A stretch of 64,000 nucleotides of DNA from contig CATOSM010000001.1 in the NCBI GenBank assembly GCA_951812645.1, positions 413,560-477,559 on the forward strand. The letters are read 5' to 3'. This document shows, piece after piece, positions 1 through 64,000 of this stretch. Position 1 is the first letter of the stretch. Every line of letters begins with the position of its first letter. The stretch is from an uncultured Candidatus Nitrosopumilus sp. Lineage in GTDB: Archaea; Thermoproteota; Nitrososphaeria; Nitrososphaerales; Nitrosopumilaceae. The translations under genes were made by a program, and so were the position numbers. A model generated the notes under the pieces. That model ran no database searches and was not told where the DNA came from. It saw nothing but the letters and a program-made list of their open reading frames with translations.

Positions 1-154
1 CTTCTATGTGTTCAAGCTCAATACGTCCTTCTGCAATACGTCCTTCAAAAACTTTAACCATTCCTTTATGATACTGAAGGGAGATTTCTGCACGTCTCAA
101 ATCTTCTTGGCATGTTTTTGCAAAAAACTTTGAAAGAATTCTTGCTAACTTCAA
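1..154 (-). CDS. Hypothetical protein, 3' part outside window
   Basis: Open frame of 51 codons running off the left edge. The likely start is a TTG that overlaps the TGA of the preceding 26-residue ORF in a TTGA junction, the same coupling seen at the homoserine dehydrogenase/PUA pair in this window. The visible N-terminus is basic and helix-prone (KLARILSKFF...), then contains a short repeat of the pattern GRIAEGRIE. I do not recognise the family. It is third in line after the PIN-domain gene, so it may belong to the same toxin-type operon. The alternative is that it and the 26-residue ORF are one gene split by a frameshift. Confidence 0.45.
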   Translation of the reverse strand, partial: MKLARILSKFFAKTCQEDLRRAEISLQYHKGMVKVFEGRIAEGRIELEHIE

Positions 155-231
155 TTTATTTCTCCATAAATCATTGGTTCATCATCATCTTCGAACTCTC
201 TAATTATCCTGGGATACATTGTTGATTTCAT
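151..231 (-). CDS. 26-residue acidic small protein after PIN gene
   Basis: ATG ORF starting 3 bases after the stop of the PIN-domain gene, with a GGAGG ribosome-binding motif about 9 bases upstream that lies inside the end of the PIN gene. The product (MKSTMYPRIIREFEDDDE...) has a central acidic run and ends in a TGA overlapping the next TTG start. It has the size of a leader peptide or of the exposed first part of a larger protein joined to the downstream frame. The strong RBS is the best argument that translation starts here. Function unknown. Confidence 0.4.
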   Translation of the reverse strand: MKSTMYPRIIREFEDDDEPMIYGEIN

Positions 232-233
232 TT

Positions 234-653
234 TCAAATTCCTCCCACCATGGAAGGATGAAATGCAGCAATTCCAACAAATTGACTTGCTTTGAGAAGC
301 ATCTTATCATAGGTTACTAGAACAAAATCTTTTGCTTGACACAAACTCAAAATTTTATTGTCTCCATTATGACAAATTTGGAATTGGTTTGTTATTTGTC
401 GAGCATTTAAAATACCCTTTTGATCGATTTCTGACAATCCAATTTTCTTTCCTAACAGTGAAGAAACGGTTGAAATTACTTTTTCAGGCAAATAACCACG
501 TACACGATTTACTTCACCCAATACGATATCACAAAGGATAATCTTAACTGATTTGCCTCTAAGACGGGCTTTGAGTCCAGAGGCGACTTTTGGTTTCTCC
601 ATAATGTCGATTACGACACAAGAGTCAAGTGCTATGTTTTGTATTTGATTCAT
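234..653 (-). CDS. PIN-domain ribonuclease-like protein (VapC-type)
   Basis: 139 residues with the PIN fold layout: D10 in ALDSCVVID after the first strand, a conserved acidic E47 in LGEVNRV, an aspartate in HNGDNKI around residue 98 and another in VTYDKML near 115. PIN proteins are Mg-dependent RNases; short ones are mostly VapC toxins. No AbrB/RHH antitoxin is seen upstream; two small unidentified ORFs follow directly. It is divergently transcribed from the CARF-like regulator, so the 65-bp intergenic region could control both. Toxin activity is inference; PIN assignment is fairly secure. Confidence 0.75.
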   Translation of the reverse strand: MNQIQNIALDSCVVIDIMEKPKVASGLKARLRGKSVKIILCDIVLGEVNRVRGYLPEKVISTVSSLLGKKIGLSEIDQKGILNARQITNQFQICHNGDNKILSLCQAKDFVLVTYDKMLLKASQFVGIAAFHPSMVGGI

Positions 654-680
654 GAATAAACTTAGGCTAAAAAACTATTA

Positions 681-709
681 TATGGCATGTACATAGTATG
701 CATACCATA
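681..709. promoter_or_regulatory. Imperfect 29-bp inverted repeat, candidate operator
   Basis: The segment begins TATGG and ends CCATA and is an inverted repeat in which 10 of 14 arm positions match. It contains a perfect 10-bp palindrome, GTATGCATAC, at 696-705. It overlaps the downstream edge of an A/T-rich TATA-like stretch (676-683) and ends 10 bases before the preferred start of the CARF-like regulator. The position fits autorepression by that winged-helix protein and possibly control of the divergent PIN gene. Confidence 0.5.
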
Positions 710-718
710 GATACTATT

Positions 719-1465
719 ATGGCTAAAATTGCAAAATTACGGGTACAAATTGCCCCCATAGGATATGAGATTGATAGAGTGGTTCTTCCTGCAAAACAAG
801 AAAAAGCAGACAAAGTATGGATATTAATTCATGAAAATAAAAGTGAAGACAAAGCAGGTCCATTCATTACAAAAATAACAAATCAATTAGAGAAATTAGG
901 AATCGAAGTTGTTTCTGAATATCACAATAGGCGAGATTTATTCCAAATTATTCGTGCAGTAAAAAACATCATAGAAAAAGAAAATTACAATGATATCTAT
1001 ATCAATTTAGCATCAGGATCAAAAATTCAAGCAATTGGAACAATGATGGCATGCATGATGTTTAATGATAATTCAAACATCCACCCATTTTATGTAGAGG
1101 CAAAAAATTATCAGGGATTTGATGCAAAAAAGCCATTATCTACAGGAATTAAAGAAATTAAAAACGTTCCGCCATATTCTATAAAAATTCCTGAGCAGAA
1201 ATTGATTGATGCTCTGAAAATAATTAAAGAAAAAAACGGGAAAATCACAAAAAAGAGGATGGCAGAAATAGCTGAAAAAAACAATTTAATTTCTGTCAAC
1301 CCAAGAGATGAAAATAATCGTTCAATTGTACGATTTACTAGTCTTGAAAAAAATATCATCAAGCCTTTAGAGAAATGGCAATTTATTGAAATTGAAAAAA
1401 TAGGAAAGAATCGATGGATAAAAATTACTCAAGAAGGACAAAATGCATCCGAATTTTTAATCTAA
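719..1465 (+). CDS. CARF-like sensor with winged-helix domain (HFX_2341/DUF6293 type)
   Basis: 248 residues from the preferred ATG. An in-frame ATG at 698 lies inside the palindrome and too close to the TATA-like box. The first ~150 residues resemble the CARF-like Rossmann domain of DUF6293/HFX_2341 regulators: an N-terminal strand PIGYEIDRVV, then the ligand-loop signature INLASGSKIQAIG. The C-terminal ~85 residues look like a winged helix (KKRMAEIAEKNN... and SLEKNIIKPLEKWQFIEI). Proteins of this type are related to the Csa3 CRISPR regulator and are thought to sense a nucleotide ligand. No CRISPR array or cas gene is in the window, so this is an orphan. It lies divergent to the PIN nuclease. 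Confidence 0.75.
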   Translation: MAKIAKLRVQIAPIGYEIDRVVLPAKQEKADKVWILIHENKSEDKAGPFITKITNQLEKLGIEVVSEYHNRRDLFQIIRAVKNIIEKENYNDIYINLASGSKIQAIGTMMACMMFNDNSNIHPFYVEAKNYQGFDAKKPLSTGIKEIKNVPPYSIKIPEQKLIDALKIIKEKNGKITKKRMAEIAEKNNLISVNPRDENNRSIVRFTSLEKNIIKPLEKWQFIEIEKIGKNRWIKITQEGQNASEFLI

Positions 1466-1531
1466 CTAATTTGATAAATACTAAGAATTTATTATCGTAT
1501 TATTGAACCAGAAACAATTAGTATTTTTATT

Positions 1532-1962
1532 TTGGCCATAATTGTAACCATTACACTTGGAATTTTAGTAATTAGGATTAAACAGAAACATGGCCAATAT
1601 ATTCAATTCATGAAAGATAGCATAATACAAGAACGAAGAGACTCGGCAGACCGTTCACGAAATTCTTTGAAGGGGATTTTAGGTGAACGAATGTCTACAC
1701 TTTTACCCAAATTTTACTCAAAATATGAGCCATCTGACGTACGATTTCTTGGAAGCTCTATAGACCATGCCATTTTTAAAAACATGTCAAAATTCAATAA
1801 AAAAACAAAAGATGATGAAAATCCTATCGAGGTAGTGTTATTGGATGTAAAACTGGCAAATCTGCAAAATTAGATGATTTGGAGAAATCTATCAAAAATG
1901 TGATAGCCAATGTAGGGATTTCATTTGATGTGATCAAACCAAATATAGAAAAACCAGATTAA
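1532..1962 (+). pseudogene. Membrane-anchored Holliday-junction-resolvase-like endonuclease, frameshifted
   Basis: Starts at a TTG with a hydrophobic N-terminal helix (IIVTITLGILVI), then a basic coiled region and RMSTLLPKF..., DVRFLGSSIDHAIF, typical of COG4741-type proteins related to archaeal Holliday junction resolvases. In frame 1 it stops at 1873 just after VVLLDVK. One extra A in the run at about 1852 would give VVLLDVKTGKSAKLDD... and a continuous C-terminus to the TAA at 1962. The restored DVKTGK is the expected E/D-x-K nuclease motif. So the gene is either broken or has a sequencing indel in a homopolymer. Confidence 0.7.
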
Positions 1963-2094
1963 AATTAAATGCCCAGGATGCAAAAAAACTCTAGAAGAAA
2001 ATCACCCCTGGCAAGAATGCTATGATTGTATAAGATCAACTCATCTTAAAACCCTGCAATACATCAAAAATGACGCAATGCTAACCGACCATCC

Positions 2095-2232
2095 TCATCC
2101 GGAAACCGGCACGCAGATGATTCCATTTAAAACCGTTCGGTCATTGCTTCTTGGACGTCCTGTGGCGGTAGGTTTTAGTAACAACGTTTCCATCATGTCC
2201 CGTTGTCTGTCTGTTATCTCAGTGAATTTCAT
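2095..2232 (-). pseudogene. N-terminal remnant of IS5-type transposase
   Basis: Begins MKFTEITDRQRDMM and continues TGRPRSNDRTVLNGII, the N-terminal DNA-binding region of IS5-like transposases. It stops 45 codons later at VPVSG. In the same frame after the stop come residues SFLMYCRVLR, which match the last residues of the inner IS transposase (MMYWRVLG). The catalytic core is missing. This shows a single internal deletion that fused the two ends of the element. Not functional. Confidence 0.7.
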
Positions 2233-2282
2233 GTACAGTTTGGAAATTAACAGTTCATGGATCCAAATGATCCACAAATATT

Positions 2283-3160
2283 CAACTCATCCTAAAACCG
2301 ATCATTTTGTAAATAATTCATGACAATCGGGATCCAAGAATGACCCTGCTGACGTATCTTTCATGATTCACAAAGAAATGTCAGACACTCAATGGAACAC
2401 GGTTGCATCACGTCTGCCAAAGCCTGCAAAAACCGGAAGGCCAAGATGCAATGACAGAAACACAATCAACGGAATATTGTTTGTCCTAACAACAGGATGC
2501 AGGTGGGCAGACATGCCGGACAGATACGGTTCAAAATCCACCGCACATCTGAGATTCTCAGAGCTGCAGCAAAAGGGAATATGGAAAAGGATTCTGTCAG
2601 GACTGATAAAATCCGCACACAGACAGGGAAAAACCAGCCTGCAAAAAATATCGATTGATTCATCGTCAGTTGCCGCCAAAAAGGGGGGGACAAAACGGGA
2701 TATGACGGGTCCAGGAAGATCCTGGGCACAAAGATTCACGTTGCAGTAGACGGGACAGGACTGCCAATCCCAATCAGGGCCAGCCCTGCAAATGTCCATG
2801 ACAGTACGAAATTCATTGATGTGTCAGAAGACATCCCAGAACCTGCAGGTGATGGTTTGATACGGGAGATCATCTCAGTGTATGCCGACAGGGGATACGA
2901 TGCGGCATACATCAGAGACTATCTGGGATGCCATGGGATTGACTGCTGCATTCCATACAAAAGGAACCCAAGGAACGTTGCACAAAACAGGAATCAAAAG
3001 CATTATGGCAAGACAGGGTTTGTCGTAGAGCTGTTCCTTGCCTGGCCCAGGTGCGGACTTCACATGACGGCAGTCAGATACGAGAGGAACTGTGATGACT
3101 GTCTTGGATTTGTGTATCTGGCATGCGTCATGATGTATTGGAGGGTTTTAGGATAAGTTG
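2283..3160 (+). mobile_element. IS5-family insertion sequence, copy A (878 bp)
   Basis: Terminal inverted repeats CAACTCATCCTAAAACC (left) and the reverse complement of CAACTTATCCTAAAACC (right), 16 of 17 matching. It is flanked by the 3-bp direct repeat ATT (2280-2282 and 3161-3163), the expected target duplication. It carries one transposase gene broken at an A5G7 run. A second full-length copy lies at 60886-61759 in the other orientation, and a decayed third copy at 18917-19581. The element is visibly GC-richer than the host sequence. It is inserted inside an older related element. Confidence 0.85.
2363..3156 (+). pseudogene. IS5-family DDE transposase, split by frameshift at A5G7
   Basis: First half starts MIHKEMSDTQWN and contains GRPRCNDRNTINGILFVLTTGCRWADMP, the usual N-terminal part. 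It reads through IDSSSVAAKKGG (first catalytic D) and stops at 2749. The second half, in another frame, reads KTGYDGSRKILGTKIHVAVDG, then YADRGYDA (second D) and VVELFLAW (catalytic E). The junction is a run of five A and seven G at about 2679-2690. Copy B has five G, which would keep one frame. So this is either a slippage mutation or programmed slippage. In copy A the residue after the catalytic E is L where copy B has R, also suggesting decay. Confidence 0.8.
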
Positions 3161-3320
3161 ATTGTCCAAAGGGTTAGTTTTAAGATGAGTTGTATATAAC
3201 TTCAGAAAGAGTAACTACAATGGGAAGGCTAGCTGAATTAAGACTAATAAAATGGGATATAATTAGTGGAAAATCAGAATATCCTCTTGGAAAATAGATT
3301 GATTTAGAGAATAATTTTAT

Positions 3321-5522
3321 CTATTCTTTATCGATAAATTCGTTAACGCCTGGTGGCTCTGGTGCCAGACCCTTTCTCTTTCTGATATCAGATACCGCCT
3401 CTTTTAGCATGGACTTTGGAACCTCAGTCCATTCTTTGAAGGATGTATTCCATGTGGCACGGCCTGCGGTTTGACCTCTCATTGCTTCAGACAGCGTAAA
3501 CGTCTCAGAAGCCGGAATCTCACCCACTACAATACTTGATGCGCCCTTTTGTGACATGTCAAGTACTTTGCCGCGTTTACCTGAAAGTATAGTTGCAACG
3601 TTTCCAACCAAATCAGTTGGGACACGAACTTCGATTGCCAATGTTGGCTCCAGCACAGCAGTGCCCGCAGTTAGCAAAGCACCCATACATGCACGACGTG
3701 ATGCAGGGCCTAATTGAGACAAGCCTCTGTGTGCTGTGTCTTCGTGAGGAACAAAGTGGGTAAAGATGAATTTGCAATCCCTCATCTGTTCTTTGCATAG
3801 AGGGCCCTCCCTCATCACCTCATCAAATCCAGAATTAATAGAGTCGGTTGATTCCTGAACGAACTGTACGCCTTTGGTACCGTTAATCAAAACATTGCCG
3901 CGTGAATCAAATTTCATAACTCGTTTAATTGTATCAGTATCCCATCCAGCTTCCTTGAGTAAATCAGAGACTGCCTTTTTGTCTTTAATGTCAGAAATCT
4001 CGCCAGTTCTTAGCATGTGTGCAATTGCAGGCTCTAGTGGCTCTACTTTCATGAAGATCTTGTTGTGTCTGTTTGGCGATTTTGCCATGATTGGCTCACA
4101 TCCAGCTCTTACAGTTTCACGATAATTAATCAGAGGCTCAGAGGTTACAATCTCACATTTTGCGTCTTGGATTCTGTGCGTTGCAACATCCAAATGTAAC
4201 ACGCCCATTCCGGCAATGATAGTCTCTCCGGACTCTTCATCAATTTTTACAACAAGATTTGGATCCTCAATTGTCAGTTGACGCAAAATCTCGACTAGTT
4301 TAGGTAGATCTTTGGGATGTTTTGGCTCGATTGCAATCTGAACGACTGGTTCTGAGACATACTTTACACCCTCAAACATTGGGATGTCCTTGATGGTTGA
4401 TAGCGTGTTACCTGCACGGCACTCAGTTAGTCCCAATAATGCAGGAATGTTTCCTGCCCCCAATTCTCCAACTTGCTCTCTTTGGTTGCCCATAAAGAAA
4501 TTAACGGACTGGATACGTCCTTCTCTTCTCTCATCTATCACATTGATGGTTTGGCCGTCTTTGATGGTACCGGAGAACAATCTTCCAATTGCAACAGGAC
4601 CCGCTGCAGGATCTAACACCATGTTTACAACCATCATAATTGTCGGACCAGAATCATCACAAGCTAGTAATGCCTTGCCAACGTCTGATTCCAAATCACC
4701 CTTCCAAATTTGTGGAATTCTGTACTTGACAGCCTCGTGTGGTGCTGGGTGATGGTTAACCACCATTCCAAGTACCGCATCAGCTAGTGGTGCTTTCTCT
4801 ACCAAGTCAGGGACTTTTTCATTCTCATATGCATCAATAACATCCTTGAATGTGATTCCCCTCTCTTTCATCAATTCCAGGTTAATTGCCCATCTGTCTT
4901 TTGCTGAACCAAATGTTACGCTGGAATCTTGGATGGACACTTTCCACTTTTCTTTGTATTCAGGTTCTGCATATGTATCGATTAGTGTGTTAAAGTTTGA
5001 AACGACTTCTGCCAGCTGTGCTTGCATTTTTTCCGGAGTTAGTCTGAGTTCCTTGATGAGTCTGTCTACTTTGTTGATAAACAACACAGGTTTTACTCTC
5101 TCTTCAAGTGCCATTCTAGTTACGGTTTCAGTTTGAGTCATGATACCCTCTACTGCATCACAGACAACCACTGCACCGTCAATTGCTCTGAGACTCCTAA
5201 TTACTCTGCCACTGAAATCTACGTGGCCCGGAGTATCGATCATGTTGATGACGTATTCTGTCTCGCTTTTGGTAAAGTGCAAAGTAACGTTTGCCTGGTA
5301 AATTGTAATTCCTCTTTCTTGTTCTTCCTTATCAAAGTCCATTGCAAGTGCTTTGCCAGCAGCAGATGGAGCGATAATTCCAGAGTATGCCAAGAGACTG
5401 TCAGACATGGTGGTTTTTCCGTGATCTACGTGGGCAATTACGCCAAAGTTTCTGATTTGGTCCTTGTTCTTGATAATTTTGAGAACCTCGCCAGTAGACT
5501 TGAATTTTACCATATTCGCCAA
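3321..5522 (-). CDS. fusA: Translation elongation factor 2 (aEF-2)
   Basis: 733 residues, the normal length. GTPase motifs are all visible: AHVDHGKTT (residues 30-38), the switch region RGITIYQANV, DTPGHVDF and NKVDRL. The later domains follow, including the domain IV loop HEDTAHRG, whose histidine is the diphthamide position of archaeal and eukaryotic EF-2. It moves tRNA and mRNA through the ribosome at GTP cost. An alternative start is M4 (MVKFKSTG). It stands alone on this strand, 16 bases downstream of the SIS-domain gene, and may be cotranscribed with it. Confidence 0.97.
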   Translation of the reverse strand: MANMVKFKSTGEVLKIIKNKDQIRNFGVIAHVDHGKTTMSDSLLAYSGIIAPSAAGKALAMDFDKEEQERGITIYQANVTLHFTKSETEYVINMIDTPGHVDFSGRVIRSLRAIDGAVVVCDAVEGIMTQTETVTRMALEERVKPVLFINKVDRLIKELRLTPEKMQAQLAEVVSNFNTLIDTYAEPEYKEKWKVSIQDSSVTFGSAKDRWAINLELMKERGITFKDVIDAYENEKVPDLVEKAPLADAVLGMVVNHHPAPHEAVKYRIPQIWKGDLESDVGKALLACDDSGPTIMMVVNMVLDPAAGPVAIGRLFSGTIKDGQTINVIDERREGRIQSVNFFMGNQREQVGELGAGNIPALLGLTECRAGNTLSTIKDIPMFEGVKYVSEPVVQIAIEPKHPKDLPKLVEILRQLTIEDPNLVVKIDEESGETIIAGMGVLHLDVATHRIQDAKCEIVTSEPLINYRETVRAGCEPIMAKSPNRHNKIFMKVEPLEPAIAHMLRTGEISDIKDKKAVSDLLKEAGWDTDTIKRVMKFDSRGNVLINGTKGVQFVQESTDSINSGFDEVMREGPLCKEQMRDCKFIFTHFVPHEDTAHRGLSQLGPASRRACMGALLTAGTAVLEPTLAIEVRVPTDLVGNVATILSGKRGKVLDMSQKGASSIVVGEIPASETFTLSEAMRGQTAGRATWNTSFKEWTEVPKSMLKEAVSDIRKRKGLAPEPPGVNEFIDKE

Positions 5523-5538
5523 ACTTTAGATTCAGGTA

Positions 5539-6450
5539 TTAAACCTTAGCCTTCCAGTAGATCATTTGGTTTGAAACATTTCTAATCTTTTTTGCAGTTG
5601 CAAAATGACATTCTTTGATTTTGCACTTTTTGGCCTCAGATAGTGGGATCAATTGTGAGAAAAAGATGCAACATACAACTTGAGATGGTTTATCAGATGG
5701 AACGTCTGGATGTACCACATTGATGCCAATAGTTTTGAGATTTTCGGATAGTTGTTTTGTGTGAGGGTTTTTCTCCTCAAGGATAACTACTGTATCGCCT
5801 TTCCTTGCAGAGAAGAGTTCCATGTGTGAGAATTGCCCCAATCTGGAGTAATGCACACCGTATCCTAAAAGCTCGTAAAACTTTGCAGCGCAATACATTG
5901 CAACAGGATATTGGTATAGATTCCCCGAGACAGAAATTCGTTTTGAGAGTTTGGCTTTTTTGGCAGAGGTTTGGGCTTTTCTAAACGGAGATACATTTGG
6001 AATTTTGATGGTTTTTACAAGAGAGATGCAAGTCAATGCACTTTCTAAAAACGAGATACTGCCGGCAGTGAATACTCCAGGGTTTGGAGAGACAAGGGGA
6101 ATTGTACCATCTGAGGCTTTGGCCAGCCTGCCCTCAGAATGAGCGGTTATTGCAATTGCCTTTTTTGCAATCTTTGCCACCTTGATGCTGGTTGTGGTAT
6201 TTCCGGATATAGAGACAAAATAGATTTTTTTAGATTTTGCCAGGGATTTGTTCTGATACAAATCAAGTGGGTCCATGGCTCGAACCATTCCATCAGAAAA
6301 TGCTTCGGCAAGTGAGCAGGACGCCAAAGAGTTACCACTGCCAGAAAACAGAGTATTTTTTAGGCTAGTCGGAGGCTTTTGTTTTTGAAACGATTTGAGA
6401 AAATCCAATTGTGATAGAATGCCTCTCTCATAAGCTTCAATTGAATTCAT
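5539..6450 (-). CDS. SIS-domain sugar isomerase-like protein
   Basis: About 303 residues from the ATG that gives MNSIEAYERG; a longer start at 6474 would overlap the promoter of the divergent gene. The SIS fold is shown by LFSGSGNSLASC (phosphosugar-binding loop) and YFVSISGNTTTSIK, followed by a second half with LYQYPVAMYCAAKFYELLGYGVHYSRLGQFSHMELFSAR. Length and two-half layout resemble archaeal phosphoglucose/phosphomannose isomerases, but the full catalytic set cannot be verified by eye. It lies directly upstream of EF-2 on the same strand. Confidence 0.7.
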   Translation of the reverse strand: MNSIEAYERGILSQLDFLKSFQKQKPPTSLKNTLFSGSGNSLASCSLAEAFSDGMVRAMDPLDLYQNKSLAKSKKIYFVSISGNTTTSIKVAKIAKKAIAITAHSEGRLAKASDGTIPLVSPNPGVFTAGSISFLESALTCISLVKTIKIPNVSPFRKAQTSAKKAKLSKRISVSGNLYQYPVAMYCAAKFYELLGYGVHYSRLGQFSHMELFSARKGDTVVILEEKNPHTKQLSENLKTIGINVVHPDVPSDKPSQVVCCIFFSQLIPLSEAKKCKIKECHFATAKKIRNVSNQMIYWKAKV

Positions 6451-6534
6451 GATTAAAAATAATTTTTGGGACATATTAGAAAAACTCTTGATTCTGGGTT
6501 TTGGTATTTATTACCAGAATCAAGCAAGTCAAGC

Positions 6535-7362
6535 ATGGAAATTTCTGTAGGACACACTCCTGATTCAGATGATGCATTCATGTTTTATGGAATGTTTACA
6601 GACAGGGTGCCATCTCCAGATTTCAAAGTAAACCACGTGATTGAAGATATAGAGAAACTAAATCAAAAGGCCACAGATCCAGAACTGGACGTTACAGCAG
6701 TTTCAGTTCATGCATGCGCATACATTCCGGGATATACAATATTACAAAGCGGGGGGAGCTTTGGAATTAACTATGGCCCCATAGTTACAGCAAGAAAAAT
6801 GATGACGGTAGACGAGATTAAGAAATGTAAAATTGCAATCCCAGGAAAAATGACATCGGCATTTTTGTTGTTGCAATTAATGATTGGAAGGTTTGATTAT
6901 GTGGAGATGAATTTCAGCGACATTCCGGAAGCCGTCAAATCAGGCAGGGTCGATGTGGGTCTGGTAATTCACGAAACTCAATTATCATACGAGCAAGAAG
7001 GCAATGTCAAAATTCTAGATGTTGGGGAATGGTGGGATAAGACTACAAACGGATTGCCAGTACCCCTAGGAGTCAACGTGATGAAGACAGGCCTAGGCAT
7101 GGAGACGATCGTAAAGTTTGACAGGTATCTCCAATCATCAATTGAGTTTGGAATTGAGCACTTTGATGATGCAATAGAATATGCCATGCGATACTCCAGA
7201 GGCAAAGACAGGGACCTAATTGAAAAATTTGTAAAAATGTACGTAAACAGGGTTACTGTAAACATGGGAGACCCAGGGGAGGAATCCATCAGAAAAATGT
7301 TCTCGATGGCAAAAGAGAAAGGGCTGGTACCAGACTTTGAGATCAGCATTGCCAGCAAGTAA
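6535..7362 (+). CDS. mqnD: 1,4-dihydroxy-6-naphthoate synthase (futalosine pathway)
   Basis: 275 residues starting MEISVGHTPDSDDAFMFYGM, the N-terminal signature of MqnD-type periplasmic-binding-fold enzymes. Further hallmarks are TAVSVHACAYIPGY, GPIVTAR and GLVIHETQL. MqnD turns cyclic dehypoxanthine futalosine into 1,4-dihydroxy-6-naphthoate, a step in menaquinone synthesis by the futalosine route. A TATA-like sequence lies in the AT-rich leader before 6535. A likely mqnE is 2.5 kb downstream on the opposite strand. MqnA is the main relative to exclude; the HTPDSDDAFMFYG start favours MqnD. Confidence 0.88.
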   Translation: MEISVGHTPDSDDAFMFYGMFTDRVPSPDFKVNHVIEDIEKLNQKATDPELDVTAVSVHACAYIPGYTILQSGGSFGINYGPIVTARKMMTVDEIKKCKIAIPGKMTSAFLLLQLMIGRFDYVEMNFSDIPEAVKSGRVDVGLVIHETQLSYEQEGNVKILDVGEWWDKTTNGLPVPLGVNVMKTGLGMETIVKFDRYLQSSIEFGIEHFDDAIEYAMRYSRGKDRDLIEKFVKMYVNRVTVNMGDPGEESIRKMFSMAKEKGLVPDFEISIASK

Positions 7363-7389
7363 TTATAGAACAAAAATAATTTAGAAAAT

Positions 7390-7680
7390 ATGGGAGACGG
7401 AATCGGCGGAGCCGTATTAAGCATTCTAACAGGCGATGCTTTCGAACTACTAATCAGCCATACAAGAAAAGACAATCAAGGACAGTATGGCAAAGTCGAA
7501 AAAGTCATCATGAGCAAAATCGATGATCCAGACCAGCCACAATACGAAGAGAAAACCAAAGAAGATTTAGAGCGAGCGCTAAAGGGCAAATTTGTCTCAT
7601 GCAATGTGCAATACAGAGATGAAAAAACAGATGCTCTGGTATGCAATGTCTTTGTTCAAAGACCTCCAGAAGGATTTTAG
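7390..7680 (+). CDS. Conserved-looking hypothetical protein, 96 residues
   Basis: Begins MGDGIGGAVLSILTGDAFELLISHTRKDNQGQ and continues with a charged region (KTKEDLERALKGKF) and SCNVQYRDEKTDALVC. No signal peptide or membrane segment beyond the short glycine-rich N-terminus. It starts 28 bases after mqnD on the same strand and is followed at 14 bases by a coiled-coil gene, so the three may form one transcript. I do not recognise the family. Confidence 0.65.
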   Translation: MGDGIGGAVLSILTGDAFELLISHTRKDNQGQYGKVEKVIMSKIDDPDQPQYEEKTKEDLERALKGKFVSCNVQYRDEKTDALVCNVFVQRPPEGF

Positions 7681-7693
7681 AATCAGAGATACC

Positions 7694-7921
7694 ATGGATG
7701 ATTTTGAATTACTAGAAAAAGAACTCAAAGTAAGCAATCAAAGAATCAAAAAGTTACAAGAGCATAAAAAATCAACTCAAGAAGAGATAGAGAAAAGCAG
7801 ACCCGAGGCAGAACATCAGACATTATTGGAAACGATGAATAGAATTGAGAAGAATCTGGACATGGAATTCAAGAAAAAAGAAGGCATTACAGGTGCGATG
7901 AACTCTAGTAAGAAATCCTAA
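7694..7921 (+). CDS. Small coiled-coil protein
   Basis: 75 residues from ATG at 7694 (MDDFELLEKELKVSNQRIKK). Nearly the whole length is a charged heptad-like helix rich in E and K, with no cysteines or membrane segment. A longer in-frame start at 7592 would overlap the previous gene by about 90 bases and is not needed. Probably cotranscribed with the preceding gene. Role unknown. Confidence 0.65.
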   Translation: MDDFELLEKELKVSNQRIKKLQEHKKSTQEEIEKSRPEAEHQTLLETMNRIEKNLDMEFKKKEGITGAMNSSKKS

Positions 7922-7977
7922 TGTGTGAAAATGGTGTTGGCACCAGCCAAGTATTAAAAATCCCTTGACATACCAGA

Positions 7978-8265
7978 ATGGAAGATTTTAATCGTAATGA
8001 CAAAGGAAGACAAAATAGATTGAATAACGGAATAATCGTCATAGGCACAGTCATAGTGGGTGTAGGAATATGGATTCTTGCCAATTCAAACTATGATGAA
8101 GTCACAGCAATTCGAGACCAGAGAAACCTTCAGGCAACGCTTGAGGATTGTAAGAGATTGTTTGGCGTGGGAGAAGAGCGAACAGAATGTATTGATAAAT
8201 CACTTAATGCGTTTGGCACAGGACATCGAAAACAGCAGTGGAATTCAGGCCATTTTACGCCATAA
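7978..8265 (+). CDS. Small membrane protein with two cysteines
   Basis: 95 residues. After a polar N-terminus (MEDFNRNDKGRQNRLNN) there is one hydrophobic helix, GIIVIGTVIVGVGIWILA, then a short domain with DCKRLFGVGEERTECIDKS. The two cysteines are 16 residues apart and could form a disulfide if that side is outside the cell. Family not recognised. Confidence 0.6.
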   Translation: MEDFNRNDKGRQNRLNNGIIVIGTVIVGVGIWILANSNYDEVTAIRDQRNLQATLEDCKRLFGVGEERTECIDKSLNAFGTGHRKQQWNSGHFTP

Positions 8266-8351
8266 ACCAATTCGATACAGACTTTCTTTAGCACTAGCGA
8301 AAAATTGAAAAGTTCTTGATATACTGTAATTGTCAATTCTGAATCACGTCA

Positions 8352-9053
8352 ATGAAATTAGAGAATAAGGCAATCATCATCGTATTTTTTGCAATGGCTG
8401 TTTCGACCAGTCCAGCATTTGCCCACAAGCTGATAAGCCACGATGATTCTCATAGGGATTTTGATTCGGCACTTCAAATTCCCGATCATAGGATTTCTTG
8501 GGCAGTTTATGAAAATCTTGGTGCAGGTGAAACAAAGTATTACACATTTGATGCAAAGCACGGAGATTCGTTTTATGCAGGTATTGTCGTGCCAAAAATT
8601 CAAGGATTAGAAGAGTATTCTCCAACACTTGTTCTAGTAGGAGAGAAAATCTTTGGTGAGGACACGGTTCCATTTGAAACACAGCTAGGTACCAAAAAAG
8701 TAATTTACAATGGAGATTATCCTGGTAGAGAATTTTACGAACCATTCGGTCAAGTAACATACTGGGAGCGGCAAGAAATAAGAACGGACATTGTTCTTGA
8801 TGGTCAATATTTCATTGTCGTAACAGATGAAAACAATAAAGCGGGAAAATACAGCTTGGCAATTGGCACAATTGAAGATTTTTCAGGGGGGGATTTTTTC
8901 ACAATACTTCCAAAAGCATGGTTTGACACAAAATTATTTGTAAATGATTACGCATCAATCATAATTGCATTTTTCATTTTAGGCTTGATTCCCATCACCC
9001 CAATATTGATTCGGGTTAAAAAACGAAAAGGCATCAAACGAGAAAATGCCTAA
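8352..9053 (+). CDS. Exported, C-terminally membrane-anchored protein
   Basis: 233 residues. Signal peptide (KAIIIVFFAMAVSTSPAFA, cleavage after AFA), an extracellular domain of about 165 residues (ISWAVYENLGAGETKYYTFDA..., GQYFIVVTD), then a C-terminal membrane helix (SIIIAFFILGLIPITPILI) and a basic tail (RVKKRKGIKR). The layout is that of an outward-facing protein held by one helix. The domain has a jelly-roll-like strand pattern seen in archaeal surface proteins but I cannot name it. Confidence 0.7.
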   Translation: MKLENKAIIIVFFAMAVSTSPAFAHKLISHDDSHRDFDSALQIPDHRISWAVYENLGAGETKYYTFDAKHGDSFYAGIVVPKIQGLEEYSPTLVLVGEKIFGEDTVPFETQLGTKKVIYNGDYPGREFYEPFGQVTYWERQEIRTDIVLDGQYFIVVTDENNKAGKYSLAIGTIEDFSGGDFFTILPKAWFDTKLFVNDYASIIIAFFILGLIPITPILIRVKKRKGIKRENA

Positions 9054-9081
9054 TATATGGTGAAAACAAACTAGAATCAAA

Positions 9082-9357
9082 ATGGTCCTAGTTGATAAAA
9101 AAATTCTAGCGGGGGGAATTGCAATGATTGCGGTAGGAATCGTGTTTACCATAATATCTGCAGAACAGCCAATAGGGCAGTCAGGAATGAGTGAAGAGGA
9201 AGTAATTGACTTGCTCATAGCCGAAGACCAAAATCAGGCATACCAGATGCTGTCAGGGATTCTAATAGGCATGGGATTTTTGCTTGTCTTGATTAGTTTT
9301 GGAGCAAGAAGAAAAAAAGACAGTGCCAAAAGAACGGAGAAAAAACCAGCAGAATAA
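9082..9357 (+). CDS. Two-helix membrane protein
   Basis: 91 residues with two membrane segments, ILAGGIAMIAVGIVFTIIS and MLSGILIGMGFLLVLISFG, separated by an acidic loop (SEEEVIDLLIAEDQNQ) and ending in a lysine-rich cytoplasmic tail. It starts 28 bases after the exported protein on the same strand. Family unknown. Confidence 0.65.
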   Translation: MVLVDKKILAGGIAMIAVGIVFTIISAEQPIGQSGMSEEEVIDLLIAEDQNQAYQMLSGILIGMGFLLVLISFGARRKKDSAKRTEKKPAE

Positions 9358-9358
9358 C

Positions 9359-9469
9359 CTAGTTGTATAAATCAAATTTCTTTTTACAAGTACCACAGAA
9401 ACGCTGTTTAGTTTTCTTACTTTCCGTACCTAAACCAGAACCGCATCGATCACATTTTTGTTTCTTCAT
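9359..9469 (-). CDS. 36-residue zinc-ribbon protein
   Basis: MKKQKCDRCGSGL...FCGTCKKKFDLYN: two CxxC pairs spaced about 17 residues apart, a complete treble-clef/rubredoxin-like zinc site in a very short protein. The start is the ATG at 9467-9469; the longer frame upstream is not codon-like. Its stop is 2 bases from the stop of the convergent membrane-protein gene. Likely nucleic-acid or protein binding, role unknown. Confidence 0.65.
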   Translation of the reverse strand: MKKQKCDRCGSGLGTESKKTKQRFCGTCKKKFDLYN

Positions 9470-9559
9470 ATAGTTCCAATCACATAACCACATGCAAACA
9501 AGGCTTTGAATGTTGACAATATCATTAAATGATCCAAAAGCAACACAGGAACCAGAACC

Positions 9560-9865
9560 ATGATTCAGGCTGAAATTAGCATCTATCCGATGGCAACTGA
9601 AACTACCAGCGCCAGTTTCTACATTGCAAAGGCAATAGAATCGATTCAGAAAACAGAGAACCTCAGGTACCAAATCAATCCAATTGGAACAATACTGGAA
9701 TCAGATGACAAGGATGTGATAAATTCGGCTGCAAAACAAATGACTGAAACTGTTCATAATCTAGGAATTGCAAGAGTCGGGGTAGTAATCAAGATAGACT
9801 CAAGGCGAGACAAGCATGTCAAAATGGAAGATAAACTAGAATCGATTAAAAAACAGATAGGCTAG
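9560..9865 (+). CDS. MTH1187-family thiamine-binding-type protein
   Basis: 101 residues, ferredoxin-like fold. MIQAEISIYPMATETTSASFYIAKAIESI and YQINPIGTILES are the family hallmarks of MTH1187/YkoF-like proteins; the end (VGVVIKIDSRRDKHVKMEDKL) also matches. Relatives bind thiamine or its pyrimidine moiety as small oligomers. Its last 4 bases overlap the end of the convergent mqnE gene. Confidence 0.8.
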   Translation: MIQAEISIYPMATETTSASFYIAKAIESIQKTENLRYQINPIGTILESDDKDVINSAAKQMTETVHNLGIARVGVVIKIDSRRDKHVKMEDKLESIKKQIG

Positions 9866-10977
9866 AATTTTTTCAGAATACCAAAGTGGGTATTTCTCTG
9901 AGCTGGACTACGGCCAATCTCTTTTACCATTGTTGCCAATTCATCAACTGATGATGATGTCGCTTTTCCTGCAGCTTTGTAGATTTCCTCAGAAAACGCA
10001 GTTCCGACCAAATCATTGCCACCATTAGATAGTGCAACTTGGGCTAATTTTTTGCCATATGCAACCCAGTAAACAGAAATGTTGTTCAAACAATTTGCAA
10101 GCATCAATCTAGACAATGCAACTACTCGCAAATCATAAACTGAAGAGCACTCATTGTTCACCAAATGTTCTTGTTCTAGTTCTGTGTTATCCAGACTAAA
10201 CTTTAATGGAATCAATGTGATAAAGCCGCCAGTCTTCTTTTGTAGTTCTCGGATTTTTATCAAATGATCAACGATGTGTTCAGGCTTCTCAATGTGACCA
10301 TACAGCATTGTAACATTACTTTTGATATCCATGTTGTGGGCCTCTTCAATTACATCAAGCCATTGCTGGCCGGTACATTTTCCACGGACAATCTTTCCAC
10401 GGATATCAGGATGGAACAGTTCCGCGCCTCCACCAGGCATGGAATCAAGACCCGCTTCTTTGAGACGAGACAGAATTTCTTTGGTAGAGTTTTTTGTTAA
10501 TTTTGACAGATAGAAAATCTCAGCTGCAGTCAATGCTTTGATGTTTAGCTGCGGATGGCTTTTTTTGATTGTCCTCATCATATCTTCATAATATTCCAAA
10601 GGAAGTTTTGGATGAAAACCACCAACGATATGAACTTCGGTTGCCCCCATCTGTTTTGCAATTCCGACTCTAGCCTCAATCTCTTGAGGAGATAGAGTGT
10701 AAGCATCATCTGCGCCATCTTTACGATAAAATGCGCACATTTGGCAGCTAGCCGCACAGACATTTGTGTAATTCATGTAGTAAGATGCTGCAAAGGTTAC
10801 AGTATCATCAACTAGCTTTTTTCTAGCATTATCAGCTACTGCACCAAGCAGATGTAGATTATCATAACTCATCAATTCAAGGCCGTCTTTGTAAGAGAGT
10901 TCCTCACCTGCAAGGGCTCGATCTAAAGCTTGAGAATCCCCAGCCAAACTTTCTAGCATATTGGAAGGATTTCCCAT
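9862..10977 (-). CDS. mqnE: Aminofutalosine synthase, radical SAM (futalosine pathway)
   Basis: 371 residues from MGNPSNM; ATG at 10980 is one codon upstream. The radical-SAM cluster is C74-x3-C78-x2-C81 in TNVCAASCQMCAF. GGFHPKLP, MPGGGAELF and TMLYGHIE are typical of MqnE, which joins SAM-derived adenosyl radical chemistry with 3-[(1-carboxyvinyl)oxy]benzoate to give aminofutalosine. MqnC and CofH are related; the GGGAELF motif favours MqnE over CofH (usually GTAAEI). Together with mqnD at 6535 this supports menaquinone synthesis by the futalosine route. A longer frame to 11094 is hydrophobic and unlikely to be translated. Confidence 0.85.
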   Translation of the reverse strand: MGNPSNMLESLAGDSQALDRALAGEELSYKDGLELMSYDNLHLLGAVADNARKKLVDDTVTFAASYYMNYTNVCAASCQMCAFYRKDGADDAYTLSPQEIEARVGIAKQMGATEVHIVGGFHPKLPLEYYEDMMRTIKKSHPQLNIKALTAAEIFYLSKLTKNSTKEILSRLKEAGLDSMPGGGAELFHPDIRGKIVRGKCTGQQWLDVIEEAHNMDIKSNVTMLYGHIEKPEHIVDHLIKIRELQKKTGGFITLIPLKFSLDNTELEQEHLVNNECSSVYDLRVVALSRLMLANCLNNISVYWVAYGKKLAQVALSNGGNDLVGTAFSEEIYKAAGKATSSSVDELATMVKEIGRSPAQRNTHFGILKKF

Positions 10978-11287
10978 CATGATATATTCCTTATAGCGGA
11001 TACAGAGAAGAGCAAACTGACCTTTTAAGATAGAATTACAGCATATAATCAAAAAGAAGCGCCACATTGTAAAAAGAATACATAAAAACGCCATCTCGGT
11101 GCAGTGTCAAAGTAATTTTGAAGGCACATGGCATCTACTGCAGATTTTCTCAGAATAGCCTTCCAGGCACTTTTATGTAATTTTTACAATTTTTTACAAA
11201 TATATTTTAGAGAGAATATTAAAAATTTCCCTAATCGATCATCATAAGACAAGCGATTATAAAATTAATGATAAAAAAGAATATTCG

Positions 11288-11584
11288 TTATTGATAATGG
11301 CCCAAGCCGGAAGATTCTTCATCATTACTAAACACTTTCAACAATTCTTTCAACAATTCTTTCAACAATTCTTTCAACAATTCTTTCAACAATTCTTTCA
11401 ACAATTCTTTCAACAATTCTTTCAACAATTCTTTCAACAATTCTTTCAACAATTCTTTCAACAATTCTTTCAACAATTCTTTCAACAATTCTTTCAACAA
11501 TTCTTTCAACAATTCTTTCAACAATTCTTTCAACAATTCTTTCAACAATTCTTTCAACAATTCTTTCAACAATTCTTTCAACAA
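11288..11584 (-). CDS. LLKE-repeat protein encoded by minisatellite
   Basis: The 12-bp repeat reads LLKE over and over on this strand, giving about 20 copies of an amphipathic four-residue unit, then a unique tail VFSNDEESSGLGHYQ. Upstream in the same frame the reading is open and protein-like (SAKRIEEQNKEILKLL) but without ATG or GTG, so the only start is TTG inside the repeat, or the true start lies in another frame (GTG ATG CAT... at about 11640) with a frameshift. The opposite strand reads QQFF repeats and is less protein-like. Confidence 0.35.
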   Translation of the reverse strand: MLKELLKELLKELLKELLKELLKELLKELLKELLKELLKELLKELLKELLKELLKELLKELLKELLKELLKELLKELLKELLKVFSNDEESSGLGHYQ

Positions 11585-11586
11585 TT
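11339..11586. repeat. 12-bp minisatellite, about 20.7 perfect copies
   Basis: Unit CAACAATTCTTT. Twenty full copies run without a single mismatch from 11339 to 11578, followed by a partial copy to 11586. The unit is a multiple of three, so copy-number change keeps any frame. Perfect identity suggests recent expansion or gene conversion. Confidence 0.97.
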
Positions 11587-11647
11587 TGAGAATTTCTTTA
11601 TTTTGTTCTTCGATTCTTTTCGCAGAAAAGAATGCATCACGAGTGTC

Positions 11648-12249
11648 TTAAAAAGCTAAAAAATTTCTCCAATGATCAGAATTTATTTTTACTGTATTGA
11701 TAAACACTTCTAATTTTTTTTCTGAAAAACCTTCCGACTCTAATTTTTTCCAATACTTTGTATTGAAGAATCACTTCGCAAATATGCAGTCATTGTAGTT
11801 CTAAACACGTTGGCCATTGCATTATTTTGTTCAGAGGTAAACCCTAATTTGTCAGATACAGTTTCTGAACCAGTATTTTCCACCCACACCATTTTTGTAA
11901 GTTCAGGCATTTTTGTTTGAAATTCGTCATCAGATATTTTTGACAATACTTTTATTTCATATTCTATAGCAGGTGTTTCTTTGATTACATTGTCAACTAG
12001 TAACGCCGGATATGTTCTATCCATCCCCAGATCAATTGATTCATTTATCATAGTTGCATTATTGTGACCGCTCATATCATTTCGTATCGCTTCGAATATT
12101 GGCATAAAATTATCTGTTTCAGACTGTTCAAATTGGACATTGGTTTTTGCGATATTTGATATCAGGTAGGCTTGTCTCTCAGAATTTAATTTGTTAAAAA
12201 AAGTTACTGCTTTTTGTAATGCTTCTTTATTGCCGGTAAAAAAACTCAT
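11648..12249 (-). pseudogene. Hypothetical protein with C-terminal frameshift
   Basis: The main frame (12249 to 11740) begins MSFFTGNKEALQKAVTFFNKLNSERQ and ends SDSSIQSIGKN. In the next frame the same DNA continues as YWKKLESEGFSEKKLEVFINTVKI...HWRNFLAF, stopping at 11648. The continuation is as protein-like as the rest, so one base has been gained or lost at about 11747. It looks like a soluble helical protein. Family unknown. The downstream minisatellite ORF follows closely on the same strand. Confidence 0.55.
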
Positions 12250-12689
12250 TTCTTTAATAACCCATCAATTCTTTTGAGCGTAGAATTAATCATTATTTTT
12301 TTCGTCGGTAATTTTTGGGATTTGTCTAATCATGTTATTTTTTTAAAATATTCAGATTTAGAAAATTTAAAGTCCACAAGAATACTGAAAAATTCACACG
12401 ATAATAATTGTATTCAGTTATGAAATAAAATAGGTCAATTACGTCACATCATAGGTATTTGCGTCGGGGCGTCATTCTTTTCAACAATAGTAACTTTTTG
12501 AAGTTATTTGGTAAAATGGCTCCGAATCAGGGTCTTTTTTAACACGTGATTTAAAGATGAGTTATTTTCATGATCGTGCATATCGACAATAAATTTTCGA
12601 GAGATCATGCTTATTTTTAGTGAAGGTAGATCTTTATTTCATATCTTTAATAAATCAAATACGCATACTTGTATTATTTTCATACACGC
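12250..12689. other. 440-bp gene-free region with one hairpin
   Basis: No convincing ORF on either strand. It contains a perfect 6-bp hairpin, TAACTT-TTTG-AAGTTA, near 12490-12505, and an AT-rich stretch with a TATA-like TTTAATA about 12645 that may serve the gene starting at 12690. Nothing else recognised. Confidence 0.5.
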
Positions 12690-13169
12690 ATGTCTAAAAT
12701 TCTATTACTTGTTTCAGGTTTCCCAAAAGTCAAATCGTCTGTTCGTAATCGCATAGGCAGAGAATTAGAAAAATTAGGTCATGATGTTGTAATAATGGAA
12801 TACCCTCATCAAAAGGATGTGCCATTACATTTACGCTTTTACGACATTACAAAACAAAAGTTTGATGTTGTTGTGGCTCTTCACATACATGATAAAAAAT
12901 ATGAAGCAGTCAATGATGCAGTAAATTTTGAATTGGGTTTTCTTACACATAGGCATATTCGGAGTAATTCATTATCAAAGCTGTACGTATTGACAGACAT
13001 AAAAACGGATGCAATAAAACTTGCCAGTTATCTACGTGAAGGATTGTTTTATGCGGTTGTACGTGATCCTTTTGCAACTGAAAAGGACATCATTACCAAA
13101 GTAAATAGATTTTCAAAAACACGTCAAGCCAACAGTGCTGCTTTTGTTTTTGGTGACAGTTTAGGATGA
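12690..13169 (+). CDS. Rossmann-like protein, possibly TIR-like nucleotide-binding
   Basis: 159 residues from MSKILLLVSGFP (ATG 12690). Alternating strands and helices: KILLLVSGFP, ELEKLGHDVVIMEYP, FDVVVALHI, SKLYVLTDI. The segment NDAVNFELGFLTHR resembles the N-x-x-x-ELG motif in which TIR-like/deoxyribosyltransferase-fold proteins carry a functional glutamate. That match is by eye only. The last 46 bases overlap a convergent gene. If the fold is right it could hydrolyse or bind a nucleotide; otherwise it is a hypothetical protein. Confidence 0.5.
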   Translation: MSKILLLVSGFPKVKSSVRNRIGRELEKLGHDVVIMEYPHQKDVPLHLRFYDITKQKFDVVVALHIHDKKYEAVNDAVNFELGFLTHRHIRSNSLSKLYVLTDIKTDAIKLASYLREGLFYAVVRDPFATEKDIITKVNRFSKTRQANSAAFVFGDSLG

Positions 13170-13408
13170 TTGTATTTTTTATCTGAAGTAGTTAATGTTT
13201 TGACATATGCACGCTTTGCTTTTGGAGTTAATCTGTAATTGATTTCATTGTCTTTTGGAGTTAGTAAATGATCCAAAATGCCACTTTCATACAATTTATC
13301 CAGATGTTTTTGTAGTTTTACAACTCTTGGAGTAGTTTTTCTGCATTTATGCACTGTTGTTTTTAATTTTTTTCTGGAATGATCTGTACAGTATGATGTA
13401 CAATGCAA
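13124..13408 (-). CDS. Small basic protein, winged-helix-like
   Basis: 94 residues. The middle part, RVVKLQKHLDKLYESGILDHLLTPKDNEINYRLTPKAKRAYV, has the helix-turn-helix-wing rhythm of MarR/ArsR-like domains. The N-terminus is basic with cysteines (MHCTSYCTDHSRKK), and may not be the real start. It overlaps the convergent gene by 46 bases. A DNA-binding role is only suggested by shape and charge. Confidence 0.4.
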   Translation of the reverse strand: MHCTSYCTDHSRKKLKTTVHKCRKTTPRVVKLQKHLDKLYESGILDHLLTPKDNEINYRLTPKAKRAYVKTLTTSDKKYNHPKLSPKTKAALLA

Positions 13409-13766
13409 TCATAGAAAGTATCGGATTGAATGAAATTACGTAATTCTCTCATTTCAAAATTAACTTTCTTTATTTTTGAAATACTCACAGATTTTATAAA
13501 AAGTGCCTATATTTACCAAGTTTCCAGTTTTTAGATCAGCCTGATGATCCAAAATGAAATGAAATTCTAAGAACATTGTAATCTATGACTTCAATGTTGA
13601 TCCGAAATTCAGATCAAAATTATATGATGAACATGCTTGGATCTGATTGAAGACAAGATCAGAATAAAACAAAAAATATTCTAAAACATACTGCAATCTA
13701 CAAAAGATAATTCAGTAGTTATCTAATAGTCTGAAAAGATAAGTAACTAGTCAAATTAGCAGTAAC
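13409..13766 (+). other. Gene-free region; possible C/D-box RNA half
   Basis: No ORF supported. At 13624-13646 the sequence has a perfect C box (ATGATGA), a 12-nt spacer and a CTGA D-type box, followed at once by TTGAAGA resembling a C' box. A second CTGA at the expected distance is missing, so a full C/D guide RNA is not shown. The segment is also flanked by CAGATC...GATCTG inverted pieces. Confidence 0.25.
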
Positions 13767-13940
13767 ATGGTGCTTCCACTAGTTGATGAACACAAGCCAA
13801 AATGCTACTTGTGTCATGAAGGATTTGAAGACATAGAAAAACTACGAGAGCATCAAAATTCAGCACATCGAGACTTTTTTGAGGAAAATGAAAAGCAGAC
13901 AAACAGAGAGCCTGCACCAGGCGATGTTACAGTGTTTTAG
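13767..13940 (+). CDS. 57-residue C2H2 zinc-finger protein
   Basis: Contains a textbook finger, C-x2-C-x12-H-x4-H: CYLCHEGFEDIEKLREHQNSAH (residues about 14-35), with F and L at the usual hydrophobic positions. N-terminus MVLPLVDEHKPK, acidic tail EENEKQ. A single finger rarely gives sequence-specific DNA binding alone, so it may dimerise or bind protein. Its last 14 bases overlap the end of the convergent TPR gene. Single-finger C2H2 proteins are known in archaea but are rarely characterised. Confidence 0.8.
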   Translation: MVLPLVDEHKPKCYLCHEGFEDIEKLREHQNSAHRDFFEENEKQTNREPAPGDVTVF

Positions 13941-14505
13941 ATTTTTGTGCATTAATTGATTTTAGTAAATCCTGAGCAATCCCTTTTGAGATACTTGCCA
14001 AATGATAATGCTTGTCAATAGATAGTGCTTTTTTGAAATGAGTAATTGCCTCTTGTAATTTGCCCATCTCACCCAGAGACAGTCCTTTGTAGGCAAGGGC
14101 CATGGCAGATTTCTTATCAATATTCAAGGCAACATCATAGCAGGCAATTGCCTCTTGATATTTTTCATCTGAATGCAAAGCAGAACCCTTGTTTAGTAAT
14201 GCTTTAAGATTTTCAGGGGAAACAACAAGTGCTTTATCAAAACAACGAATGGCAAGTTTTAGTTTACCCATATTTTGCAGAGTCGCGCCCTTGTCAACTA
14301 GGGCGTCAATATTGCGAGGGTCTTTTTTTAGAATCATGTCATATGATTTCAAAGCCTCAGAATAATCTCCATCCTCAACACACTCAAAAGCTTGTGTCAG
14401 CATTTCTTTAATCTGATCTTTCACAGTTTTCTGAAGAATTTTGTCAATAATAAACCGATTTTTCACGCCATCAATCGGCTTTTGAACCAATATCTGAATA
14501 GACAT
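13927..14505 (-). CDS. TPR-repeat protein
   Basis: 192 residues. From about residue 33 onward it is built of 34-residue TPR units: FECVEDGDYSEALKSYDMILKKDPRN, ATLQNMGKLKLAIRCFDKALVVSPEN, SALHSDEKYQEAIACYDVALNIDKK and SLGEMGKLQEAITHFKKALSIDKH. These scaffolds bind peptides. No signal peptide. A second, shorter TPR gene lies 380 bases upstream on the same strand. Confidence 0.85.
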   Translation of the reverse strand: MSIQILVQKPIDGVKNRFIIDKILQKTVKDQIKEMLTQAFECVEDGDYSEALKSYDMILKKDPRNIDALVDKGATLQNMGKLKLAIRCFDKALVVSPENLKALLNKGSALHSDEKYQEAIACYDVALNIDKKSAMALAYKGLSLGEMGKLQEAITHFKKALSIDKHYHLASISKGIAQDLLKSINAQKSKTL

Positions 14506-14673
14506 TCTATCTCTATGGGGAATTTAGTGCTAAATCAGCGATCACTATACAATAACCAATCATAAAATCAAGGAAAAATAAAGAGAATAAAAATAAAAAA
14601 ATTCTAAACTAATTCAACATTAGTGATTTTTTCACTGTAATTGAATATTGTACTTCTGCTAAGGTAGTCTTTT

Positions 14674-14808
14674 TTATTCAATCACGTCTTGTTTCATTTT
14701 TTGATGAATCCCTTCAGGAGTCATTTCTTGCACGGTTATAAAACTCGTAAAATCATCCAAAATTTTTTCATTAATAACCCCAAGCCGAATATCACAGGTT
14801 TGGAACAT
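14674..14808 (-). CDS. 44-residue hypothetical protein
   Basis: ATG ORF reading MFQTCDIRLGVINEKILDDFTSFITVQEMTPEGIHQKMKQDVIE with normal codon use for this genome. It is preceded by a perfect 21-bp inverted repeat (14820-14840) 11 bases before the start. No family recognised. The predicted helices and absence of membrane segments suggest a soluble protein. Confidence 0.5.
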   Translation of the reverse strand: MFQTCDIRLGVINEKILDDFTSFITVQEMTPEGIHQKMKQDVIE

Positions 14809-14819
14809 TCTGAAAATAG

Positions 14820-14840
14820 TGTGTAACAAAACATTACACA
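14820..14840. promoter_or_regulatory. Perfect inverted repeat TGTGTAA-N7-TTACACA
   Basis: Seven-base arms with no mismatch and a 7-base spacer. It lies just upstream of the 44-residue ORF on the minus strand, where an archaeal repressor would block polymerase or TFB. It could alternatively form an RNA hairpin. The arms resemble a dimeric winged-helix or Lrp binding site. Confidence 0.45.
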
Positions 14841-14887
14841 AAATCCATGTAAAAAATCACATCATATTTTCATAAAAATGATACGAT

Positions 14888-15115
14888 TTAGGAAGCAAAT
14901 TTGTCACGGGGTTCAATTTCAAGGGATTTGTTAAAGCAAATCACAGATTCCTCATACCTTCCCAAGCTTCGAAGTGCAGTGCCCTTGTGATTCCACAAGT
15001 CAGGATCATTCTGATTCAGCAACAAAGCCTGCTCAAAGAATCCCAAGGCGTCATCGAATTTTCCATCATTCATGAGAGATTTCCCCTTTTCTGCCAATTC
15101 CTTAATTTCTCCCAT
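14888..15115 (-). CDS. Short TPR protein
   Basis: 75 residues from ATG at 15115 (MGEIKELAEKGKSLM). Two TPR units: LMNDGKFDDALGFFEQALLLNQNDPD and TALRSLGRYEESVICFNKSLEIEPRD. A TTG two codons upstream is possible. Divergent from the Lrp gene with a 105-bp shared promoter region. Probably a small adaptor; partner unknown. Confidence 0.75.
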   Translation of the reverse strand: MGEIKELAEKGKSLMNDGKFDDALGFFEQALLLNQNDPDLWNHKGTALRSLGRYEESVICFNKSLEIEPRDKFAS

Positions 15116-15124
15116 AACCAATTC

Positions 15125-15200
15125 AATACATCATTTGTATTAAATCTGGAGTTGATACAGATTAAACAGATTTTAACAGATTTGATGAAAATTTAAATAA
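15125..15200. promoter_or_regulatory. Lrp-gene control region: inverted repeat and phased CAGATT repeats
   Basis: A perfect inverted repeat AATACA-TCATT-TGTATT lies at 15125-15141. Then AATCTG at 15143-15148, and CAGATT at 15158, 15167 and 15177, spaced 9 and 10 bases, about one helical turn. Next comes a TATA-like ATTTAAATAA (15191-15200), about 21 bases before the GTG start at 15221. Such helically phased half-sites fit cooperative binding of an Lrp octamer. Confidence 0.5.
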
Positions 15201-15220
15201 ATTTTTTGTTATATTATAGT

Positions 15221-15664
15221 GTGAGTCTAGATGAGACAGATGAGAAAATTCTCAGACATTTACTAGTAGATGCAAGACAGTCAGCAAGACAACTTGCACT
15301 CAAACTTGGAATGTCAACAGTTACTGTACTATCTCGAATTAAAAAATTAGAAAAAGAAAAGATAATTCGAGGATACACGACAATCATCGACCATGAAAAG
15401 ATAGGATATTCATTAACTGCAATCATTGAGATCGTGGCAAAAAATGACAAGGTGGTAGATATCGAGGAGACGATATCAAAATTTGAAAATGTCTGCGGAG
15501 TTTATGACGTTACTGGTTCAACAGATACCATAATTGTTGCAAAATTCAAAGAAAGACAGGAATTGAGCAAATTCGTAAAGAAACTAGCTGCCATTCCAAA
15601 CGCAGAGAATACAAACACACACGTAGTTCTAAATACAGCAAAAGAAGATTTCAGACTATCATAG
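15221..15664 (+). CDS. Lrp/AsnC-family transcription regulator
   Basis: 147 residues from GTG (MSLDETDEKILRHLLVDARQSARQLALKLGMS). Upstream TTG at 15206 lies too close to the TATA box. N-terminal helix-turn-helix SARQLALKLGMSTVTVLSRIKKLEKEKIIRGYTTIID, then the RAM ligand-binding domain with SLTAIIEIVAK, CGVYDVTGSTDTIIVAKF. These proteins form octamers and bind amino acids. The phased repeats in front of it suggest autoregulation. The short distance from TATA to GTG suggests a leaderless mRNA. Confidence 0.92.
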   Translation: MSLDETDEKILRHLLVDARQSARQLALKLGMSTVTVLSRIKKLEKEKIIRGYTTIIDHEKIGYSLTAIIEIVAKNDKVVDIEETISKFENVCGVYDVTGSTDTIIVAKFKERQELSKFVKKLAAIPNAENTNTHVVLNTAKEDFRLS

Positions 15665-15674
15665 TGAAGAAGAA

Positions 15675-16229
15675 ATGAAGAGTGTCAGTATTTTCCTAGT
15701 TTTAGCAATCGGCATCGGCGTATTCCAAATGACACATGCACAAGAAAAGAATCTTGACATGGGGCTAGAGGTTACAGATGGAGAGAAAATCATGCTGTTC
15801 TCAGGATTTGCAATTGCAATACTTGGGGTATTTTTGTTTCTTGCAAGAGATGTCATTCTTAGAAGAAAGACATCATATGATAAAGAGGAACTAGAATCAA
15901 AAAAAGACAAGACGTATGAGAAATATCATTCTGATTGGGGGGACGATTATGAAGAGTTGGGTCAGAGAAGAAACACCAAAGAGGACAAGGAATTCCGAGA
16001 GGCACTAAACAACGATGAATTGCCAAACTATTACAAAATCATCGGAGTCGAAAAAGATGCAACTCCTGAAGAAATAAAAAAGAAATTCAGGGAACTGGCA
16101 AAGAAGATCCACCCAGATAAAACAAAGGAAGACTCTGAAGAAGAGATGGCAGAAATCAACAAAGCATACGAAGTGTTATCAGATAAAGAAAGCAGAGACA
16201 GATACGACAAATATTTCAATGCAGACTAG
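15675..16229 (+). CDS. Membrane J-domain protein
   Basis: 184 residues. Signal-like N-terminus (SIFLVLAIGIGVFQMTHAQ), a second membrane helix (KIMLFSGFAIAILGVFLFLA), a charged linker, then a C-terminal J domain from about residue 117: NYYKIIGVEKDATPEEIKKKFRELAKKIHPDKT with the HPD motif, ending EVLSDKESRDRYDKYF. J domains stimulate Hsp70 (DnaK). The domain should face the cytoplasm near the membrane. It starts 10 bases after the Lrp gene. Confidence 0.88.
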   Translation: MKSVSIFLVLAIGIGVFQMTHAQEKNLDMGLEVTDGEKIMLFSGFAIAILGVFLFLARDVILRRKTSYDKEELESKKDKTYEKYHSDWGDDYEELGQRRNTKEDKEFREALNNDELPNYYKIIGVEKDATPEEIKKKFRELAKKIHPDKTKEDSEEEMAEINKAYEVLSDKESRDRYDKYFNAD

Positions 16230-16630
16230 ACAGAATCTATCTTTACAATAATCAGACTTAATTCAATCGAATTTGGAGTCTGTACGCTGTTTGTCAAATT
16301 GGTAAACAACTCAACAGACACAGCGTTACCATCAAAATCTATGTCAGCAGTAATTTTTAGCTCACCAAATTCAGTATTTGGACCAAGCATTTTCTTTGTA
16401 AGCAATGGAACGATTGAAAGATCTTCTACGACACATTTCATTTTATATGCAAATTTGTCTGAAAAATATACACCCCCACGAGTTGTCGGCTCATTGACAG
16501 GGATTGGAGAATCAGTTATCGATGCACCGGTAACAGAGTATGATTTTTCATTAACATGCAATGTGAATTTGGCAGGATTTTTTTCATGAGATTCCATTAA
16601 TTTTGCCAGCAAATCTTTGTTAAAGGACAT
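16226..16630 (-). CDS. Hypothetical protein, 134 residues
   Basis: MSFNKDLLAKLMESHEKNPAKFTLHVNEKSYSVTG, followed by a beta-rich C-terminal part (GELKITADIDFDGNAVSVELFTNL). No cysteines beyond one, no membrane segment. Ends overlap the J-domain gene by 4 bases, convergently. The strand-rich pattern and ligand-free surface give no clue to function. Confidence 0.65.
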   Translation of the reverse strand: MSFNKDLLAKLMESHEKNPAKFTLHVNEKSYSVTGASITDSPIPVNEPTTRGGVYFSDKFAYKMKCVVEDLSIVPLLTKKMLGPNTEFGELKITADIDFDGNAVSVELFTNLTNSVQTPNSIELSLIIVKIDSV

Positions 16631-16699
16631 TCAAAGATCAACAAATCACAATTCTATTGAATCTTTCCTTAGTCAGCAAATAGCAAACTAGAGGATTAG

Positions 16700-18058
16700 A
16701 TGGAGATCATCTTTAAAAACGCGAATTTCGATCAAAGTGTATTGCAACAATTTGCAAATACACATTCGATGAGAAATGAAATTCTCAGCCTTATGGTGGA
16801 AAAAGGGTTGAATGATGACTGTTATGTCAAAATGCTAGATTATACTATCGATTTGTTTGAGAGTCAAGGACTCGGTGCAGACTATTACGGATATCACAAT
16901 ATCAGTCATGAATTAGAAGTGACATATGTTGCACTACTTGCAATCAATCAAAACAGAGTAGAGTTTACAGATGAGGACGTACGATATCTGTATGTTGCAG
17001 CACTGTTTCATGATTTTGATCCTCAAAAAAGCGTAGACAAGCCTCACGAAGAAAGTGTTTTGAAATTTATTGGGATGGATAAAAAATTACTCCAGCTACT
17101 TAAAGAGGCAAACATAGATTTAGAAATTATCAAGACGTTAATCCTTAGAACGACGTATCCATGGAGCGGTAAGATAAGAGACAGTGCAGAGATTCAAATA
17201 AAAGAAGCATTCAACAACTCAGATTTAACAAGAAACAACTTGCCATATCAAGAACACATCATGGAGATGGGATGGTATCTATCAGTCGTAGATAGGATTA
17301 GCGGTTATGCATTGGGAGACTTTACAAAAGCAATGGAGATGGCAAAAATGAACGCACACGCACTAGCTTGGAGGCCATCGTTAATTGTAAGAAGTGCAGT
17401 TGCATATTTTGAAGAATTACTAAACAAAGAGACAGATATGGCAAAGGGAATTCTCAAGGTTTTGCCAAAGGAGATGAGAAAGAACTTTTTTGATACTGTG
17501 CTGTCATTTATGAAGATTAGGCAGCAAGAGATTACAATTCAAGCGGATTATTCATATGAAAATCTAAAACTAGTTCCAACCATAGAATCAATGGCAACAA
17601 GAGAAGATCCCAAATTTATCAAAGCATTGTATGAAATATTCCTAGAATTACCATCACCACTTCAATTTGAAAAAGAAAATTTTGAAGAATTAGTCAAAGA
17701 CCCCCAAGTGGTAATTAACACATTAAGAATTAACGACAAAGATGGAGAGATTGTAGGATTTGCCAAAGGGGGGCCACTAGAAAATTACAAACTAAGAGAA
17801 GAGATCAGGGACGAGAATTATGGGTTATCAAATACGATATTTTTAGAGCCAATAGCGCTCAAAATGGGATATTGGGGGCTAAAGGGAGGCAGTGAGATGC
17901 GCCATATGTTCATCATGCAAGCACATTCAATGAAATTCAAATTTATGACCAGTTTTGCACTGCGAGACGTCATCAGAGCAAGAATAGACAAAGAGCAGGC
18001 AGAATTTGTAACGCTGTTTGATCCTGAAAGATGGGATTACTATAGAATCAAAATCTAA
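16700..18058 (+). CDS. HD-domain protein with C-terminal GNAT-like domain
   Basis: 452 residues. The N-terminal ~250 residues carry a metal-dependent HD signature: H in YHNISHELEV, then the HD pair in AALFHDFDP, and D in LSVVDRISGY. The C-terminal ~160 residues look like a GNAT acetyltransferase: VVINTLRINDKDGEIVGFAKGG, then a long helix and MRHMFIMQAHSMKFKFMTSFALRDVI in the acetyl-CoA loop region. HD proteins hydrolyse phosphate esters, often nucleotides. An HD-GNAT fusion suggests a coupled nucleotide/acyl function, but neither substrate is known. The GNAT call is weaker than the HD call. Confidence 0.7.
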   Translation: MEIIFKNANFDQSVLQQFANTHSMRNEILSLMVEKGLNDDCYVKMLDYTIDLFESQGLGADYYGYHNISHELEVTYVALLAINQNRVEFTDEDVRYLYVAALFHDFDPQKSVDKPHEESVLKFIGMDKKLLQLLKEANIDLEIIKTLILRTTYPWSGKIRDSAEIQIKEAFNNSDLTRNNLPYQEHIMEMGWYLSVVDRISGYALGDFTKAMEMAKMNAHALAWRPSLIVRSAVAYFEELLNKETDMAKGILKVLPKEMRKNFFDTVLSFMKIRQQEITIQADYSYENLKLVPTIESMATREDPKFIKALYEIFLELPSPLQFEKENFEELVKDPQVVINTLRINDKDGEIVGFAKGGPLENYKLREEIRDENYGLSNTIFLEPIALKMGYWGLKGGSEMRHMFIMQAHSMKFKFMTSFALRDVIRARIDKEQAEFVTLFDPERWDYYRIKI

Positions 18059-18067
18059 AACCGGCAC

Positions 18068-18916
18068 ATGAAAAAATCGATTTTAAAAATACTAGAATCC
18101 AAGATTCAAGGGCAGGTACAATCAAGTAAAGAATTCTGAGAATTTTATTCGGTTGATGCAAGATCGTACAAGATTCTTCCAAAAATAGTCGTGATTCCAA
18201 AAAATGAGGCAGATGTAATCAATACTGTAAAAATTGCTAAAAAAATAAAACAATGGTAGCAGTTAGAGGTACAGGCCAGGACGGGGAGGTGGAAATGGAA
18301 AAAAGATCACACTGCCAAAAAATCAGAAAATTTCAAATGATGTAACAAAGATTACAAAAGAAATTCAAAGAGAAAAATTCCCCAATGTTTGAAAAAATTC
18401 ATCAGGATACAGACTAGACAAAGCAAATACAAAAAAAAGATTCTCATAAAATCATTGCCGGTTCTGAAGGGACATTAGGAGTTATACTTTCTGCAAAATT
18501 ACAAATAAAACAAAAACCAAAACAACAAATTTTGTTTGTTGCAGAATATGACTCGATAGTAAAAGATGCAAAAAACTGTTTAGAGATTAGCAAGACAGAA
18601 CCATCTGCAATTGAATTTGTAGACAAGACAGCATTTGACCAAATTGATTGTAAATTTAACGAGAAAAGCAAATGTTTGCTCTGTAGAGTATGATGAAAAA
18701 TTATTTCAAAACAAAAAATATTCAGAAAAATCACTACTGGAAACAGGGTAGAAAAAGTACAAAATAAAAAAGAAATTGAAAAGTGGTGGAAGTTTAGGGA
18801 TTCATCGCTCCGTTATAGCTTAAAATCAATAAAAAAGAAAATAGGATTCCACACATAATTGAAGATGCGGCAGTTCCTTTGGAGAATTTTCCAAGATTAT
18901 TTACAATATCAAGAAA
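18068..18916 (+). pseudogene. FAD-linked oxidase (GlcD/D-lactate dehydrogenase type), 5' part
   Basis: Start MKKSILKILESKI, in-frame stop at 18138, then EFYSVDARSYKILPKIVVIPKNEADVINTVKIAKK, the FAD-binding_4 N-terminus. Another stop and frameshift are followed by AVRGTGQ, where the family has the flavin-binding glycine run. Further on AGSEGTLGVILSAKLQIK (the GSEGTLG motif) and EPSAIEFVD are clear. At least four disruptions. The reading ends in IIEDAAVPLENFPRLFTIS, just before an IS end at 18917. Its C-terminus continues at 21661, beyond the insertion. Confidence 0.85.
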
Positions 18917-19581
18917 CCATCCTAAAACCGATCATTTTATGAATAATTCTCGATAATCGGGATCCAAGAATGACCCTGCTGATGCATCCTTCATGATTCA
19001 CAGAGATGTCAGACATTCAATGGAACAGTTCTATCACATCTGCCAAAGCCTGCCAAAACAGGAAGCCGGGATGCAATGGCAGAAACACAATCAACGGAAC
19101 ATTGTTTGTCCTAACAACCGGATGCAGGCGGGCAGACATGCCAGACAGATACGGTTCAAAATCCACCACGCATCTGAGATTCTCAGAGCTGCGGCAAAAA
19201 GGATGAATCAACTGAAATTTTTTGCAGGCAAATCCGTCCCTGCCTGTGTGCGGATTTTATCAGTTCTGATGGAATCTTTTTTCATATTCATCAGTTGCTG
19301 CCAAAAAGGGTGGGCTATGATGCGGCATATATCGGAGACTTGCAGATGTCACGGAATCAGATGCTGCATTCCCTACAGGAAAAATTCCAGATTCGCTGTG
19401 CCAGGGAATGTGCAAAACGGATACGACAAGGCAGGGTTTGCAGTTGAGAGGTTTCCTTGCCTGGCTCAGGTGCGGGTTGAGAAGGACTGTGGCAAGGCAT
19501 GAAAAGAAACTGTGGGAATCAGCTGGGATTAGTCCTGCCTGGCATGCATCATGGTGTATTGGAGAGTATTGGAATGAGTCG
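18917..19581 (+). mobile_element. Decayed third copy of the IS5-like element
   Basis: Left end CATCCTAAAACCGATCATT matches copy A from base 6 of the inverted repeat; sequence identity to copy A is obvious through the first 300 bases (MIHR...MSDIQWN, NTINGTLFVLTTGC). Later there are several deletions and the right end (near 19566-19581) is barely recognisable. Length about 665 bp against 878. No open transposase. The first five bases of the repeat are missing, so the insertion event is old. Confidence 0.8.
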
Positions 19582-19678
19582 GTTATGTTTTTCCCAAGTC
19601 CGTAATGTATCCTATTGCGGCATGATGGCAAAGAGGGAAAACATGGCTGCCGTACCTTGGGGCCACGCGGTTGGATCT

Positions 19679-21355
19679 CTAGCTGCAGGTTGCAGAATAC
19701 GTTACGGATTCCGTGATGGTGACCTCAGCGCCCGTTGCAACGCGGCTAAGGTCAAGCACAAAGCCGACCGATGCAGAATCAGGGGATCCTGAGGCTGGAA
19801 GCGCGTTTGGTCCGATAAAGTTGGTATCATCAAAGTTGACGCCGTTCGGATCAGTGGTGATAGGGGCATAGGATGCCGAACTGGTGACATCAGTGCCGAC
19901 CTTGGATACGGCATCAGAAAGGGCAGAGCCGTCAGGCTTTAGCCATCCGGTAGAGGTAAACTTTATTCCCCCAAGATCCTGGTTGCCGACATTTTTGATC
20001 TGGTTTTGTACAATGCCAGACTCAGAGCCGTATTTTGCGTCATCAAAGTCCATGATGTAGGTTCCAAGGGATATGGAGCACACGTCTGATACGGCAAGGT
20101 CTGCTATTGACTTTTGTAATGTCCCCTTGCCGTCATCTACCAGCACCATGCGTTCAGGATCGTTATAGTATGGATTGTAATGTATGTCTCCGGACAATAT
20201 TGCCGTAAAGTCAGGCGTTGCTGTCCCGTAATAGTTGTGCGTTGCAACCATCACTCCTACTGCCTGGTTGATAATATCAAAGCCCTTTATGTTATCAAAG
20301 GTGTTATGGGTAAATCTGTTTGTCTTGTCAATCTTTGTTGTCTCATCAGTTATATGCAGAGGATTTTTGGTATTACCCAGTTCTTTTGGAGATACCCCAC
20401 ATTTTCCCGTACAAAAGGCAATTCCGTTATTGCCGCCAGAGATGGTGTTGTTGCTAACGGTAACATGAGACATGGGCTCTCCTCCCCCTAGCTTGATAGC
20501 TCCTCGCAGGGTATCGTCTTTGACTCCATTAAGGAATTCTAGCGTATTGCTTGCATTATGTATGTGATTGTCAAGAACCCTTATGTGCTCAACTGCTCGA
20601 AGACCAATTGCAGAGGCAGGAGTATTTGAGAATGTGTTGTCCTGTATCAGAATATTTTCACCATTAGAAAAGCCTATTCCTGCCCATGTCGTAGTATCAA
20701 TGGTGTTGCCGGTAATGTTGGAATTCTGCAGGCCGCCTGCGTTTGACTTAAGAGTAATAAAATACATTGCACTCCACAGTTTTTTGGCCTTTTCAGTGAC
20801 ATTCAATCCGGGCTCATAAAATGTTCCAATGTTCTTAAAGACGTTGTCTGTCACATTCAGGTTTCGTATCAGAGTGTCAGGTACATTGGCCAACCTTATT
20901 CCATGGCCTCTAGTGTCTGCTAGCGTATTGTTGTGTATTGTTACATCAGATGAAGTTTTGCCAATGGTTATTGCAGAGTTTGACGTAGTATTCTTAAACG
21001 TGATACCCTGTATGGTAACATCATCAGAACGTACATCAATCCAAGATGTTCCATTAAGGATTACTCTATCATTTGCAGTAGGCTCTATTGTCAGAGCTTT
21101 GTCAACATTTATTCTATCTTCATCATCATAACTTCCAGCTGAGATGGATATGGTATCAGTTGCATTTGCTGCTGCAATTGCAGACTGTATGGTACGGTAT
21201 GTAGTAGGATCATCACAAACTGGTGTCCTACGATTACCATCAGGACATCCTGGATCCACATTAACTGTGGCAGCATGTGCGGAAGGAACCGCAATCAGGA
21301 TAGTCAGTGCCGCAATCATAAACATCGTATATTGTAAGGTGGTCAATTTTCTCAT
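19679..21355 (-). CDS. Exported right-handed beta-helix (pectate-lyase-like) protein
   Basis: 558 residues from MRKLTTLQYTMFMIAALTILIAVPSAHA, a signal peptide with cleavage after AHA. The start at 21400 would prefix a non-signal segment. The mature part has NosD/CASH-like repeats: TYRTIQSAIAAANATDTISISAGSY, then parallel-helix rungs such as SDVTIHNNTLADTRGHGIRL, NSNITGNTIDTTTW, VTVSNNTISGGNNG. The C-terminal ~150 residues are a separate beta domain (GGIKFTSTGWLKPDG...). Such proteins bind or cut polysaccharides outside the cell; catalytic residues cannot be assigned. GC content is visibly above the flanks, and the gene sits inside an interrupted oxidase gene, both signs of acquisition. Confidence 0.82.
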   Translation of the reverse strand: MRKLTTLQYTMFMIAALTILIAVPSAHAATVNVDPGCPDGNRRTPVCDDPTTYRTIQSAIAAANATDTISISAGSYDDEDRINVDKALTIEPTANDRVILNGTSWIDVRSDDVTIQGITFKNTTSNSAITIGKTSSDVTIHNNTLADTRGHGIRLANVPDTLIRNLNVTDNVFKNIGTFYEPGLNVTEKAKKLWSAMYFITLKSNAGGLQNSNITGNTIDTTTWAGIGFSNGENILIQDNTFSNTPASAIGLRAVEHIRVLDNHIHNASNTLEFLNGVKDDTLRGAIKLGGGEPMSHVTVSNNTISGGNNGIAFCTGKCGVSPKELGNTKNPLHITDETTKIDKTNRFTHNTFDNIKGFDIINQAVGVMVATHNYYGTATPDFTAILSGDIHYNPYYNDPERMVLVDDGKGTLQKSIADLAVSDVCSISLGTYIMDFDDAKYGSESGIVQNQIKNVGNQDLGGIKFTSTGWLKPDGSALSDAVSKVGTDVTSSASYAPITTDPNGVNFDDTNFIGPNALPASGSPDSASVGFVLDLSRVATGAEVTITESVTYSATCS

Positions 21356-21660
21356 GGAATACCTGTGATCAGAGGGGTTAATAAACTGTCGGTTCCGCAA
21401 AGGCCGTTTGTTTTTGGCCCAGCTGCGATATATTCTGGCCTGATCTGTCCGGGATGCTGGTTTTGCCCCCTGGTATGAAATTGTCTCACGTCAGGATGTG
21501 CCGTACCATGCTCATCCTGCACCGCCTGATAATGATTCCACGCTGCACGCATTGTGAATCTGCCGGCCCTTGAAATTTCATGAGAACGTACTGTGTTTGG
21601 CGATGGACAGGTCCCAGACGGTCATCGGAAACTTCCCGAATGGCCGGTCTTGAGATCAGT
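21356..21660 (-). other. GC-rich leader region with a possible gene fragment
   Basis: About 300 bases upstream of the beta-helix gene, as GC-rich as that gene. One minus-strand frame (21352-21552) reads MRAAWNHYQAVQDEHGTAHPDVRQFHTRGQ..., which is open upstream as RSHEISRAGRFT. It could be a remnant of a foreign gene. No promoter stands out. The right limit of the foreign segment is near 21660, where the oxidase reading resumes. Confidence 0.35.
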
Positions 21661-21990
21661 TTCAAATAAAATCAATAAAAAATACAATACAAAATCAATT
21701 GTATGTGGACATGCAGGGAATGAAAATGTTCATGTCAGATGAATAGCAAAAAGAAAAAATCTCCAAATGATAAAAAAATTGCCACATAGTATTTTGATAA
21801 AATTATTAAGATAAGAGGTACAATTACGGCTGAACATGGAGACGGGTTAGCATGATCAGAGTTTATCAGAAAGCAATACGGCTCTAAAAACTACAAAACA
21901 TTCAAAATAATCAAAAATTATTTCGGCCCAGATAATATTCTAAACCCAGGTGAAAAATCACCGCAAAGAATACCGTTATCAAAAATTTAG
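21661..21990 (+). pseudogene. FAD-linked oxidase, 3' part
   Basis: KYNTKSIVCGHAGNENVHVR matches the GHAGDGNIH motif of the GlcD/D-lactate dehydrogenase family. A stop, a frameshift, and then GTITAEHGDGLA, a further stop, SEFIRKQYGSKNYKTFKIIKNYFGPDNILNPGEK follow, which is the conserved C-terminus. This is the continuation of the gene that begins at 18068; the two parts are separated by about 2.7 kb. The frame ends at a TAG at 21988-21990. Confidence 0.85.
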
Positions 21991-22054
21991 AATGAATTTG
22001 AAAAAACACTCAAAGCTGAATTTTCCGATGCAGAAACGCTTTAGTATCTAAAAA

Positions 22055-22488
22055 TTGTCCCAAAAATCGCTGGCGGGTAAGGGCATAGTACTAGTGTTAG
22101 TAATTACAGTGGGAATTACACCAGGATTTGCATCAAAAGAAACTGAAAGAGCATCAATTGCAAATCCAAGATTGGAAAATGCATTTCGTACATCAGTAAC
22201 AGATAAAATTAGCGTGCAACAAAAAATCCAGATTTCAGATGACATTACAAATCATCAAGGAAAAACGCAAAATTTGTTTATCTAGTTCAAATTAAAAATG
22301 ATGCAGACATGGTAGCATCATTAGGATGGATCAGCGGACAGTTAACAATAAACCAAAAACTCAGTCCATCATTGTCATGGACTCCAGATGGTTCAGGAGA
22401 ATCTATTGCCAAAGTATTTGTTTGGGAGGATTTGGCAAATCAAGGTGCATTAGCACAACATGTGAAACTACCAGTTAGTGTAAGTTAA
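22055..22488 (+). pseudogene. Exported surface protein with internal frameshift
   Basis: TTG start, signal peptide (GIVLVLVITVGITPGFA), then KISVQQKIQISDDITNHQGKTQ and a stop at 22283. In the next frame the DNA continues VYLVQIKNDADMVASLGWISGQL...SWTPDGSGESIAKVFVWEDLANQGALAQHVKLPVSVS to a TAA. The second half has the pattern of terminal domains on many archaeal surface proteins (a beta sandwich ending in FVWE). One base change at about 22268 explains the break. Confidence 0.7.
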
Positions 22489-22684
22489 AATTTATGAAAA
22501 TAAATTCATCAAAAATTTTGTTGTCTATTTAAAAAATTCGAACAATCTGTTCCTAAATTGATCAAATACAAACCCGATACAAAAAATATAGGTCTGCAAC
22601 GCAATAAATGGGATCAGAGATTTGTCTAATAGTGAAAAAAGTTCGACAAGTTCTCGCTAATATCACCTCGAGCGTAAAGCGATT
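22489..22684. other. Short gene-free spacer
   Basis: About 200 bases of AT-rich DNA without a supported ORF. A short GC-richer patch, CACCTCGAGCG, occurs near 22666. Nothing recognised. Confidence 0.4.
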
Positions 22685-22828
22685 ATGACAATAGGATATT
22701 GTGTGAAGTGTCGAGACAAACGAGAAATCGGCGGCCCTAAACCATACACCATGAAAAATGGTAAACCTGCAATCAAGGGCACATGCCCTACATGTAGCAC
22801 AGCCATTTTTAGAATAGGCAGAGGATAA
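22685..22828 (+). CDS. DUF5679 zinc-ribbon protein, 47 residues
   Basis: MTIGYCVKCRDKREIGGPKPYTMKNGKPAIKGTCPTCSTAIFRIGRG. The order YCVKCR...MKNG(K/R)PA-KG-CP-C-T--FRIG is the DUF5679 signature, with two CxxC pairs making a zinc site. The family is widespread in archaea and some bacteria, and its role is unknown. Next gene downstream is convergent. Confidence 0.85.
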   Translation: MTIGYCVKCRDKREIGGPKPYTMKNGKPAIKGTCPTCSTAIFRIGRG

Positions 22829-22846
22829 ACTTCTCACCAGAGAAAT

Positions 22847-23098
22847 TCAATACTGCCATTCATCAGCGAGGCCATTCCACAGTGAACGCATTGAGGATGG
22901 ATCTTTTTCTATTTCTTCAGTAATTCTATTTTTGAGTACAAAAAAGAAATTTTCCAAAGCATCAGTTCCACCATCAGCATGCAGTTCATGACCGATTTGA
23001 GTGATTCTCTTGTGTTTTTCTGAAATTTCCCCAGAGTCAGGATTTTGAAGACAAAAAGTCATCAAATCAATTAGTTCTTCTTCCAACATAAAGTCCAT
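22847..23098 (-). CDS. Hypothetical protein, 83 residues
   Basis: MDFMLEEELIDLMTFCLQNPDSGEISEKHKRITQIGHELHADGG, mostly helical and acidic, ending SLWNGLADEWQY. No motif known to me. It lies 48 bases downstream of another hypothetical gene on the same strand and may be its partner. Confidence 0.65.
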   Translation of the reverse strand: MDFMLEEELIDLMTFCLQNPDSGEISEKHKRITQIGHELHADGGTDALENFFFVLKNRITEEIEKDPSSMRSLWNGLADEWQY

Positions 23099-23146
23099 AA
23101 AAATAGTAAAAAAATAGAGAATTTAGGTTTTAAGAAAATAAAAAAA

Positions 23147-23521
23147 TTAGTTCAATCTTCGATAGATTTCTTTGAATTCTGTCGAAAGATTGTAAGACAT
23201 GTTCAACAAATGGGCAAGTTGATTCATGGACGTCTTATCACGACCCAATTGTCGTAGAATTGTCAATGCCTTTTGGGGAGAACTAGACAAAAGATCAACT
23301 TGTCCAGACCAAGTCTTGAATGCATCCTCCACATCTAGTGAAAAATTCAAAACAAACTCTTTCCAATGAGACATTGATTTTAGAGCTTTTTCACTTAAGA
23401 GTATTTGAGACAGTTCACGAAACTCATTTTTTCTATCAACGTACAAAATCTCAAGGGCTTGTTGAATTTTCTCCTCTTCGTATTCAGAAGAATTCAGCAT
23501 GTACATTCCAGCTATGCTCAT
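23147..23521 (-). CDS. Hypothetical helical protein, 124 residues
   Basis: MSIAGMYMLNSSEYEEEKIQQALEILYVDRKNEFRELSQ, with helices throughout, and the end NQLAHLLNMSYNLSTEFKEIYRRLN. A start at MYM is possible. There are no cysteines or membrane segments. It may be cotranscribed with the following 83-residue protein. Confidence 0.65.
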   Translation of the reverse strand: MSIAGMYMLNSSEYEEEKIQQALEILYVDRKNEFRELSQILLSEKALKSMSHWKEFVLNFSLDVEDAFKTWSGQVDLLSSSPQKALTILRQLGRDKTSMNQLAHLLNMSYNLSTEFKEIYRRLN

Positions 23522-23640
23522 ACCATTCTATGCATGCAATGACAAATAAGCTAGCAAGCAAATTTCCAAAAAAATGTTAAAAAAAATATTTAAAAATGGA
23601 CAAATATTCAAAATTTAAAAAAAGAAAAAAGTTTGTGATT

Positions 23641-24954
23641 TTATTGGAATGGATCAATAAATGGACAGTTTACAATATGGTCACTATCCATTGGACGAGC
23701 AATACCAATGTCAATCAAACCAGCTTCTCTGTAGGCGTTCATATCATCAATGGTTTCTAATAATTGTGCATTTTCAGGATTATCCCAACCAATCATAAAG
23801 ATTCTCCACATTGGAGAATAATTTGTGTCGCCGGGAGCCCCTGCTGCAATACCAGGCTGAAATCCTAACGGACCAGTACCTTCAAGACCATTTCTGAACT
23901 GATACAAGTCTACTGCTGCTGAATTTGCAATCAAGCTTGCTGATGTTGGTGAACTAACAACACCCATCATTCCTGCAGAACCACTAGGAGTAGCATCTGT
24001 TACAATGTAATAGATTGTTCTACCGTCTGGACCCCATCCACGATGAGCTATGAAAGTTACATTCATCTCTTCTGTATCGATATCAAGAACTTGACCACCA
24101 CCATAAGGAGTAGTGTCAGTTAGTGTTTTGTCCTCTTTTACCATCATCTGACCATCAGGCCAAATAATTTGAGGCATATTCAAAACCACATCAACTTCAG
24201 TTAACGTAAGTTCGTTGTTCTCAGCTGCTTTCACAATCATTGCTTCTGAATCAAGTACTCTTGGGGAGACGCCATCATTCCACATTACATGAATGTGAGA
24301 AGTCAATGCACTGTACACATCTGCTTGTGCAGGAGTACTAGCGAATACTTGACCTTGATATCCATGAACACCATCGCCTTCAATGCCGTTGGTAAACAAG
24401 TATACTTTGGAAAGTGCTTCGTCAGGAGTGTTCTTCAATAAAGGGGCAAGTTCAACTTGCCATCCTTGTTGTTCAGTAATTATGTCTGCATGTGTAGGAT
24501 CACTAGAATCAGTGATGATATAGTATACATCTCCACCATCATAGTAACCTTGATGCAGAGGGATTGTTGCTGGAACATTTGCTCTTGATAATCTAAGTAC
24601 AGAACCCAAGTCTGCTTCAGTTAAATCTTCAGATTCTTCCATCATGGTTTCTTGCATGTGTTCTTTTTCCATGTGTTCTTGATCATGGGTCTCTTCCATG
24701 GCTTCCATCTTTTCTTCTTCAACTGGAGCTACAGGAGTGGTAGTTGTTCCTTGATCTGCTTCCCAGCCGGCTCTGCCGCCAGGATAGTTAGAGCATAGGT
24801 CTAATCCACAAATACCAGTACTAGAACCATATTGAGCGATTCCAGTGCCTTTGCTTTTTTTAGCATCAGCATCTGTGAAATAGTCAGTTCCCAAACCTGT
24901 TGTTAACAAGGGTAGAATTGCAAGAAGTGCAATGTATCTTAGACTCTTGTTCAT
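23641..24954 (-). CDS. Exported protein with two similar domains
   Basis: 437 residues. Signal peptide (SLRYIALLAILPLLTTGLG), then a low-complexity E/M/H-rich linker (EEEKMEAMEETHDQEHMEK) that could bind metal. Two related halves follow: VPLHQGYYDGGDVYYIITDSSDP and NVTFIAHRGWGPDGRTIYYIVTDATP, each then containing FTNGIEGDG/YQFRNGLEGTG. This duplicated form matches DUF7482-type archaeal proteins as I know them. It is probably secreted and loosely wall-associated. The M/H/E linker hints at copper handling but that is speculation. Confidence 0.75.
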   Translation of the reverse strand: MNKSLRYIALLAILPLLTTGLGTDYFTDADAKKSKGTGIAQYGSSTGICGLDLCSNYPGGRAGWEADQGTTTTPVAPVEEEKMEAMEETHDQEHMEKEHMQETMMEESEDLTEADLGSVLRLSRANVPATIPLHQGYYDGGDVYYIITDSSDPTHADIITEQQGWQVELAPLLKNTPDEALSKVYLFTNGIEGDGVHGYQGQVFASTPAQADVYSALTSHIHVMWNDGVSPRVLDSEAMIVKAAENNELTLTEVDVVLNMPQIIWPDGQMMVKEDKTLTDTTPYGGGQVLDIDTEEMNVTFIAHRGWGPDGRTIYYIVTDATPSGSAGMMGVVSSPTSASLIANSAAVDLYQFRNGLEGTGPLGFQPGIAAGAPGDTNYSPMWRIFMIGWDNPENAQLLETIDDMNAYREAGLIDIGIARPMDSDHIVNCPFIDPFQ

Positions 24955-25004
24955 ACGAGAAAAATAGAGATTTGGTTTAAAAGAATTTGTCCAAATCAGG
25001 CATT

Positions 25005-25628
25005 TTATCTAGCAAGTTCTGAAAATCGATTTCCAACATAACCCCAATTAACAACATTCCACCAAGCTTGGACATAATCAGGTCGTTTGTTTTGGTATTT
25101 CAAATAATATGCATGCTCCCAAACATCTAATCCAAGTAATGGAAATTTACCCAGAGTCCAAGGGCTAGTTTGGTTTTCAGTGGTAATTATTTCAATTTTA
25201 TGATATGTTGAATTAAACACCAACCAACACCAACCACTGCCCTGAATCCCAATTGCTTTTTCAGAAAAAACTTTTTTGAAATTTTCAAAATTATCAAAAT
25301 AGACATCAATTTGATCCTCTAATTGTCCGCCAGGAGTGCCATCACCATAGGGAGTCATGGTTTCCCAAAACAGCCTATGACTTTCAAACCCGCCACCAAA
25401 GAAATTGATTGCAGACCTACCAGCTTCAGGGATTGATTTTAGATCAGATAGTACTGATGAGATGTATTGCGGGTGAGATGCACTGCCGACATCTGCAAGA
25501 GATTTGTTTAATCCATCAACATATGCCTGGTGGTGTTTTTGATGATGAATCTTCATAGTTTCAGAATCAATGAATGGTTCTAACTCATCATAGCCATAGG
25601 GCAGTCTAGGAAGTTCATATCTAACCAT
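25005..25628 (-). CDS. sod: Superoxide dismutase, Fe/Mn type
   Basis: 207 residues. MVRYELPRLPYGYDELEPFID...TMKIHHQKHHQAYVDG (metal ligand H28), GGGFESHRLFWETM (second histidine ligand), LGLDVWEHAYYLKYQNKR (Asp and His ligands). Converts superoxide to oxygen and hydrogen peroxide in the cytoplasm. An ammonia oxidiser with a heavy oxygen load would need it. It stands as a single gene, divergent to a winged-helix-like gene; regulation is not visible. Confidence 0.96.
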   Translation of the reverse strand: MVRYELPRLPYGYDELEPFIDSETMKIHHQKHHQAYVDGLNKSLADVGSASHPQYISSVLSDLKSIPEAGRSAINFFGGGFESHRLFWETMTPYGDGTPGGQLEDQIDVYFDNFENFKKVFSEKAIGIQGSGWCWLVFNSTYHKIEIITTENQTSPWTLGKFPLLGLDVWEHAYYLKYQNKRPDYVQAWWNVVNWGYVGNRFSELAR

Positions 25629-25701
25629 AATTCAGTTTAGCATAATCCACATATATTCTTCAAGTGCAAAGAGTGATAAATATTGAGAAAGAGTCGACAT
25701 C

Positions 25702-26316
25702 ATGAGAAAACTTGGCACCATTGATTTAGAAATTTTGCATTTAGCAGTAAATGGAAATGGGACATTTGATGAAAATAATTTAGAGAACTCAGAGTTGAAG
25801 AGACTAGGAGTAGGAAAATTACTGGACTCACTTGCGACACTAAAAGATAGAAAAATGATTTCATTAAATGAAAATGGATCATTTTCAATTACGGAGATGG
25901 CAAAAGAAATTCTTTGGAGTAAAAACATACCAACATGGGCAAAAATATTACGATTATTGCAAATCAAATCATGCAATATGGAGCAAATCCAAGACATTCT
26001 AAAAATTTCAAAAGATGAAATCATGAAAGATGTTGAAAAATTGAGAAAGAACCAACTAGTCTTGATGTCACCACAAAGAATTGAAGGCAAAGTAATCAAA
26101 GTTTATGAAATTCTTACTGAAGGAATTGAAGAGGTAGATAAAACAGAAAGTGAAGGATTTGACAAAATCAATTTTGGAGAAACAAAACTAGAAATTGAAA
26201 TTTTCTACATGGTAGAACAAGTCATTGAAGAGATTCAAGACACCCAAATTGGACAAACACAAAAAGATTCAATCATTGAAAAATTATCCAAAGTGAAAGA
26301 TAAATTAGAAATCTAG
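25702..26316 (+). CDS. Double winged-helix-like regulator or partner protein
   Basis: 204 residues. MRKLGTIDLEILHLAVNGNGTF...LLDSLATLKDRKMISLNENGSFSITEMAKEIL reads as one winged-helix domain; ILRLLQIKSCNMEQIQDILKISKDEIMKDVEKLRKNQLV as a second. The C-terminal ~60 residues form a long acidic helix (VIEEIQDTQ...). It ends base to base with the stop of the convergent SNF2 gene and is divergent from sod, whose expression it might control. Family not named. Confidence 0.6.
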   Translation: MRKLGTIDLEILHLAVNGNGTFDENNLENSELKRLGVGKLLDSLATLKDRKMISLNENGSFSITEMAKEILWSKNIPTWAKILRLLQIKSCNMEQIQDILKISKDEIMKDVEKLRKNQLVLMSPQRIEGKVIKVYEILTEGIEEVDKTESEGFDKINFGETKLEIEIFYMVEQVIEEIQDTQIGQTQKDSIIEKLSKVKDKLEI

Positions 26317-28041
26317 TTATTTTGAACGAATTTTATCTTGAATTTGGGCCAAGATAAGTTCAGCCTTGTCTTTGTTTTCATAGTTCTCATAGGTCTCATC
26401 CATAATTTCATCAATTTCATAACTTTTGTCTACCAAAATATTTGCAACATGATCATCCAAGGTTCCTTGTCCAATCAAATAGTAAGCAAATACGGTATTC
26501 TTTTGACCAATTCTATGAAGTCTATCCTCTGCCTGCCTATGAATTGCAGGGCTCCAATCAAGTTCTGCGAAAATAACGTATTTGGCTCTAGTCAAATTGA
26601 TACCCACGTTACCAGCACGGATTCCAGCTATCATTAATTTTGACTCACCTTTTTGGAATTTGTCTATCTGATCTTGACGTACAGAATCAGATTGTCCACC
26701 AATGATAGATACAGGGAAAAATTCCTGCAAACTCTCATGAAGTAATTTGTGGATTACCTTATGATGACAAAATACCACTACACTCTCTTCAATTTCCATG
26801 ATGTTTTTAACAAAATTAATTACATGTGGGAGTTTTGCAATACCTGCAATTTGCCTTTCGCTTTGAATGGCTCTATTGTATGATGTAGATTTTGAAAATT
26901 CAGATTCAGCATCCTTTTGTTCAGCCTCAACTTTCTTCCAAATTTTATCTAATTCTTCTAAATAGTAATCAGTATCAGCAGCAATAACTTCCTTGTATCG
27001 CACTTTATCTTTGAGTTCTTTTAGTACGTCAGATTTCTTTCGTCGAAGCATGACATGTTTTTGTAATTCGTTACGAAGTGAAGCTCGTTTATTTTCTAAG
27101 ACAATGGCTTTACCCTTTTCATTTACATAACAAAAGTACTCACAGAATTCCTTAAAACTTCCCAACAAACCAGGTTTGATAATATCAACAATAGGCCAAA
27201 TTTCTGAACCGCGATTGTAAATAGGAGTTCCAGAAAGGCCAATTCTGTAATTAATGGATGGTAATGCCGCTAATTTTTTTACGGCTTTGTATTTCTGAGT
27301 TGTCTTTGATCTTAAATTATGGACCTCATCACAAACAATTGTTTTTAATCCTAATTTTGATAAATCGTCATTTCGTTTGAAAAGTAATTCATAGTTAATT
27401 ATGTAAATATCAGTTTTAGGAAGTTTCTGGGATTTTCCAGTTCTGATTATTGTAACGCTAGGAGATTCATTTTCGATGATCCTACCGTTTCGACTTTTCT
27501 TTTTTAAGAATTTTTCAATTTCACGTTCCCAATTATTCAAGGTTACCAAAGGAGCGACCACCAGTATTGGGAAAGTTTGTTTTTCAGTTGCAGCATAAGA
27601 TAGCGTTTGGACTGTTTTTCCTAAACCCATCTCATCAGCAAGTAAAGCGTTTCCAGAAGATTTCATCAAAAAGTCAAGACCTTCTTTTTGGAAGTTTAGC
27701 AACTTTCCTCTAAATTGTTCGCCTGTTTTTGCTCGTTTTAACTTTAGTTTGATTGGAGGCAAAGTTGGCTTTGGAGCATATGTTTTTACAATTTTTCTTT
27801 GCCAAGTAGATTTGGATAAAATTTCTAAAGGATATCTGTCCATAATCAGTTTTAGTTGTTTAACAGTTTCAGTACTATCTGGTATGATTATTTCATTTAC
27901 ATTTTCCCCATACCAGGCCTCAGAGACAAGGCGAGATATCATGCTGACTGCACGATCACCTGTCACCTTCCAGCTCCAGACTTTAGAGTATTTGTCTAGG
28001 ACATACTCCAATGTACCAATGTTTTCCATGGATGTTTCCAT
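26317..28041 (-). CDS. SNF2-family DNA-dependent ATPase
   Basis: 574 residues. Motif I LADEMGLGKTVQ, motif II CDEVHNL (DEVH in place of DEAH), motif III GLSGTPIYNR, motifs V/VI AGNVGINL and QAEDRLHRIGQ. The ~120 residues before motif I include the basic RGKLLNFQKEGLDF lead-in. SNF2 enzymes remodel protein-DNA complexes or reanneal DNA; this one lacks the extra domains of chromatin remodellers and resembles the SMARCAL1/HepA group in the core. Two in-frame starts (M1 or M5). Confidence 0.9.
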   Translation of the reverse strand: METSMENIGTLEYVLDKYSKVWSWKVTGDRAVSMISRLVSEAWYGENVNEIIIPDSTETVKQLKLIMDRYPLEILSKSTWQRKIVKTYAPKPTLPPIKLKLKRAKTGEQFRGKLLNFQKEGLDFLMKSSGNALLADEMGLGKTVQTLSYAATEKQTFPILVVAPLVTLNNWEREIEKFLKKKSRNGRIIENESPSVTIIRTGKSQKLPKTDIYIINYELLFKRNDDLSKLGLKTIVCDEVHNLRSKTTQKYKAVKKLAALPSINYRIGLSGTPIYNRGSEIWPIVDIIKPGLLGSFKEFCEYFCYVNEKGKAIVLENKRASLRNELQKHVMLRRKKSDVLKELKDKVRYKEVIAADTDYYLEELDKIWKKVEAEQKDAESEFSKSTSYNRAIQSERQIAGIAKLPHVINFVKNIMEIEESVVVFCHHKVIHKLLHESLQEFFPVSIIGGQSDSVRQDQIDKFQKGESKLMIAGIRAGNVGINLTRAKYVIFAELDWSPAIHRQAEDRLHRIGQKNTVFAYYLIGQGTLDDHVANILVDKSYEIDEIMDETYENYENKDKAELILAQIQDKIRSK

Positions 28042-28292
28042 AATTTGTCGACAGAAAGTTTTTTTGCCTTATGAATCTTCATATTTTTCTCGATCACTAA
28101 ATAACAAATCAAAGATCTACAAGAGTTAAAATATGATATCGGTTTCAAATTTGGGACAAAATTATCGTCATCGATCCCTAGGCACAAAATGTCAAAGTAA
28201 AGAATCTAAAAATCAAACAAAAACAAAATAACAAAAATCAATATTTTACAATTGCAACATACGTTTAAAATTCATCAAATTTCAAAGAATGC

Positions 28293-28973
28293 ATGGAATT
28301 CATTCAGAATGAAGAGCCGGATATTAAAAAACCAATCATCATTGCAGCTATGCAAGACATGGGAAATGTAGGAAGTATAGTTGTAAATTTTATCAATGAA
28401 TCACTTGGAACCAAAACATTTAGAACTGCAAAAACACCATTTCCAACTTACGTCGTGGACAGAGGAGGACATATTGATCTGCCAGACGAAAAATGGGAAT
28501 ACAGATACACGGAAGATTTGATAGTGTTTGGCGGAGGAAAAGGTCAACCACAGAGCAGTAGTGAATTAAATGCACTATGTCAAGACGTGATAGATACTGC
28601 AAAGAAATACTCTGCAAAATTCATCTATACGTTAGGAGGATTTCATACTAGTAGAATTTTTAATGAGAATCCAAAAACATACATCACGACAACATCAAAA
28701 GAACTAACAGAACAGGTGGAAGGTTTGGATGTAGAGACAACGCCTCAAAAATCACTCATTACAGGATTTAATGGGTTGATACTAGGATTTGCAAAGAAAA
28801 ACGGGATTCAAGGAATTGGAATGTATGCAGAGTTAAATGAGCCTGAAATACCTCAATACAGGACAGCAATTAGCATCATCAAAACCATTGAGAAGCTAAC
28901 ATACAGAAAATTAGGAGATACAAGTCAATTAGAAATGAGAGCTCAAGAGATTGAAAGGAAATTTAAGAATTAA
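28293..28973 (+). CDS. PAC2-family protein (proteasome assembly chaperone-like)
   Basis: 226 residues. KKPIIIAAMQDMGNVGSIVVNFI is the PAC2 start; then TPFPTYVVDRGGHIDLP, LIVFGGGKGQPQSSSELN, and LGGFHTSR, ITGFNGLILG. Archaeal PAC2 proteins resemble eukaryotic proteasome assembly chaperones PAC2; actual role unproven. A TATA-like TTTAAAAT lies about 27 bases upstream. The stop shares its TTAA with the convergent Cys-rich microprotein gene. Confidence 0.85.
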   Translation: MEFIQNEEPDIKKPIIIAAMQDMGNVGSIVVNFINESLGTKTFRTAKTPFPTYVVDRGGHIDLPDEKWEYRYTEDLIVFGGGKGQPQSSSELNALCQDVIDTAKKYSAKFIYTLGGFHTSRIFNENPKTYITTTSKELTEQVEGLDVETTPQKSLITGFNGLILGFAKKNGIQGIGMYAELNEPEIPQYRTAISIIKTIEKLTYRKLGDTSQLEMRAQEIERKFKN

Positions 28974-29104
28974 TGAGATTTTCCAACTTCATGAGCTTCA
29001 GTATTTTCATCATGACAATCACAGCTGCAAAGATGTGTCTTGTGATTGTTCATGCAGTCAATGCATTCAAAATGCTTCCTAGTTTCACATGCTGCGCAAA
29101 TCAT
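28970..29104 (-). CDS. 44-residue Cys/His-rich microprotein
   Basis: MICAACETRKHFECIDCMNNHKTHLCSCDCHDENTEAHEVGKSH. Seven cysteines and several histidines: CAAC, CIDC and CSCDC. Enough ligands for two zinc sites, similar to a B-box or treble-clef cluster. Its stop overlaps the PAC2 gene stop in a shared TTAA, tail to tail. No similar protein named. Confidence 0.65.
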   Translation of the reverse strand: MICAACETRKHFECIDCMNNHKTHLCSCDCHDENTEAHEVGKSH

Positions 29105-29156
29105 CCTAGCATTGCTAAAACATTAGGAGAATTTGAGCTTTTTCACTAAAGACGAT

Positions 29157-29817
29157 CTAATATTGAATTTCACTACGCTTCAGCAAAGCGTCAGTTAATT
29201 CCACATGACCTTGAGGATCAAGTTCTTTTGCAAATCCTTTATCGATATTAATCAAATAGATTGAATGAAGATGGGCATTTGGAATATCATCGTATTTTAT
29301 TGGGGGATTTTTGTAATATCGATCACACAGATCTTTGATTTGTTGCACATCTTCTTTTTTTCGAGCAATTGGGGGTAACGGGAAAATTTTTTGGAATAGG
29401 TAAAAGTCCTACTGCAGGTGTGGCTAATGAAAACTTTTAACAGTGATTACCATATCGAGCAATTTTACCCATTATTCTTGCAGAAAAATAATCTACGGTA
29501 TCCATCGGATGATCAGGAGGAGTAAATCCTGTTTCAATTTCGATAAGAGTATTGCCTCCACCTTTTTTAGCAAAAATATCACAAACTAGAATATCCGAAA
29601 CGTCTTTTTCAACTTCAACTGAATATCCTCGTGAAATCAAATTACTGGCACAGATCAACTCCAATACATAATGGTTGATTTTTACAAGATTTTTCTCATA
29701 CATCTCAATCAACTGTTGACATACAAAATTCAATTTTGGGACATCCTTTTCTTTAAGATTTTTTGATAGTTTTTCGGACATTGTCAAAACATCATTTCTA
29801 AATTTGTTCAAATCCAT
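29157..29817 (-). pseudogene. Restriction-endonuclease-like protein, broken by stop and frameshift
   Basis: The first part (29817 to 29437) starts MDLNKFRNDVLTMSEKL and has GYSVEVEKDVSDILVCDIFAKKGGGNTLIEIETG, a PD-(D/E)xK-like layout. It hits TAA after RYGNHC. The same frame goes on KFSLATPAVGLLPIPK, then shifts at an A-run to PLPPIARKKEDVQQIKDLCDRYYKNPP...DPQGHVELTDALLKR, ending at 29157. Both parts look like real protein, so this is one ~215-residue gene with two lesions. A pair of lesions is less likely to be sequencing error. Confidence 0.65.
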
Positions 29818-29961
29818 GAATTAAGATAAGGTAATTTTAGAGGTTTAGGAATTGTTAGGAATAGCGAAGAAAATTCCAGTCAGAATTACTCAATAAAAAT
29901 TAAAAAATAGCGAATTTTTCTTCATACTTTGTCTTAACTGCACAAAACAGAATCAAAATCT

Positions 29962-30882
29962 GTGTACAATAACAAGGCAATAGTTACAGGATTAGCATTT
30001 GTAATGTTATTTTCATTCATTCCAACTTCCCAGGCAGAACTCTTTGATTTCATAATAGAATTAGATGGAAAAGACAATGTGATACAGTCAGGAGAGTCAG
30101 TCGTGGTTTCAGGCAGAGTTGTGGACCACGCATACAAGGCTACAAGAGGAATTGAGGTAGTTATGAAAACAGGCGGAGACACAGTAAAAGCATTCACAGA
30201 CCCTGACGGAATATTTAGAGGAGAGCTCAAAAATCTTGAGCGAAATCCAGGCACCTATAGCATCAACATAATTGCATCATGGTATGGAAAAGTCAAAGGA
30301 ATAACAAACACTCAATTCCAGGTTGAGGGAGAAATCACCCCAGTTACTATACTACAGCAAAAACTGGCTACAAATGAAGCAAAAAGATACCTAAGTGCAA
30401 ATGAAAGTGATTTTGAGAAAAATCCAATAGGCCAAATGTTATTCAAATATTATCACGGAGTATTAGAGAAACTACATGCTGAAAATAAAAAAATGCAAGA
30501 AGTGGAAGTTGAAGAAACCTACTTTGAAGGACAAAGGAAAATTGCAGATGAACTAAAAGCCAAAAAAATTGAAGAGCATAAACTAGATGCAGGCACACAT
30601 GGAGGTATGGGTTATGAAGATTACATCAGTGGTTTGAAACCAGAAATTCGAGATTTAGTAGTAAGTCAAATGAATCATACAAAGAACACATTCCAAGAGG
30701 CCCAAACAGTAAGAGATGAAATTTTGGCCAATGGAGGAACATATGAAGAAGCAAGAGAAGCATATCTAGAATTAGTTGCAATGTCAAGAGAAAGTCTTGA
30801 AAAATTCAACGATGAACAACTGCAAGAAGATGCTGATGAATCATCTGAAGAAACAGAAGAACCACAGACTCCTGAAGAATAA
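29962..30882 (+). CDS. Exported protein with Ig-like and helical domains
   Basis: 306 residues from GTG. Signal peptide (KAIVTGLAFVMLFSFIPTSQA), a beta domain of about 80 residues (IIELDGKDNVIQSGESVVVSGRVVDHAY...YSINIIASWYG), then long charged helices (VLEKLHAENKKMQEVEVEE..., FNDEQLQEDADESSEETEE). The acidic end is glutamate-rich. Probably a surface or secreted protein with stalk-like helix. Family not named. Confidence 0.7.
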   Translation: MYNNKAIVTGLAFVMLFSFIPTSQAELFDFIIELDGKDNVIQSGESVVVSGRVVDHAYKATRGIEVVMKTGGDTVKAFTDPDGIFRGELKNLERNPGTYSINIIASWYGKVKGITNTQFQVEGEITPVTILQQKLATNEAKRYLSANESDFEKNPIGQMLFKYYHGVLEKLHAENKKMQEVEVEETYFEGQRKIADELKAKKIEEHKLDAGTHGGMGYEDYISGLKPEIRDLVVSQMNHTKNTFQEAQTVRDEILANGGTYEEAREAYLELVAMSRESLEKFNDEQLQEDADESSEETEEPQTPEE

Positions 30883-30936
30883 AGAATAGACAAATTCTAC
30901 GCGGATTCCATATTCAAAATCACACACTAAGAATTA

Positions 30937-31105
30937 ATGAGAATAGATATTCCATTACCCCTGCCCATCATGTGGCGGAAAAATGTATTCTGCCTCATAC
31001 GAATCATCGTTCTCAATTCTCAAAAAAAGAAGATGGAAAGCATGTAAAGAATGTGATTTTGGGAGAAATTCAGAAGAACTCAGGAAAGCAATTTGCTGTG
31101 CATGA
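30937..31105 (+). pseudogene. Small zinc-finger protein with one-base frameshift
   Basis: ATG at 30937 reads MRIDIPLP, then a run of four C puts the frame out. With three C it reads CPSCGGKMYSASYESSFSILKKRRWKACKECDFGRN...ICCA to a TGA at 31103. Two CxxC pairs make a zinc ribbon, with two more cysteines at the end. The insertion is in a homopolymer, so a sequencing error is possible. Confidence 0.55.
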
Positions 31106-31161
31106 CAGCGCTTTTTACTTTTATAAACAACTTTTAAACCAAGTTAATGAAATAACTCAGA

Positions 31162-31485
31162 ATGGAAATCTTCCATAAATCCACATGTATTACGTGTAAA
31201 AAAACAATTTCAGAGGTGGAGCGTATAAAGGCAGATATTAAAAAAAGAGATTTTTTCAAAGATCCGTTTTCAGAAACAGAATTAAAAAAAATTATCAAAA
31301 TGACAGGTAAAAAACCAGCAGAGCTGCTCAGAAAAAGAGACAAAGTGTACAAAGAATTAGATTTGGGAAATAAGAAAAAAACAGATGCTCAAATGATAAA
31401 ATTGATGGTAAAATATCCAGGATTGATTTTACGTCCTATCATAATATCAAAAAATAAAGCATATGTAGGAAAAATAGATGGCTAA
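31162..31485 (+). CDS. ArsC/Spx-family thioredoxin-fold protein
   Basis: 107 residues. MEIFHKSTCITCKKTISEVERI has CITC, the thioredoxin-like active site of ArsC/Spx-family proteins, with F at the start in place of Y in YxxxxC. PFSETELKKIIKMTGKKPAELLRKRD, then YPGLILRPIII (the conserved cis-proline region). These include arsenate reductases and the Spx regulator; the specific role is not shown. Upstream of it lies the broken zinc-finger gene. Confidence 0.82.
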   Translation: MEIFHKSTCITCKKTISEVERIKADIKKRDFFKDPFSETELKKIIKMTGKKPAELLRKRDKVYKELDLGNKKKTDAQMIKLMVKYPGLILRPIIISKNKAYVGKIDG

Positions 31486-31497
31486 ATCTAGAATAAT

Positions 31498-31743
31498 TTA
31501 ATCAGAATTTTCTTCTTTGAATATACGTATGGCTTCAAGATGAGAGCAGTTTGCTTTCAGTCCTTTTCCATGATGAAATTTATAGAAATTTTTGAATCCA
31601 GGACACTCACAAGTGTCAGAAGTAACAAAATAGGATTTTTCAGGATCAGATGAAGATTTTATTTGGAATAAATCATCTTCGATTTTTACCACACCGCCGC
31701 TTTCGACAAGTTTTTTAGCTTTTCTTATTGTATTGGCACTCAT
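31498..31743 (-). CDS. SWIM zinc-finger protein
   Basis: 81 residues, MSANTIRKAKKLVESGGVVKIEDDLFQIKSSSDPEKSYFV, then CECPGF...GLKANCSHLEAI, a C-x-C-x(n)-C-x-H SWIM zinc finger. SWIM domains occur in DNA-linked proteins such as helicases and transposases. As a stand-alone protein its role is unknown. Convergent with the ArsC-like gene. Confidence 0.75.
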   Translation of the reverse strand: MSANTIRKAKKLVESGGVVKIEDDLFQIKSSSDPEKSYFVTSDTCECPGFKNFYKFHHGKGLKANCSHLEAIRIFKEENSD

Positions 31744-31990
31744 AAAAGATTACAGAAATTTCAAAGTTTTATCTGTTATTTTTCATATTATTATTCAATG
31801 TTTAAATTATATGATCGCGGTAGTATGATAAACGGGAAACTCGCTTTTCTGCCTTAGTAAAGCCTAGAATTTGTTTCACTCTCGTCAATCATAATAACAG
31901 CATCCAAAACATACGCAAGGAAAAACAAAAGATGTCAAATCTTTGTTTTATAAAATAAAGGAGTTTTGAAAATTACTCAAAACGGTTTTT

Positions 31991-32299
31991 CTATTGCGGT
32001 CTGTGATTTTGGAAGCATTCTCTGCAATAAACAGGTCTATCTTCCTTTGGCTTGAATGGTACTTGTGTATCAGTACCACAATCGCCACATTTTGCGTCAT
32101 GCATTTCACGTGGTCTGTCATCTCTTCTACCAAATCTACCGCCAAATCTACCACCTTGTCTTGGGGCAGGTCTGTGATTTTGGAAGCATTCTCTGCAATA
32201 AACAGGTCTATCTTCCTTTGGCTTGAATGGTACTTGACATTCAGTTCCACAGTCACCGCATGTTGCGGTATGCATTTCTCTTTCTCTATCAAAGGACAT
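31991..32299 (-). CDS. Tandem zinc-ribbon protein with RGG-like linker
   Basis: 102 residues from MSFDRERE; a longer in-frame ATG at 32326 is possible. Two copies of a ~35-residue unit (MHTATCGDCGTECQVPFKPKEDRPVYCRECFQNHRP and the second starting MHDAKCGDCG) joined by a GGRFGGRFGRRDD linker. Each has CxxC...CxxC. The unit is common in bacteria and archaea as a single short protein, thought to bind RNA; the arginine/glycine linker supports nucleic-acid contact. Copies are nearly identical in DNA as well (68 bp). Confidence 0.75.
   Translation of the reverse strand: MSFDREREMHTATCGDCGTECQVPFKPKEDRPVYCRECFQNHRPAPRQGGRFGGRFGRRDDRPREMHDAKCGDCGTDTQVPFKPKEDRPVYCRECFQNHRPQ
31998..32236. repeat. 68-bp perfect direct repeat, 171 bp apart
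   Basis: Bases 31998-32065 and 32169-32236 are identical. The offset (171 = 57 codons) keeps the frame. It reflects the recent internal duplication of the zinc-ribbon unit in the gene above. Confidence 0.9.
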
Positions 32300-32393
32300 G
32301 TGTTTTCTAAATCTCGGTATTATCATGCAGTAATAAACTGTGGGGAAAAGCTCTATTGTTATAAACTAATTCCATGTCTTCAGAACATTGAGC

Positions 32394-33443
32394 ATGAAAA
32401 AATACATCGCCACAAGGCTGGCCACGATGCTTGGAGTTTTGATGATTACTTTGCTAATTACAATTGCACTAGTAGGCTCCAACATGGATACCATTCTAAA
32501 GCAAGGAATCGTGTTTCAAGTAAGAGCAGAAATTACAGAGAATCCAGCCATTGCAGAGAGTTTCTCATCAGTGGAGGAATTTGAAGGATTTGTTCAAGAT
32601 CAGATTGATCAAAGAATACAAGTCCTAGGTCTGGACGAACCATGGTATTCTCCACAAAGAATAGGAGTTACAATGTACAAAATAATTCTCTTAGACTTTG
32701 GACATGCAACGTTTCTGACTAGTGATGAAGGATCATCGGATGTTAAAGATATTCTGTTTGAAAAGCTCCCAAAAACAGTTTTGCTATTTACAACTGCAAC
32801 TATAATCATATCAATAATCGGAATATTCCTAGGTGCGCTGTCAAGTAGTAGGGTAGGATCAATGATTGACAGGGTTACATCAAGCTTTGCAATAATTAGT
32901 TCTAGTTTTCCAGTTTGGTGGATAGGAATGTTAATGATATTTTTATTTGCATTTACATGGCAAATATTTCCAGCCAGGGCAACTCCAGATATTTCATCAT
33001 CAGACCCAGCATACATCGGATCACTGCTATACCATATGGCATTACCATTAATCACAATTGTAATGATTGGGTTTGGATCATGGGCATATTTGGTAAGAAA
33101 TTTCATGGTGGGAATAATGCAGGAGGATTTCATCATGGCAAAGAAAACCATAGGAATTAAGCAAAAAAAGATCATCTACACCCATGCATTAAAAAATGCG
33201 GCCCCACCGATTGTCACAATCTTAGCATTGAGTTTATCAGGATCTCTGGGAGGGGCAATAATCACAGAAGCCGTTTTTGATTGGCCAGGAATGGGAAGAT
33301 TGTATTTTGAGGCAATAACAGTCATGGATTTGCCCGTGATTATTGGAGCAACATATCTGCTGACAGTATTTTTCTTAATCAGCATATTGATCGCAGATTT
33401 GTTGTACGGATATTTTGATCCAAGAGTGAGGACAGGACAATGA
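32394..33443 (+). CDS. ABC transporter permease, DppB/OppB-type
   Basis: 349 residues from MKKYIATRLATMLGVLMITLLI. Membrane segments start at residues about 9 and continue: TVLLFTTATIIISIIGIFLG, ASSFAIISSSFPVWWIGMLMIF, MALPLITIVMIGFG, ITEAVFDWPGMGRLYFEAITVMDLP. VFDWPGMGRL is the classic C-terminal hallmark of DppB-like subunits, and QKKIIYTHALKNA the EAA loop contacting the ATPase. It overlaps the DppC gene by 4 bases. No ATPase or solute-binding protein is in the window, so it likely acts with proteins encoded elsewhere. Confidence 0.9.
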   Translation: MKKYIATRLATMLGVLMITLLITIALVGSNMDTILKQGIVFQVRAEITENPAIAESFSSVEEFEGFVQDQIDQRIQVLGLDEPWYSPQRIGVTMYKIILLDFGHATFLTSDEGSSDVKDILFEKLPKTVLLFTTATIIISIIGIFLGALSSSRVGSMIDRVTSSFAIISSSFPVWWIGMLMIFLFAFTWQIFPARATPDISSSDPAYIGSLLYHMALPLITIVMIGFGSWAYLVRNFMVGIMQEDFIMAKKTIGIKQKKIIYTHALKNAAPPIVTILALSLSGSLGGAIITEAVFDWPGMGRLYFEAITVMDLPVIIGATYLLTVFFLISILIADLLYGYFDPRVRTGQ

Positions 33444-34807
33444 GTAACATCACACCTGAGGAAATAAAACGAGAGTTTATCAAAAGCAAGATGGGAATTG
33501 TTGGAATTGCAATTCTCCTAATTCTCGTAACAGTTTCAATTATTGCGATGATTAGTATTCCTATAGAAACACTGCAAGGATGGAATAATCCAGGGAACTG
33601 GATTGCAAACCCCAAAGTAGCAATTCCAATATGGGTAAATATTTTCATGATAGATAAAATCCCAGAACACAAAACCCTCATCAGCCCAAATATTCAAAAT
33701 ATCTCAAAAGAGGGAGTAAATCTCACATCACATCAGTTTGGAGTGAATTTTGATTATGACGATTTCCCAAATGATTTCATCTATGAATTTACTGCAGAAT
33801 ATTCAGGTTCGCCATTGTTAGAAATGTCAGTAATACGGCCAGACGGGATGAAATTAGATTTACTTACAACGTCACTGCCGCAATCAAATGAAAAAATAAT
33901 TCACAGTGAACGAATTTTCTCCACAGATAAATCAATAAATAAAAATCTCATGTTGCAAGCAGAAAAATTTGATCATGCATTTGAAAGAATATCAGCTGAA
34001 GATATTGTTTTTTCTAAAATACAAACGAATAAGCCACTAAAGGGGAACTATATCTTTTCTATTGATATGTATGGGATAAATTCAGAAAACCAGATCACAG
34101 AGTCAAAACTCATCATCGGAGGCAAGGCGTTTGGAATGATGGGAACTGACGAATTACGAAGGGATTTGGCAGTAGGACTACTGTGGGGAACCCCACTTGC
34201 ATTATTCATAGGATTAGTAGTGTCAATTGTATCCGTAGTTGCAGGATTGCTCTATGGAGTGTATGCAGGATACAAAGGCAAAAAAACAGATGAAACAATG
34301 ATGAGATTCAATGATGTAATCTATGCATTGCCAGCTTTGCCATTTTTAATCATATTATCGGTGACAGTCAGTAGCAGCATATTTGTCATGGTAGGGTTTT
34401 TGATGATTTTTGGATGGGTAGGCATAGCCAAGGTTGCGAGAAGCATGTCGCTTCAAATCAAAACACGGGGATATGTGGATGCAGCAAATATGATGGGGCA
34501 AAAAGATTCCAAAATAATTCTCAAACATATTGTCCCGCAATTATTGCCATATGCCTTTGCAAGTATTGCAATTTCAGTTCCAGCAGCAATCACTACAGAA
34601 GCAGGGTTAAGTTTTCTAGGACTAGGAGATCCCACATTTCCGACATGGGGACAGATCTTGCATGATGCCAACACATTTGGAGCAGCAGCCAGAGGAATGT
34701 GGTGGTGGATTATGCCGCCAGGAATAATGATTGCAATAGCAGGATTAGCTTTTGTCTTTATTGGAAACGCACTTGATGCAATAGTTAATCCAAAATTAAA
34801 AAGATAG
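33440..34807 (+). CDS. ABC transporter permease, DppC-type with large extracytoplasmic insert
   Basis: 455 residues against about 300 for usual DppC subunits. TM1 (IVGIAILLILVTVSIIAMISI) is followed by an exposed domain of about 170 residues (NWIANPKVAIPIWVNIF...KLIIGGKAFGMMGTDELRRDL). Then the normal core: LALFIGLVVSIVSVVAGLLYGVYAG, ALPALPFLIILSVTV, the EAA loop GQKDSKIILKHIVPQ, and GLSFLGLGDPTFPTWG. It pairs with the DppB gene (4-base overlap). The extra domain sits where substrate binds in peptide or nickel uptake, so it could replace or assist a solute-binding protein. Confidence 0.88.
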   Translation: MSNITPEEIKREFIKSKMGIVGIAILLILVTVSIIAMISIPIETLQGWNNPGNWIANPKVAIPIWVNIFMIDKIPEHKTLISPNIQNISKEGVNLTSHQFGVNFDYDDFPNDFIYEFTAEYSGSPLLEMSVIRPDGMKLDLLTTSLPQSNEKIIHSERIFSTDKSINKNLMLQAEKFDHAFERISAEDIVFSKIQTNKPLKGNYIFSIDMYGINSENQITESKLIIGGKAFGMMGTDELRRDLAVGLLWGTPLALFIGLVVSIVSVVAGLLYGVYAGYKGKKTDETMMRFNDVIYALPALPFLIILSVTVSSSIFVMVGFLMIFGWVGIAKVARSMSLQIKTRGYVDAANMMGQKDSKIILKHIVPQLLPYAFASIAISVPAAITTEAGLSFLGLGDPTFPTWGQILHDANTFGAAARGMWWWIMPPGIMIAIAGLAFVFIGNALDAIVNPKLKR

Positions 34808-34809
34808 TA

Positions 34810-35127
34810 TCAAGAATCAAATTTTCTAATCAATCCAATAGCAGCATCATTCAATTTGATTGAATAACATGCCGAATTTTCAGTATTAATTGCAGCCAGA
34901 TTATTGGCAAATACCTTTTTGCTATGACCGCCTTCAGATGCTTTATCAGATTCATCAAAACAAATAGTCATTTGTTTCATGCTTTGATTATTTTTCAAAA
35001 GAAAGGATATGAATTTTTGATAGTTATCAGTGTCAACCCAATCAATGTTTTTTTCTTTACTTAATCCAATCCAGACTTCAATAGAATTTTGATATAGAAC
35101 TTTTTTTCTTAACTCTTCTAATGTCAT
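34810..35127 (-). CDS. Hypothetical protein, 105 residues
   Basis: MTLEELRKKVLYQNSIEVWIGLSKEKNIDWVDTDNYQKFISFL, a mixed alpha/beta soluble protein. No motif known to me. First in order after the permeases but on the opposite strand, and 10 bases from the membrane zinc-ribbon gene upstream, so the minus-strand genes 34810-37265 may be one transcript. Confidence 0.65.
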   Translation of the reverse strand: MTLEELRKKVLYQNSIEVWIGLSKEKNIDWVDTDNYQKFISFLLKNNQSMKQMTICFDESDKASEGGHSKKVFANNLAAINTENSACYSIKLNDAAIGLIRKFDS

Positions 35128-35137
35128 GTTAAATCAT

Positions 35138-35518
35138 CTAAAAATCCGCACGTTGCATTTTGGAACCACATCGTGGACAAGTGCCGCCTTTGTGCTTATT
35201 ATTACAAACAAGACAGACATAGCGTACACCACCTGCATTTCCTTGTGAACCCATTCCAAAGAATCCACCACCGATTCCAGAACCACTTCCATAATTGCCC
35301 ATATTACGCATTTGACGTCTTCGCATAATCATTGGAAGTAAGATGAAAATTGCCATTACTGCACCCATACTAAAGTACCATGGAACACCGAGCATTCCAA
35401 GACCTATCTGTAAACCAATACCAAATACCAAAGAAGCACCTACAAAAATATAATACCTTTTGAGCTGAGGATTCAATTCACTCAAAGTATTCTTAAAGCG
35501 GTTATAAAGTTTCTTCAA
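35138..35518 (-). CDS. Membrane protein with C-terminal zinc ribbon
   Basis: 126 residues. Basic N-terminus, two membrane helices (YYIFVGASLVFGIGLQIGLGML and WYFSMGAVMAIFILLPMIM), a Gly-rich linker (GNYGSGSGIGGGFFGMGSQG), and a four-cysteine ribbon VCLVCNNKHKGGTCPRCGSK facing the cytoplasm by the positive-inside rule. Directly upstream is a JAMM gene. The pairing suggests membrane recruitment of a partner. Confidence 0.7.
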   Translation of the reverse strand: MKKLYNRFKNTLSELNPQLKRYYIFVGASLVFGIGLQIGLGMLGVPWYFSMGAVMAIFILLPMIMRRRQMRNMGNYGSGSGIGGGFFGMGSQGNAGGVRYVCLVCNNKHKGGTCPRCGSKMQRADF

Positions 35519-35554
35519 CTTTGAACAAAGAAATTAGCATTAGTTTTCAGAATA

Positions 35555-35953
35555 TCATTCAATTGAGAGAGGAATAGAATTTCCATTACTATCCCATGCA
35601 AAAATAGAATCATCATCATAGGGGGATTTAACAATCACTGAAACCAAGCCAAAGAAATTATGTAAGTCAGTGACGGATGGTTCTGCAGAACCGCTAGGAT
35701 GAGAATGAACTATTCCAACATAACTCATATCAAAAGGTAAGAAAGAATGCGGAAAACCTGCAAAAGTAGGACCAGTTTCGCTAAATGGAGGAATTACAAG
35801 TCCATCTATTTTGATTTCACCATTTTTTGATTTTCCCTTTAAAATCAAAATCCCTTCATTAGGATGCTTCATCTGACAAAAAGACAAGATGCTATCAAGG
35901 ACATCTTTTTTTAACAAAACCCTACGTTCAAATTTTTTTCTTTTGAACAACAT
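35555..35953 (-). CDS. JAMM/MPN-domain metalloprotease-like protein
   Basis: 132 residues. The catalytic set is complete: E33 (NEGIL), H83 and H85 (HSHP), S93 and D96 in SVTDLHNFF. JAMM proteases cleave isopeptide bonds; archaeal ones (HvJAMM1) remove SAMP, ubiquitin-like modifiers. No ubiquitin-like or E1 gene is in the window. Neighbours are a membrane zinc-ribbon protein and a coiled-coil protein on the same strand. Confidence 0.85.
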   Translation of the reverse strand: MLFKRKKFERRVLLKKDVLDSILSFCQMKHPNEGILILKGKSKNGEIKIDGLVIPPFSETGPTFAGFPHSFLPFDMSYVGIVHSHPSGSAEPSVTDLHNFFGLVSVIVKSPYDDDSIFAWDSNGNSIPLSIE

Positions 35954-35984
35954 AAAAAGACTCCATCTTGGAGCTAATTTAATT

Positions 35985-37265
35985 TTAAGATACTAAAACG
36001 CTGTATCTAGTATTTGAGAATTCTCTTAGTTTTAGTTCAATTTCAGATACCAGTTGAGGAATTATAGAATCGATTTCATCAATTTCACCTTGAAAATTTT
36101 CAGATTTCATCTTTAATTCGTCATTTAATGATAGATTCTTTGCAAGATCGGATTCTAAAGAAATCAGATCAGAGGGCATCAAAGAATCAACGTCATTTTG
36201 AAGTTCTTGATATTTTTGATGATAGTCTGAAATCTGTTTTACAAAGACATCTAGGGATTCTTCAGTTTCAGTTATTTGTACAGATGTCTTACTCACGTCC
36301 TTTACGGAGATAGAGCCAGAAGTGATGCCTTTTCGAACGTTTTCAAGAATGACAATTATCGAATCTTTATTCTCTGAAGTTAGCACGTCAAAGGGTTCAG
36401 ACACCAAACTAGATAGAATATTTTTTTGATCTTTATCTAAAGAAGACGCATATTCATACCTACCCAGTGGTCGAGATATCTTTGTAAATTGTGTATTAAT
36501 TTGATTTTTGATTTTTGATTTTTGATTTGCAAATTCATCCAAGGTTTGCTTCAATGAAGTATATTTAGAATAACTTTCAGAAGATTTAATCTCATCAACA
36601 GATGATTGAATTGAGGATATTTTGGCATCAAGAGAAGATAAATGATCATCAGTTTCTGTAATTTTTTGGGATTTTTCTTGACGTGAACTAGTCAAGCTAT
36701 GAATTTGTTTTATGGAATCAAGGATTTCCTTAGAAAGTGATTGTGTAGAATCAAAATTTTTAAGTAATTTACGGATTTCAGCATGATTGGAATTCATAAC
36801 CTCAAGATTTTCTTTCAATTGTGATGCATATTTTTTGGCAAAAATATGAATTACTCTTGTTTGCCGTCCTAACACATCGCCTACTTTTTTGAGAAGGTTA
36901 TTCAATGCAGAGTTTAATTTTTTGGCATCATCAAAAGAAGAAATTTTTGGTAATGAAACAACATCTTTTTTGATTACATCTATGACCTGTTTTTTACCTC
37001 GAACTACAATAATGGCCAAGTGTTTGTCAATGTCATCTATGCTGAGATTGTCTTTTTCAAGCAGGTTACCAATTTTCGTCAAATCACCAATTAGGGGTTC
37101 AGTATTATTTCTCAGATTGTTAATTTCAGCCAAAGTTTGAGTCTCACGTAGAATACCAAGATCAGAGACGATTTTGGGAACATCTGAAAGATGGATTTCT
37201 TTATTCTGAGGAATTTCTTCGACAGGCTTCTTCTCTTGTTTCCTTTTACCCCATCCAAAGACCAT
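35985..37265 (-). CDS. Long coiled-coil protein
   Basis: 426 residues from MVFGWGKRKQEKKPVEE; the longer frame to 37358 is not codon-like and would overlap the SRPBCC gene's promoter. A basic start, then almost unbroken coiled coil (NHAEIRKLLKNFDSTQS..., SSLDAKISSIQSSVDEIKSS, QNDVDSLMPSDLISLESDLAKNL). No ATPase motif, so it is not an SMC itself. Probably structural or a scaffold. Coiled-coil archaeal proteins of this type have no fixed name. Confidence 0.7.
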   Translation of the reverse strand: MVFGWGKRKQEKKPVEEIPQNKEIHLSDVPKIVSDLGILRETQTLAEINNLRNNTEPLIGDLTKIGNLLEKDNLSIDDIDKHLAIIVVRGKKQVIDVIKKDVVSLPKISSFDDAKKLNSALNNLLKKVGDVLGRQTRVIHIFAKKYASQLKENLEVMNSNHAEIRKLLKNFDSTQSLSKEILDSIKQIHSLTSSRQEKSQKITETDDHLSSLDAKISSIQSSVDEIKSSESYSKYTSLKQTLDEFANQKSKIKNQINTQFTKISRPLGRYEYASSLDKDQKNILSSLVSEPFDVLTSENKDSIIVILENVRKGITSGSISVKDVSKTSVQITETEESLDVFVKQISDYHQKYQELQNDVDSLMPSDLISLESDLAKNLSLNDELKMKSENFQGEIDEIDSIIPQLVSEIELKLREFSNTRYSVLVS

Positions 37266-37369
37266 TTGATTTCTTTCTTTTTTGGGGATTAAAAATTGTT
37301 GTACGCTAAAATTTAAAACCCATTTAATTTCTAGAAAAACACATGATGAAAAAATCATACCATACAGGC

Positions 37370-37795
37370 ATGGTAAAGAAAACTATCAAAATTAAAGCAT
37401 CAAAAGACAAAGTATGGAAAAAAATTAGCAATATTGGAGGATTGCCTACATGGGTAGTAGATGTTACAAAAACAATCTACCTCTCAAAGAAGAAAAGAGG
37501 TGTAGGAACAGTGAGATTAATTACATTTGAAGATGGAAATAAAATTGAAGAACATGTTGTAGCGTGGGAAAATGAAAAATATTTCACATACATTGCAACT
37601 GAAGGATTACCGCTCAGAGCATATGTTGCAACAATTTCAATGAATGTGAAGGCAAAAAATCTAGTAGAATTAGCATGGCAATCATATCTGAACAGCCAAA
37701 AAATGTCTGAAAAAGAATTCATTGATTTTGTTGTATTTATGGGAGCATTTTATGATGCCTCATTAGAAAATCTCAAAGCAACATTAGAAAAATAA
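37370..37795 (+). CDS. SRPBCC (START-like) domain protein
   Basis: 141 residues from MVKKTIKIKASKDKVWKKISNIGGLPTWV, the polyketide-cyclase-like N-terminus of SRPBCC folds, then GVGTVRLITFEDGNKIEEHVVAW and a long C-terminal helix (SEKEFIDFVVFMGAFYDASLENLK). These domains make a hydrophobic pocket for lipids or ring compounds. Ligand unknown. The preceding in-frame ATG at 37343 is close to the divergent coiled-coil start and less likely. Confidence 0.8.
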   Translation: MVKKTIKIKASKDKVWKKISNIGGLPTWVVDVTKTIYLSKKKRGVGTVRLITFEDGNKIEEHVVAWENEKYFTYIATEGLPLRAYVATISMNVKAKNLVELAWQSYLNSQKMSEKEFIDFVVFMGAFYDASLENLKATLEK

Positions 37796-37848
37796 TACTA
37801 GGGAATTTTTAGGTCAAAATCTAAATACGATAAATCAGAAAAAAAATC

Positions 37849-38193
37849 ATGAGTGATATGAGATTTATCATAGGAGGAATTGCGTTAATTTTTGTAGGAT
37901 TTATCATTCTAGGAGGGTTTGGAGATAACTATCAAGCAGCGACTTTGGAATCAAATGAATTTGGAACATGTTATGAATATTCAGATGATGCACCACCAAA
38001 AGAAATCAACTGTTCATTTAAGATATTTGATCAGACCATATTCTTTGGATTAGTTATCGGGTTTATTGCAGGAGGAATAATCTGCTTAGTCAAGGGAGCA
38101 AAAGGAGGCTGGGACAACAAAGTAAAACCAGAAGACATTGTAGGTCCAGGCAATAATCAAAATAATAATTCAGATGATCAAGACAAGCGTTAA
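37849..38193 (+). CDS. Two-helix membrane protein
   Basis: 114 residues. MRFIIGGIALIFVGFIILGGF and TIFFGLVIGFIAGGIICLVKG flank a loop with two cysteines (TCYEYSDDAPPKEINCSF) that should face outward and could be disulfide-bonded. C-terminal Asn/Asp-rich tail. It ends sharing TTAA with a convergent microprotein gene. Confidence 0.7.
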   Translation: MSDMRFIIGGIALIFVGFIILGGFGDNYQAATLESNEFGTCYEYSDDAPPKEINCSFKIFDQTIFFGLVIGFIAGGIICLVKGAKGGWDNKVKPEDIVGPGNNQNNNSDDQDKR

Positions 38194-38276
38194 TCTTGTT
38201 TTTTTGATTTTAATTTTTCATATTCTTCAGGATTATCATTTTCTAATCTTTGATAATATACTTCTTCATATGGCAT
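38190..38276 (-). CDS. 28-residue acidic microprotein
   Basis: MPYEEVYYQRLENDNPEEYEKLKSKKQD. Clean ATG start and TAA stop, amphipathic helix, rich in E and Y. Tail-to-tail with the membrane-protein gene, sharing the TTAA stop. Very short, so translation is not proven, but the composition is protein-like and there are no rare codons. Confidence 0.45.
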   Translation of the reverse strand: MPYEEVYYQRLENDNPEEYEKLKSKKQD

Positions 38277-38359
38277 TTTTTCTCAGTATTACATTACAAA
38301 ATTTACATTTAAGCTTGAAGAATAATTTGCACTGCTACAGGCATGAATATCTCTAAAGA

Positions 38360-38740
38360 CTAGGATTCAGATTCAATGATATTTTTCATGGAAGTGAACA
38401 ATTCATTAATTTCAGTGACACGTTGATCAAATTGCTCATCGGTAATCTCATCTGGTTTATTCAGTGTGATTACCACTTCAGATACATCACCATTTGAAAC
38501 TATTCGCATAGGTACGTCCCAAGAAGACTCTTCATCAACATATTGATGATCTAAAATACCCAAAGATTTGTTTTCGTTAAATTTTAGTTTAGATTTTCCA
38601 TGAGGTCCAGTAAAAGACCACCACCCAGAATCATTGATTTTTGCATCAGGCATCATTTTTGGAGGAATGTTCAATATTGCATCAAAAGCATCTCCAGTTT
38701 TCTTTGCCACAGTAACAGAAATTGTTCTAGACCTACTCAT
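38360..38740 (-). CDS. SRPBCC-like protein, 126 residues
   Basis: SRSRTISVTVAKKTGDAFDAILNIPPKMMPDAKI, then DSGWWSFTGPHGKSKLKFNENKSLGILDHQYV and a C-terminal helix QFDQRVTEINELFTSMKNIIE. The helix-grip pattern is that of SRPBCC. Second such protein within 1.5 kb. Ligand unknown. Confidence 0.7.
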   Translation of the reverse strand: MSRSRTISVTVAKKTGDAFDAILNIPPKMMPDAKINDSGWWSFTGPHGKSKLKFNENKSLGILDHQYVDEESSWDVPMRIVSNGDVSEVVITLNKPDEITDEQFDQRVTEINELFTSMKNIIESES

Positions 38741-38797
38741 AATAGATGACTTTGATGATGATTAAAAAGGATATAGTATTAGTATGAAGGATTACTA

Positions 38798-38977
38798 TTA
38801 TTGCTGGTTCAAAAATTCTTTTATTTTCTTGAGATTTGCAACGTTGGATTCATGAAACATAACCATTGATTCAGACAGAGAATTAGGTAAGACAGTTTTA
38901 AGATTATCCACCAATTCGTCACCACTAGCAATCATATTATCAATGAGTTTATCAATTTCATTTTTCTCATCAGCCAT
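38798..38977 (-). CDS. 59-residue helical protein
   Basis: MADEKNEIDKLIDNMIASGDELVDNLKTVLPNSLSESMVMFHESNVANLKKIKEFLNQQ. Good start context, typical codons, no cysteines. It lies 22 bases downstream of the RAM-domain gene on the same strand. Likely expressed; function unknown. Confidence 0.6.
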   Translation of the reverse strand: MADEKNEIDKLIDNMIASGDELVDNLKTVLPNSLSESMVMFHESNVANLKKIKEFLNQQ

Positions 38978-38999
38978 TGAAATTATGTATGGTCTAATC

Positions 39000-39233
39000 T
39001 TAATTATCTTTTTTTATCAGGGTAGCAGTGGAACGGACGTTTTTTAGTTTTTGAATATTCCGTGAAACAATTTCACGGACTTTTTCAAAATTTTCTGCTT
39101 GTAATTTAACCATCATATCATGAGTTCCAATGGTTTCAAAGACATCAACTACTTGTTCAAGTTCTTTTAGTTGCTCAACAATGTCAGCTTCTGCACCTAG
39201 TTCACAGTTTAGCATCACATATGCATCTGTCAT
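39000..39233 (-). CDS. Stand-alone RAM (Lrp/AsnC C-terminal) domain protein
   Basis: 77 residues: TDAYVMLNCELGAEADIVEQLKELEQVVDVFETIGTHDMMVKLQAENFEKVREIV. This is the ligand-binding half of an Lrp protein without the helix-turn-helix. Such proteins can form heteromeric rings with full Lrp regulators (one is at 15221) and sense amino acids. Same strand as the helical protein that follows. Confidence 0.85.
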   Translation of the reverse strand: MTDAYVMLNCELGAEADIVEQLKELEQVVDVFETIGTHDMMVKLQAENFEKVREIVSRNIQKLKNVRSTATLIKKDN

Positions 39234-39285
39234 GAACTAAACAATAATCAAACATTATTTAAAGATGGAGAATTTTAAGCAGAGC

Positions 39286-39939
39286 TCACCATGTAACGTG
39301 TACTAAATCTTTGAGATTTCGTCGGGGTTTTGGGAATTTGGTTTGTTTTGGATAACCAATACATAATACAGACGAAGGAGCAAGATCAGTTCCAATTGCA
39401 TCCATCACTTTTTGTTCGTCAAACATCCCAATCCAAATTGAACTTAATCCGAGAGCTTGAGCGGCCAATTGAGAATATCCCGCAGCCAATGTAGCATCTT
39501 GGATAGCAAATTTTTTCAAAATATCATCAGGGAAATCAAATTTTACTCTAGAAGGGTTTTTGCAAAAAACAAGTACAGCCGGAGCATCTACGTAAGGTTG
39601 TTTATTACAGGCTTCAACTAGTAATTTTTTCTTGTCTGGACTTTTAATGTAAAATATTTCGAATCCCTGAAAGTTGCCAGCAGTAGGTGCAGTATCAGCG
39701 GCTGCAATAATTTTATCAACTTTTGTAGTTTCTACAGGTTTATCCAAAAACTTTCGAGTAGAACGTCTCTTTGCCATGACAGCAAATAGATCAGTATCAA
39801 CAATTTCAGTTGGCCCAGATTTTAAAATAAAATCAAGCAGGTGATTTCCAATATCATGATCAAGAGTATCAGGCTTTTCCTGAGGCTCATAGCCTAAAGG
39901 ATAAATTTTTTCTTCTTTATTCTCAGAATCCACAAACAC
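39286..39939 (-). CDS. Nitroreductase-family flavoprotein
   Basis: 217 residues. FAVMAKRRSTRKFLDKPVETTKVDKIIAAADTAPTAGNFQGFEIFYI is the FMN-binding nitroreductase start (RRSTR, PTAGN). YSQLAAQALGLSSIWIGMF and VLCIGYPKQ follow. The first ~50 residues are a family-specific extension. Reduces nitro or quinone compounds using NAD(P)H. Substrate not predictable. Confidence 0.88.
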   Translation of the reverse strand: MFVDSENKEEKIYPLGYEPQEKPDTLDHDIGNHLLDFILKSGPTEIVDTDLFAVMAKRRSTRKFLDKPVETTKVDKIIAAADTAPTAGNFQGFEIFYIKSPDKKKLLVEACNKQPYVDAPAVLVFCKNPSRVKFDFPDDILKKFAIQDATLAAGYSQLAAQALGLSSIWIGMFDEQKVMDAIGTDLAPSSVLCIGYPKQTKFPKPRRNLKDLVHVTW

Positions 39940-39987
39940 AATACAAAAAATATCCTATTAAAGAATTGTAAATGCTAGATTAGGCAT

Positions 39988-40173
39988 TCATTCAGATTCA
40001 AATAAATCGCATCCAGAAGTACAAGGTTTGTTCATTACGCCTTCACATACACCTAAATCATTATGCATGATTCTGTGATGGCCGCAAATTTTACATTTTT
40101 CTCTAAAATGAGAAATCAACTCAGCATTGGAAATGCCAGATTGTTTGATTTTTGATTCAATTTCTTGAGACAT
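39988..40173 (-). CDS. 61-residue cysteine-rich protein
   Basis: MSQEIESKIKQSGISNAELISHFREKCKICGHHRIMHNDLGVCEGVMNKPCTSGCDLFESE. CKICGHH...C...C...C gives five cysteines and two histidines, enough for a zinc site. Role unknown. Confidence 0.6.
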   Translation of the reverse strand: MSQEIESKIKQSGISNAELISHFREKCKICGHHRIMHNDLGVCEGVMNKPCTSGCDLFESE

Positions 40174-40303
40174 GGTTATTTTTGTAAATTATGTTAGTTT
40201 AAACATTTTGAACCAAACAAATTCAGTATTTTTCACAATGCTAATTTAGCAGAAAAATCACATAATAGTATTGGAACAAGATTCTGATAAATATGAAACA
40301 ATA

Positions 40304-40450
40304 ATGATCGAATCAAAAGTTAGAGAAGGAGTTTTTCACAAAGTGATTAAAAATGTAGAAAGTGGAAAAGCTGTTTCTTGTTCTTGCAAATGTTGGAGTA
40401 AAGGAAAAAAGCCTTGTGTAGGCATGAGAACTATAGGTTATGAAAATTAA
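40304..40450 (+). CDS. 48-residue CxC-type protein (iron-binding zinc-finger-like)
   Basis: MIESKVREGVFHKVIKNVESGKAVSCSCKCWSKGKKPCVGMRTIGYEN. CSCKC with a later C resembles the CDGSH-like/CxC clusters but lacks the CDGSH histidine. Might bind metal. An ATG with AT-rich leader. Function unknown. Confidence 0.55.
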   Translation: MIESKVREGVFHKVIKNVESGKAVSCSCKCWSKGKKPCVGMRTIGYEN

Positions 40451-40527
40451 TTTTGACGCATTTTTCAAAAATTTTACGATTAGACTCTAGCTGTTTGGAT
40501 TATATTTTATAGAATATTAGAAAAAAC

Positions 40528-40686
40528 ATGCTTCCAAAAGGAGACATACCAGGAGAATGTATGGATTGTGGAGAACAGATCACATATTCTAAAAAATCAA
40601 TGCAAACCCATGCAGAACTTTTGAAAAAACACAGATGTCCAAAGTGTGGGAATTTTGCATTAAAAACTAAAAGTTCAAAAATTTAA
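40528..40686 (+). CDS. 52-residue zinc-ribbon protein
   Basis: MLPKGDIPGECMDCGEQITYSKKSMQTHAELLKKHRCPKCGNFALKTKSSKI. Two CxxC pairs (CMDC, CPKC) about 22 residues apart, a zinc ribbon. It ends 8 bases before the convergent tRNA-Ser gene. Confidence 0.65.
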   Translation: MLPKGDIPGECMDCGEQITYSKKSMQTHAELLKKHRCPKCGNFALKTKSSKI

Positions 40687-40693
40687 GGGTAAG

Positions 40694-40775
40694 CGCCGAG
40701 AGAGGGATTCGAACCCCCGCACGCTTGCGCGTAGCCGTTTTCGAGACGGCCGCCGTACTACTTGGCTATCTCGGC
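40694..40775 (-). tRNA. tRNA-Ser (anticodon CGA)
   Basis: Acceptor arms GCCGAGA and TCTCGGC pair perfectly. D arm GCCAAGTAGTACGGC, anticodon arm GCCGTCTCGAAAACGGC with loop CTCGAAA and anticodon CGA, a long variable arm TACGCGCAAGCGTGC typical of class II tRNAs, and T arm GGGGGTTCGAATCCCTC. Discriminator G, as for serine. CCA is not encoded. No intron. Confidence 0.95.
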
Positions 40776-40818
40776 ATCTATTCTGATATTCTCTCCATAA
40801 TAAAGCGAATTGGTTAAA

Positions 40819-41076
40819 TTACATAGAATCAATATCAAAGAGTTCGTCGCGGAATTTCTTTTTGATTTGATCTTTTGTTTTATTCCATTCTTCATCAGAT
40901 ACAGTATCTGTAAAAACAGAACGAAACCCATCAAAAGTATCATTATTAATTAATGAAATGATTTCTTGCCGTTCAGATTCAGAGAATCGAAGATATGAAA
41001 CAACTTTTGAAACAAGATTATCAGAATCATAGCTAATTTCAAAAATCTTATCTTCAATATGAGATGGGAAATTCAT
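40819..41076 (-). CDS. Hypothetical acidic protein, 85 residues
   Basis: [51 protein letters not shown]...[26 protein letters not shown]. No motif known to me; predicted all-helical, acidic. The start overlaps nothing, and FEN-1 begins 110 bases away on the other strand. Confidence 0.6.
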
Positions 41077-41189
41077 TCCAACCAACAGGAGTTCATCTGC
41101 ATATTAAAATCGATTTCCAAACGATCACCCAATACATCGATCATCATTCAAAGACAAACACAAAATACCAGAAAACTCAAAGAAATATC

Positions 41190-42209
41190 ATGGGATTAAA
41201 TCTAAAAGAATTAGTCACTAGAGAGAAAACAACCCTTGACGCATTTTCAAATAAAGTAATAGCCATAGATGCCTATAATGCAATTTACCAGTTTTTAGCA
41301 AGTATACGAGGCCCAGACGGATTACAATTAACAGATGATGAAGGCAGAATCACTAGTCACCTTAGCGGATTACTGTACAGAAATGTCAATTTTTTATCAT
41401 TAGGAATTAAGCCAGTTTACGTTTTTGATGGCAAGCCACCCTCATTGAAAACAGCAGAAATTGAACGTCGAAAGCAAATCAAAAAAGACGCCACTGTGAA
41501 ATATGAAAAAGCGGTTGCAGAAGGAAATATGGCAGATGCCAGAAAATATGCACAACAAACAACTAGCATGAGAGATGGAATGGTTAAGGAATCAAAAGAA
41601 TTTTTAACATTTTTTGGAATTCCCTACATTGAAGCACCGTCAGAAGGAGAAGCAACTGCAGCTCATTTGACAAATACAGGACAAGCATATGCATCTGCAA
41701 GTCAGGATTATGATTCCATATTATGCGGTGCAAAAAGACTCGTTAGAAATTTTACAAGTAGTGGTAGAAGAAAAATTCCAAACAGAAATACGTACATCGA
41801 TGTAGTTCCAGAAATTATTGAAACACAAAAAGTATTAGAAGCAATTGAAGTGACACGAGAAGAATTAATTGATGTAGGGATTTTAATCGGTACTGATTTT
41901 AATCCAAATGGATTTGAAAGAATCGGACCAAAAACAGCATTAAAACTAATCAAACAGCATTCCAGATTAGAAGACATACCACAAATTCAAGAACATCTAG
42001 AAGAGATAGAGTTTGAGCAAATTCGAAAAATATTTCTAAATCCAGAAGTTGCAGACGTTGATGAAATCGTATTCAACGGTGTAGACAATGAAGGAATTAC
42101 AAAATATCTCAAAGAACGTAGTTTTTCAGAAGATAGAATTCAATCAACATTAAACAGACTGAAAAAAGCACTAGAAAAAAAGAGTCAAAATCTCGATCAA
42201 TGGTTTTAA
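41190..42209 (+). CDS. fen: Flap endonuclease 1
   Basis: 339 residues from [15 protein letters not shown]. The usual archaeal FEN-1: D27 ([10 protein letters not shown]), D in [35 protein letters not shown], then the helix-hairpin-helix region, and a PCNA-binding motif QNLDQWF at the extreme C-terminus. Cleaves 5' flaps in Okazaki-fragment processing. An upstream frame to 41064 adds no conserved residue. Confidence 0.96.
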
Positions 42210-42247
42210 GATTTCAATTTAATAATTAGTCAATCCAATTCTAAAAA

Positions 42248-42778
42248 ATGCCTCAAACAGAAGCAAGAAAGACACTCAAAGATGCCCCGATAATGTGGAG
42301 AAGAATCAACTCCATAGGCGTGATATTAGACTGTAATTCAACATATGCAGCAAAATTAGGCTATGCCAAGTCAGAGATCATAGGAAATGTGATTTTTGAG
42401 CACGTGCCAAAAGAATCCTGGAAGGACATGAATAATTCACTAAAAACATGGTTTGATACAGGCAAAGTTACAGATAGAAAAATAACATTCAAAAAACAAA
42501 ACGGGAAAACTTTTTCAGCATTACTGCAAGCAACAAGTTTGTATGATGAAAACAAAAACCTACTTGGAAGTAATACAGTAATTTTTGATTTAGAACAGAT
42601 AACAGATGAGAAAATAAAAGAGTTTGAAGAATTTTTTAAAGAATCAAATACAAAATTAGACGAAATTAAAGAAAAAGAATATGATCAATTAGATGATAGT
42701 TCAAAATCAGAATACGACGGATTAAAACAAATGTTTGAAATGCTATCAAATGTTAATTTTGATCAAATAAGAAAATGA
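42248..42778 (+). CDS. PAS-domain protein
   Basis: 176 residues. MWRRINSIGVILDCNSTYAAKLGYAKSEIIGNVIFEHVPKESWKDM...RKITFKKQNGKTFSALLQATSLYDENKNLLGSNTVIFDL is a PAS domain. The last ~70 residues are an acidic helix (EQITDEKIKEFEEFFKE). No kinase domain follows. It may bind a small ligand and signal through a partner. Starts 38 bases after FEN-1 on the same strand. Confidence 0.82.
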   Translation: MPQTEARKTLKDAPIMWRRINSIGVILDCNSTYAAKLGYAKSEIIGNVIFEHVPKESWKDMNNSLKTWFDTGKVTDRKITFKKQNGKTFSALLQATSLYDENKNLLGSNTVIFDLEQITDEKIKEFEEFFKESNTKLDEIKEKEYDQLDDSSKSEYDGLKQMFEMLSNVNFDQIRK

Positions 42779-44698
42779 TTATTTTGAATTTTCTCTAATT
42801 GATTTTTGGAGTTCACCATAAACTTGTTGAACTTCAGTTACAGATGCGCCATCTTCCAAAGCACTAACATCACCAATCTTTTCATCACTGCCAATTGCTT
42901 TTAGTAGCCTTCTCATTATTTTTCCACTACGAGTTTTAGGTAATTTAGAAACAAAACAGACTTGTTTAGGAGTAGCAATGGCACCAATATCGGTTCTGAT
43001 TTTATTAGATAGTTCTTTTTCCAAAACAGATGAATCGGTTAAAACACCCTGTTTTAAAACAACAAACGCAATTATTACCTCACCTTTAACATCATCTGGA
43101 ATTCCACATGCAGCAGATTCTGCAACATCAGGATGAGACACCATGCAACTTTCCAATTCGGCAGTTCCAATTCTATGACCAGCAACTTTTAGAACATCAT
43201 CTGCACGACCTAATAGCCAGATATAATCATCATCGTCTTTTAGGGCATAATCGCCAGGATAGTAGCAATTCTCATATTTTGACCAATAGGCAGTCTTGTA
43301 TTTTTCATCGTCCCCCCATAATGTCAAAAGCATGCCAGGCCAAGGATTTCGAATCACAAGATAACCCTTGGTATTGGCGGGGACATTGTCTCCATGTTCG
43401 TCAGCTACATCAATATTCACGCCTGGAATAGGCAAAGTTCCAGAACCAGGTTTGAGAGGAATTGTGTTTAGTCCAAGCAATGGAGAAATTAGCATTCCAC
43501 CGGTTTCAGTTTGCCACCAAGTATCAATTATAGGACATTTTTCTTTTCCAATAGTTTTGTAATACCATTTCCAAACTTCAGGATTGATTGGTTCGCCAAC
43601 AGTGCCAAGTAATCGCAAGGAAGAAAGATCAAATGAATTTGGAATATCATCCCCAAATTTCATAAACATTCTAAGTGCAGTTGGAGTAGTGTAAAAGATT
43701 GTGACTTTGTATTTTTGTAAAATATCCCACATCCGTGACGTATCAGGAAAATCAGGTGCGCCTTCATACATTACTTGTGTTGCGCCATGAAGTAAAGGAG
43801 CATATGCGACATAACTATGCCCTGCAACCCAACCAATATCAGCAGTGCAAAAGAAAATATCCGAGTCTTTGATATCAAAGGCCCATTTGAATGTAGAATG
43901 TAAATGAGTTAGATATCCGCCAGTTCCATGCAAAACACCTTTTGGTTTTCCAGTGGTTCCAGAAGTGTACAAAATGTAAAGAGGATGATCACTGAATAGT
44001 TTTTCGGCAGCACAGGTTTCAGATGCATCATTCACTAGTCCTGACCAAGGTTTATCTTTAGATGACATTGAAATTTTATTTCCAGTTCTTTCAAGAACAA
44101 CCACATGTTCAACAAAATCAAGATCTGAAATTGCCTCATCTATCACATCCTTAAGTGGTACGACTTTACCCCGTCTATAACCACCATCAGCAGTTACAAC
44201 CACTTTAGAGTGAGAGTCAGAAACTCTATCTCTAATCGATGTAGCGCTAAATCCAGAAAAAATTACATTATGAATTGCGCCAATCCTAGCACATGCAAGC
44301 ATTGCAATCGGAAGCTCTGGAACCATTGGAAGATAAAGGGTTACTCTATCACCTTTTTGAACTCCAAGGGATTTGAGTACATTTGCAAACTTTTGGACTT
44401 CTGAGAACATCTCACCATATGTAAGATTTCGAGAATCACCATTTTCACCTTCCCACAAAATTGCAGATTTTTGAGATTTTGTATTCTGATGTATGTCAAG
44501 GGCATTATACGAGGCGTTTATCGTGCCTCCAACAAACCATCTAGCAAAAGGAGGCCTCCAATCAAGGGTCTTTTCCCAAGGAGAAAACCAAGCTAGATTC
44601 TTTGCCTGTTCGTCCCAAAAAGAGACAAAATCAGAATCGGCCTTTTTTCTTATAGAATCATCATTATTTCCAAGTCCAATTTCATAGATTTCAGACAT
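42779..44698 (-). CDS. acs: Acetyl-CoA synthetase (AMP-forming)
   Basis: 639 residues. AMP-binding motif YTSGTTGKPKGVLHG, TGGYLTHLHSTFKW, GWVAGHSYVAYAPLLHGA, DTWWQTETGG, and the catalytic lysine region LPKTRSGKIMRR at the C-terminus. Forms acyl-CoA from acetate, ATP and CoA with AMP release. It could also take propionate or 3-hydroxypropionate; specificity is not visible. Its stop abuts that of the convergent PAS gene. Confidence 0.92.
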   Translation of the reverse strand: MSEIYEIGLGNNDDSIRKKADSDFVSFWDEQAKNLAWFSPWEKTLDWRPPFARWFVGGTINASYNALDIHQNTKSQKSAILWEGENGDSRNLTYGEMFSEVQKFANVLKSLGVQKGDRVTLYLPMVPELPIAMLACARIGAIHNVIFSGFSATSIRDRVSDSHSKVVVTADGGYRRGKVVPLKDVIDEAISDLDFVEHVVVLERTGNKISMSSKDKPWSGLVNDASETCAAEKLFSDHPLYILYTSGTTGKPKGVLHGTGGYLTHLHSTFKWAFDIKDSDIFFCTADIGWVAGHSYVAYAPLLHGATQVMYEGAPDFPDTSRMWDILQKYKVTIFYTTPTALRMFMKFGDDIPNSFDLSSLRLLGTVGEPINPEVWKWYYKTIGKEKCPIIDTWWQTETGGMLISPLLGLNTIPLKPGSGTLPIPGVNIDVADEHGDNVPANTKGYLVIRNPWPGMLLTLWGDDEKYKTAYWSKYENCYYPGDYALKDDDDYIWLLGRADDVLKVAGHRIGTAELESCMVSHPDVAESAACGIPDDVKGEVIIAFVVLKQGVLTDSSVLEKELSNKIRTDIGAIATPKQVCFVSKLPKTRSGKIMRRLLKAIGSDEKIGDVSALEDGASVTEVQQVYGELQKSIRENSK

Positions 44699-44753
44699 CA
44701 AAAAGTGTATGAAGTTAGATCTTTCTAAATGTTAAAAAAATAATTTGAAAAAA

Positions 44754-45632
44754 TTATTGTGCTTCCATTCTAGCAAGCCAATCGTTATCATTGTCGTCTT
44801 TTGAAGTATCTGCTGTCACCTGTTGGGGCGGTTCTGGAAATGCAAATGTTACCTCAGATTCAGCTGGAGGTTCTGGTATAGGTGTACTAGGTGCCTCAAT
44901 TCGTTCTGAAGGAGTTGTTGATTCGACTGGTACTTCTGGAAGTATTGTCTGAACTACTTGTTGTTCGTGTTCAGAAGTCTCCAGATATGAACGGGCAGAT
45001 TCTTGGATGTCTGGTGTCGGGGGGAATGTTATCTCTTGCACTTCCAATTCTAAATCAGCAATTCTACTCTTTACATTTGCGATTTCGGCTATTTCGTGAG
45101 TAACATGTTCAATTACCTCAGTTGTACATGATTTCACTGTCTCAAATGTTGCATCAGAGATTTCATTGCTCTTGAATTGTACTTTTGCATCAAACGATAA
45201 CATTTTTGCAGACTTCATTTGATCATCTAACTCAGTCAATCTTGCCTCAAGTGTTGCTTTGATTTCATGTTCTGTTTCGTCTAACGATACAAGTTTTGAC
45301 TTGTATTTTTCATGAATGATTTCTGCATCTGCTTTCATGTCATCATTTTCTGAAACAATGTCAATCAATGCTTTTAATCGACGTAGGGTTAATTGTTTTT
45401 CTCGAATGAGTCTTTGTGAGTCTAGTCTCCATTTTGGAATGAACACAACAACCTCGCCTTGAACTACCAATTGCTCATATTGGATTTGCTGTAATCCTTG
45501 AGAACCGCAGTCAATGCCGACGGATTGAATGCTTCCGTCAATATCAGTCATAGTTCCTACGACTTTACCCATGAATGTTCCGTACATGTCTTTGACATTT
45601 TTACCGATAATTTCGATATCGTCGTTTGTCAT
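44754..45632 (-). CDS. cdvA: CdvA, cell-division protein
   Basis: 292 residues from MTNDDIEIIGKNVKDMYGTFMGKVVGTMTDIDGSIQSVGID, a PRC-barrel-like N-terminus, then VVFIPKWRLDSQRLIREKQLTLRRLKAL and a long coiled coil (KALIDIVSENDD..., VKSRIADLELEVQEI), ending in a Pro/Glu-rich tail with a short acidic motif (DNDWLARMEAQ). CdvA is the membrane/DNA-associated first protein of the archaeal ESCRT-like Cdv division system. cdvB and cdvC are not in the window. Confidence 0.85.
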   Translation of the reverse strand: MTNDDIEIIGKNVKDMYGTFMGKVVGTMTDIDGSIQSVGIDCGSQGLQQIQYEQLVVQGEVVVFIPKWRLDSQRLIREKQLTLRRLKALIDIVSENDDMKADAEIIHEKYKSKLVSLDETEHEIKATLEARLTELDDQMKSAKMLSFDAKVQFKSNEISDATFETVKSCTTEVIEHVTHEIAEIANVKSRIADLELEVQEITFPPTPDIQESARSYLETSEHEQQVVQTILPEVPVESTTPSERIEAPSTPIPEPPAESEVTFAFPEPPQQVTADTSKDDNDNDWLARMEAQ

Positions 45633-45764
45633 GTGTGATAGTTTAGAGATTTGTATAACCGACAAAGTGTAAGAAATGTTTTTAGTTTTAGTGAGATTAA
45701 TTTCACCAACTCAACGAGGCACCGTTTTAGTAATTTTAAAATCTGGAAAGAAAATACCAGTCTC

Positions 45765-46058
45765 ATGATTCAAAAGGAAGAACTTGAGCAGATTTTGAAT
45801 TTTGTAGCAAGTCGATGGAGTGAAGCCCCAAAGGATCCAAACAACAAAGCTATGCAGACTTTGCCAAATGATTTCTGGATGAATTCAATTGGCGGAAAAA
45901 CTGCCAAAGAAGGATTCTGGGTTACAACACTGATGTATACAGAAAATGAAGAAGATGCAGAAGCCTTCAAACAAGTATTGCTCCGATGGCAAGCAAAAGG
46001 TCAAGACAAAGATAGAGACAAAGGACCCGATCTAATTCAAATTGGAAAAAAGAAATAG
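45765..46058 (+). CDS. Hypothetical protein, 97 residues
   Basis: Start MIQKEELEQILNFVASRWSEAPKDPNNKAMQTLP; the longer frame from 45651 lies in the cdvA promoter region. NDFWMNSIGGKTAKEGFWVTTLMYTENEEDAEAFKQVLLRWQAKG follows, with strong helical and acidic character. No cysteine. Family unknown. Confidence 0.65.
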   Translation: MIQKEELEQILNFVASRWSEAPKDPNNKAMQTLPNDFWMNSIGGKTAKEGFWVTTLMYTENEEDAEAFKQVLLRWQAKGQDKDRDKGPDLIQIGKKK

Positions 46059-46090
46059 AGTATTAATAATTGTGAATCAGCATATTCGTA

Positions 46091-47713
46091 TTGTCTGAAT
46101 TTTCAATTAAAGAAAGAAAAATTCTATCAGAGCACTTTTCAAATACTGAAGGCAATGTCTTTGCAATAATCACTCCAAGACAGGTCGATCGTGGAGCATT
46201 GATGTCAAGATACAGTAGGACAGACAAGAGCATGAGAAGAATTTTTCTTGACGAATTTTTACAAAATAAAAACAGAGGAGAGGAATTTTACAACAGAGTA
46301 CTTTTAGAATATGGAGACGACTCTGTTGCAGAATTAGGTGAGGCACAAATTGCAATTGAAGGATTATCAAACATTGCAGTAAAAAAAATCGAAGATAGAA
46401 GAATAGGATTATCGTATTTAGAAAAATCGTCAAGATATGTTGCATGGAACAAAAAAGAAAATGGAAAGTATGGATTCTACAGAGATCCCGAGATTATGAA
46501 ATCACGTTTTGGAGACATGTATGAAGACAGTTGTAATTTGTCATTTGCTGTTTATTCAAAGAACATAGAACCCATGGTAAACTATGTTAGAGAAAAATAT
46601 CCAATTGAAAAATATAGTTTCAAATATTCTAAAGATGGAAAAGAAAAATCATTTTCTAAATTAAAAAAGGAATCAGATATAAAATCTGCAAATATGATTT
46701 ACAGAGGATCAACTAAAGCTAAAGCGCTAGACATTCTCAGAGGATTACTGCCAGCATCAACTTTGACAAATGTGGGAATAACAGGAAACGGGAGAGCGTT
46801 TGAATATCTACTAACAGTTTTAGGCTCATCAGAACTCAAAGAAGAGCAGGATTTAGCCTCAAAAATCAAAAAAGAGCTAGATACCACAATCAAGTCATTT
46901 GTTAGACGAGCCGATGACAAATATGGAAATGCATTTCAAAAATATCTCAAAGATATCAAAAATAAATCAAGAGCAATTGCTCTAAAAGAAATAAGATCAA
47001 ATCCAAAAAAAGGAGCATTTACAAAAATCGTAGATTATGAAACTGAAAAAAATGCAATAGACAAAATCATCACCAGTATAATGTATGAGCAATCACCTAG
47101 TACATCATACCAAAATATTCTTGAACACGTTAAAAAAATGTCAAAAGAAAGAAAAAATAAAATCATTAATGAATTTACAAAAATTCGTACAAATAGACGT
47201 CATAGACCATCAAGAGCATTTGAAAATGTTTACTATACATTTGATTTATGTAACAATTTTGGAATGTTCAGAGACTTTCACAGACACAGAGCACTAACAC
47301 TTGAAAGACAACTACTTACAACAGATCATGGGTATAGCATACCAAATGAAATTAAAATTTTAGGCATTGAAAAAGACTTCAAAGAATGTATGAATAATAC
47401 AAAAGATGTTTTTGATAAAATCAGAATGAAATATCCAGAACAAGGACAATACGTTGTAAACTTTGGATACAATTATCCATACTTTATGAAATTTAATCTA
47501 AGAGAAGCATGTCATTTAGTTGAATTACGAACAGTCCCACAAGGACATGCAGATTATAGGAGAGTTGCACAACAAATGTTCAGACAAATCAACAAAGTAC
47601 ACCCTAATCTAAGTAAAATTATGAAATACGTAGACATGAAAGAATATGATTTGGAAAGATTTGAATCCGAAAAAAGAACTGAAGAAAAAAGAAAAAAACT
47701 AAAAAAACAGTAA
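46091..47713 (+). CDS. Double ThyX-like protein
   Basis: 540 residues from TTG, about twice a ThyX subunit. N-terminal half: [45 protein letters not shown], with the SYLEKSSRY segment in place of the S-x4-S-x-R of ThyX. C-terminal half: [20 protein letters not shown], where the canonical RHR-x7-S motif is only partly kept ([10 protein letters not shown]). So two ThyX-like domains are fused, each divergent in motif. ThyX makes dTMP from dUMP with FAD and NADPH; whether this one does is open. Confidence 0.8.
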
Positions 47714-47738
47714 AATATCCTAATGAACATCTAAAACC

Positions 47739-48143
47739 ATGACAGAAAAAATTGAAAAAACCCAAGAAGAGTGGAAAGAACAGCTAACACCAGACCAGTA
47801 TGAAATTTGTATCAATCATGGAACAGAACCTCCATTTTCTGGCAAGTACAACAATACAAAATTAGAAGGGAATTTCAAATGCACTTGTTGTGGCGAAGAA
47901 TTGTTCTCATCAGATGCAAAATTCGATTCGGGCTCAGGATGGCCTAGTTTTTGGGAACCAATAGCTGAAGAAAAAATTAAATATATCTCAGATACAACAT
48001 ACGGAATGGTTCGTACCGAAGTAAACTGTAACAAATGTGGTGCGCATTTAGGACATGTCTTTGATGATGGACCAAAGCCTACAAATCAAAGATATTGCAT
48101 AAACTCAATTTCACTACAGCATGAAAAAGATGAAAAAACATAA
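47739..48143 (+). CDS. msrB: Peptide methionine-R-sulfoxide reductase
   Basis: 134 residues. Structural zinc pairs CTCCGEELF and CNKCGAHLGHVFDDGP, substrate loop FDSGSGWPSFWEP, catalytic cysteine in QRYCINSISL. Repairs oxidised methionine. Starts 26 bases after the ThyX-like gene. Complements the superoxide dismutase in oxidative defence. Confidence 0.95.
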   Translation: MTEKIEKTQEEWKEQLTPDQYEICINHGTEPPFSGKYNNTKLEGNFKCTCCGEELFSSDAKFDSGSGWPSFWEPIAEEKIKYISDTTYGMVRTEVNCNKCGAHLGHVFDDGPKPTNQRYCINSISLQHEKDEKT

Positions 48144-48149
48144 CAAAAG

Positions 48150-49892
48150 ATGTCACAAAAAATTAATTTATCAATTTTAGGAATTTCAATAGTTACAATA
48201 TTAGCAATTTCAATTTTATTTATGATTCCAAGTAATAAAGATCCGTTAGAAGATTCTTTAACAATTGAAAAAATAAGTATTTGTGCCAAAAACAACAATC
48301 AGGATTTAAACAACATAACAGAATTACGTAATCAGGATTCAGTTAATTTATCAAATTGCGAGTTAACAAGTATTAGGCTACACAATGTAAATCTACACGA
48401 GGCCAATTTAGAAAATGCGAATCTTTCTGGAACAGATTTAACTGAGGCAGATTTGACAAATGCTAATTTAAAGAATGCCAATCTATATGGAGCAAATCTA
48501 CAACACGCAGATTTAAAAAATGCTAATTTGGTAAATGCAAAATTAGATGGCGCAAATCTTAGAGACACTATTTTAGAATCAGCTGATTTGTCTGGAGCAT
48601 CATTGCAACACGCCTATGTCTACAAAACGATAATGGTAAAAGCCAATTTGACTAATATAGATGCATACAGGACAAATTTTTGTGGTCAAGATTTATCACA
48701 TAAAATTTTGTCGGGAGCAAATTTAGAAAATGCAGATTTGCGATTTAGTAGTCTGATTTTTACCAATCTGGATACAGTGAATTTAACCAATGCAGACTTG
48801 GAAGGAGCAAATTTGTCAGGAGCTGATTTGTCCAACAAAGATTTAACAGGAGTGAATTTAAAGAATGCCAATCTATACAACGTTAATTTTACAGGCACAA
48901 ATTTATCTAATTCAAACATGATACAAGCCAAAGTAATTAATGCAATTTTTAATAATACAAAAATTGATAATACAAAAATTTTCGGGGTGGATTTTTCAAG
49001 AGCCAAAGTAAACAATGTAGATTTAACAAATGCCGATAAAAAAATAGAAAAAATTATCATCGAAAATACAATAAAAAACATACACAAAGGAAGTAATTTT
49101 CCAAATGAAAATTTCTCAAACATGATTCTTAAAAACATAGACATATCAGAATCAAATTTGTCACATAGTAATTTTCAAGGAGCTGATTTGTCGAATACAC
49201 GAATGGCACAAACAAATTTTGAATATTCAAATCTGTCAGGAACAAATCTGTCAGGAGCAAATCTGTCAGGAGCAAATCTGTCAGGAGCAAATCTGTCAGG
49301 AGCAAATTTAGAAAATACGAAGATGTATGGAACTAAATTAGCAGGGGCATTTTTAGAAAATACAAACATACGTAATTCAGATATTACAGGAGCAAATTTT
49401 GCAGGATCATTTGTATACAATACTAATTTTTCAGACACATCATTAGAAAACGCATTATTTTATAATGCAATTATGTCAGGCATTAATCTCTCAAACAAAG
49501 ATTTGTCAAATATTGATCTTAGGAATGCTGAAATACAAAATGGTAATTTTACAAATGCAAATTTACAAAATGCAGATTTGTCTAGAACGTATGCAAACTC
49601 AGCAAATTTTGCTGATGCAAATATGAGAAATGCAGATTTGTCTTCGGCAGATATCGGAAATGCAAATCTAAGAAATGCAGATTTGTCAGGAGCAAATCTG
49701 TTAGGAACATATTCAAAAAAAGCAAATTTTGAAAATGCAGTCATAACGACAGATACGCAAAAAGATAGTTGTTTTGAAGTGGATTACATCAGTAAGGCAT
49801 TATGTAAAATATATAGAGAAATAACACCAGGCAGTCCACCATATGAAATAACATTTGAGTATAGAGATAACTATGTTGTAAAATACCCATAA
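48150..49892 (+). CDS. Pentapeptide-repeat protein with membrane anchor
   Basis: 580 residues. N-terminal membrane helix (LSILGISIVTILAISILFMI), then more than 50 pentapeptides of the A(N/D)LXX type (LHEANLENANLSGTDLTEADLTNAN...), folding into a square right-handed beta-helix. Two gaps in the repeat, around residues 180-190 and 300-320. It ends with a short non-repeat region (DYISKALCKIYREITPG). The helix puts the repeat outside the cell. Function of exported pentapeptide proteins is unknown. It starts 6 bases after msrB. Confidence 0.88.
   Translation: MSQKINLSILGISIVTILAISILFMIPSNKDPLEDSLTIEKISICAKNNNQDLNNITELRNQDSVNLSNCELTSIRLHNVNLHEANLENANLSGTDLTEADLTNANLKNANLYGANLQHADLKNANLVNAKLDGANLRDTILESADLSGASLQHAYVYKTIMVKANLTNIDAYRTNFCGQDLSHKILSGANLENADLRFSSLIFTNLDTVNLTNADLEGANLSGADLSNKDLTGVNLKNANLYNVNFTGTNLSNSNMIQAKVINAIFNNTKIDNTKIFGVDFSRAKVNNVDLTNADKKIEKIIIENTIKNIHKGSNFPNENFSNMILKNIDISESNLSHSNFQGADLSNTRMAQTNFEYSNLSGTNLSGANLSGANLSGANLSGANLENTKMYGTKLAGAFLENTNIRNSDITGANFAGSFVYNTNFSDTSLENALFYNAIMSGINLSNKDLSNIDLRNAEIQNGNFTNANLQNADLSRTYANSANFADANMRNADLSSADIGNANLRNADLSGANLLGTYSKKANFENAVITTDTQKDSCFEVDYISKALCKIYREITPGSPPYEITFEYRDNYVVKYP
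49231..49305. repeat. Five near-identical 15-bp units
   Basis: AATCTGTCAGGAGCA is repeated five times in tandem, the first copy with one change (AGGAACA). Each unit encodes one pentapeptide (NLSGA). Perfect DNA identity beyond what the protein needs indicates recent expansion by slippage or unequal exchange. Confidence 0.9.
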
Positions 49893-49973
49893 AATCAATT
49901 TAATCATTAAATTCAAAATGAAACAAAAACATAGAAATGGAACTCAACAAGACAAGAAAAAGGACAGGTTGAT

Positions 49974-50984
49974 TTGAGAATCATACTATGCGGTTTTGGA
50001 GTGGTAGGTCAAAGCTTGGTAAAATTATTTGAATCTAGATCAGATGAATTGTATTCAAAATATGGATTAAAACCAAGAGTAGTAGGGGTTTTTGACAGTA
50101 AAGGAAGCACAATAGATCCATCAGGATTAAATTTTAAAAAACTTGTAGATACAAAGAAAAAATTTGGAACTGTAAAAAATTATGCCAGTATTAAAAATTC
50201 AATGTCAGGAGTAGAGATGTTAAAAAATGTAGAAGCAGATGTGCTTATTGAAACAACAGCAAGTAACTACAAGGATGCAGAGCCAGGAATGACACACATT
50301 ACAACTGCAATGAAAAGAGGCATGCATGTGATATCAGTAAACAAAGGCCCACTTGCATTGGCATTTCCATCATTGTTAGAACTTGCAACATATAATCAGG
50401 TCATGCTAAAATTCAGCGGTACGGTAGGAGGAGGAACACCAATTTTAGATTATGCTAAAAACAGCCTAAGCGGAGAAAGAATTACATCATTTGCAGGAAT
50501 TCTCAATGGAACCACAAACTACATTTTGACAAATATGGGAACAGGGATATCTTATGAAGACGCATTAAAAGATGCAAAAGACAAGGGATATGTAGAAGCC
50601 GACGAATCTTTAGATTTAGACGGATTGGATGCTGCAGCAAAATTAGTAATTTTAGCAAATTGGATTTTAGGAATAAAAGTGACATTGCCAGACATAAATT
50701 GCACAGGTATTCGTAAAGTCACATTAGATGACATAAAGAAAGCAGAGAAAAATAATTGCTCAATAAAATTAATTGCATCGTCAGATAAGGAATTAGTTGT
50801 AGGACCAAAAGAAATACCAAATGACGATCCACTTTGTGTAAACGGAACACTGAATGCCATTGCATTTACATCTGAACATTCTGGAACTCAAACAATTATC
50901 GGTAAAGGAGCAGGAGGTACAGAAACTGCCAGCTCCATTCTCAGAGACCTATTAGACATTAGACAAGAGATTGCCAGAGATTGA
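49974..50984 (+). CDS. hom: Homoserine dehydrogenase
   Basis: 336 residues from TTG (LRIILCGFGVVGQSLV). NAD(P) loop CGFGVVG; DVLIETTASN; VISVNKGPLALAF; GGGTPILD; ILNGTTNYILTNM (the family signature); EADESLDLDGLDAAAKLVI. Reduces aspartate semialdehyde to homoserine for threonine and methionine. Its TGA overlaps the TTG start of the next gene. A short ORF MELNKTRKRTG precedes it, ending 8 bases before the start. Confidence 0.94.
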   Translation: MRIILCGFGVVGQSLVKLFESRSDELYSKYGLKPRVVGVFDSKGSTIDPSGLNFKKLVDTKKKFGTVKNYASIKNSMSGVEMLKNVEADVLIETTASNYKDAEPGMTHITTAMKRGMHVISVNKGPLALAFPSLLELATYNQVMLKFSGTVGGGTPILDYAKNSLSGERITSFAGILNGTTNYILTNMGTGISYEDALKDAKDKGYVEADESLDLDGLDAAAKLVILANWILGIKVTLPDINCTGIRKVTLDDIKKAEKNNCSIKLIASSDKELVVGPKEIPNDDPLCVNGTLNAIAFTSEHSGTQTIIGKGAGGTETASSILRDLLDIRQEIARD

Positions 50985-51457
50985 AATCTAATTTAATTTC
51001 AAAAAGTGAGACTAGTACACTTTTAAAAATAGTTTCAGAAAGATGGGGAGTTGAATTTCCTAAAATGAAAAATGTCAAAGTTCATCAAATTTTAGATGGT
51101 GCACAAATTATTACAGGAGATGGGTTAAAAATACTAAAAGTGGATGATGACTATCTTCCATTTTTATCAGAAATTGAGATGCTGAAAAAATTTCCAACAG
51201 TTACAGTAGATATGGGAGCAGTGAAATTCATGTGCAAGGGAGCAAATCTAATGAGGCCGGGAATCAAAAAATTTACAGAATTTGAAAAAGAAAAGATAGT
51301 TTGCATTGTTGAAGAGTCTCAACATAAATTTTTAGCAGTTGGAAAGGCACAAGTTTCAAGTACAGAGTTAGAAACCATGGAGAAAGGAGAGGTCATAAAA
51401 AATATGCATTATATTTCAGATAGATTCTGGGAAACAGGAAAAACAATTTACGATTAA
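50981..51457 (+). CDS. PUA-domain RNA-binding protein (MCT-1-like)
   Basis: 158 residues starting with TTG in a TTGA overlap. The C-terminal ~80 residues are a PUA domain: VTVDMGAVKFMCKGANLMRPGIKKF..., ending KNMHYISDRFWETG. The N-terminal half matches archaeal COG2016/MCTS1-like proteins linked to translation restart. Coupled translation with homoserine dehydrogenase is unusual in function. Confidence 0.82.
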   Translation: MKSNLISKSETSTLLKIVSERWGVEFPKMKNVKVHQILDGAQIITGDGLKILKVDDDYLPFLSEIEMLKKFPTVTVDMGAVKFMCKGANLMRPGIKKFTEFEKEKIVCIVEESQHKFLAVGKAQVSSTELETMEKGEVIKNMHYISDRFWETGKTIYD

Positions 51458-51482
51458 AACGCAATTACAAAGGAGAATTTAA

Positions 51483-52079
51483 TTATTTGATTTCTTCGGT
51501 AAACTCTTCAGTGCCATCTTTAGTGATAATTAGCACATCCAATCCATCACCGCTAGCAGAATCTCTCAAAGCCGCTGAACGAACAGCCCTTTTAGCTAAA
51601 TCTACTGCTTCGTCTTTACCCATGTTTGGTTTGAATTGGGGATCTAAGACGCCTAATGCCATTTCAGCTCCAGTTCCGACTGCAGCAAAATCATCCGGAA
51701 GTGCTGAACCCAATGGGTCCAAAGTGTACATGATAGGTTTGTCAACAACACCACCAACGATTACCTGAGTCAGCAGTGGAAAGTATCTTCTTTCATACAT
51801 CATATTTGACATCATTTTGGCAACAGTGTTTGGAGGGACCTCTCTTTTTAGTTCCATTTTTCTGATTTTGGCAAGGGCGGAAATTTGTAAAGATAGTATT
51901 TGCATATCAGCCACAAGACCAGCACAAGTTGCGCCGACTTTGGGAGTAATAGAGAATGTCTTTTTTGTAGATTTGCTCACAAGAAAGTTTCCAAATGCGA
52001 TCCTTTTCTCGCTGGCAAGGACAATACCGCCATCAAAAGTAATTCCAACAGCAGTTGCTCCTGGCATATACATTGACAT
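51483..52079 (-). CDS. psmB: Proteasome beta subunit
   Basis: 198 residues. ATAVGITFDGGIVLASEKRIAFGNFLVSKSTKKTFSI, and GTGAEMALGVLD..., SGDGLDVLIITKDG are proteasome-beta hallmarks. Aligned to Thermoplasma (TTTVGI...), residue 1 of the mature chain is Ala (with G at -1 and T at 2), while E17 and K33 are kept. The nucleophile may therefore be absent or shifted by one, as in the second beta of some TACK archaea. If so it is a structural ring partner of another, active beta. M5 is an alternative start. Confidence 0.9.
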   Translation of the reverse strand: MSMYMPGATAVGITFDGGIVLASEKRIAFGNFLVSKSTKKTFSITPKVGATCAGLVADMQILSLQISALAKIRKMELKREVPPNTVAKMMSNMMYERRYFPLLTQVIVGGVVDKPIMYTLDPLGSALPDDFAAVGTGAEMALGVLDPQFKPNMGKDEAVDLAKRAVRSAALRDSASGDGLDVLIITKDGTEEFTEEIK

Positions 52080-52176
52080 ATTTCAAATAATTTTGCCGCA
52101 TAATAAAGGGCTTTCTACATTTTACGAGTAATACATGAGGAAAATAATTATATGCTAAAAATCCAAGACACATGCA

Positions 52177-52593
52177 TTGACTTCTGCAGAGATTAGGGAA
52201 AAGATCCTCAATGACGTAGTCTTTATGGGATTGAGATCATCAATCGGAGTAATTTTCATTCTTCATGGAATGATGAAATTTAATCCAGGATTTGCAAACG
52301 CTTTGCCAAACATGGGTTTGCCACCTGAGATGCAAATTCCAATTGCATTAGCAGAGGTCGTCCCAGGAGTTTTGATGATTATCGGAGTTCTCAGCAGATT
52401 GTCAGGAGCATTGCTTTCCATAGTAATGTTAGGCGCAATATTCATGGTTAAGAGAGCTCAAAGCATGACAGGAGATGGAGGAGTTGAGTTTGATGTCATT
52501 TTACTTGCAGCATCTCTGGCAATTATGATTGCAGGCCCAGGTAGAATTTCACTTGCTCAAGCAATTAAAAAGATACCCAGATGCTTACACTAG
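52177..52593 (+). CDS. DoxX-family membrane protein
   Basis: 138 residues from TTG. Four membrane segments: GLRSSIGVIFILHGMMKF, PIALAEVVPGVLMIIGVLSR, LSGALLSIVMLGAIFMV, DVILLAASLAIMIAGPG. LHGMMKFNPGFAN and LAEVVPGVLMIIG are DoxX-like. DoxX proteins are terminal-oxidase or thiosulfate-quinone-linked; actual role unknown here. Its end overlaps the M20 gene by 4 bases. Confidence 0.85.
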   Translation: MTSAEIREKILNDVVFMGLRSSIGVIFILHGMMKFNPGFANALPNMGLPPEMQIPIALAEVVPGVLMIIGVLSRLSGALLSIVMLGAIFMVKRAQSMTGDGGVEFDVILLAASLAIMIAGPGRISLAQAIKKIPRCLH

Positions 52594-53951
52594 GCATTTC
52601 CAAAATTACTCATTATCATGCACATGCATTTTGTAGTTTTCTTTAACAAATCGATTCTTGCAAATTCGTTTGGAGAATGAATTCTTGAAAACATGTAGGT
52701 GCTTCCAATAGAAATGCAAGGGGCATTTAGAATTTCAACAAACGGATACATAGGACCAGTTCCAGCATTTGAAACATTAAGAATGGATTTACCAAAAGAT
52801 TCGTCTGCAGCATCTTTAACTTGCGATACGAAAGGATGGGAAGAATCAGTTCTTGCAGCTGCCTCGCCATGATACACTTTGATACCAACATCAGAGAATC
52901 CCTTTGATTTTAGGTGTCTTTTTAATCGGGATATCTGTTTTTTAGGGCCCATTTTAGGAATTAGACGAAAATCAATTTTCACAAGAGCGCTGCCAGGAAG
53001 AACAGTTTTTGCACCGTCACCAGCATATCCAGAAACAAATCCTGCAATATTACAAGTAGCGCCTCCAACAAGGGCTTTTTTTGCGTCCAACCCTTTTTTG
53101 TCCCCAACAAAGGAGGTGATGCCAAATTCTTTTTTGAAGGCTGTTTCATCAAACGGTTCCTTTTGAATAATATTCAAATCGTTTTTAGATAATGGTGAGA
53201 CGTCTTTGTACCAATCTTTGATGAGAATTTTACCATCAGAATCTCGAAGTGTGTTTACAGCCTCAATTAATCGCCATGCAGGATTTTTTATCAGTACCGC
53301 TAAACTAGAATGTGCATCTCGAATTGATTCTTTTACAGACAATTCAACAAACAGCAATCCTTTCATTCCAAGTCCTACAATGGGTCTGTTTTTTGCATCT
53401 ACATATCCAAATTCCCAGATTACACCATCACAAGAAAATTTCTTTTTGTATTTTTTTAGATAATCCTCAATGTGTGCACTGCCAGTTTCCTCTTCACCTT
53501 CAATTACGAATTTAATGTTGCACGGAACATCACCTGTTGTTTTCAAACAAGCCTCTACAGATTTGATTCTAGTGATTAGCTCACCCTTATCATCAGTTGC
53601 GCCCCTTCCAAAAATTTTGTTTCCTTTTTTTCTTCCACTAAAAGGGGGGTCATCCCATAAATCAAATGGTTCTGCAGGTTGAACATCATAGTGATTGTAA
53701 AACATCAGTGTTTTTCCAGGATTTTGTTTTGATTTTACCTCACCGTAAACAATAGGTGCAACACCCTTCTTTAACCGTAAAAGTTCAGATTTGATTCCAG
53801 ATTTTTGTAGTATTTTTTGAACCAAACTTGCACATTTTTCAATACCCTCATTTTTGGCAGACACGCTGGGTTGTCGAATTAGTGTCTGCAAATCAGAAAC
53901 AAGTTCATCAAGATATGTATCCACATACTTTGTTGGAATCATTTTACTCAC
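52590..53951 (-). CDS. M20-family dipeptidase
   Basis: 453 residues. Metal-site motifs: FYNHYDVQPAEPFDLWDDPPF (His and Asp), RGATDDKG (bridging Asp), EGEEETGS (Glu pair), and IGSTYMFSRIHSPNEF (C-terminal His). Layout with lid domain (IRDAHSSLA). Cleaves dipeptides or short peptides with two zinc ions. Its first 4 bases overlap the end of the upstream nnrD gene, so the two are likely cotranscribed. Confidence 0.92.
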   Translation of the reverse strand: MSKMIPTKYVDTYLDELVSDLQTLIRQPSVSAKNEGIEKCASLVQKILQKSGIKSELLRLKKGVAPIVYGEVKSKQNPGKTLMFYNHYDVQPAEPFDLWDDPPFSGRKKGNKIFGRGATDDKGELITRIKSVEACLKTTGDVPCNIKFVIEGEEETGSAHIEDYLKKYKKKFSCDGVIWEFGYVDAKNRPIVGLGMKGLLFVELSVKESIRDAHSSLAVLIKNPAWRLIEAVNTLRDSDGKILIKDWYKDVSPLSKNDLNIIQKEPFDETAFKKEFGITSFVGDKKGLDAKKALVGGATCNIAGFVSGYAGDGAKTVLPGSALVKIDFRLIPKMGPKKQISRLKRHLKSKGFSDVGIKVYHGEAAARTDSSHPFVSQVKDAADESFGKSILNVSNAGTGPMYPFVEILNAPCISIGSTYMFSRIHSPNEFARIDLLKKTTKCMCMIMSNFGNA

Positions 53952-54811
53952 ACAATTCTATCAAAAGGCTTCATTACCGCAGGAATTTCATCTAAAAGAT
54001 CCATGGAGGTTAGGTGCAATCCCAAGCGTTTTTGAGCAGATTTGCCTGCAAGGCCATTGATGAAGGTGGCAGCGGCTGCAGACTCTAAAGGATTTCTGTT
54101 ATTAGATAACAATCCTGCAACCAAACCAGACAAAACATCACCAGTTCCACCAACAGTCATTCCAGGAGTTTTCTTCTCATGAAGGTAAGTGGTGGATCCA
54201 TTTGAAATAACATCAGTTGCGCCTTTGAGTAAAACGGTAATGCCAAATTCTTTTGCTTTGATCTCTACAAGTTTGATTCGTTGCAGTTTAGAGCCTGACG
54301 GGGAATCGCCAAACAATCTTTTGAACTCTCCGGCATGAGGAGTCACAACCACATTCTTGTTTGCTAAAAGTGGCAAGACCTCAGGAATTAATGCACTAGC
54401 ATCCAAAGATAATCTGACATCCCTATCCAACAAAGCCTTTACAAAATGCAGTAGAGAATTTTTTTCTTGAATTGCAAGACCCATGCCAATTGTGGCTGAA
54501 TGTAAATTACGAGGCAATGCACCAATCAATTTATTGGCTGCGCCCAAAGTTAGTTTTTGATCAACTAAAGGTATCACTATCAAATTAGGAGAGACAGCAC
54601 GAGTTGGAGTAACGTTGATTTTCGGAACAGAAGTGTAAACCAAATCAGTACCACACTTTAGTGCTGCAAGTGAAGATAAAATTGGAGCACCATGGTAAAT
54701 GTAGCTACCCCCGACAACCAGAACAATGCCATTATCACCTTTTCGTGATTTTGCTTTTCTTGCAGGAATGAATTTTTTCACTGCTGACAAAGTGAGGTTT
54801 TTTCTTGCCAT
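53948..54811 (-). CDS. nnrD: NAD(P)H-hydrate dehydratase
   Basis: 287 residues. KGDNGIVLVVGGSYIYHGAPILSSLAALKCGTDLVYTSVP, then IGMGLAIQ, VVVTPHAGEFKRLFGD, LLKGATDVIS, and MTVGGTGDVLSGLVAGLL (catalytic Asp in GTGDVLSG). ADP- or ATP-dependent repair of hydrated NAD(P)H. The epimerase domain often fused to it is not present here and must be elsewhere. Confidence 0.92.
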   Translation of the reverse strand: MARKNLTLSAVKKFIPARKAKSRKGDNGIVLVVGGSYIYHGAPILSSLAALKCGTDLVYTSVPKINVTPTRAVSPNLIVIPLVDQKLTLGAANKLIGALPRNLHSATIGMGLAIQEKNSLLHFVKALLDRDVRLSLDASALIPEVLPLLANKNVVVTPHAGEFKRLFGDSPSGSKLQRIKLVEIKAKEFGITVLLKGATDVISNGSTTYLHEKKTPGMTVGGTGDVLSGLVAGLLSNNRNPLESAAAATFINGLAGKSAQKRLGLHLTSMDLLDEIPAVMKPFDRIV

Positions 54812-54865
54812 ATCACATACCCTGACAACGGATCAATAAATCTTGTTTCAAAAGATTAGATATGA

Positions 54866-55768
54866 TTAGGCAGACTTTTTTGTAGATTTTTTCACAGTTT
54901 TTGTTTTTTTGACAGTTTTTGTAGTCTTTACAGCCTTTTTGACAGGTTTTATCGTAGTTGTTTTAGCAGTCTCTGTAGATTTTGCAGTTCTGCCAAAAAA
55001 TGCTTTTCGTGCAAAACACAAGTAAGTAGTATGCCCAATACCTTGAAAAGAATGTCTAGTTTTTCCCTCTCTAGCCTCGATATTACGTATGATATGTTCG
55101 GTTGATTCAATATCAGTAAATTCATTTTCGACTAGAGCCATAGTAAGTTTCTCTAGCTGATTCATAGTCGGACAAATAGCAAAAATACAACCACTTCCTT
55201 TTAGCATCTGTCTTACTTGAGGTATTACAACCCAAGGGTCACCCAAGTCAATTAATGCCACATCCATATCCTCCAAATGGATTTTCTTTGCAGTTTTTAA
55301 ATCCAAATTGTGCTGAGTTACATATTTTGATACCCCAGCTTTTTTGATATTCTTTTCGGCGATTTGCATGAATTTCTCATCAACATCAAAAGTGTAAACG
55401 TGACCACGAGGTTTCACAACACTAGCTACAAAAGAGGTCAACGAACCACTGCCAGTTCCAATTTCCAGAATTTTTTGGCCATCACCGATTCCGGCTCTTG
55501 TAATGATATATCCAATATCTTTTGGATAAACAATCTGAGTGCCATGTTGGATTTTCATCGCATAGTCATACATGGTAGGTTCCAAAAGATAGACGTACTT
55601 GTCCTTGTTTGTGATTAATCTAGAACCGTATTCTTTTCCAATAGCATCAGCATGTTTTAGGATACCAATATGAGTATGAAATGATTCGTTTTTAGAAATT
55701 TTTGCCAACCATTTTTTTGAATTGTTATAGAAGAATAATACTGGAGATTTATTCTTGATTTTAGCCAT
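54866..55768 (-). CDS. trmI: tRNA (adenine-N1)-methyltransferase
   Basis: 300 residues. KDIGYIITRAGIGDGQKILEIGTGSGSLTSFVASVVKPRGHVYTFDVD is the class I SAM site; VALIDLGDPWVVIPQV the catalytic loop of TrmI. It methylates A57/A58 in the T loop. The C-terminal ~40 residues are a Lys/Thr-rich tail (KKAVKTTKTVKKTK...) not usual in the family, possibly an RNA-binding extension. Confidence 0.9.
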   Translation of the reverse strand: MAKIKNKSPVLFFYNNSKKWLAKISKNESFHTHIGILKHADAIGKEYGSRLITNKDKYVYLLEPTMYDYAMKIQHGTQIVYPKDIGYIITRAGIGDGQKILEIGTGSGSLTSFVASVVKPRGHVYTFDVDEKFMQIAEKNIKKAGVSKYVTQHNLDLKTAKKIHLEDMDVALIDLGDPWVVIPQVRQMLKGSGCIFAICPTMNQLEKLTMALVENEFTDIESTEHIIRNIEAREGKTRHSFQGIGHTTYLCFARKAFFGRTAKSTETAKTTTIKPVKKAVKTTKTVKKTKTVKKSTKKSA

Positions 55769-55862
55769 ATGTTTTGCCTCAAAATTTTAGATAAGAATCT
55801 ACTGATTTTCAAAAAATCATCCTTTTAAAACAAGACCGACAGACGACTACGGGATAAAGCAG

Positions 55863-55988
55863 ATGAAGGAAGAATATCGTAAGAAAATGATCAAGCAAAA
55901 AAAAGAATATGAGGAGTGGAAAGAAAAACAAGGAGATTCAGATCTCATATTTAATGAAAAAGGTGACAAGAAAAAACCAGAAAAATAA
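55863..55988 (+). CDS. 41-residue charged protein
   Basis: MKEEYRKKMIKQKKEYEEWKEKQGDSDLIFNEKGDKKKPEK, a single highly charged helix. A TATA-like CCTTTTAAAAC lies about 30 bases before the start. Ends 39 bases before the next gene. Function unknown; it could be a ribosome- or DNA-associated microprotein. Confidence 0.5.
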   Translation: MKEEYRKKMIKQKKEYEEWKEKQGDSDLIFNEKGDKKKPEK

Positions 55989-56027
55989 CGCCAATAGGCT
56001 TAAGTTTAGAAATAATACAAAGAAAAT

Positions 56028-56255
56028 GTGGAACAGGTTTTTGTTTATTGTAAAACATGCAAGAAAAAAGTAAAAGCCGTAATTTTGACAAAGCATGACA
56101 AAGAAACAGATGAATCCACAGGCAAACAGAGAAGATACGGAATGGTAAGGGTGTTAGAGCACAGAATAGGATTTAGAAAAAACTGTGATGATACTTCACA
56201 AATCAAGGCGATAGTAGAATCAGACTCCAAAGACGATAATGGCGTATTCAATTAG
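56028..56255 (+). CDS. 75-residue protein with CxxC
   Basis: GTG start, VEQVFVYCKTCKKKVKAVILTKHDKETDESTGKQRRYGMVRVLEHRIGFRKNCDD. One CxxC pair and a later cysteine. Basic, beta-rich. The ATG one base upstream reads a short unrelated peptide. Probably an archaeal zinc-type protein; role unknown. Confidence 0.6.
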   Translation: MEQVFVYCKTCKKKVKAVILTKHDKETDESTGKQRRYGMVRVLEHRIGFRKNCDDTSQIKAIVESDSKDDNGVFN

Positions 56256-56638
56256 ATAGAGAAGATAACCATCACATTGCGATTCAAAGCATTATTTACC
56301 TCGAAAAGGAACAACCTGTGCTGATGATTTTTACAACGGGTTCTATCTGATTTCCTCAAACTGATGAATATTGCCGAATAATGAAGCTGTTTCTTGCATA
56401 CACACGAAAACAAAGTTTTATGATTCCTTATCTTCGATTTTTTAATTTCTTTTCCTATTTTTTGAATATTTTTATTCCAAATTCCGATGTATTTTTCCAT
56501 TTTTTCAAGTTCTTTTTCAGAGTCAGAATTAGAATTCAGTAAAGAGTTTCGGGTTTCCAAATGTCGATTTAACCTTTTTTTAGAATCATCTAGTTTTTTG
56601 TATTGCATTTCTAAAACTTTTTTTGTGATAGAATTCAC
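56252..56638 (-). CDS. Coiled-coil protein with uncertain C-terminus
   Basis: 128 residues in the open frame. The first ~75 (MNSITKKVLEMQYKKLDDSKKRLNRHLETRNS...IGKEIKKSK) form a coiled coil. The rest (FSCVCKKQLHYSAIFISLRKSDRTRCKNHQHR) has a different, poorly protein-like composition, so the true end may be earlier or frameshifted. It overlaps the convergent gene by 4 bases. Confidence 0.45.
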   Translation of the reverse strand: MNSITKKVLEMQYKKLDDSKKRLNRHLETRNSLLNSNSDSEKELEKMEKYIGIWNKNIQKIGKEIKKSKIRNHKTLFSCVCKKQLHYSAIFISLRKSDRTRCKNHQHRLFLFEVNNALNRNVMVIFSI

Positions 56639-56789
56639 GGATATTCAGCTGTTGTTCTTTAAATTGGAATAGAGGACTTGAGCATATTGCTTAATATCAA
56701 AATAGATCGGTTGGTGATAGTTTACAACTTAATTTGACCCACAAGTAATCATTTTTGATTCTGGTTTTTTAACAAAAAGATCACCATAA
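56639..56789. other. Gene-free AT-rich leader before RNA candidate
   Basis: About 150 bases with no ORF. A TATA-like CCATAAAAG at 56784-56792 could start transcription of the GC-rich segment after it. Confidence 0.35.
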
Positions 56790-56920
56790 AAGAGACATTG
56801 AGTCAGAGACATCTCGCGGTGTTAGCTGGAAGAGCTCAATGCTCACATAAACTGGTTAATGCGTTACAGTCCCCATAGCAAAGGAGACGGGAAGAGGCAG
56901 TCACTAAGGTTGTACATACA
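56790..56920 (+). ncRNA. Candidate structured non-coding RNA
   Basis: About 130 bases with distinctly higher GC than the AT-rich flanks, no open frame of note, and consistent nested or serial pairings: CATTGAG (56796-56802) with CTCAATG (56835-56841); a hairpin ACTG-gt-TAA, loop TGCG, TTACAGT (56851-56870); TCCC (56870-56873) with GGGA (56889-56892). I find no tRNA, 5S, SRP or RNase P consensus. Strand is chosen from the TATA-like sequence; the reverse is possible. Confidence 0.4.
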
Positions 56921-56953
56921 GTATTTTAATGCCCAATCAGAGACAATATCAAA

Positions 56954-57274
56954 TTGACAGAAATTAAGCTGGAAGGTTCAGGCGGATGGATTAATGCAGA
57001 TCTTACAGATGAACAAGTGACCAAATCAAAACTTGTTCCAAATATAGACAAGCATTTTTTGGCATCACTTGAAAAACTAGATACTGCAAAAATGTCAAAG
57101 CATTTTTGTAAACAATGCAATTCAGAATTTGACGGTCCCGCTCAAATACAAATCGAAGAGAAGCCAAATGAGGCAGTTGCAGACGGATTAACCCTGATAG
57201 AAAGAGGCCAATACACATGTCACAAATGTAGCACGATCATTGGCGAATACAGGGTATTTGCAAAAAAAGAGTAA
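56954..57274 (+). CDS. Zinc-ribbon protein, 106 residues
   Basis: TTG start, TEIKLEGSGGWINADLTDEQVTKSK..., then KHFCKQCNSEFDGP and GQYTCHKCSTIIGEYRVF: two CxxC pairs about 40 residues apart. No membrane segment. Probably cytoplasmic; role unknown. It follows the RNA candidate by 34 bases. Confidence 0.68.
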   Translation: MTEIKLEGSGGWINADLTDEQVTKSKLVPNIDKHFLASLEKLDTAKMSKHFCKQCNSEFDGPAQIQIEEKPNEAVADGLTLIERGQYTCHKCSTIIGEYRVFAKKE

Positions 57275-57354
57275 ACATGGAATTCTTTACTTTATTATTT
57301 TCATCCGCCTGCATAATGCGTATTCATTAAATATCGCAATTTTTTAGAAATTCC

Positions 57355-57492
57355 ATGGCAAATCAAAAATGCGTATCATGTGGAATTGGTTTCTTTTCTC
57401 CAACAGGGGCAGAGAAATGTTCCAAATGTGCAGGATCTGAATCTCAAGGAAGCGGAGGTCATGATTCCTGTGGTTGTGGACACAGCCATTAA
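57355..57492 (+). CDS. 45-residue double-zinc microprotein
   Basis: MANQKCVSCGIGFFSPTGAEKCSKCAGSESQGSGGHDSCGCGHSH. CVSC and CSKC form one ribbon, the tail CGCGHSH resembles a metal-binding end. The longer ORF beginning at 57380 in another frame overlaps it; the shorter start of that gene at 57539 avoids the clash. Confidence 0.65.
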   Translation: MANQKCVSCGIGFFSPTGAEKCSKCAGSESQGSGGHDSCGCGHSH

Positions 57493-57538
57493 TTCTTTTT
57501 TTCTAAACCATGATATATCAGAGGAAACAAGTAAACGC

Positions 57539-58051
57539 ATGACAAAAACATCTCAAGAAATGAAAGAACTAGTCGAAGGTTTCATCAAAGTTACAAACAT
57601 CAATTATGAAGATCAAACTGATAAAATCAAAGAGAAAAGCAACATCACAGATTGGCAGTTTCATGTCGGGACTAATGTCATAGTCAGCAAGAATGCAAAC
57701 AGAGAAGACAGAATTCATGTGAATGTGAATATGAGATTTCCCCCACAAGACTCAAAACTACTAGTAATGAAAAACCCGTCATTTTCCAAAGCAATAATGG
57801 AGATCAGTGAGATTTGCACCACGTGTAATGTGGGCCATCAGTGGATAAAAGATGTGGAAAACATTGCAGGATTGGCCATATTTTCTCATGTAGACGAGCA
57901 AGTTCTAGACAGAGTTTCATTTCATAACACATGGGATAATGTCGCAAGAGTCTCAGGTCATGTTCAAAAGATTCTTCGCTCTAATTTTAGTGGATTTTCA
58001 GCTCAAAGCAATACAACGGATGCAACCATGGACAAGTCAATGTATGGCTAG
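57539..58051 (+). CDS. Hypothetical protein, 170 residues
   Basis: MTKTSQEMKELVEGFIKVTNINYEDQTDKIKEKSNITDWQFHVGTNVIVSKNANREDRIHVNVNMRF, alpha plus beta, with CTTCNVGHQW near the centre. I think of DUF2299-type archaeal proteins, but with low confidence. The ORF could extend to 57380, but that would overlap the zinc microprotein and its extra residues are not protein-like. Confidence 0.6.
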   Translation: MTKTSQEMKELVEGFIKVTNINYEDQTDKIKEKSNITDWQFHVGTNVIVSKNANREDRIHVNVNMRFPPQDSKLLVMKNPSFSKAIMEISEICTTCNVGHQWIKDVENIAGLAIFSHVDEQVLDRVSFHNTWDNVARVSGHVQKILRSNFSGFSAQSNTTDATMDKSMYG

Positions 58052-58097
58052 ACTAACCGAAATGAACATACACTAGTAAAATGGAGGAAAAACGAAA

Positions 58098-58394
58098 ATG
58101 ATTTCTTTTGAACACAGAGTATTAAACGAATATAGAATCAAAATAGCTAAAATCGAAACCCTTGCAAACTCTATTTTGACACATACCAAGCCGAAAAGTG
58201 AGGAAGTGAAAGGTGCATCAGAATTTCTAGATGTGCTGATTAGTGAGACAGACAAATTCTATGAAAACAACAGCACCATACTGTCAACTAATGGTAAAAG
58301 ACCGCATGTACGCTCTAGATTAGCAGAGAACGAAAAATGGAATGAAAATGTAGAGAGATTTTATGAGAAAAACCCTAGAAGACCAAGAAAATAA
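58098..58394 (+). CDS. Hypothetical basic protein, 98 residues
   Basis: MISFEHRVLNEYRIKIAKIETLANSILTHTKPKSEEVKGASEFLDVLISETDKFYEN, ending in a basic segment ENEKWNENVERFYEKNPRRPRK. Helical. No known motif. Promoter AT-rich before 58098. Confidence 0.6.
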   Translation: MISFEHRVLNEYRIKIAKIETLANSILTHTKPKSEEVKGASEFLDVLISETDKFYENNSTILSTNGKRPHVRSRLAENEKWNENVERFYEKNPRRPRK

Positions 58395-58573
58395 TTAAAA
58401 AGTAAAGAAGAATTAAGTTAGAAATAGAGTCATATCAGGAATCCAAATTTTATCTTTCGGAGTCAAACCAAACTAATTTCATTCAGTAAAATCAATTGCC
58501 AATTTATTTTTAAAATAAAGTTTCATAGTTGCGCCACCAGCTTTAAGATTTCAGCACTTGATAGTTATTAGTA
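58395..58573. other. Gene-free spacer with a possible surface-protein remnant
   Basis: On the minus strand a short frame reads NLKAGGATMKLYFKNKLAIDFTE between stops (about 58490-58555). It looks like the C-terminal piece of a larger archaeal surface protein, but is too short to be certain. Confidence 0.25.
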
Positions 58574-58858
58574 TCAAGCAAATGTATTTGCAGCATCACC
58601 CATTGGTTTACCAGTTAATAATGATTGCCGTTGCGACATAGAATTATCAATACGTGAAGCATCTTGAAGTATGAACCCTGCCTTACAAATATCAATCTTC
58701 TTTACAATACAATATCCATTTTTTTCAAATGAAGATTCTATACATGGAGGTAATTCTCCAGTAGAATATTGCACGTTATCTTGTCCAAATCTTCTTGTAT
58801 CACAAGAGGATAATGAAAAATAATCCTGAGAATGAATATTGAATTTGAAATACTCCAA
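58574..58858 (-). CDS. Hypothetical protein, 94 residues
   Basis: MEYFKFNIHSQDYFSLSSCDTRRFGQDNVQYSTGELPPCIESSFEKNGYCIVKKIDICKAGFILQD. Four cysteines in the first 60 residues, spaced widely, and no signal peptide. May be a fragment of a larger protein together with the unexplained frame just downstream. Not recognised. Confidence 0.4.
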   Translation of the reverse strand: MEYFKFNIHSQDYFSLSSCDTRRFGQDNVQYSTGELPPCIESSFEKNGYCIVKKIDICKAGFILQDASRIDNSMSQRQSLLTGKPMGDAANTFA

Positions 58859-58904
58859 AAAATAATAATGTTAGGAAAATTAAAAGTCTAGTTTTCGTTC
58901 TTTG

Positions 58905-59346
58905 TTATCCTGTAATCTTTATCCATTCATACATTTTTTCAACATTTTTGATACCATCAATATTTGTTAGAATTTCTCCAATATCATCATCTGTATACGC
59001 AGATTCTTTACTAATGTAAAAAACAAATTTTCTGTCAGTATTAATACTATTTTTTAATTGAGTCATAAATTCAGGTGAAAATCTATCAAAATAATCATCC
59101 AAAGATTGCACTCGAAGAATATTTGTTGTATTACATGTGTATCTTGCATTTGTTACAGTAATTGTCTTGAAGTCATTTGTAATGTGGGTTCTAATTCAAT
59201 CATCCAATGTTCAGAATCAGTACTAATTTGATTGATTATTGTTGCAAAAACAAGTACAAGAATACCAAAAATAATCAAAGGTATTGTAATACATAAAATA
59301 ACAATAGATGATTTTTTTATTTTCTTTTAATCTTGAATTTAATCAT
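58905..59346 (-). pseudogene. Membrane protein with frameshifts
   Basis: From ATG at 59346 the frame reads MIKFKIKRK and stops; in another frame it continues KKSSIVILCITIPLIIFGILVLVFATIINQISTDSEHWMIELEPTLQ, a membrane helix. It then shifts to FKTITVTNARYTCNTTNILRVQSLDDYFDRFSPEFMTQLKNSINTDRKFVFYISKES...MYEWIKITG, ending at 58905. Three pieces, each protein-like, joined by A-runs (about 59312 and 59190). The predicted protein is one outer-domain membrane protein of about 145 residues. Confidence 0.55.
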
Positions 59347-59368
59347 CGTTAGAAATGCATTTGTATTA

Positions 59369-60049
59369 TTATTTGCCAAAATATGCTTTGACATACGGTC
59401 TATACAAATAATACAAAATTATGGCACCGATAATTATTCCAATTATGTTCAATGAAGGAACATCAAAGATCAAGCCAACTATTGTCAAAATCAAAGTGAT
59501 AGTCCATGCCCAGGATTTTCCTTTGAGCAATCCCCATGCCATAACAAAAGAGACCATTCCAAAAGGAACCAAAACTACAGCCATCGCTGCAAGTATAGCA
59601 CCATCCAATATTCCAACAAAAGGATTCCCACCGTTTTCATATGCGTAAAAACCAACAATACCAGCAATAACACCTACAAAAATTCCAATTATTCCTGAAA
59701 TTATTTTCAGAATTGCAATAACAGTAACACCTCTAGGCCTCACATGATTTCGAGTAGAAGAAACACGATATTGTTTAGGTTTTACAGTGTTGGATTCAGT
59801 TTTATCAGGGTTATTTTGTTGATCAGAATTTTCAAAACCAACTTTTTTTATTTTTTCAGGTTCCAAATTAGAAATGTTTGAATCAGGCAAGTGAGTTTTG
59901 ATAAGATTGTCCAAATAGTTTCTATCTGAAATGTATAGTTGTAGGTCTTGTTCTAGGGTATTTTTGATGTGTTCTAACCTACCAACATCACCTATGCCTA
60001 GATTCAAAAGATCCTGAACTTTATCAATCAAAGCTTTGTCCAACAACAA
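59369..60049 (-). CDS. Polytopic membrane protein with N-terminal soluble domain
   Basis: 226 residues. The first ~105 residues are soluble and helical (ALIDKVQDLLNLGIGDVGRLEHIKNTLEQDL...), then four membrane segments: VTVIAILKIISGIIGIFVGVIAGIVGFYA, GILDGAILAAMAVVLVPFGMVSFVMAW, WAWTITLILTIVGLIFDVP, LNIIGIIIGAIILYYLY. The basic RVSSTRNHVRPRG before TM1 keeps the N-terminus inside. Role unknown. Confidence 0.75.
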   Translation of the reverse strand: MLLDKALIDKVQDLLNLGIGDVGRLEHIKNTLEQDLQLYISDRNYLDNLIKTHLPDSNISNLEPEKIKKVGFENSDQQNNPDKTESNTVKPKQYRVSSTRNHVRPRGVTVIAILKIISGIIGIFVGVIAGIVGFYAYENGGNPFVGILDGAILAAMAVVLVPFGMVSFVMAWGLLKGKSWAWTITLILTIVGLIFDVPSLNIIGIIIGAIILYYLYRPYVKAYFGK

Positions 60050-60079
60050 TAGGGCTTGAAAGGTGTTTAATCAAGGATC

Positions 60080-60160
60080 CTATTCAGAATTAATAGAATC
60101 TTGAACCATTTTTGGACAATATTGTGAGCGGCAACAAACTAATTTAACAAAACTTGCCAC
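60080..60160 (-). CDS. Possible 26-residue Cys-rich microprotein
   Basis: GTG start; VVASFVKLVCCRSQYCPKMVQDSINSE. A hydrophobic first third and CCRSQYC. Too short to be convincing; listed because the codons and end are normal. Confidence 0.25.
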   Translation of the reverse strand: MASFVKLVCCRSQYCPKMVQDSINSE

Positions 60161-60565
60161 AACATAAAACTCAAAAAAGGATTAGGATGTACCACATGCC
60201 AATTCACGTAAAATGAAAGTTTGGCCACGCATTAAACCACAACAAAAGGGTCGTGATTCGGTTGTGATTTTGTCGTGTTTTGTAGAAATTCGTGCCTAAA
60301 AACGCGACACAGCAACAAAAAACCCATATCTTTGTTGTCGTATCGTATTGTCGTGATGTATTGCTTTTGTTGATGACCCACTATCAGTAAATGTGTAAAA
60401 CCATCAGTATTCACAATCAGTACACGCGCATATGTGAAATTAGATATATGATTGAAAGTGTTGAACTAAACACACGATGATCTATGAGAAAACTGTCAAT
60501 TTAACAAATTATTAAAAAATAACACAAACCAACAAAAATAATTTAGAATGGATAAAAAATTAGAT
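60161..60565. other. 400-bp gene-free region
   Basis: No supported ORF or RNA motif. GTCGTG/TTGTCGT-like short repeats occur around 60250-60360, probably chance. It may contain the promoter of the minus-strand small ORF and ends at the truncated surface-protein gene. Confidence 0.4.
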
Positions 60566-60885
60566 TTATTTTTTATTTCTAAAACGTTTGATTGCCCAGG
60601 TGACTAACAACCCACCAGGAATAAAAGCACCGATACTAACATATGGAGAAATGAATAATCCCCCTGACCAAAGGCCCCCATTTGGTCCAAATTCAAGGAA
60701 TTCTCTTGGACGTAATAAATAAGAGAAATCTTTGATTTCCGTTTTCTCATTTTCATCAGCATCAGCATACTTGATGGTTATTTGAAATGGCATATGGTAT
60801 TCTTGAGATATTTATTCATCGCTTTGTATTATCAACTGAGATGACAATGTAATCGAAGCATCTTGTTCGATTAAAGAAATATAAC
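60566..60885 (-). pseudogene. C-terminal fragment of an exported surface protein, cut by IS copy B
   Basis: From the IS end (60885) the frame reads YISLIEQDASITLSSQLIIQSDE, then a TAA, then ISQEYHMPFQITIKYADADENEKTEIKDFSYLL..., ending in a membrane segment (VSIGAFIPGGLLVTWAIKRFRNKK) and basic anchor. The ITIKYADADENEKTE segment is typical of archaeal surface-layer-type domains. The first ATG in the open part would be at 60793. The N-terminal part of the gene is not found on the other side of the IS. Confidence 0.65.
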
Positions 60886-61759
60886 CAACTTATCCTAAAA
60901 CCCTCCAATGCATCATGACGCATGCCAGATACACAAACCCGAGACAGTCATCACAGTTCCTTTCGTATCTGACTGCCGTCCTGTGAAGCCCGCACTTGAG
61001 CCAGGCAAGGAACCTCTCCACTGCAAACCTTGTCTTGCCATAATGTCTTTGATTCCTGTTCTGTGCAACGTTCCTTGAGTTCCTTTTGTATGGAATGCAG
61101 CAGTCAATCCCACGGGATCTCAGATATTCTCTGATGTATGCCGCATCGTATCCCCTGTCGGCATACGCTGAGACGATCTGCCGTATCAAACCATCACCTG
61201 CAGGTTCTGAGATGTCTTCTGACACATCGATGAATTTCGTACCGTCATGAATGTTTGCAGGGCTGGCCCTGATTGAGATTGGCAGTCCTGTCCCGTCTAC
61301 TGCAACGTGAATCTTTGTGCCCAGGATCCTCTTGAACCCGTCATATCCTGTTTTGTCCCCCTTTTTGGCGGCAACTGACGATGAATCAATCGATATTTTT
61401 TGCAGGCTGATTTTTCCCTGTCTGTGCGGATTTGATCAGTCCTGACAGAATCCTTTTCCATATTCCCTTTTGCTGCAGTTCTAAGAATCTCAGATGCGCA
61501 GTGGATTTTGAACCGTATCTGTCCGGCATGTCTGCCCACCTGCATCCGGTTGTTAGGACAAACAAAATTCCGTTGATTGTGTTTCTGTCATTGCATTATG
61601 GCCTTCCGGTTTTTGCAGGCTTTGGCAGATGTGATGCAACCGTGTTCCGTTGAACGTCTGACATCTCTTTGTGAATCATGAAGGATGTATCAGCAGGGTC
61701 ATTCTTGGATCCCGATTGTCATGAATTGTTTACAAAATGATCGGTTTTAGGATGAGTTG
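60886..61759 (-). mobile_element. IS5-family insertion sequence, copy B (874 bp)
   Basis: Same element as copy A, reverse orientation, nearly identical. Inverted repeats CAACTTATCCTAAAACC (60886-60902) and the reverse complement of CAACTCATCCTAAAACC (61743-61759). Flanking triplets are AAC and TTC, so there is no target duplication. Both neighbouring genes are truncated at its ends, suggesting that the insertion was followed by a deletion or that two copies recombined. Confidence 0.88.
60890..61679 (-). pseudogene. Transposase of IS copy B, inactivated
   Basis: Start MIHKEMSD at 61679. Three lesions against copy A: a TAA in place of the AGA codon in GRPRCN (plus-strand ATTATGGCC near 61600); a 2-base deletion of AC in the region of KSAHRQGK (near 61430); but here the A5G5 run keeps the frame that copy A loses. 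The catalytic D (YADRGYDA) and E (FAVERFLAW) are intact in the last part, 61225-60890, which remains an open frame of 111 codons. Confidence 0.82.
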
Positions 61760-61770
61760 TTCCATTTTCA

Positions 61771-62919
61771 ATGATGGATGTGTCTGCTGCATCAAACGAG
61801 GAAGCAAATGACAGAATGGAAGAAGATGTTGTAGAGAAGATCGAAAACTTGAAAGAACAAGCACTGGAACATAACGAGGTACCATTTGATGAATTGCTTG
61901 AAAGAGTAGGAGAGGAATGGTTATCAAGTTACGACAGTGTAGAACATTTTGAGACTTCTGAAGAAGCTTTAAGCAAGTTTGTCGAGAGAAACATTGTCAA
62001 AGATGGTTTAAATAAAGAAAACGCAAAACACGTTTCTAAAATCCACAACTTTGAAACAATTACTGAATCTGTTGGAGGTGGACCTGAAATTGTATTGTTA
62101 GTAGCTCAACTAGAAAAAAATGAAGGCAAATACAATCCAAGCGAATCTGTATCAAAATACCATGATTGGCTTGAAGAACAATATGTAGTTCCAACAACCG
62201 ACAAAGCTATTAAGGACAGAATGGAAGAGATTCTTGGCGACAAGAAATTTGTTGATTTGGCAAAAAAACATGCCAGTAGTTTTAACAAATTAGCTGACCT
62301 TGGTAATGTTCCAATGGAATTAACACTTTCAGATCAAGATTATTGGGGCGAAGTTTCCCATCTTGCATCTTGTGAATTGCGTCCTGAATGTGATGTTGAT
62401 GTATTAAAACATCAGCCAGGTGCAACTCCAGAAGAAATTGATAGAATCCGACAAATTGACTCCCAAATAAATGATGTATCATTTGATCTTTGGGATGTAG
62501 TTTTGCCAAAAGCACATGCTGCTTGGGAAAAAGTGCAAGTATCATACAATCTTCAAGGTAAAATCAAATTAGGAGATTGTTATTATGATAACTGTGAAGA
62601 AACATGGAATATAGTTACATCTGGAGAAGGATCTATTAATCATGATAGTTACGGGATTCCTATAGAACATGTTGAAAGAAATCATTACATGTACTTCTAT
62701 GGAAGAACATGTGACACCCACACAGGTCCTGAAGCTGTCATCAATGAAGTTGAAATGACACCATATCTAGCACAAATATTACAATCAAATTTGAGTGATG
62801 ATGATTTGGAATACAATCGTTGTGCAAGTGTCTCTCATTATGATTCCTCAGCAACCCATCCTTGGATAGTCGGAATTCTCGTAGAAAGTCCAGGTTCCTA
62901 TTACTGGTCCAACCAATAA
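61771..62919 (+). CDS. Exported protein, N-terminus probably lost to IS
   Basis: 382 residues from ATG at 61771. Directly after the IS end the frame is open and reads VPFSMMDVSAASNEEANDRMEED, resembling the tail of a signal peptide and mature start, so the 5' end was likely replaced by the IS. The body is helical and acidic (VVEKIENLKEQALEHNEVPFDELLERV...), later with cysteines (CELRPECDVD, GDCYYDNCEETW, YGRTCDTHTG, YNRCASVSHYD), probably disulfide-bonded outside the cell. Family unknown. Confidence 0.65.
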   Translation: MMDVSAASNEEANDRMEEDVVEKIENLKEQALEHNEVPFDELLERVGEEWLSSYDSVEHFETSEEALSKFVERNIVKDGLNKENAKHVSKIHNFETITESVGGGPEIVLLVAQLEKNEGKYNPSESVSKYHDWLEEQYVVPTTDKAIKDRMEEILGDKKFVDLAKKHASSFNKLADLGNVPMELTLSDQDYWGEVSHLASCELRPECDVDVLKHQPGATPEEIDRIRQIDSQINDVSFDLWDVVLPKAHAAWEKVQVSYNLQGKIKLGDCYYDNCEETWNIVTSGEGSINHDSYGIPIEHVERNHYMYFYGRTCDTHTGPEAVINEVEMTPYLAQILQSNLSDDDLEYNRCASVSHYDSSATHPWIVGILVESPGSYYWSNQ

Positions 62920-62949
62920 CCTTTTTTTCTTTTTTATGCTAGATAAATT

Positions 62950-63459
62950 ATGAAAAATTCAATTCTATCGATAGTTGGAATCATTGCAGCAGTGACGGTA
63001 TTGATTCCGATTTTTTACAATCCATTAACTGATCATTATAGGTACACAGCACCAATAAAAAACAGTGACCTTGTTGCTAATTACACACATGTAGATAGTT
63101 TCCCATTTGAAGGAATGGATGATACATTTGAAGATAATATGTTTGATATTTCATTGGTGGATTCTGAAACTGTAGAAATTAGTTTTAGGAGTCATGGAAA
63201 ATTACTTAGCTGGCAAACTGTTGATTTTGAGGATTTTGAAAGAGATTTTGGCATTGGTGAAAATTTTGTTACACGTTGTCAGGAAGACAAAGATAAATCT
63301 GTTAGTTATCTGACAATCTTTGAATTTAATGGCACTAGACAGATTAATGGACAAATGTTTGTTGATTTCATTCATGCTGAAGCAGTATCCAAAGTTCCCA
63401 TTCCTTGTGATTATCCACAAATAGTAGATTATTCAACAAATGTATTTGAATTGGATTAG
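62950..63459 (+). CDS. Exported or anchored protein, 169 residues
   Basis: MKNSILSIVGIIAAVTVLIPIF is a signal or anchor helix. The rest (YRYTAPIKNSDLVANYTHVDSFPFEGMDDTFEDNMFDISLVDS...) is beta-rich with two cysteines (CQEDKDKS and PIPCDYP), which may be paired. Same strand, 30 bases after the previous gene; likely expressed together. Confidence 0.65.
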   Translation: MKNSILSIVGIIAAVTVLIPIFYNPLTDHYRYTAPIKNSDLVANYTHVDSFPFEGMDDTFEDNMFDISLVDSETVEISFRSHGKLLSWQTVDFEDFERDFGIGENFVTRCQEDKDKSVSYLTIFEFNGTRQINGQMFVDFIHAEAVSKVPIPCDYPQIVDYSTNVFELD

Positions 63460-63504
63460 ATAACAACCTATACCAAATCTAATAATTAAATAAAAAAAGG
63501 GAAA

Positions 63505-64000
63505 TTATCCCAATTGCTGACCAGTCACTATTGTACCTACAAATACTGCACCAGAACTTGTAGTTAATTTGATTTGCACATCTCTACCGTTTGGAATGTT
63601 TGAATCACTTTCTAGCAGTATGGTTGATTCTTCACCTGGTTGTAGTGTTGGAGTTGGTTCTGGTGATAGTAAAGATATACCATTTGGCACTGATTCTGTT
63701 ATGATTACATAGTTACCGTATTCCATCAATGATTCAGATTCATAATCATCTAAAACCTCACCAACTTTGTATTTCATTTCAGTGCCACCAAATCTGACTT
63801 CATCTAATGTTGTTTTTGTTGCACCATTGTTTGTAACATAGATGGCAATTCTTTCGCCTCTTTGGATTTTACTGTCAGGAGAACCATCTGTTATTGCATT
63901 TCCATTATCTGTTAGTAGGCCATCATGGATTTGTCGATTTTTTATGTCTCTTGCATCATAGCCTGATATTTCTAACATGTCAATTGTTGGCATGCCACTC
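63505..64000 (-). CDS. Archaeal pilin/archaellin-like protein, 5' end outside window
   Basis: Open frame to the right edge. The visible part starts SGMPTIDMLEISGYDARDIKNRQIHDGLLTDNGNAI, then a beta-rich C-terminal domain (GERIAIYVTNNGATKTTLDEVRFGGTEMKYKVGE..., PTLQPGEESTILL, DVQIKLTTSSGAVFVGTIVTG). This is the pattern of archaeal type IV pilin-like surface proteins with an N-terminal class III signal, which would be beyond 64000. The last strands form a typical pilin or archaellin tail. Confidence 0.6.
   Translation of the reverse strand, partial: SGMPTIDMLEISGYDARDIKNRQIHDGLLTDNGNAITDGSPDSKIQRGERIAIYVTNNGATKTTLDEVRFGGTEMKYKVGEVLDDYESESLMEYGNYVIITESVPNGISLLSPEPTPTLQPGEESTILLESDSNIPNGRDVQIKLTTSSGAVFVGTIVTGQQLG

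Follow-up and report, generated by a model that had tools for sequence, protein, structure and literature searches.

The question raised by this locus was whether a short GC-rich segment in gene-free, AT-rich archaeal DNA encodes an RNA and, if so, of which kind. The segment lies in a window of 64,000 nucleotides from an uncultured Candidatus Nitrosopumilus sp., i.e., the whole stretch of DNA that was analyzed, and the sequence-only reading of this window had proposed a possible new archaeal ncRNA at positions 56784-56925 from its GC excess, the lack of an ORF, and a series of drawn stems. The GC rise was confirmed, with a fraction of 0.50 at 56800-56899 compared to approximately 0.24-0.38 in the upstream flank and 0.31-0.43 downstream, as was the gene-free character of the segment, that held no listed ORF of at least 40 aa. 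In contrast, the fold failed as evidence, since its minimum energy of -33.9 kcal/mol (z -1.24) was equalled by 22 of 200 shuffles, such that energy and GC content alone would not support an RNA; the opposite strand folded worse than its own shuffles. The argument from a GC island plus a fold was consequently lost, and it is conservation, not fold, that makes the RNA element real as judged from its homologues. By this measure the segment is a previously uncatalogued small-RNA gene of ammonia-oxidizing archaea with a predicted transcript, and the proposal of a new ncRNA was supported by a conserved single-copy locus, promoter elements at fixed spacing, a terminator-like hairpin, and the lack of an Rfam match.

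The claim that the segment matches no known RNA consensus was upheld by Rfam 15, which identified no family within the window segment at the gathering score and none at the RNA even with E-values up to 10, where just two weak matches were found, both upstream of the RNA. No Rfam family was identified at the RNA in eight homologous loci. The archaeal RNase P (RF00373) and SRP (RF01857) RNAs are likewise intergenic and occur once per genome, but both lie elsewhere in this genome (C1:522701-522979 and C1:1133369-1133680, respectively) and the segment matched neither model. The sole tRNA of the window is a tRNA-Ser (CGA) at 40693-40775 on the minus strand. No description of such a Nitrosopumilus ncRNA was found in the open-access literature; an earlier unnamed sighting elsewhere is possible.

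Alignment of the homologous loci revealed a common layout comprising an upstream element, 9 nt, the TATA-like box TTTTTTAA, a fixed 24 nt, and an RNA of approximately 100 nt. All features are on the plus strand of the window, with the upstream element at 56741-56757 (family consensus AAAAGTRATTNTTTTTG from the alignment of upstream regions) and the box at 56765-56772, confirming the TATA-like element that had been noted upstream and that is present in nearly all homologues. The interval first proposed contains the RNA, but the conserved unit extends from approximately 56796 to 56890 and the promoter (56741-56772) lies upstream of the interval. The spacing between upstream element and box was 9 nt in 59 of 76 copies (7 nt in the window copy) and in 65 of 92 the distance from the end of the box to the conserved RNA core was 24 nt (23 nt in the window copy). 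The two elements and the 24-nt spacing were kept with a variable spacer sequence, and element and box accompanied the RNA through at least 12 gene neighbourhoods. In the six of nine genomes that matched exactly, the combination of element and TATA box occurred once per genome and only at the RNA; other promoter-element matches that were inspected were at chance level, most of them in coding sequence. The upstream element is palindromic in many copies (CAAAAAG-TRAT-TCTTTTTG in relatives), and the palindrome-like sequence at 56741-56757, which is found at this promoter only, is a possible binding site for a transcription factor. The spacing of box and RNA is the geometry of an archaeal TATA box and start site, which places the expected start of the transcript at CATTGAG (56796) or immediately before it.

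The RNA body at 56796-56890 was matched by the covariance model with 88.2 bits (E 5e-19) and by a second model with 92.3 bits. Its parts are, in order, the near-invariant 5' motif AGAGACAUCUYRCGG, a hairpin of 11 bp termed P2, and a further hairpin, P4, which a U-run usually follows. The 5' motif is the most conserved part outside the hairpins and reads AGAGACATCTCGCGG at 56805-56819 in the window (family AGAGACATCTYRCGG). P2 is formed by the 5' arm GTGTTAGCTGG at 56819-56829 and the 3' arm CTGGTTAATGC at 56852-56862 (family CTAGTTAAYRC), preceded by the nearly invariant apical-loop segment GCTCACATAAA at 56841-56851. P4 pairs AGTCCCC at 56868-56874 (family AGTCTCC or TGCCTCC) with GGAGACG at 56883-56889 (family GGAGACT or GGRGGCA).

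Covariation in the homologues, which had been named as a check of the RNA, gave a divided result in that compensatory changes were present in P4 but no column pair was significant in an all-pairs phylogeny-aware (R-scape-like) scan, a test without power as most positions are too conserved to vary. Among 69 distinct sequences, 98.1% of the pairs were standard and both-sided changes occurred in P2 and P4. Anchored by sequence motifs and not by pairing, P4 took the forms AGUCUCC/GGAGACU, UGCCUCC/GGRGGCA, and UACCUCC/GGAGGUA, including changes from A-U to U-A, U-A to C-G, and AGU/ACU to UAC/GUA. P4 was paired in 99.1% of cells compared to the 72.9% expected, a level matched in none of 2000 simulations with substitutions placed at random on the tree. 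P2 exchanged U-A, U-G, and C-G pairs and its pairing was matched in 73 of the 2000 simulations, a weaker test. A long-range P1 stem (GAGUC/GACUU) suggested by RNAalifold was dropped because its 3' side is absent in many copies, and a UGAG/CUCA pseudoknot was set aside as its letters hardly vary and their co-change says little. The stems originally drawn do appear in the minimum-energy fold, but that fold is not unusual and the 7-bp CATTGAG/CTCAATG stem is not conserved, with pairing in no more than 65% of cells when 93 distinct homologues were compared. The lowest-energy fold of the window copy favors this stem over P2, CAATG/CATTG pairing occurs in a few Nitrosopumilus copies, and a stem of this type may form in part of the RNA family. 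The TCGC/TGCG-loop hairpin competes with the conserved P2 and beat the tree null weakly (249 of 2000), and the TCCC/GGGA stem exists only because the window copy has an altered 3' end.

A T-run of at least five residues followed P4 in 82 of 96 representatives. U-tracts mark archaeal terminators and are also read by the thaumarchaeal termination factor tested in Methanococcus (PMC8716108). Of the 14 representatives lacking the run, 13 belong to the Nitrosarchaeum and sister-genus type and the remaining one is the window copy. At 56890-56925 the window copy is without the CTGACTTTTTTT run of its relatives, carrying GGGAAGAGGCAGTCACT in its place, and it has two mismatches in P4 and an A-to-G change within the otherwise invariant CTAGTTAA. 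These changes could mean that the gene is decaying in the window's own genome and has lost its normal 3' end, a reading that does not conflict with the favored explanation of the family. It is possible rather than probable, since the promoter and 5' motif are undamaged, as are the pairing and loop of P2, and no other copy is present in the genome. The altered end may reflect decay, the use of a different 3' end, or an assembly error.

The distribution of the RNA is restricted to part of one family. In a DNA search of 60 related genomes, most members of the genus to which the window belongs carried the element, compared to none from the sampled other families of the order. The covariance model placed it in six genera (Nitrosopumilus and five sister genera of the Nitrosopumilaceae) with one copy per genome in 51 of 151 Nitrosopumilaceae genomes; a seventh genus from the BLAST family search was attributable to chance matches inside a coding sequence. 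A second, broader covariance model identified it, again as a single copy, in 84 of 300 genomes of the class and five of the 69 genera sampled, and the positive genomes included nearly all well-assembled Nitrosopumilus. This model gave nothing credible in 35 genomes picked for lacking a match, nearly all at least 90% complete, which comprised other genera and families and one complete Nitrosopumilus-type genome (G199). When 84,980 GTDB genomes were scanned with a pattern, 72 matches were obtained, all 72 with Thaumarchaeota or plain archaeal titles (Nitrosopumilus, Nitrosarchaeum, Nitrosomarinus, Nitrosomaritimum, unnamed Thaumarchaeota, Nitrosopumilaceae, and a few generic archaeon entries), one of them a metagenome bin with the label Nitrososphaeraceae. 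The viral contigs scanned contained no match to the RNA. Several genomes of the window's genus, including G199 (complete, 1.9 Mb), yielded no copy, in contrast to nearly all of their relatives, and the RNA is thus not essential to the whole genus.

Weak matches outside the family (L134 and L135, with a per-genome E of approximately 0.05) and one from another genus (L223, E 0.32) were taken as chance matches to terminator-like sequence. Short matches to the spacer and 5' region in other genomes fell within an apparent glutamine-amidotransferase coding sequence, and one 28-base match to this region in G150 was taken as chance. Beside the normal copy in genome G111, a weak second match of 31.8 bits on contig C32 (L281, 1524-1626, minus strand) retains AUAUCUC, a P2-like stem, P4, and the T-run and is a possible diverged paralogue of the RNA. 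Two strongly diverged, GC-rich copies (L279 at 1662-1753 in G336 and L280 at 1716-1801 in G340) retain the 5' motif, GTAAACTAG, P4, and the T-run but have lost the conserved letters before the motif, and much of their P2 sequence is also changed. In both, the motif AGAGACATC itself stands 24 nt from the box, by which it would lie at the very 5' end of the transcript. A deeper covariation test would profit most from these two copies.

For the function of this RNA, the favored explanation, held at about even confidence from comparative sequence evidence, is a trans-acting base-pairing small RNA of the Nitrosopumilaceae that uses its 5' motif. The dedicated promoter of upstream element, TATA-like box, and fixed 24-nt spacing would start a transcript of approximately 100 nt that carries the near-invariant motif in its first 15-25 nt, followed by the 11-bp P2 with its invariant loop and by P4 plus the U-run as the end. 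The RNA would then act in trans by pairing through the motif, with P2 as a stabilizing or protein-binding module. It resembles the trans-acting small RNAs of bacteria and archaea in being intergenic and in having a promoter of its own, as predicted from sequence, a conserved 5' segment, and, in most copies, a 3' hairpin plus U-run. It differs from them in that the 5' motif and loop are far more conserved than is typical, and in that it is limited to some Nitrosopumilaceae genera and known from sequence alone.

The best single candidate partner of the 5' motif is the 16S rRNA, a tentative lead that is clearly more likely to be wrong than right. Twelve contiguous letters of the motif (56808-56819 in the window) are complementary to CCGUGAGAUGUC in the 16S rRNA of the same genome, the variable positions Y and R face G and U of the 16S, and every common variant pairs. 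Motifs shuffled by column reached 12 in two of 1500 trials against 16S plus 23S, the rRNA being one of several partners considered post hoc. The energy of the motif/rRNA duplex was unexceptional (-26.3, where shuffled queries averaged -23.5 with an sd of 2.4), and the complementarity is broken in a small number of sequences such as L188 and L203. The 16S site is universally conserved and offers no variation against which co-change of the motif could be followed. In 13 genomes, no extended or near-perfect antisense complement of the 5' region was recurrent besides the 16S lead, including those of mRNA type. A 16S partner would suggest a role in 30S maturation or ribosome regulation. In its specific form, a lineage-specific RNA outside the C/D and H/ACA guides that pairs by a 12-nt 5' element with this 16S site and assists or controls small-subunit maturation, the proposal is similarly doubtful.

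The main rival to base pairing in trans is protein binding, with the motif and P2 loop recognized by a protein and the RNA serving as a decoy or as the scaffold of a ribonucleoprotein. Both the motif and the P2 loop GCUCACAUAAAC show much stronger conservation than pairing with one short target would require, no other near-complement of the 5' region recurred in the 13 genomes, and the rRNA duplex energy is that of an ordinary sequence, all consistent with a protein partner. However, the only common variation of the motif core is at Y and R, exactly where wobble pairing with 16S is allowed, and the protein-binding explanation is considered a real possibility that probably does not apply.

A non-canonical C/D- or H/ACA-like guide for rRNA modification, targeting 16S near the complementary site, is improbable. 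Archaeal guide sRNAs are also small RNAs with an rRNA-complementary stretch (PMC3608112) and the 12-nt 16S complementarity would suit such a role; in 32 of 95 copies there is also an ACA at a distance of 3 nt from the end of P2. The guide signatures are nevertheless missing, in that box C is at chance level and neither CUGA nor ACA is conserved. Compared to the box C consensus RUGAUGA, 90 of 95 copies had at least two mismatches, no better than random 130-mers, and the box D sequence CUGA was absent in 40 of 95. An H/ACA RNA was sought as ACA or ANANNA directly after the hairpin and a bipartite pocket with two guides of 4-8 nt. The position of the ACA is otherwise occupied by UCA (25 of the 95 copies), UAC (15), and also UUA, P2 has no usable bipartite pocket as its internal loop has only 0-3 nt on the 5' side, and the upper stem P3 is lost in the Nitrosarchaeum-type part of the family.

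It is very improbable that the RNA is a cis-acting leader or riboswitch for the gene that follows it. Many Nitrosopumilus genomes do have a same-strand gene start approximately 50-130 nt downstream, and in the window a gene for a 106-aa cysteine-rich protein with no Pfam match follows at 56954-57274 (plus strand) as a neighbour outside the RNA. This next gene has its own TATA-like sequence, however, and the RNA usually ends in a terminator-like hairpin with a U-run. Clustering of the genes neighbouring 96 representative loci placed the RNA in at least 12 different neighbourhoods, among them the window type with a tRNA-methyltransferase-like gene and the short cysteine-rich gene, the SCM1-type context, and one with an RtcB-like and an adenylosuccinate-lyase-like gene. 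Other neighbours included a TFB-like gene, VWA-domain genes, a Hef-like helicase, and an acetyl-CoA-synthetase-like gene; apart from those of the window type, these gene names are readings of the sequences. ORFs resembling pieces of an insertion-sequence transposase, as read from their translations, occur at 60890-61565 of the window. Different clades have different downstream genes, which can lie on either strand and in Nitrosarchaeum-type genomes lie opposite to the RNA. Given this variety and the number of neighbourhoods, the RNA does not serve one particular gene as its leader. A small protein gene can be dismissed, as a short open frame is readable in some copies but no frame is open in most of 95 copies and the spacings of the invariant anchors are spread over all three phases (43/36/16 and 49/42/4).

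The nearest precedent for the RNA is Tan1, an abundant 229-nt ncRNA of marine group II Euryarchaeota that was observed as a transcript and is likewise a lineage-specific structured ncRNA of marine archaea with no known function (PMC5069720). The RNA described here differs from Tan1 in its length of approximately 100 nt, in its phylum, and in being a predicted transcript.

Much of the oxidation of ammonia in the ocean is due to archaea of the Nitrosopumilus type, for which the literature searches found no described regulatory or structural small RNA beyond the universal ones. The single-copy RNA family described here apparently has a member in a cultured model genome (G106, C1:189827-189932, minus strand), and its natural loss in G199 and other genomes could reveal what the RNA is needed for. 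If the pairing with 16S is true, the family would represent an rRNA-directed RNA that belongs to neither of the two guide classes known so far.
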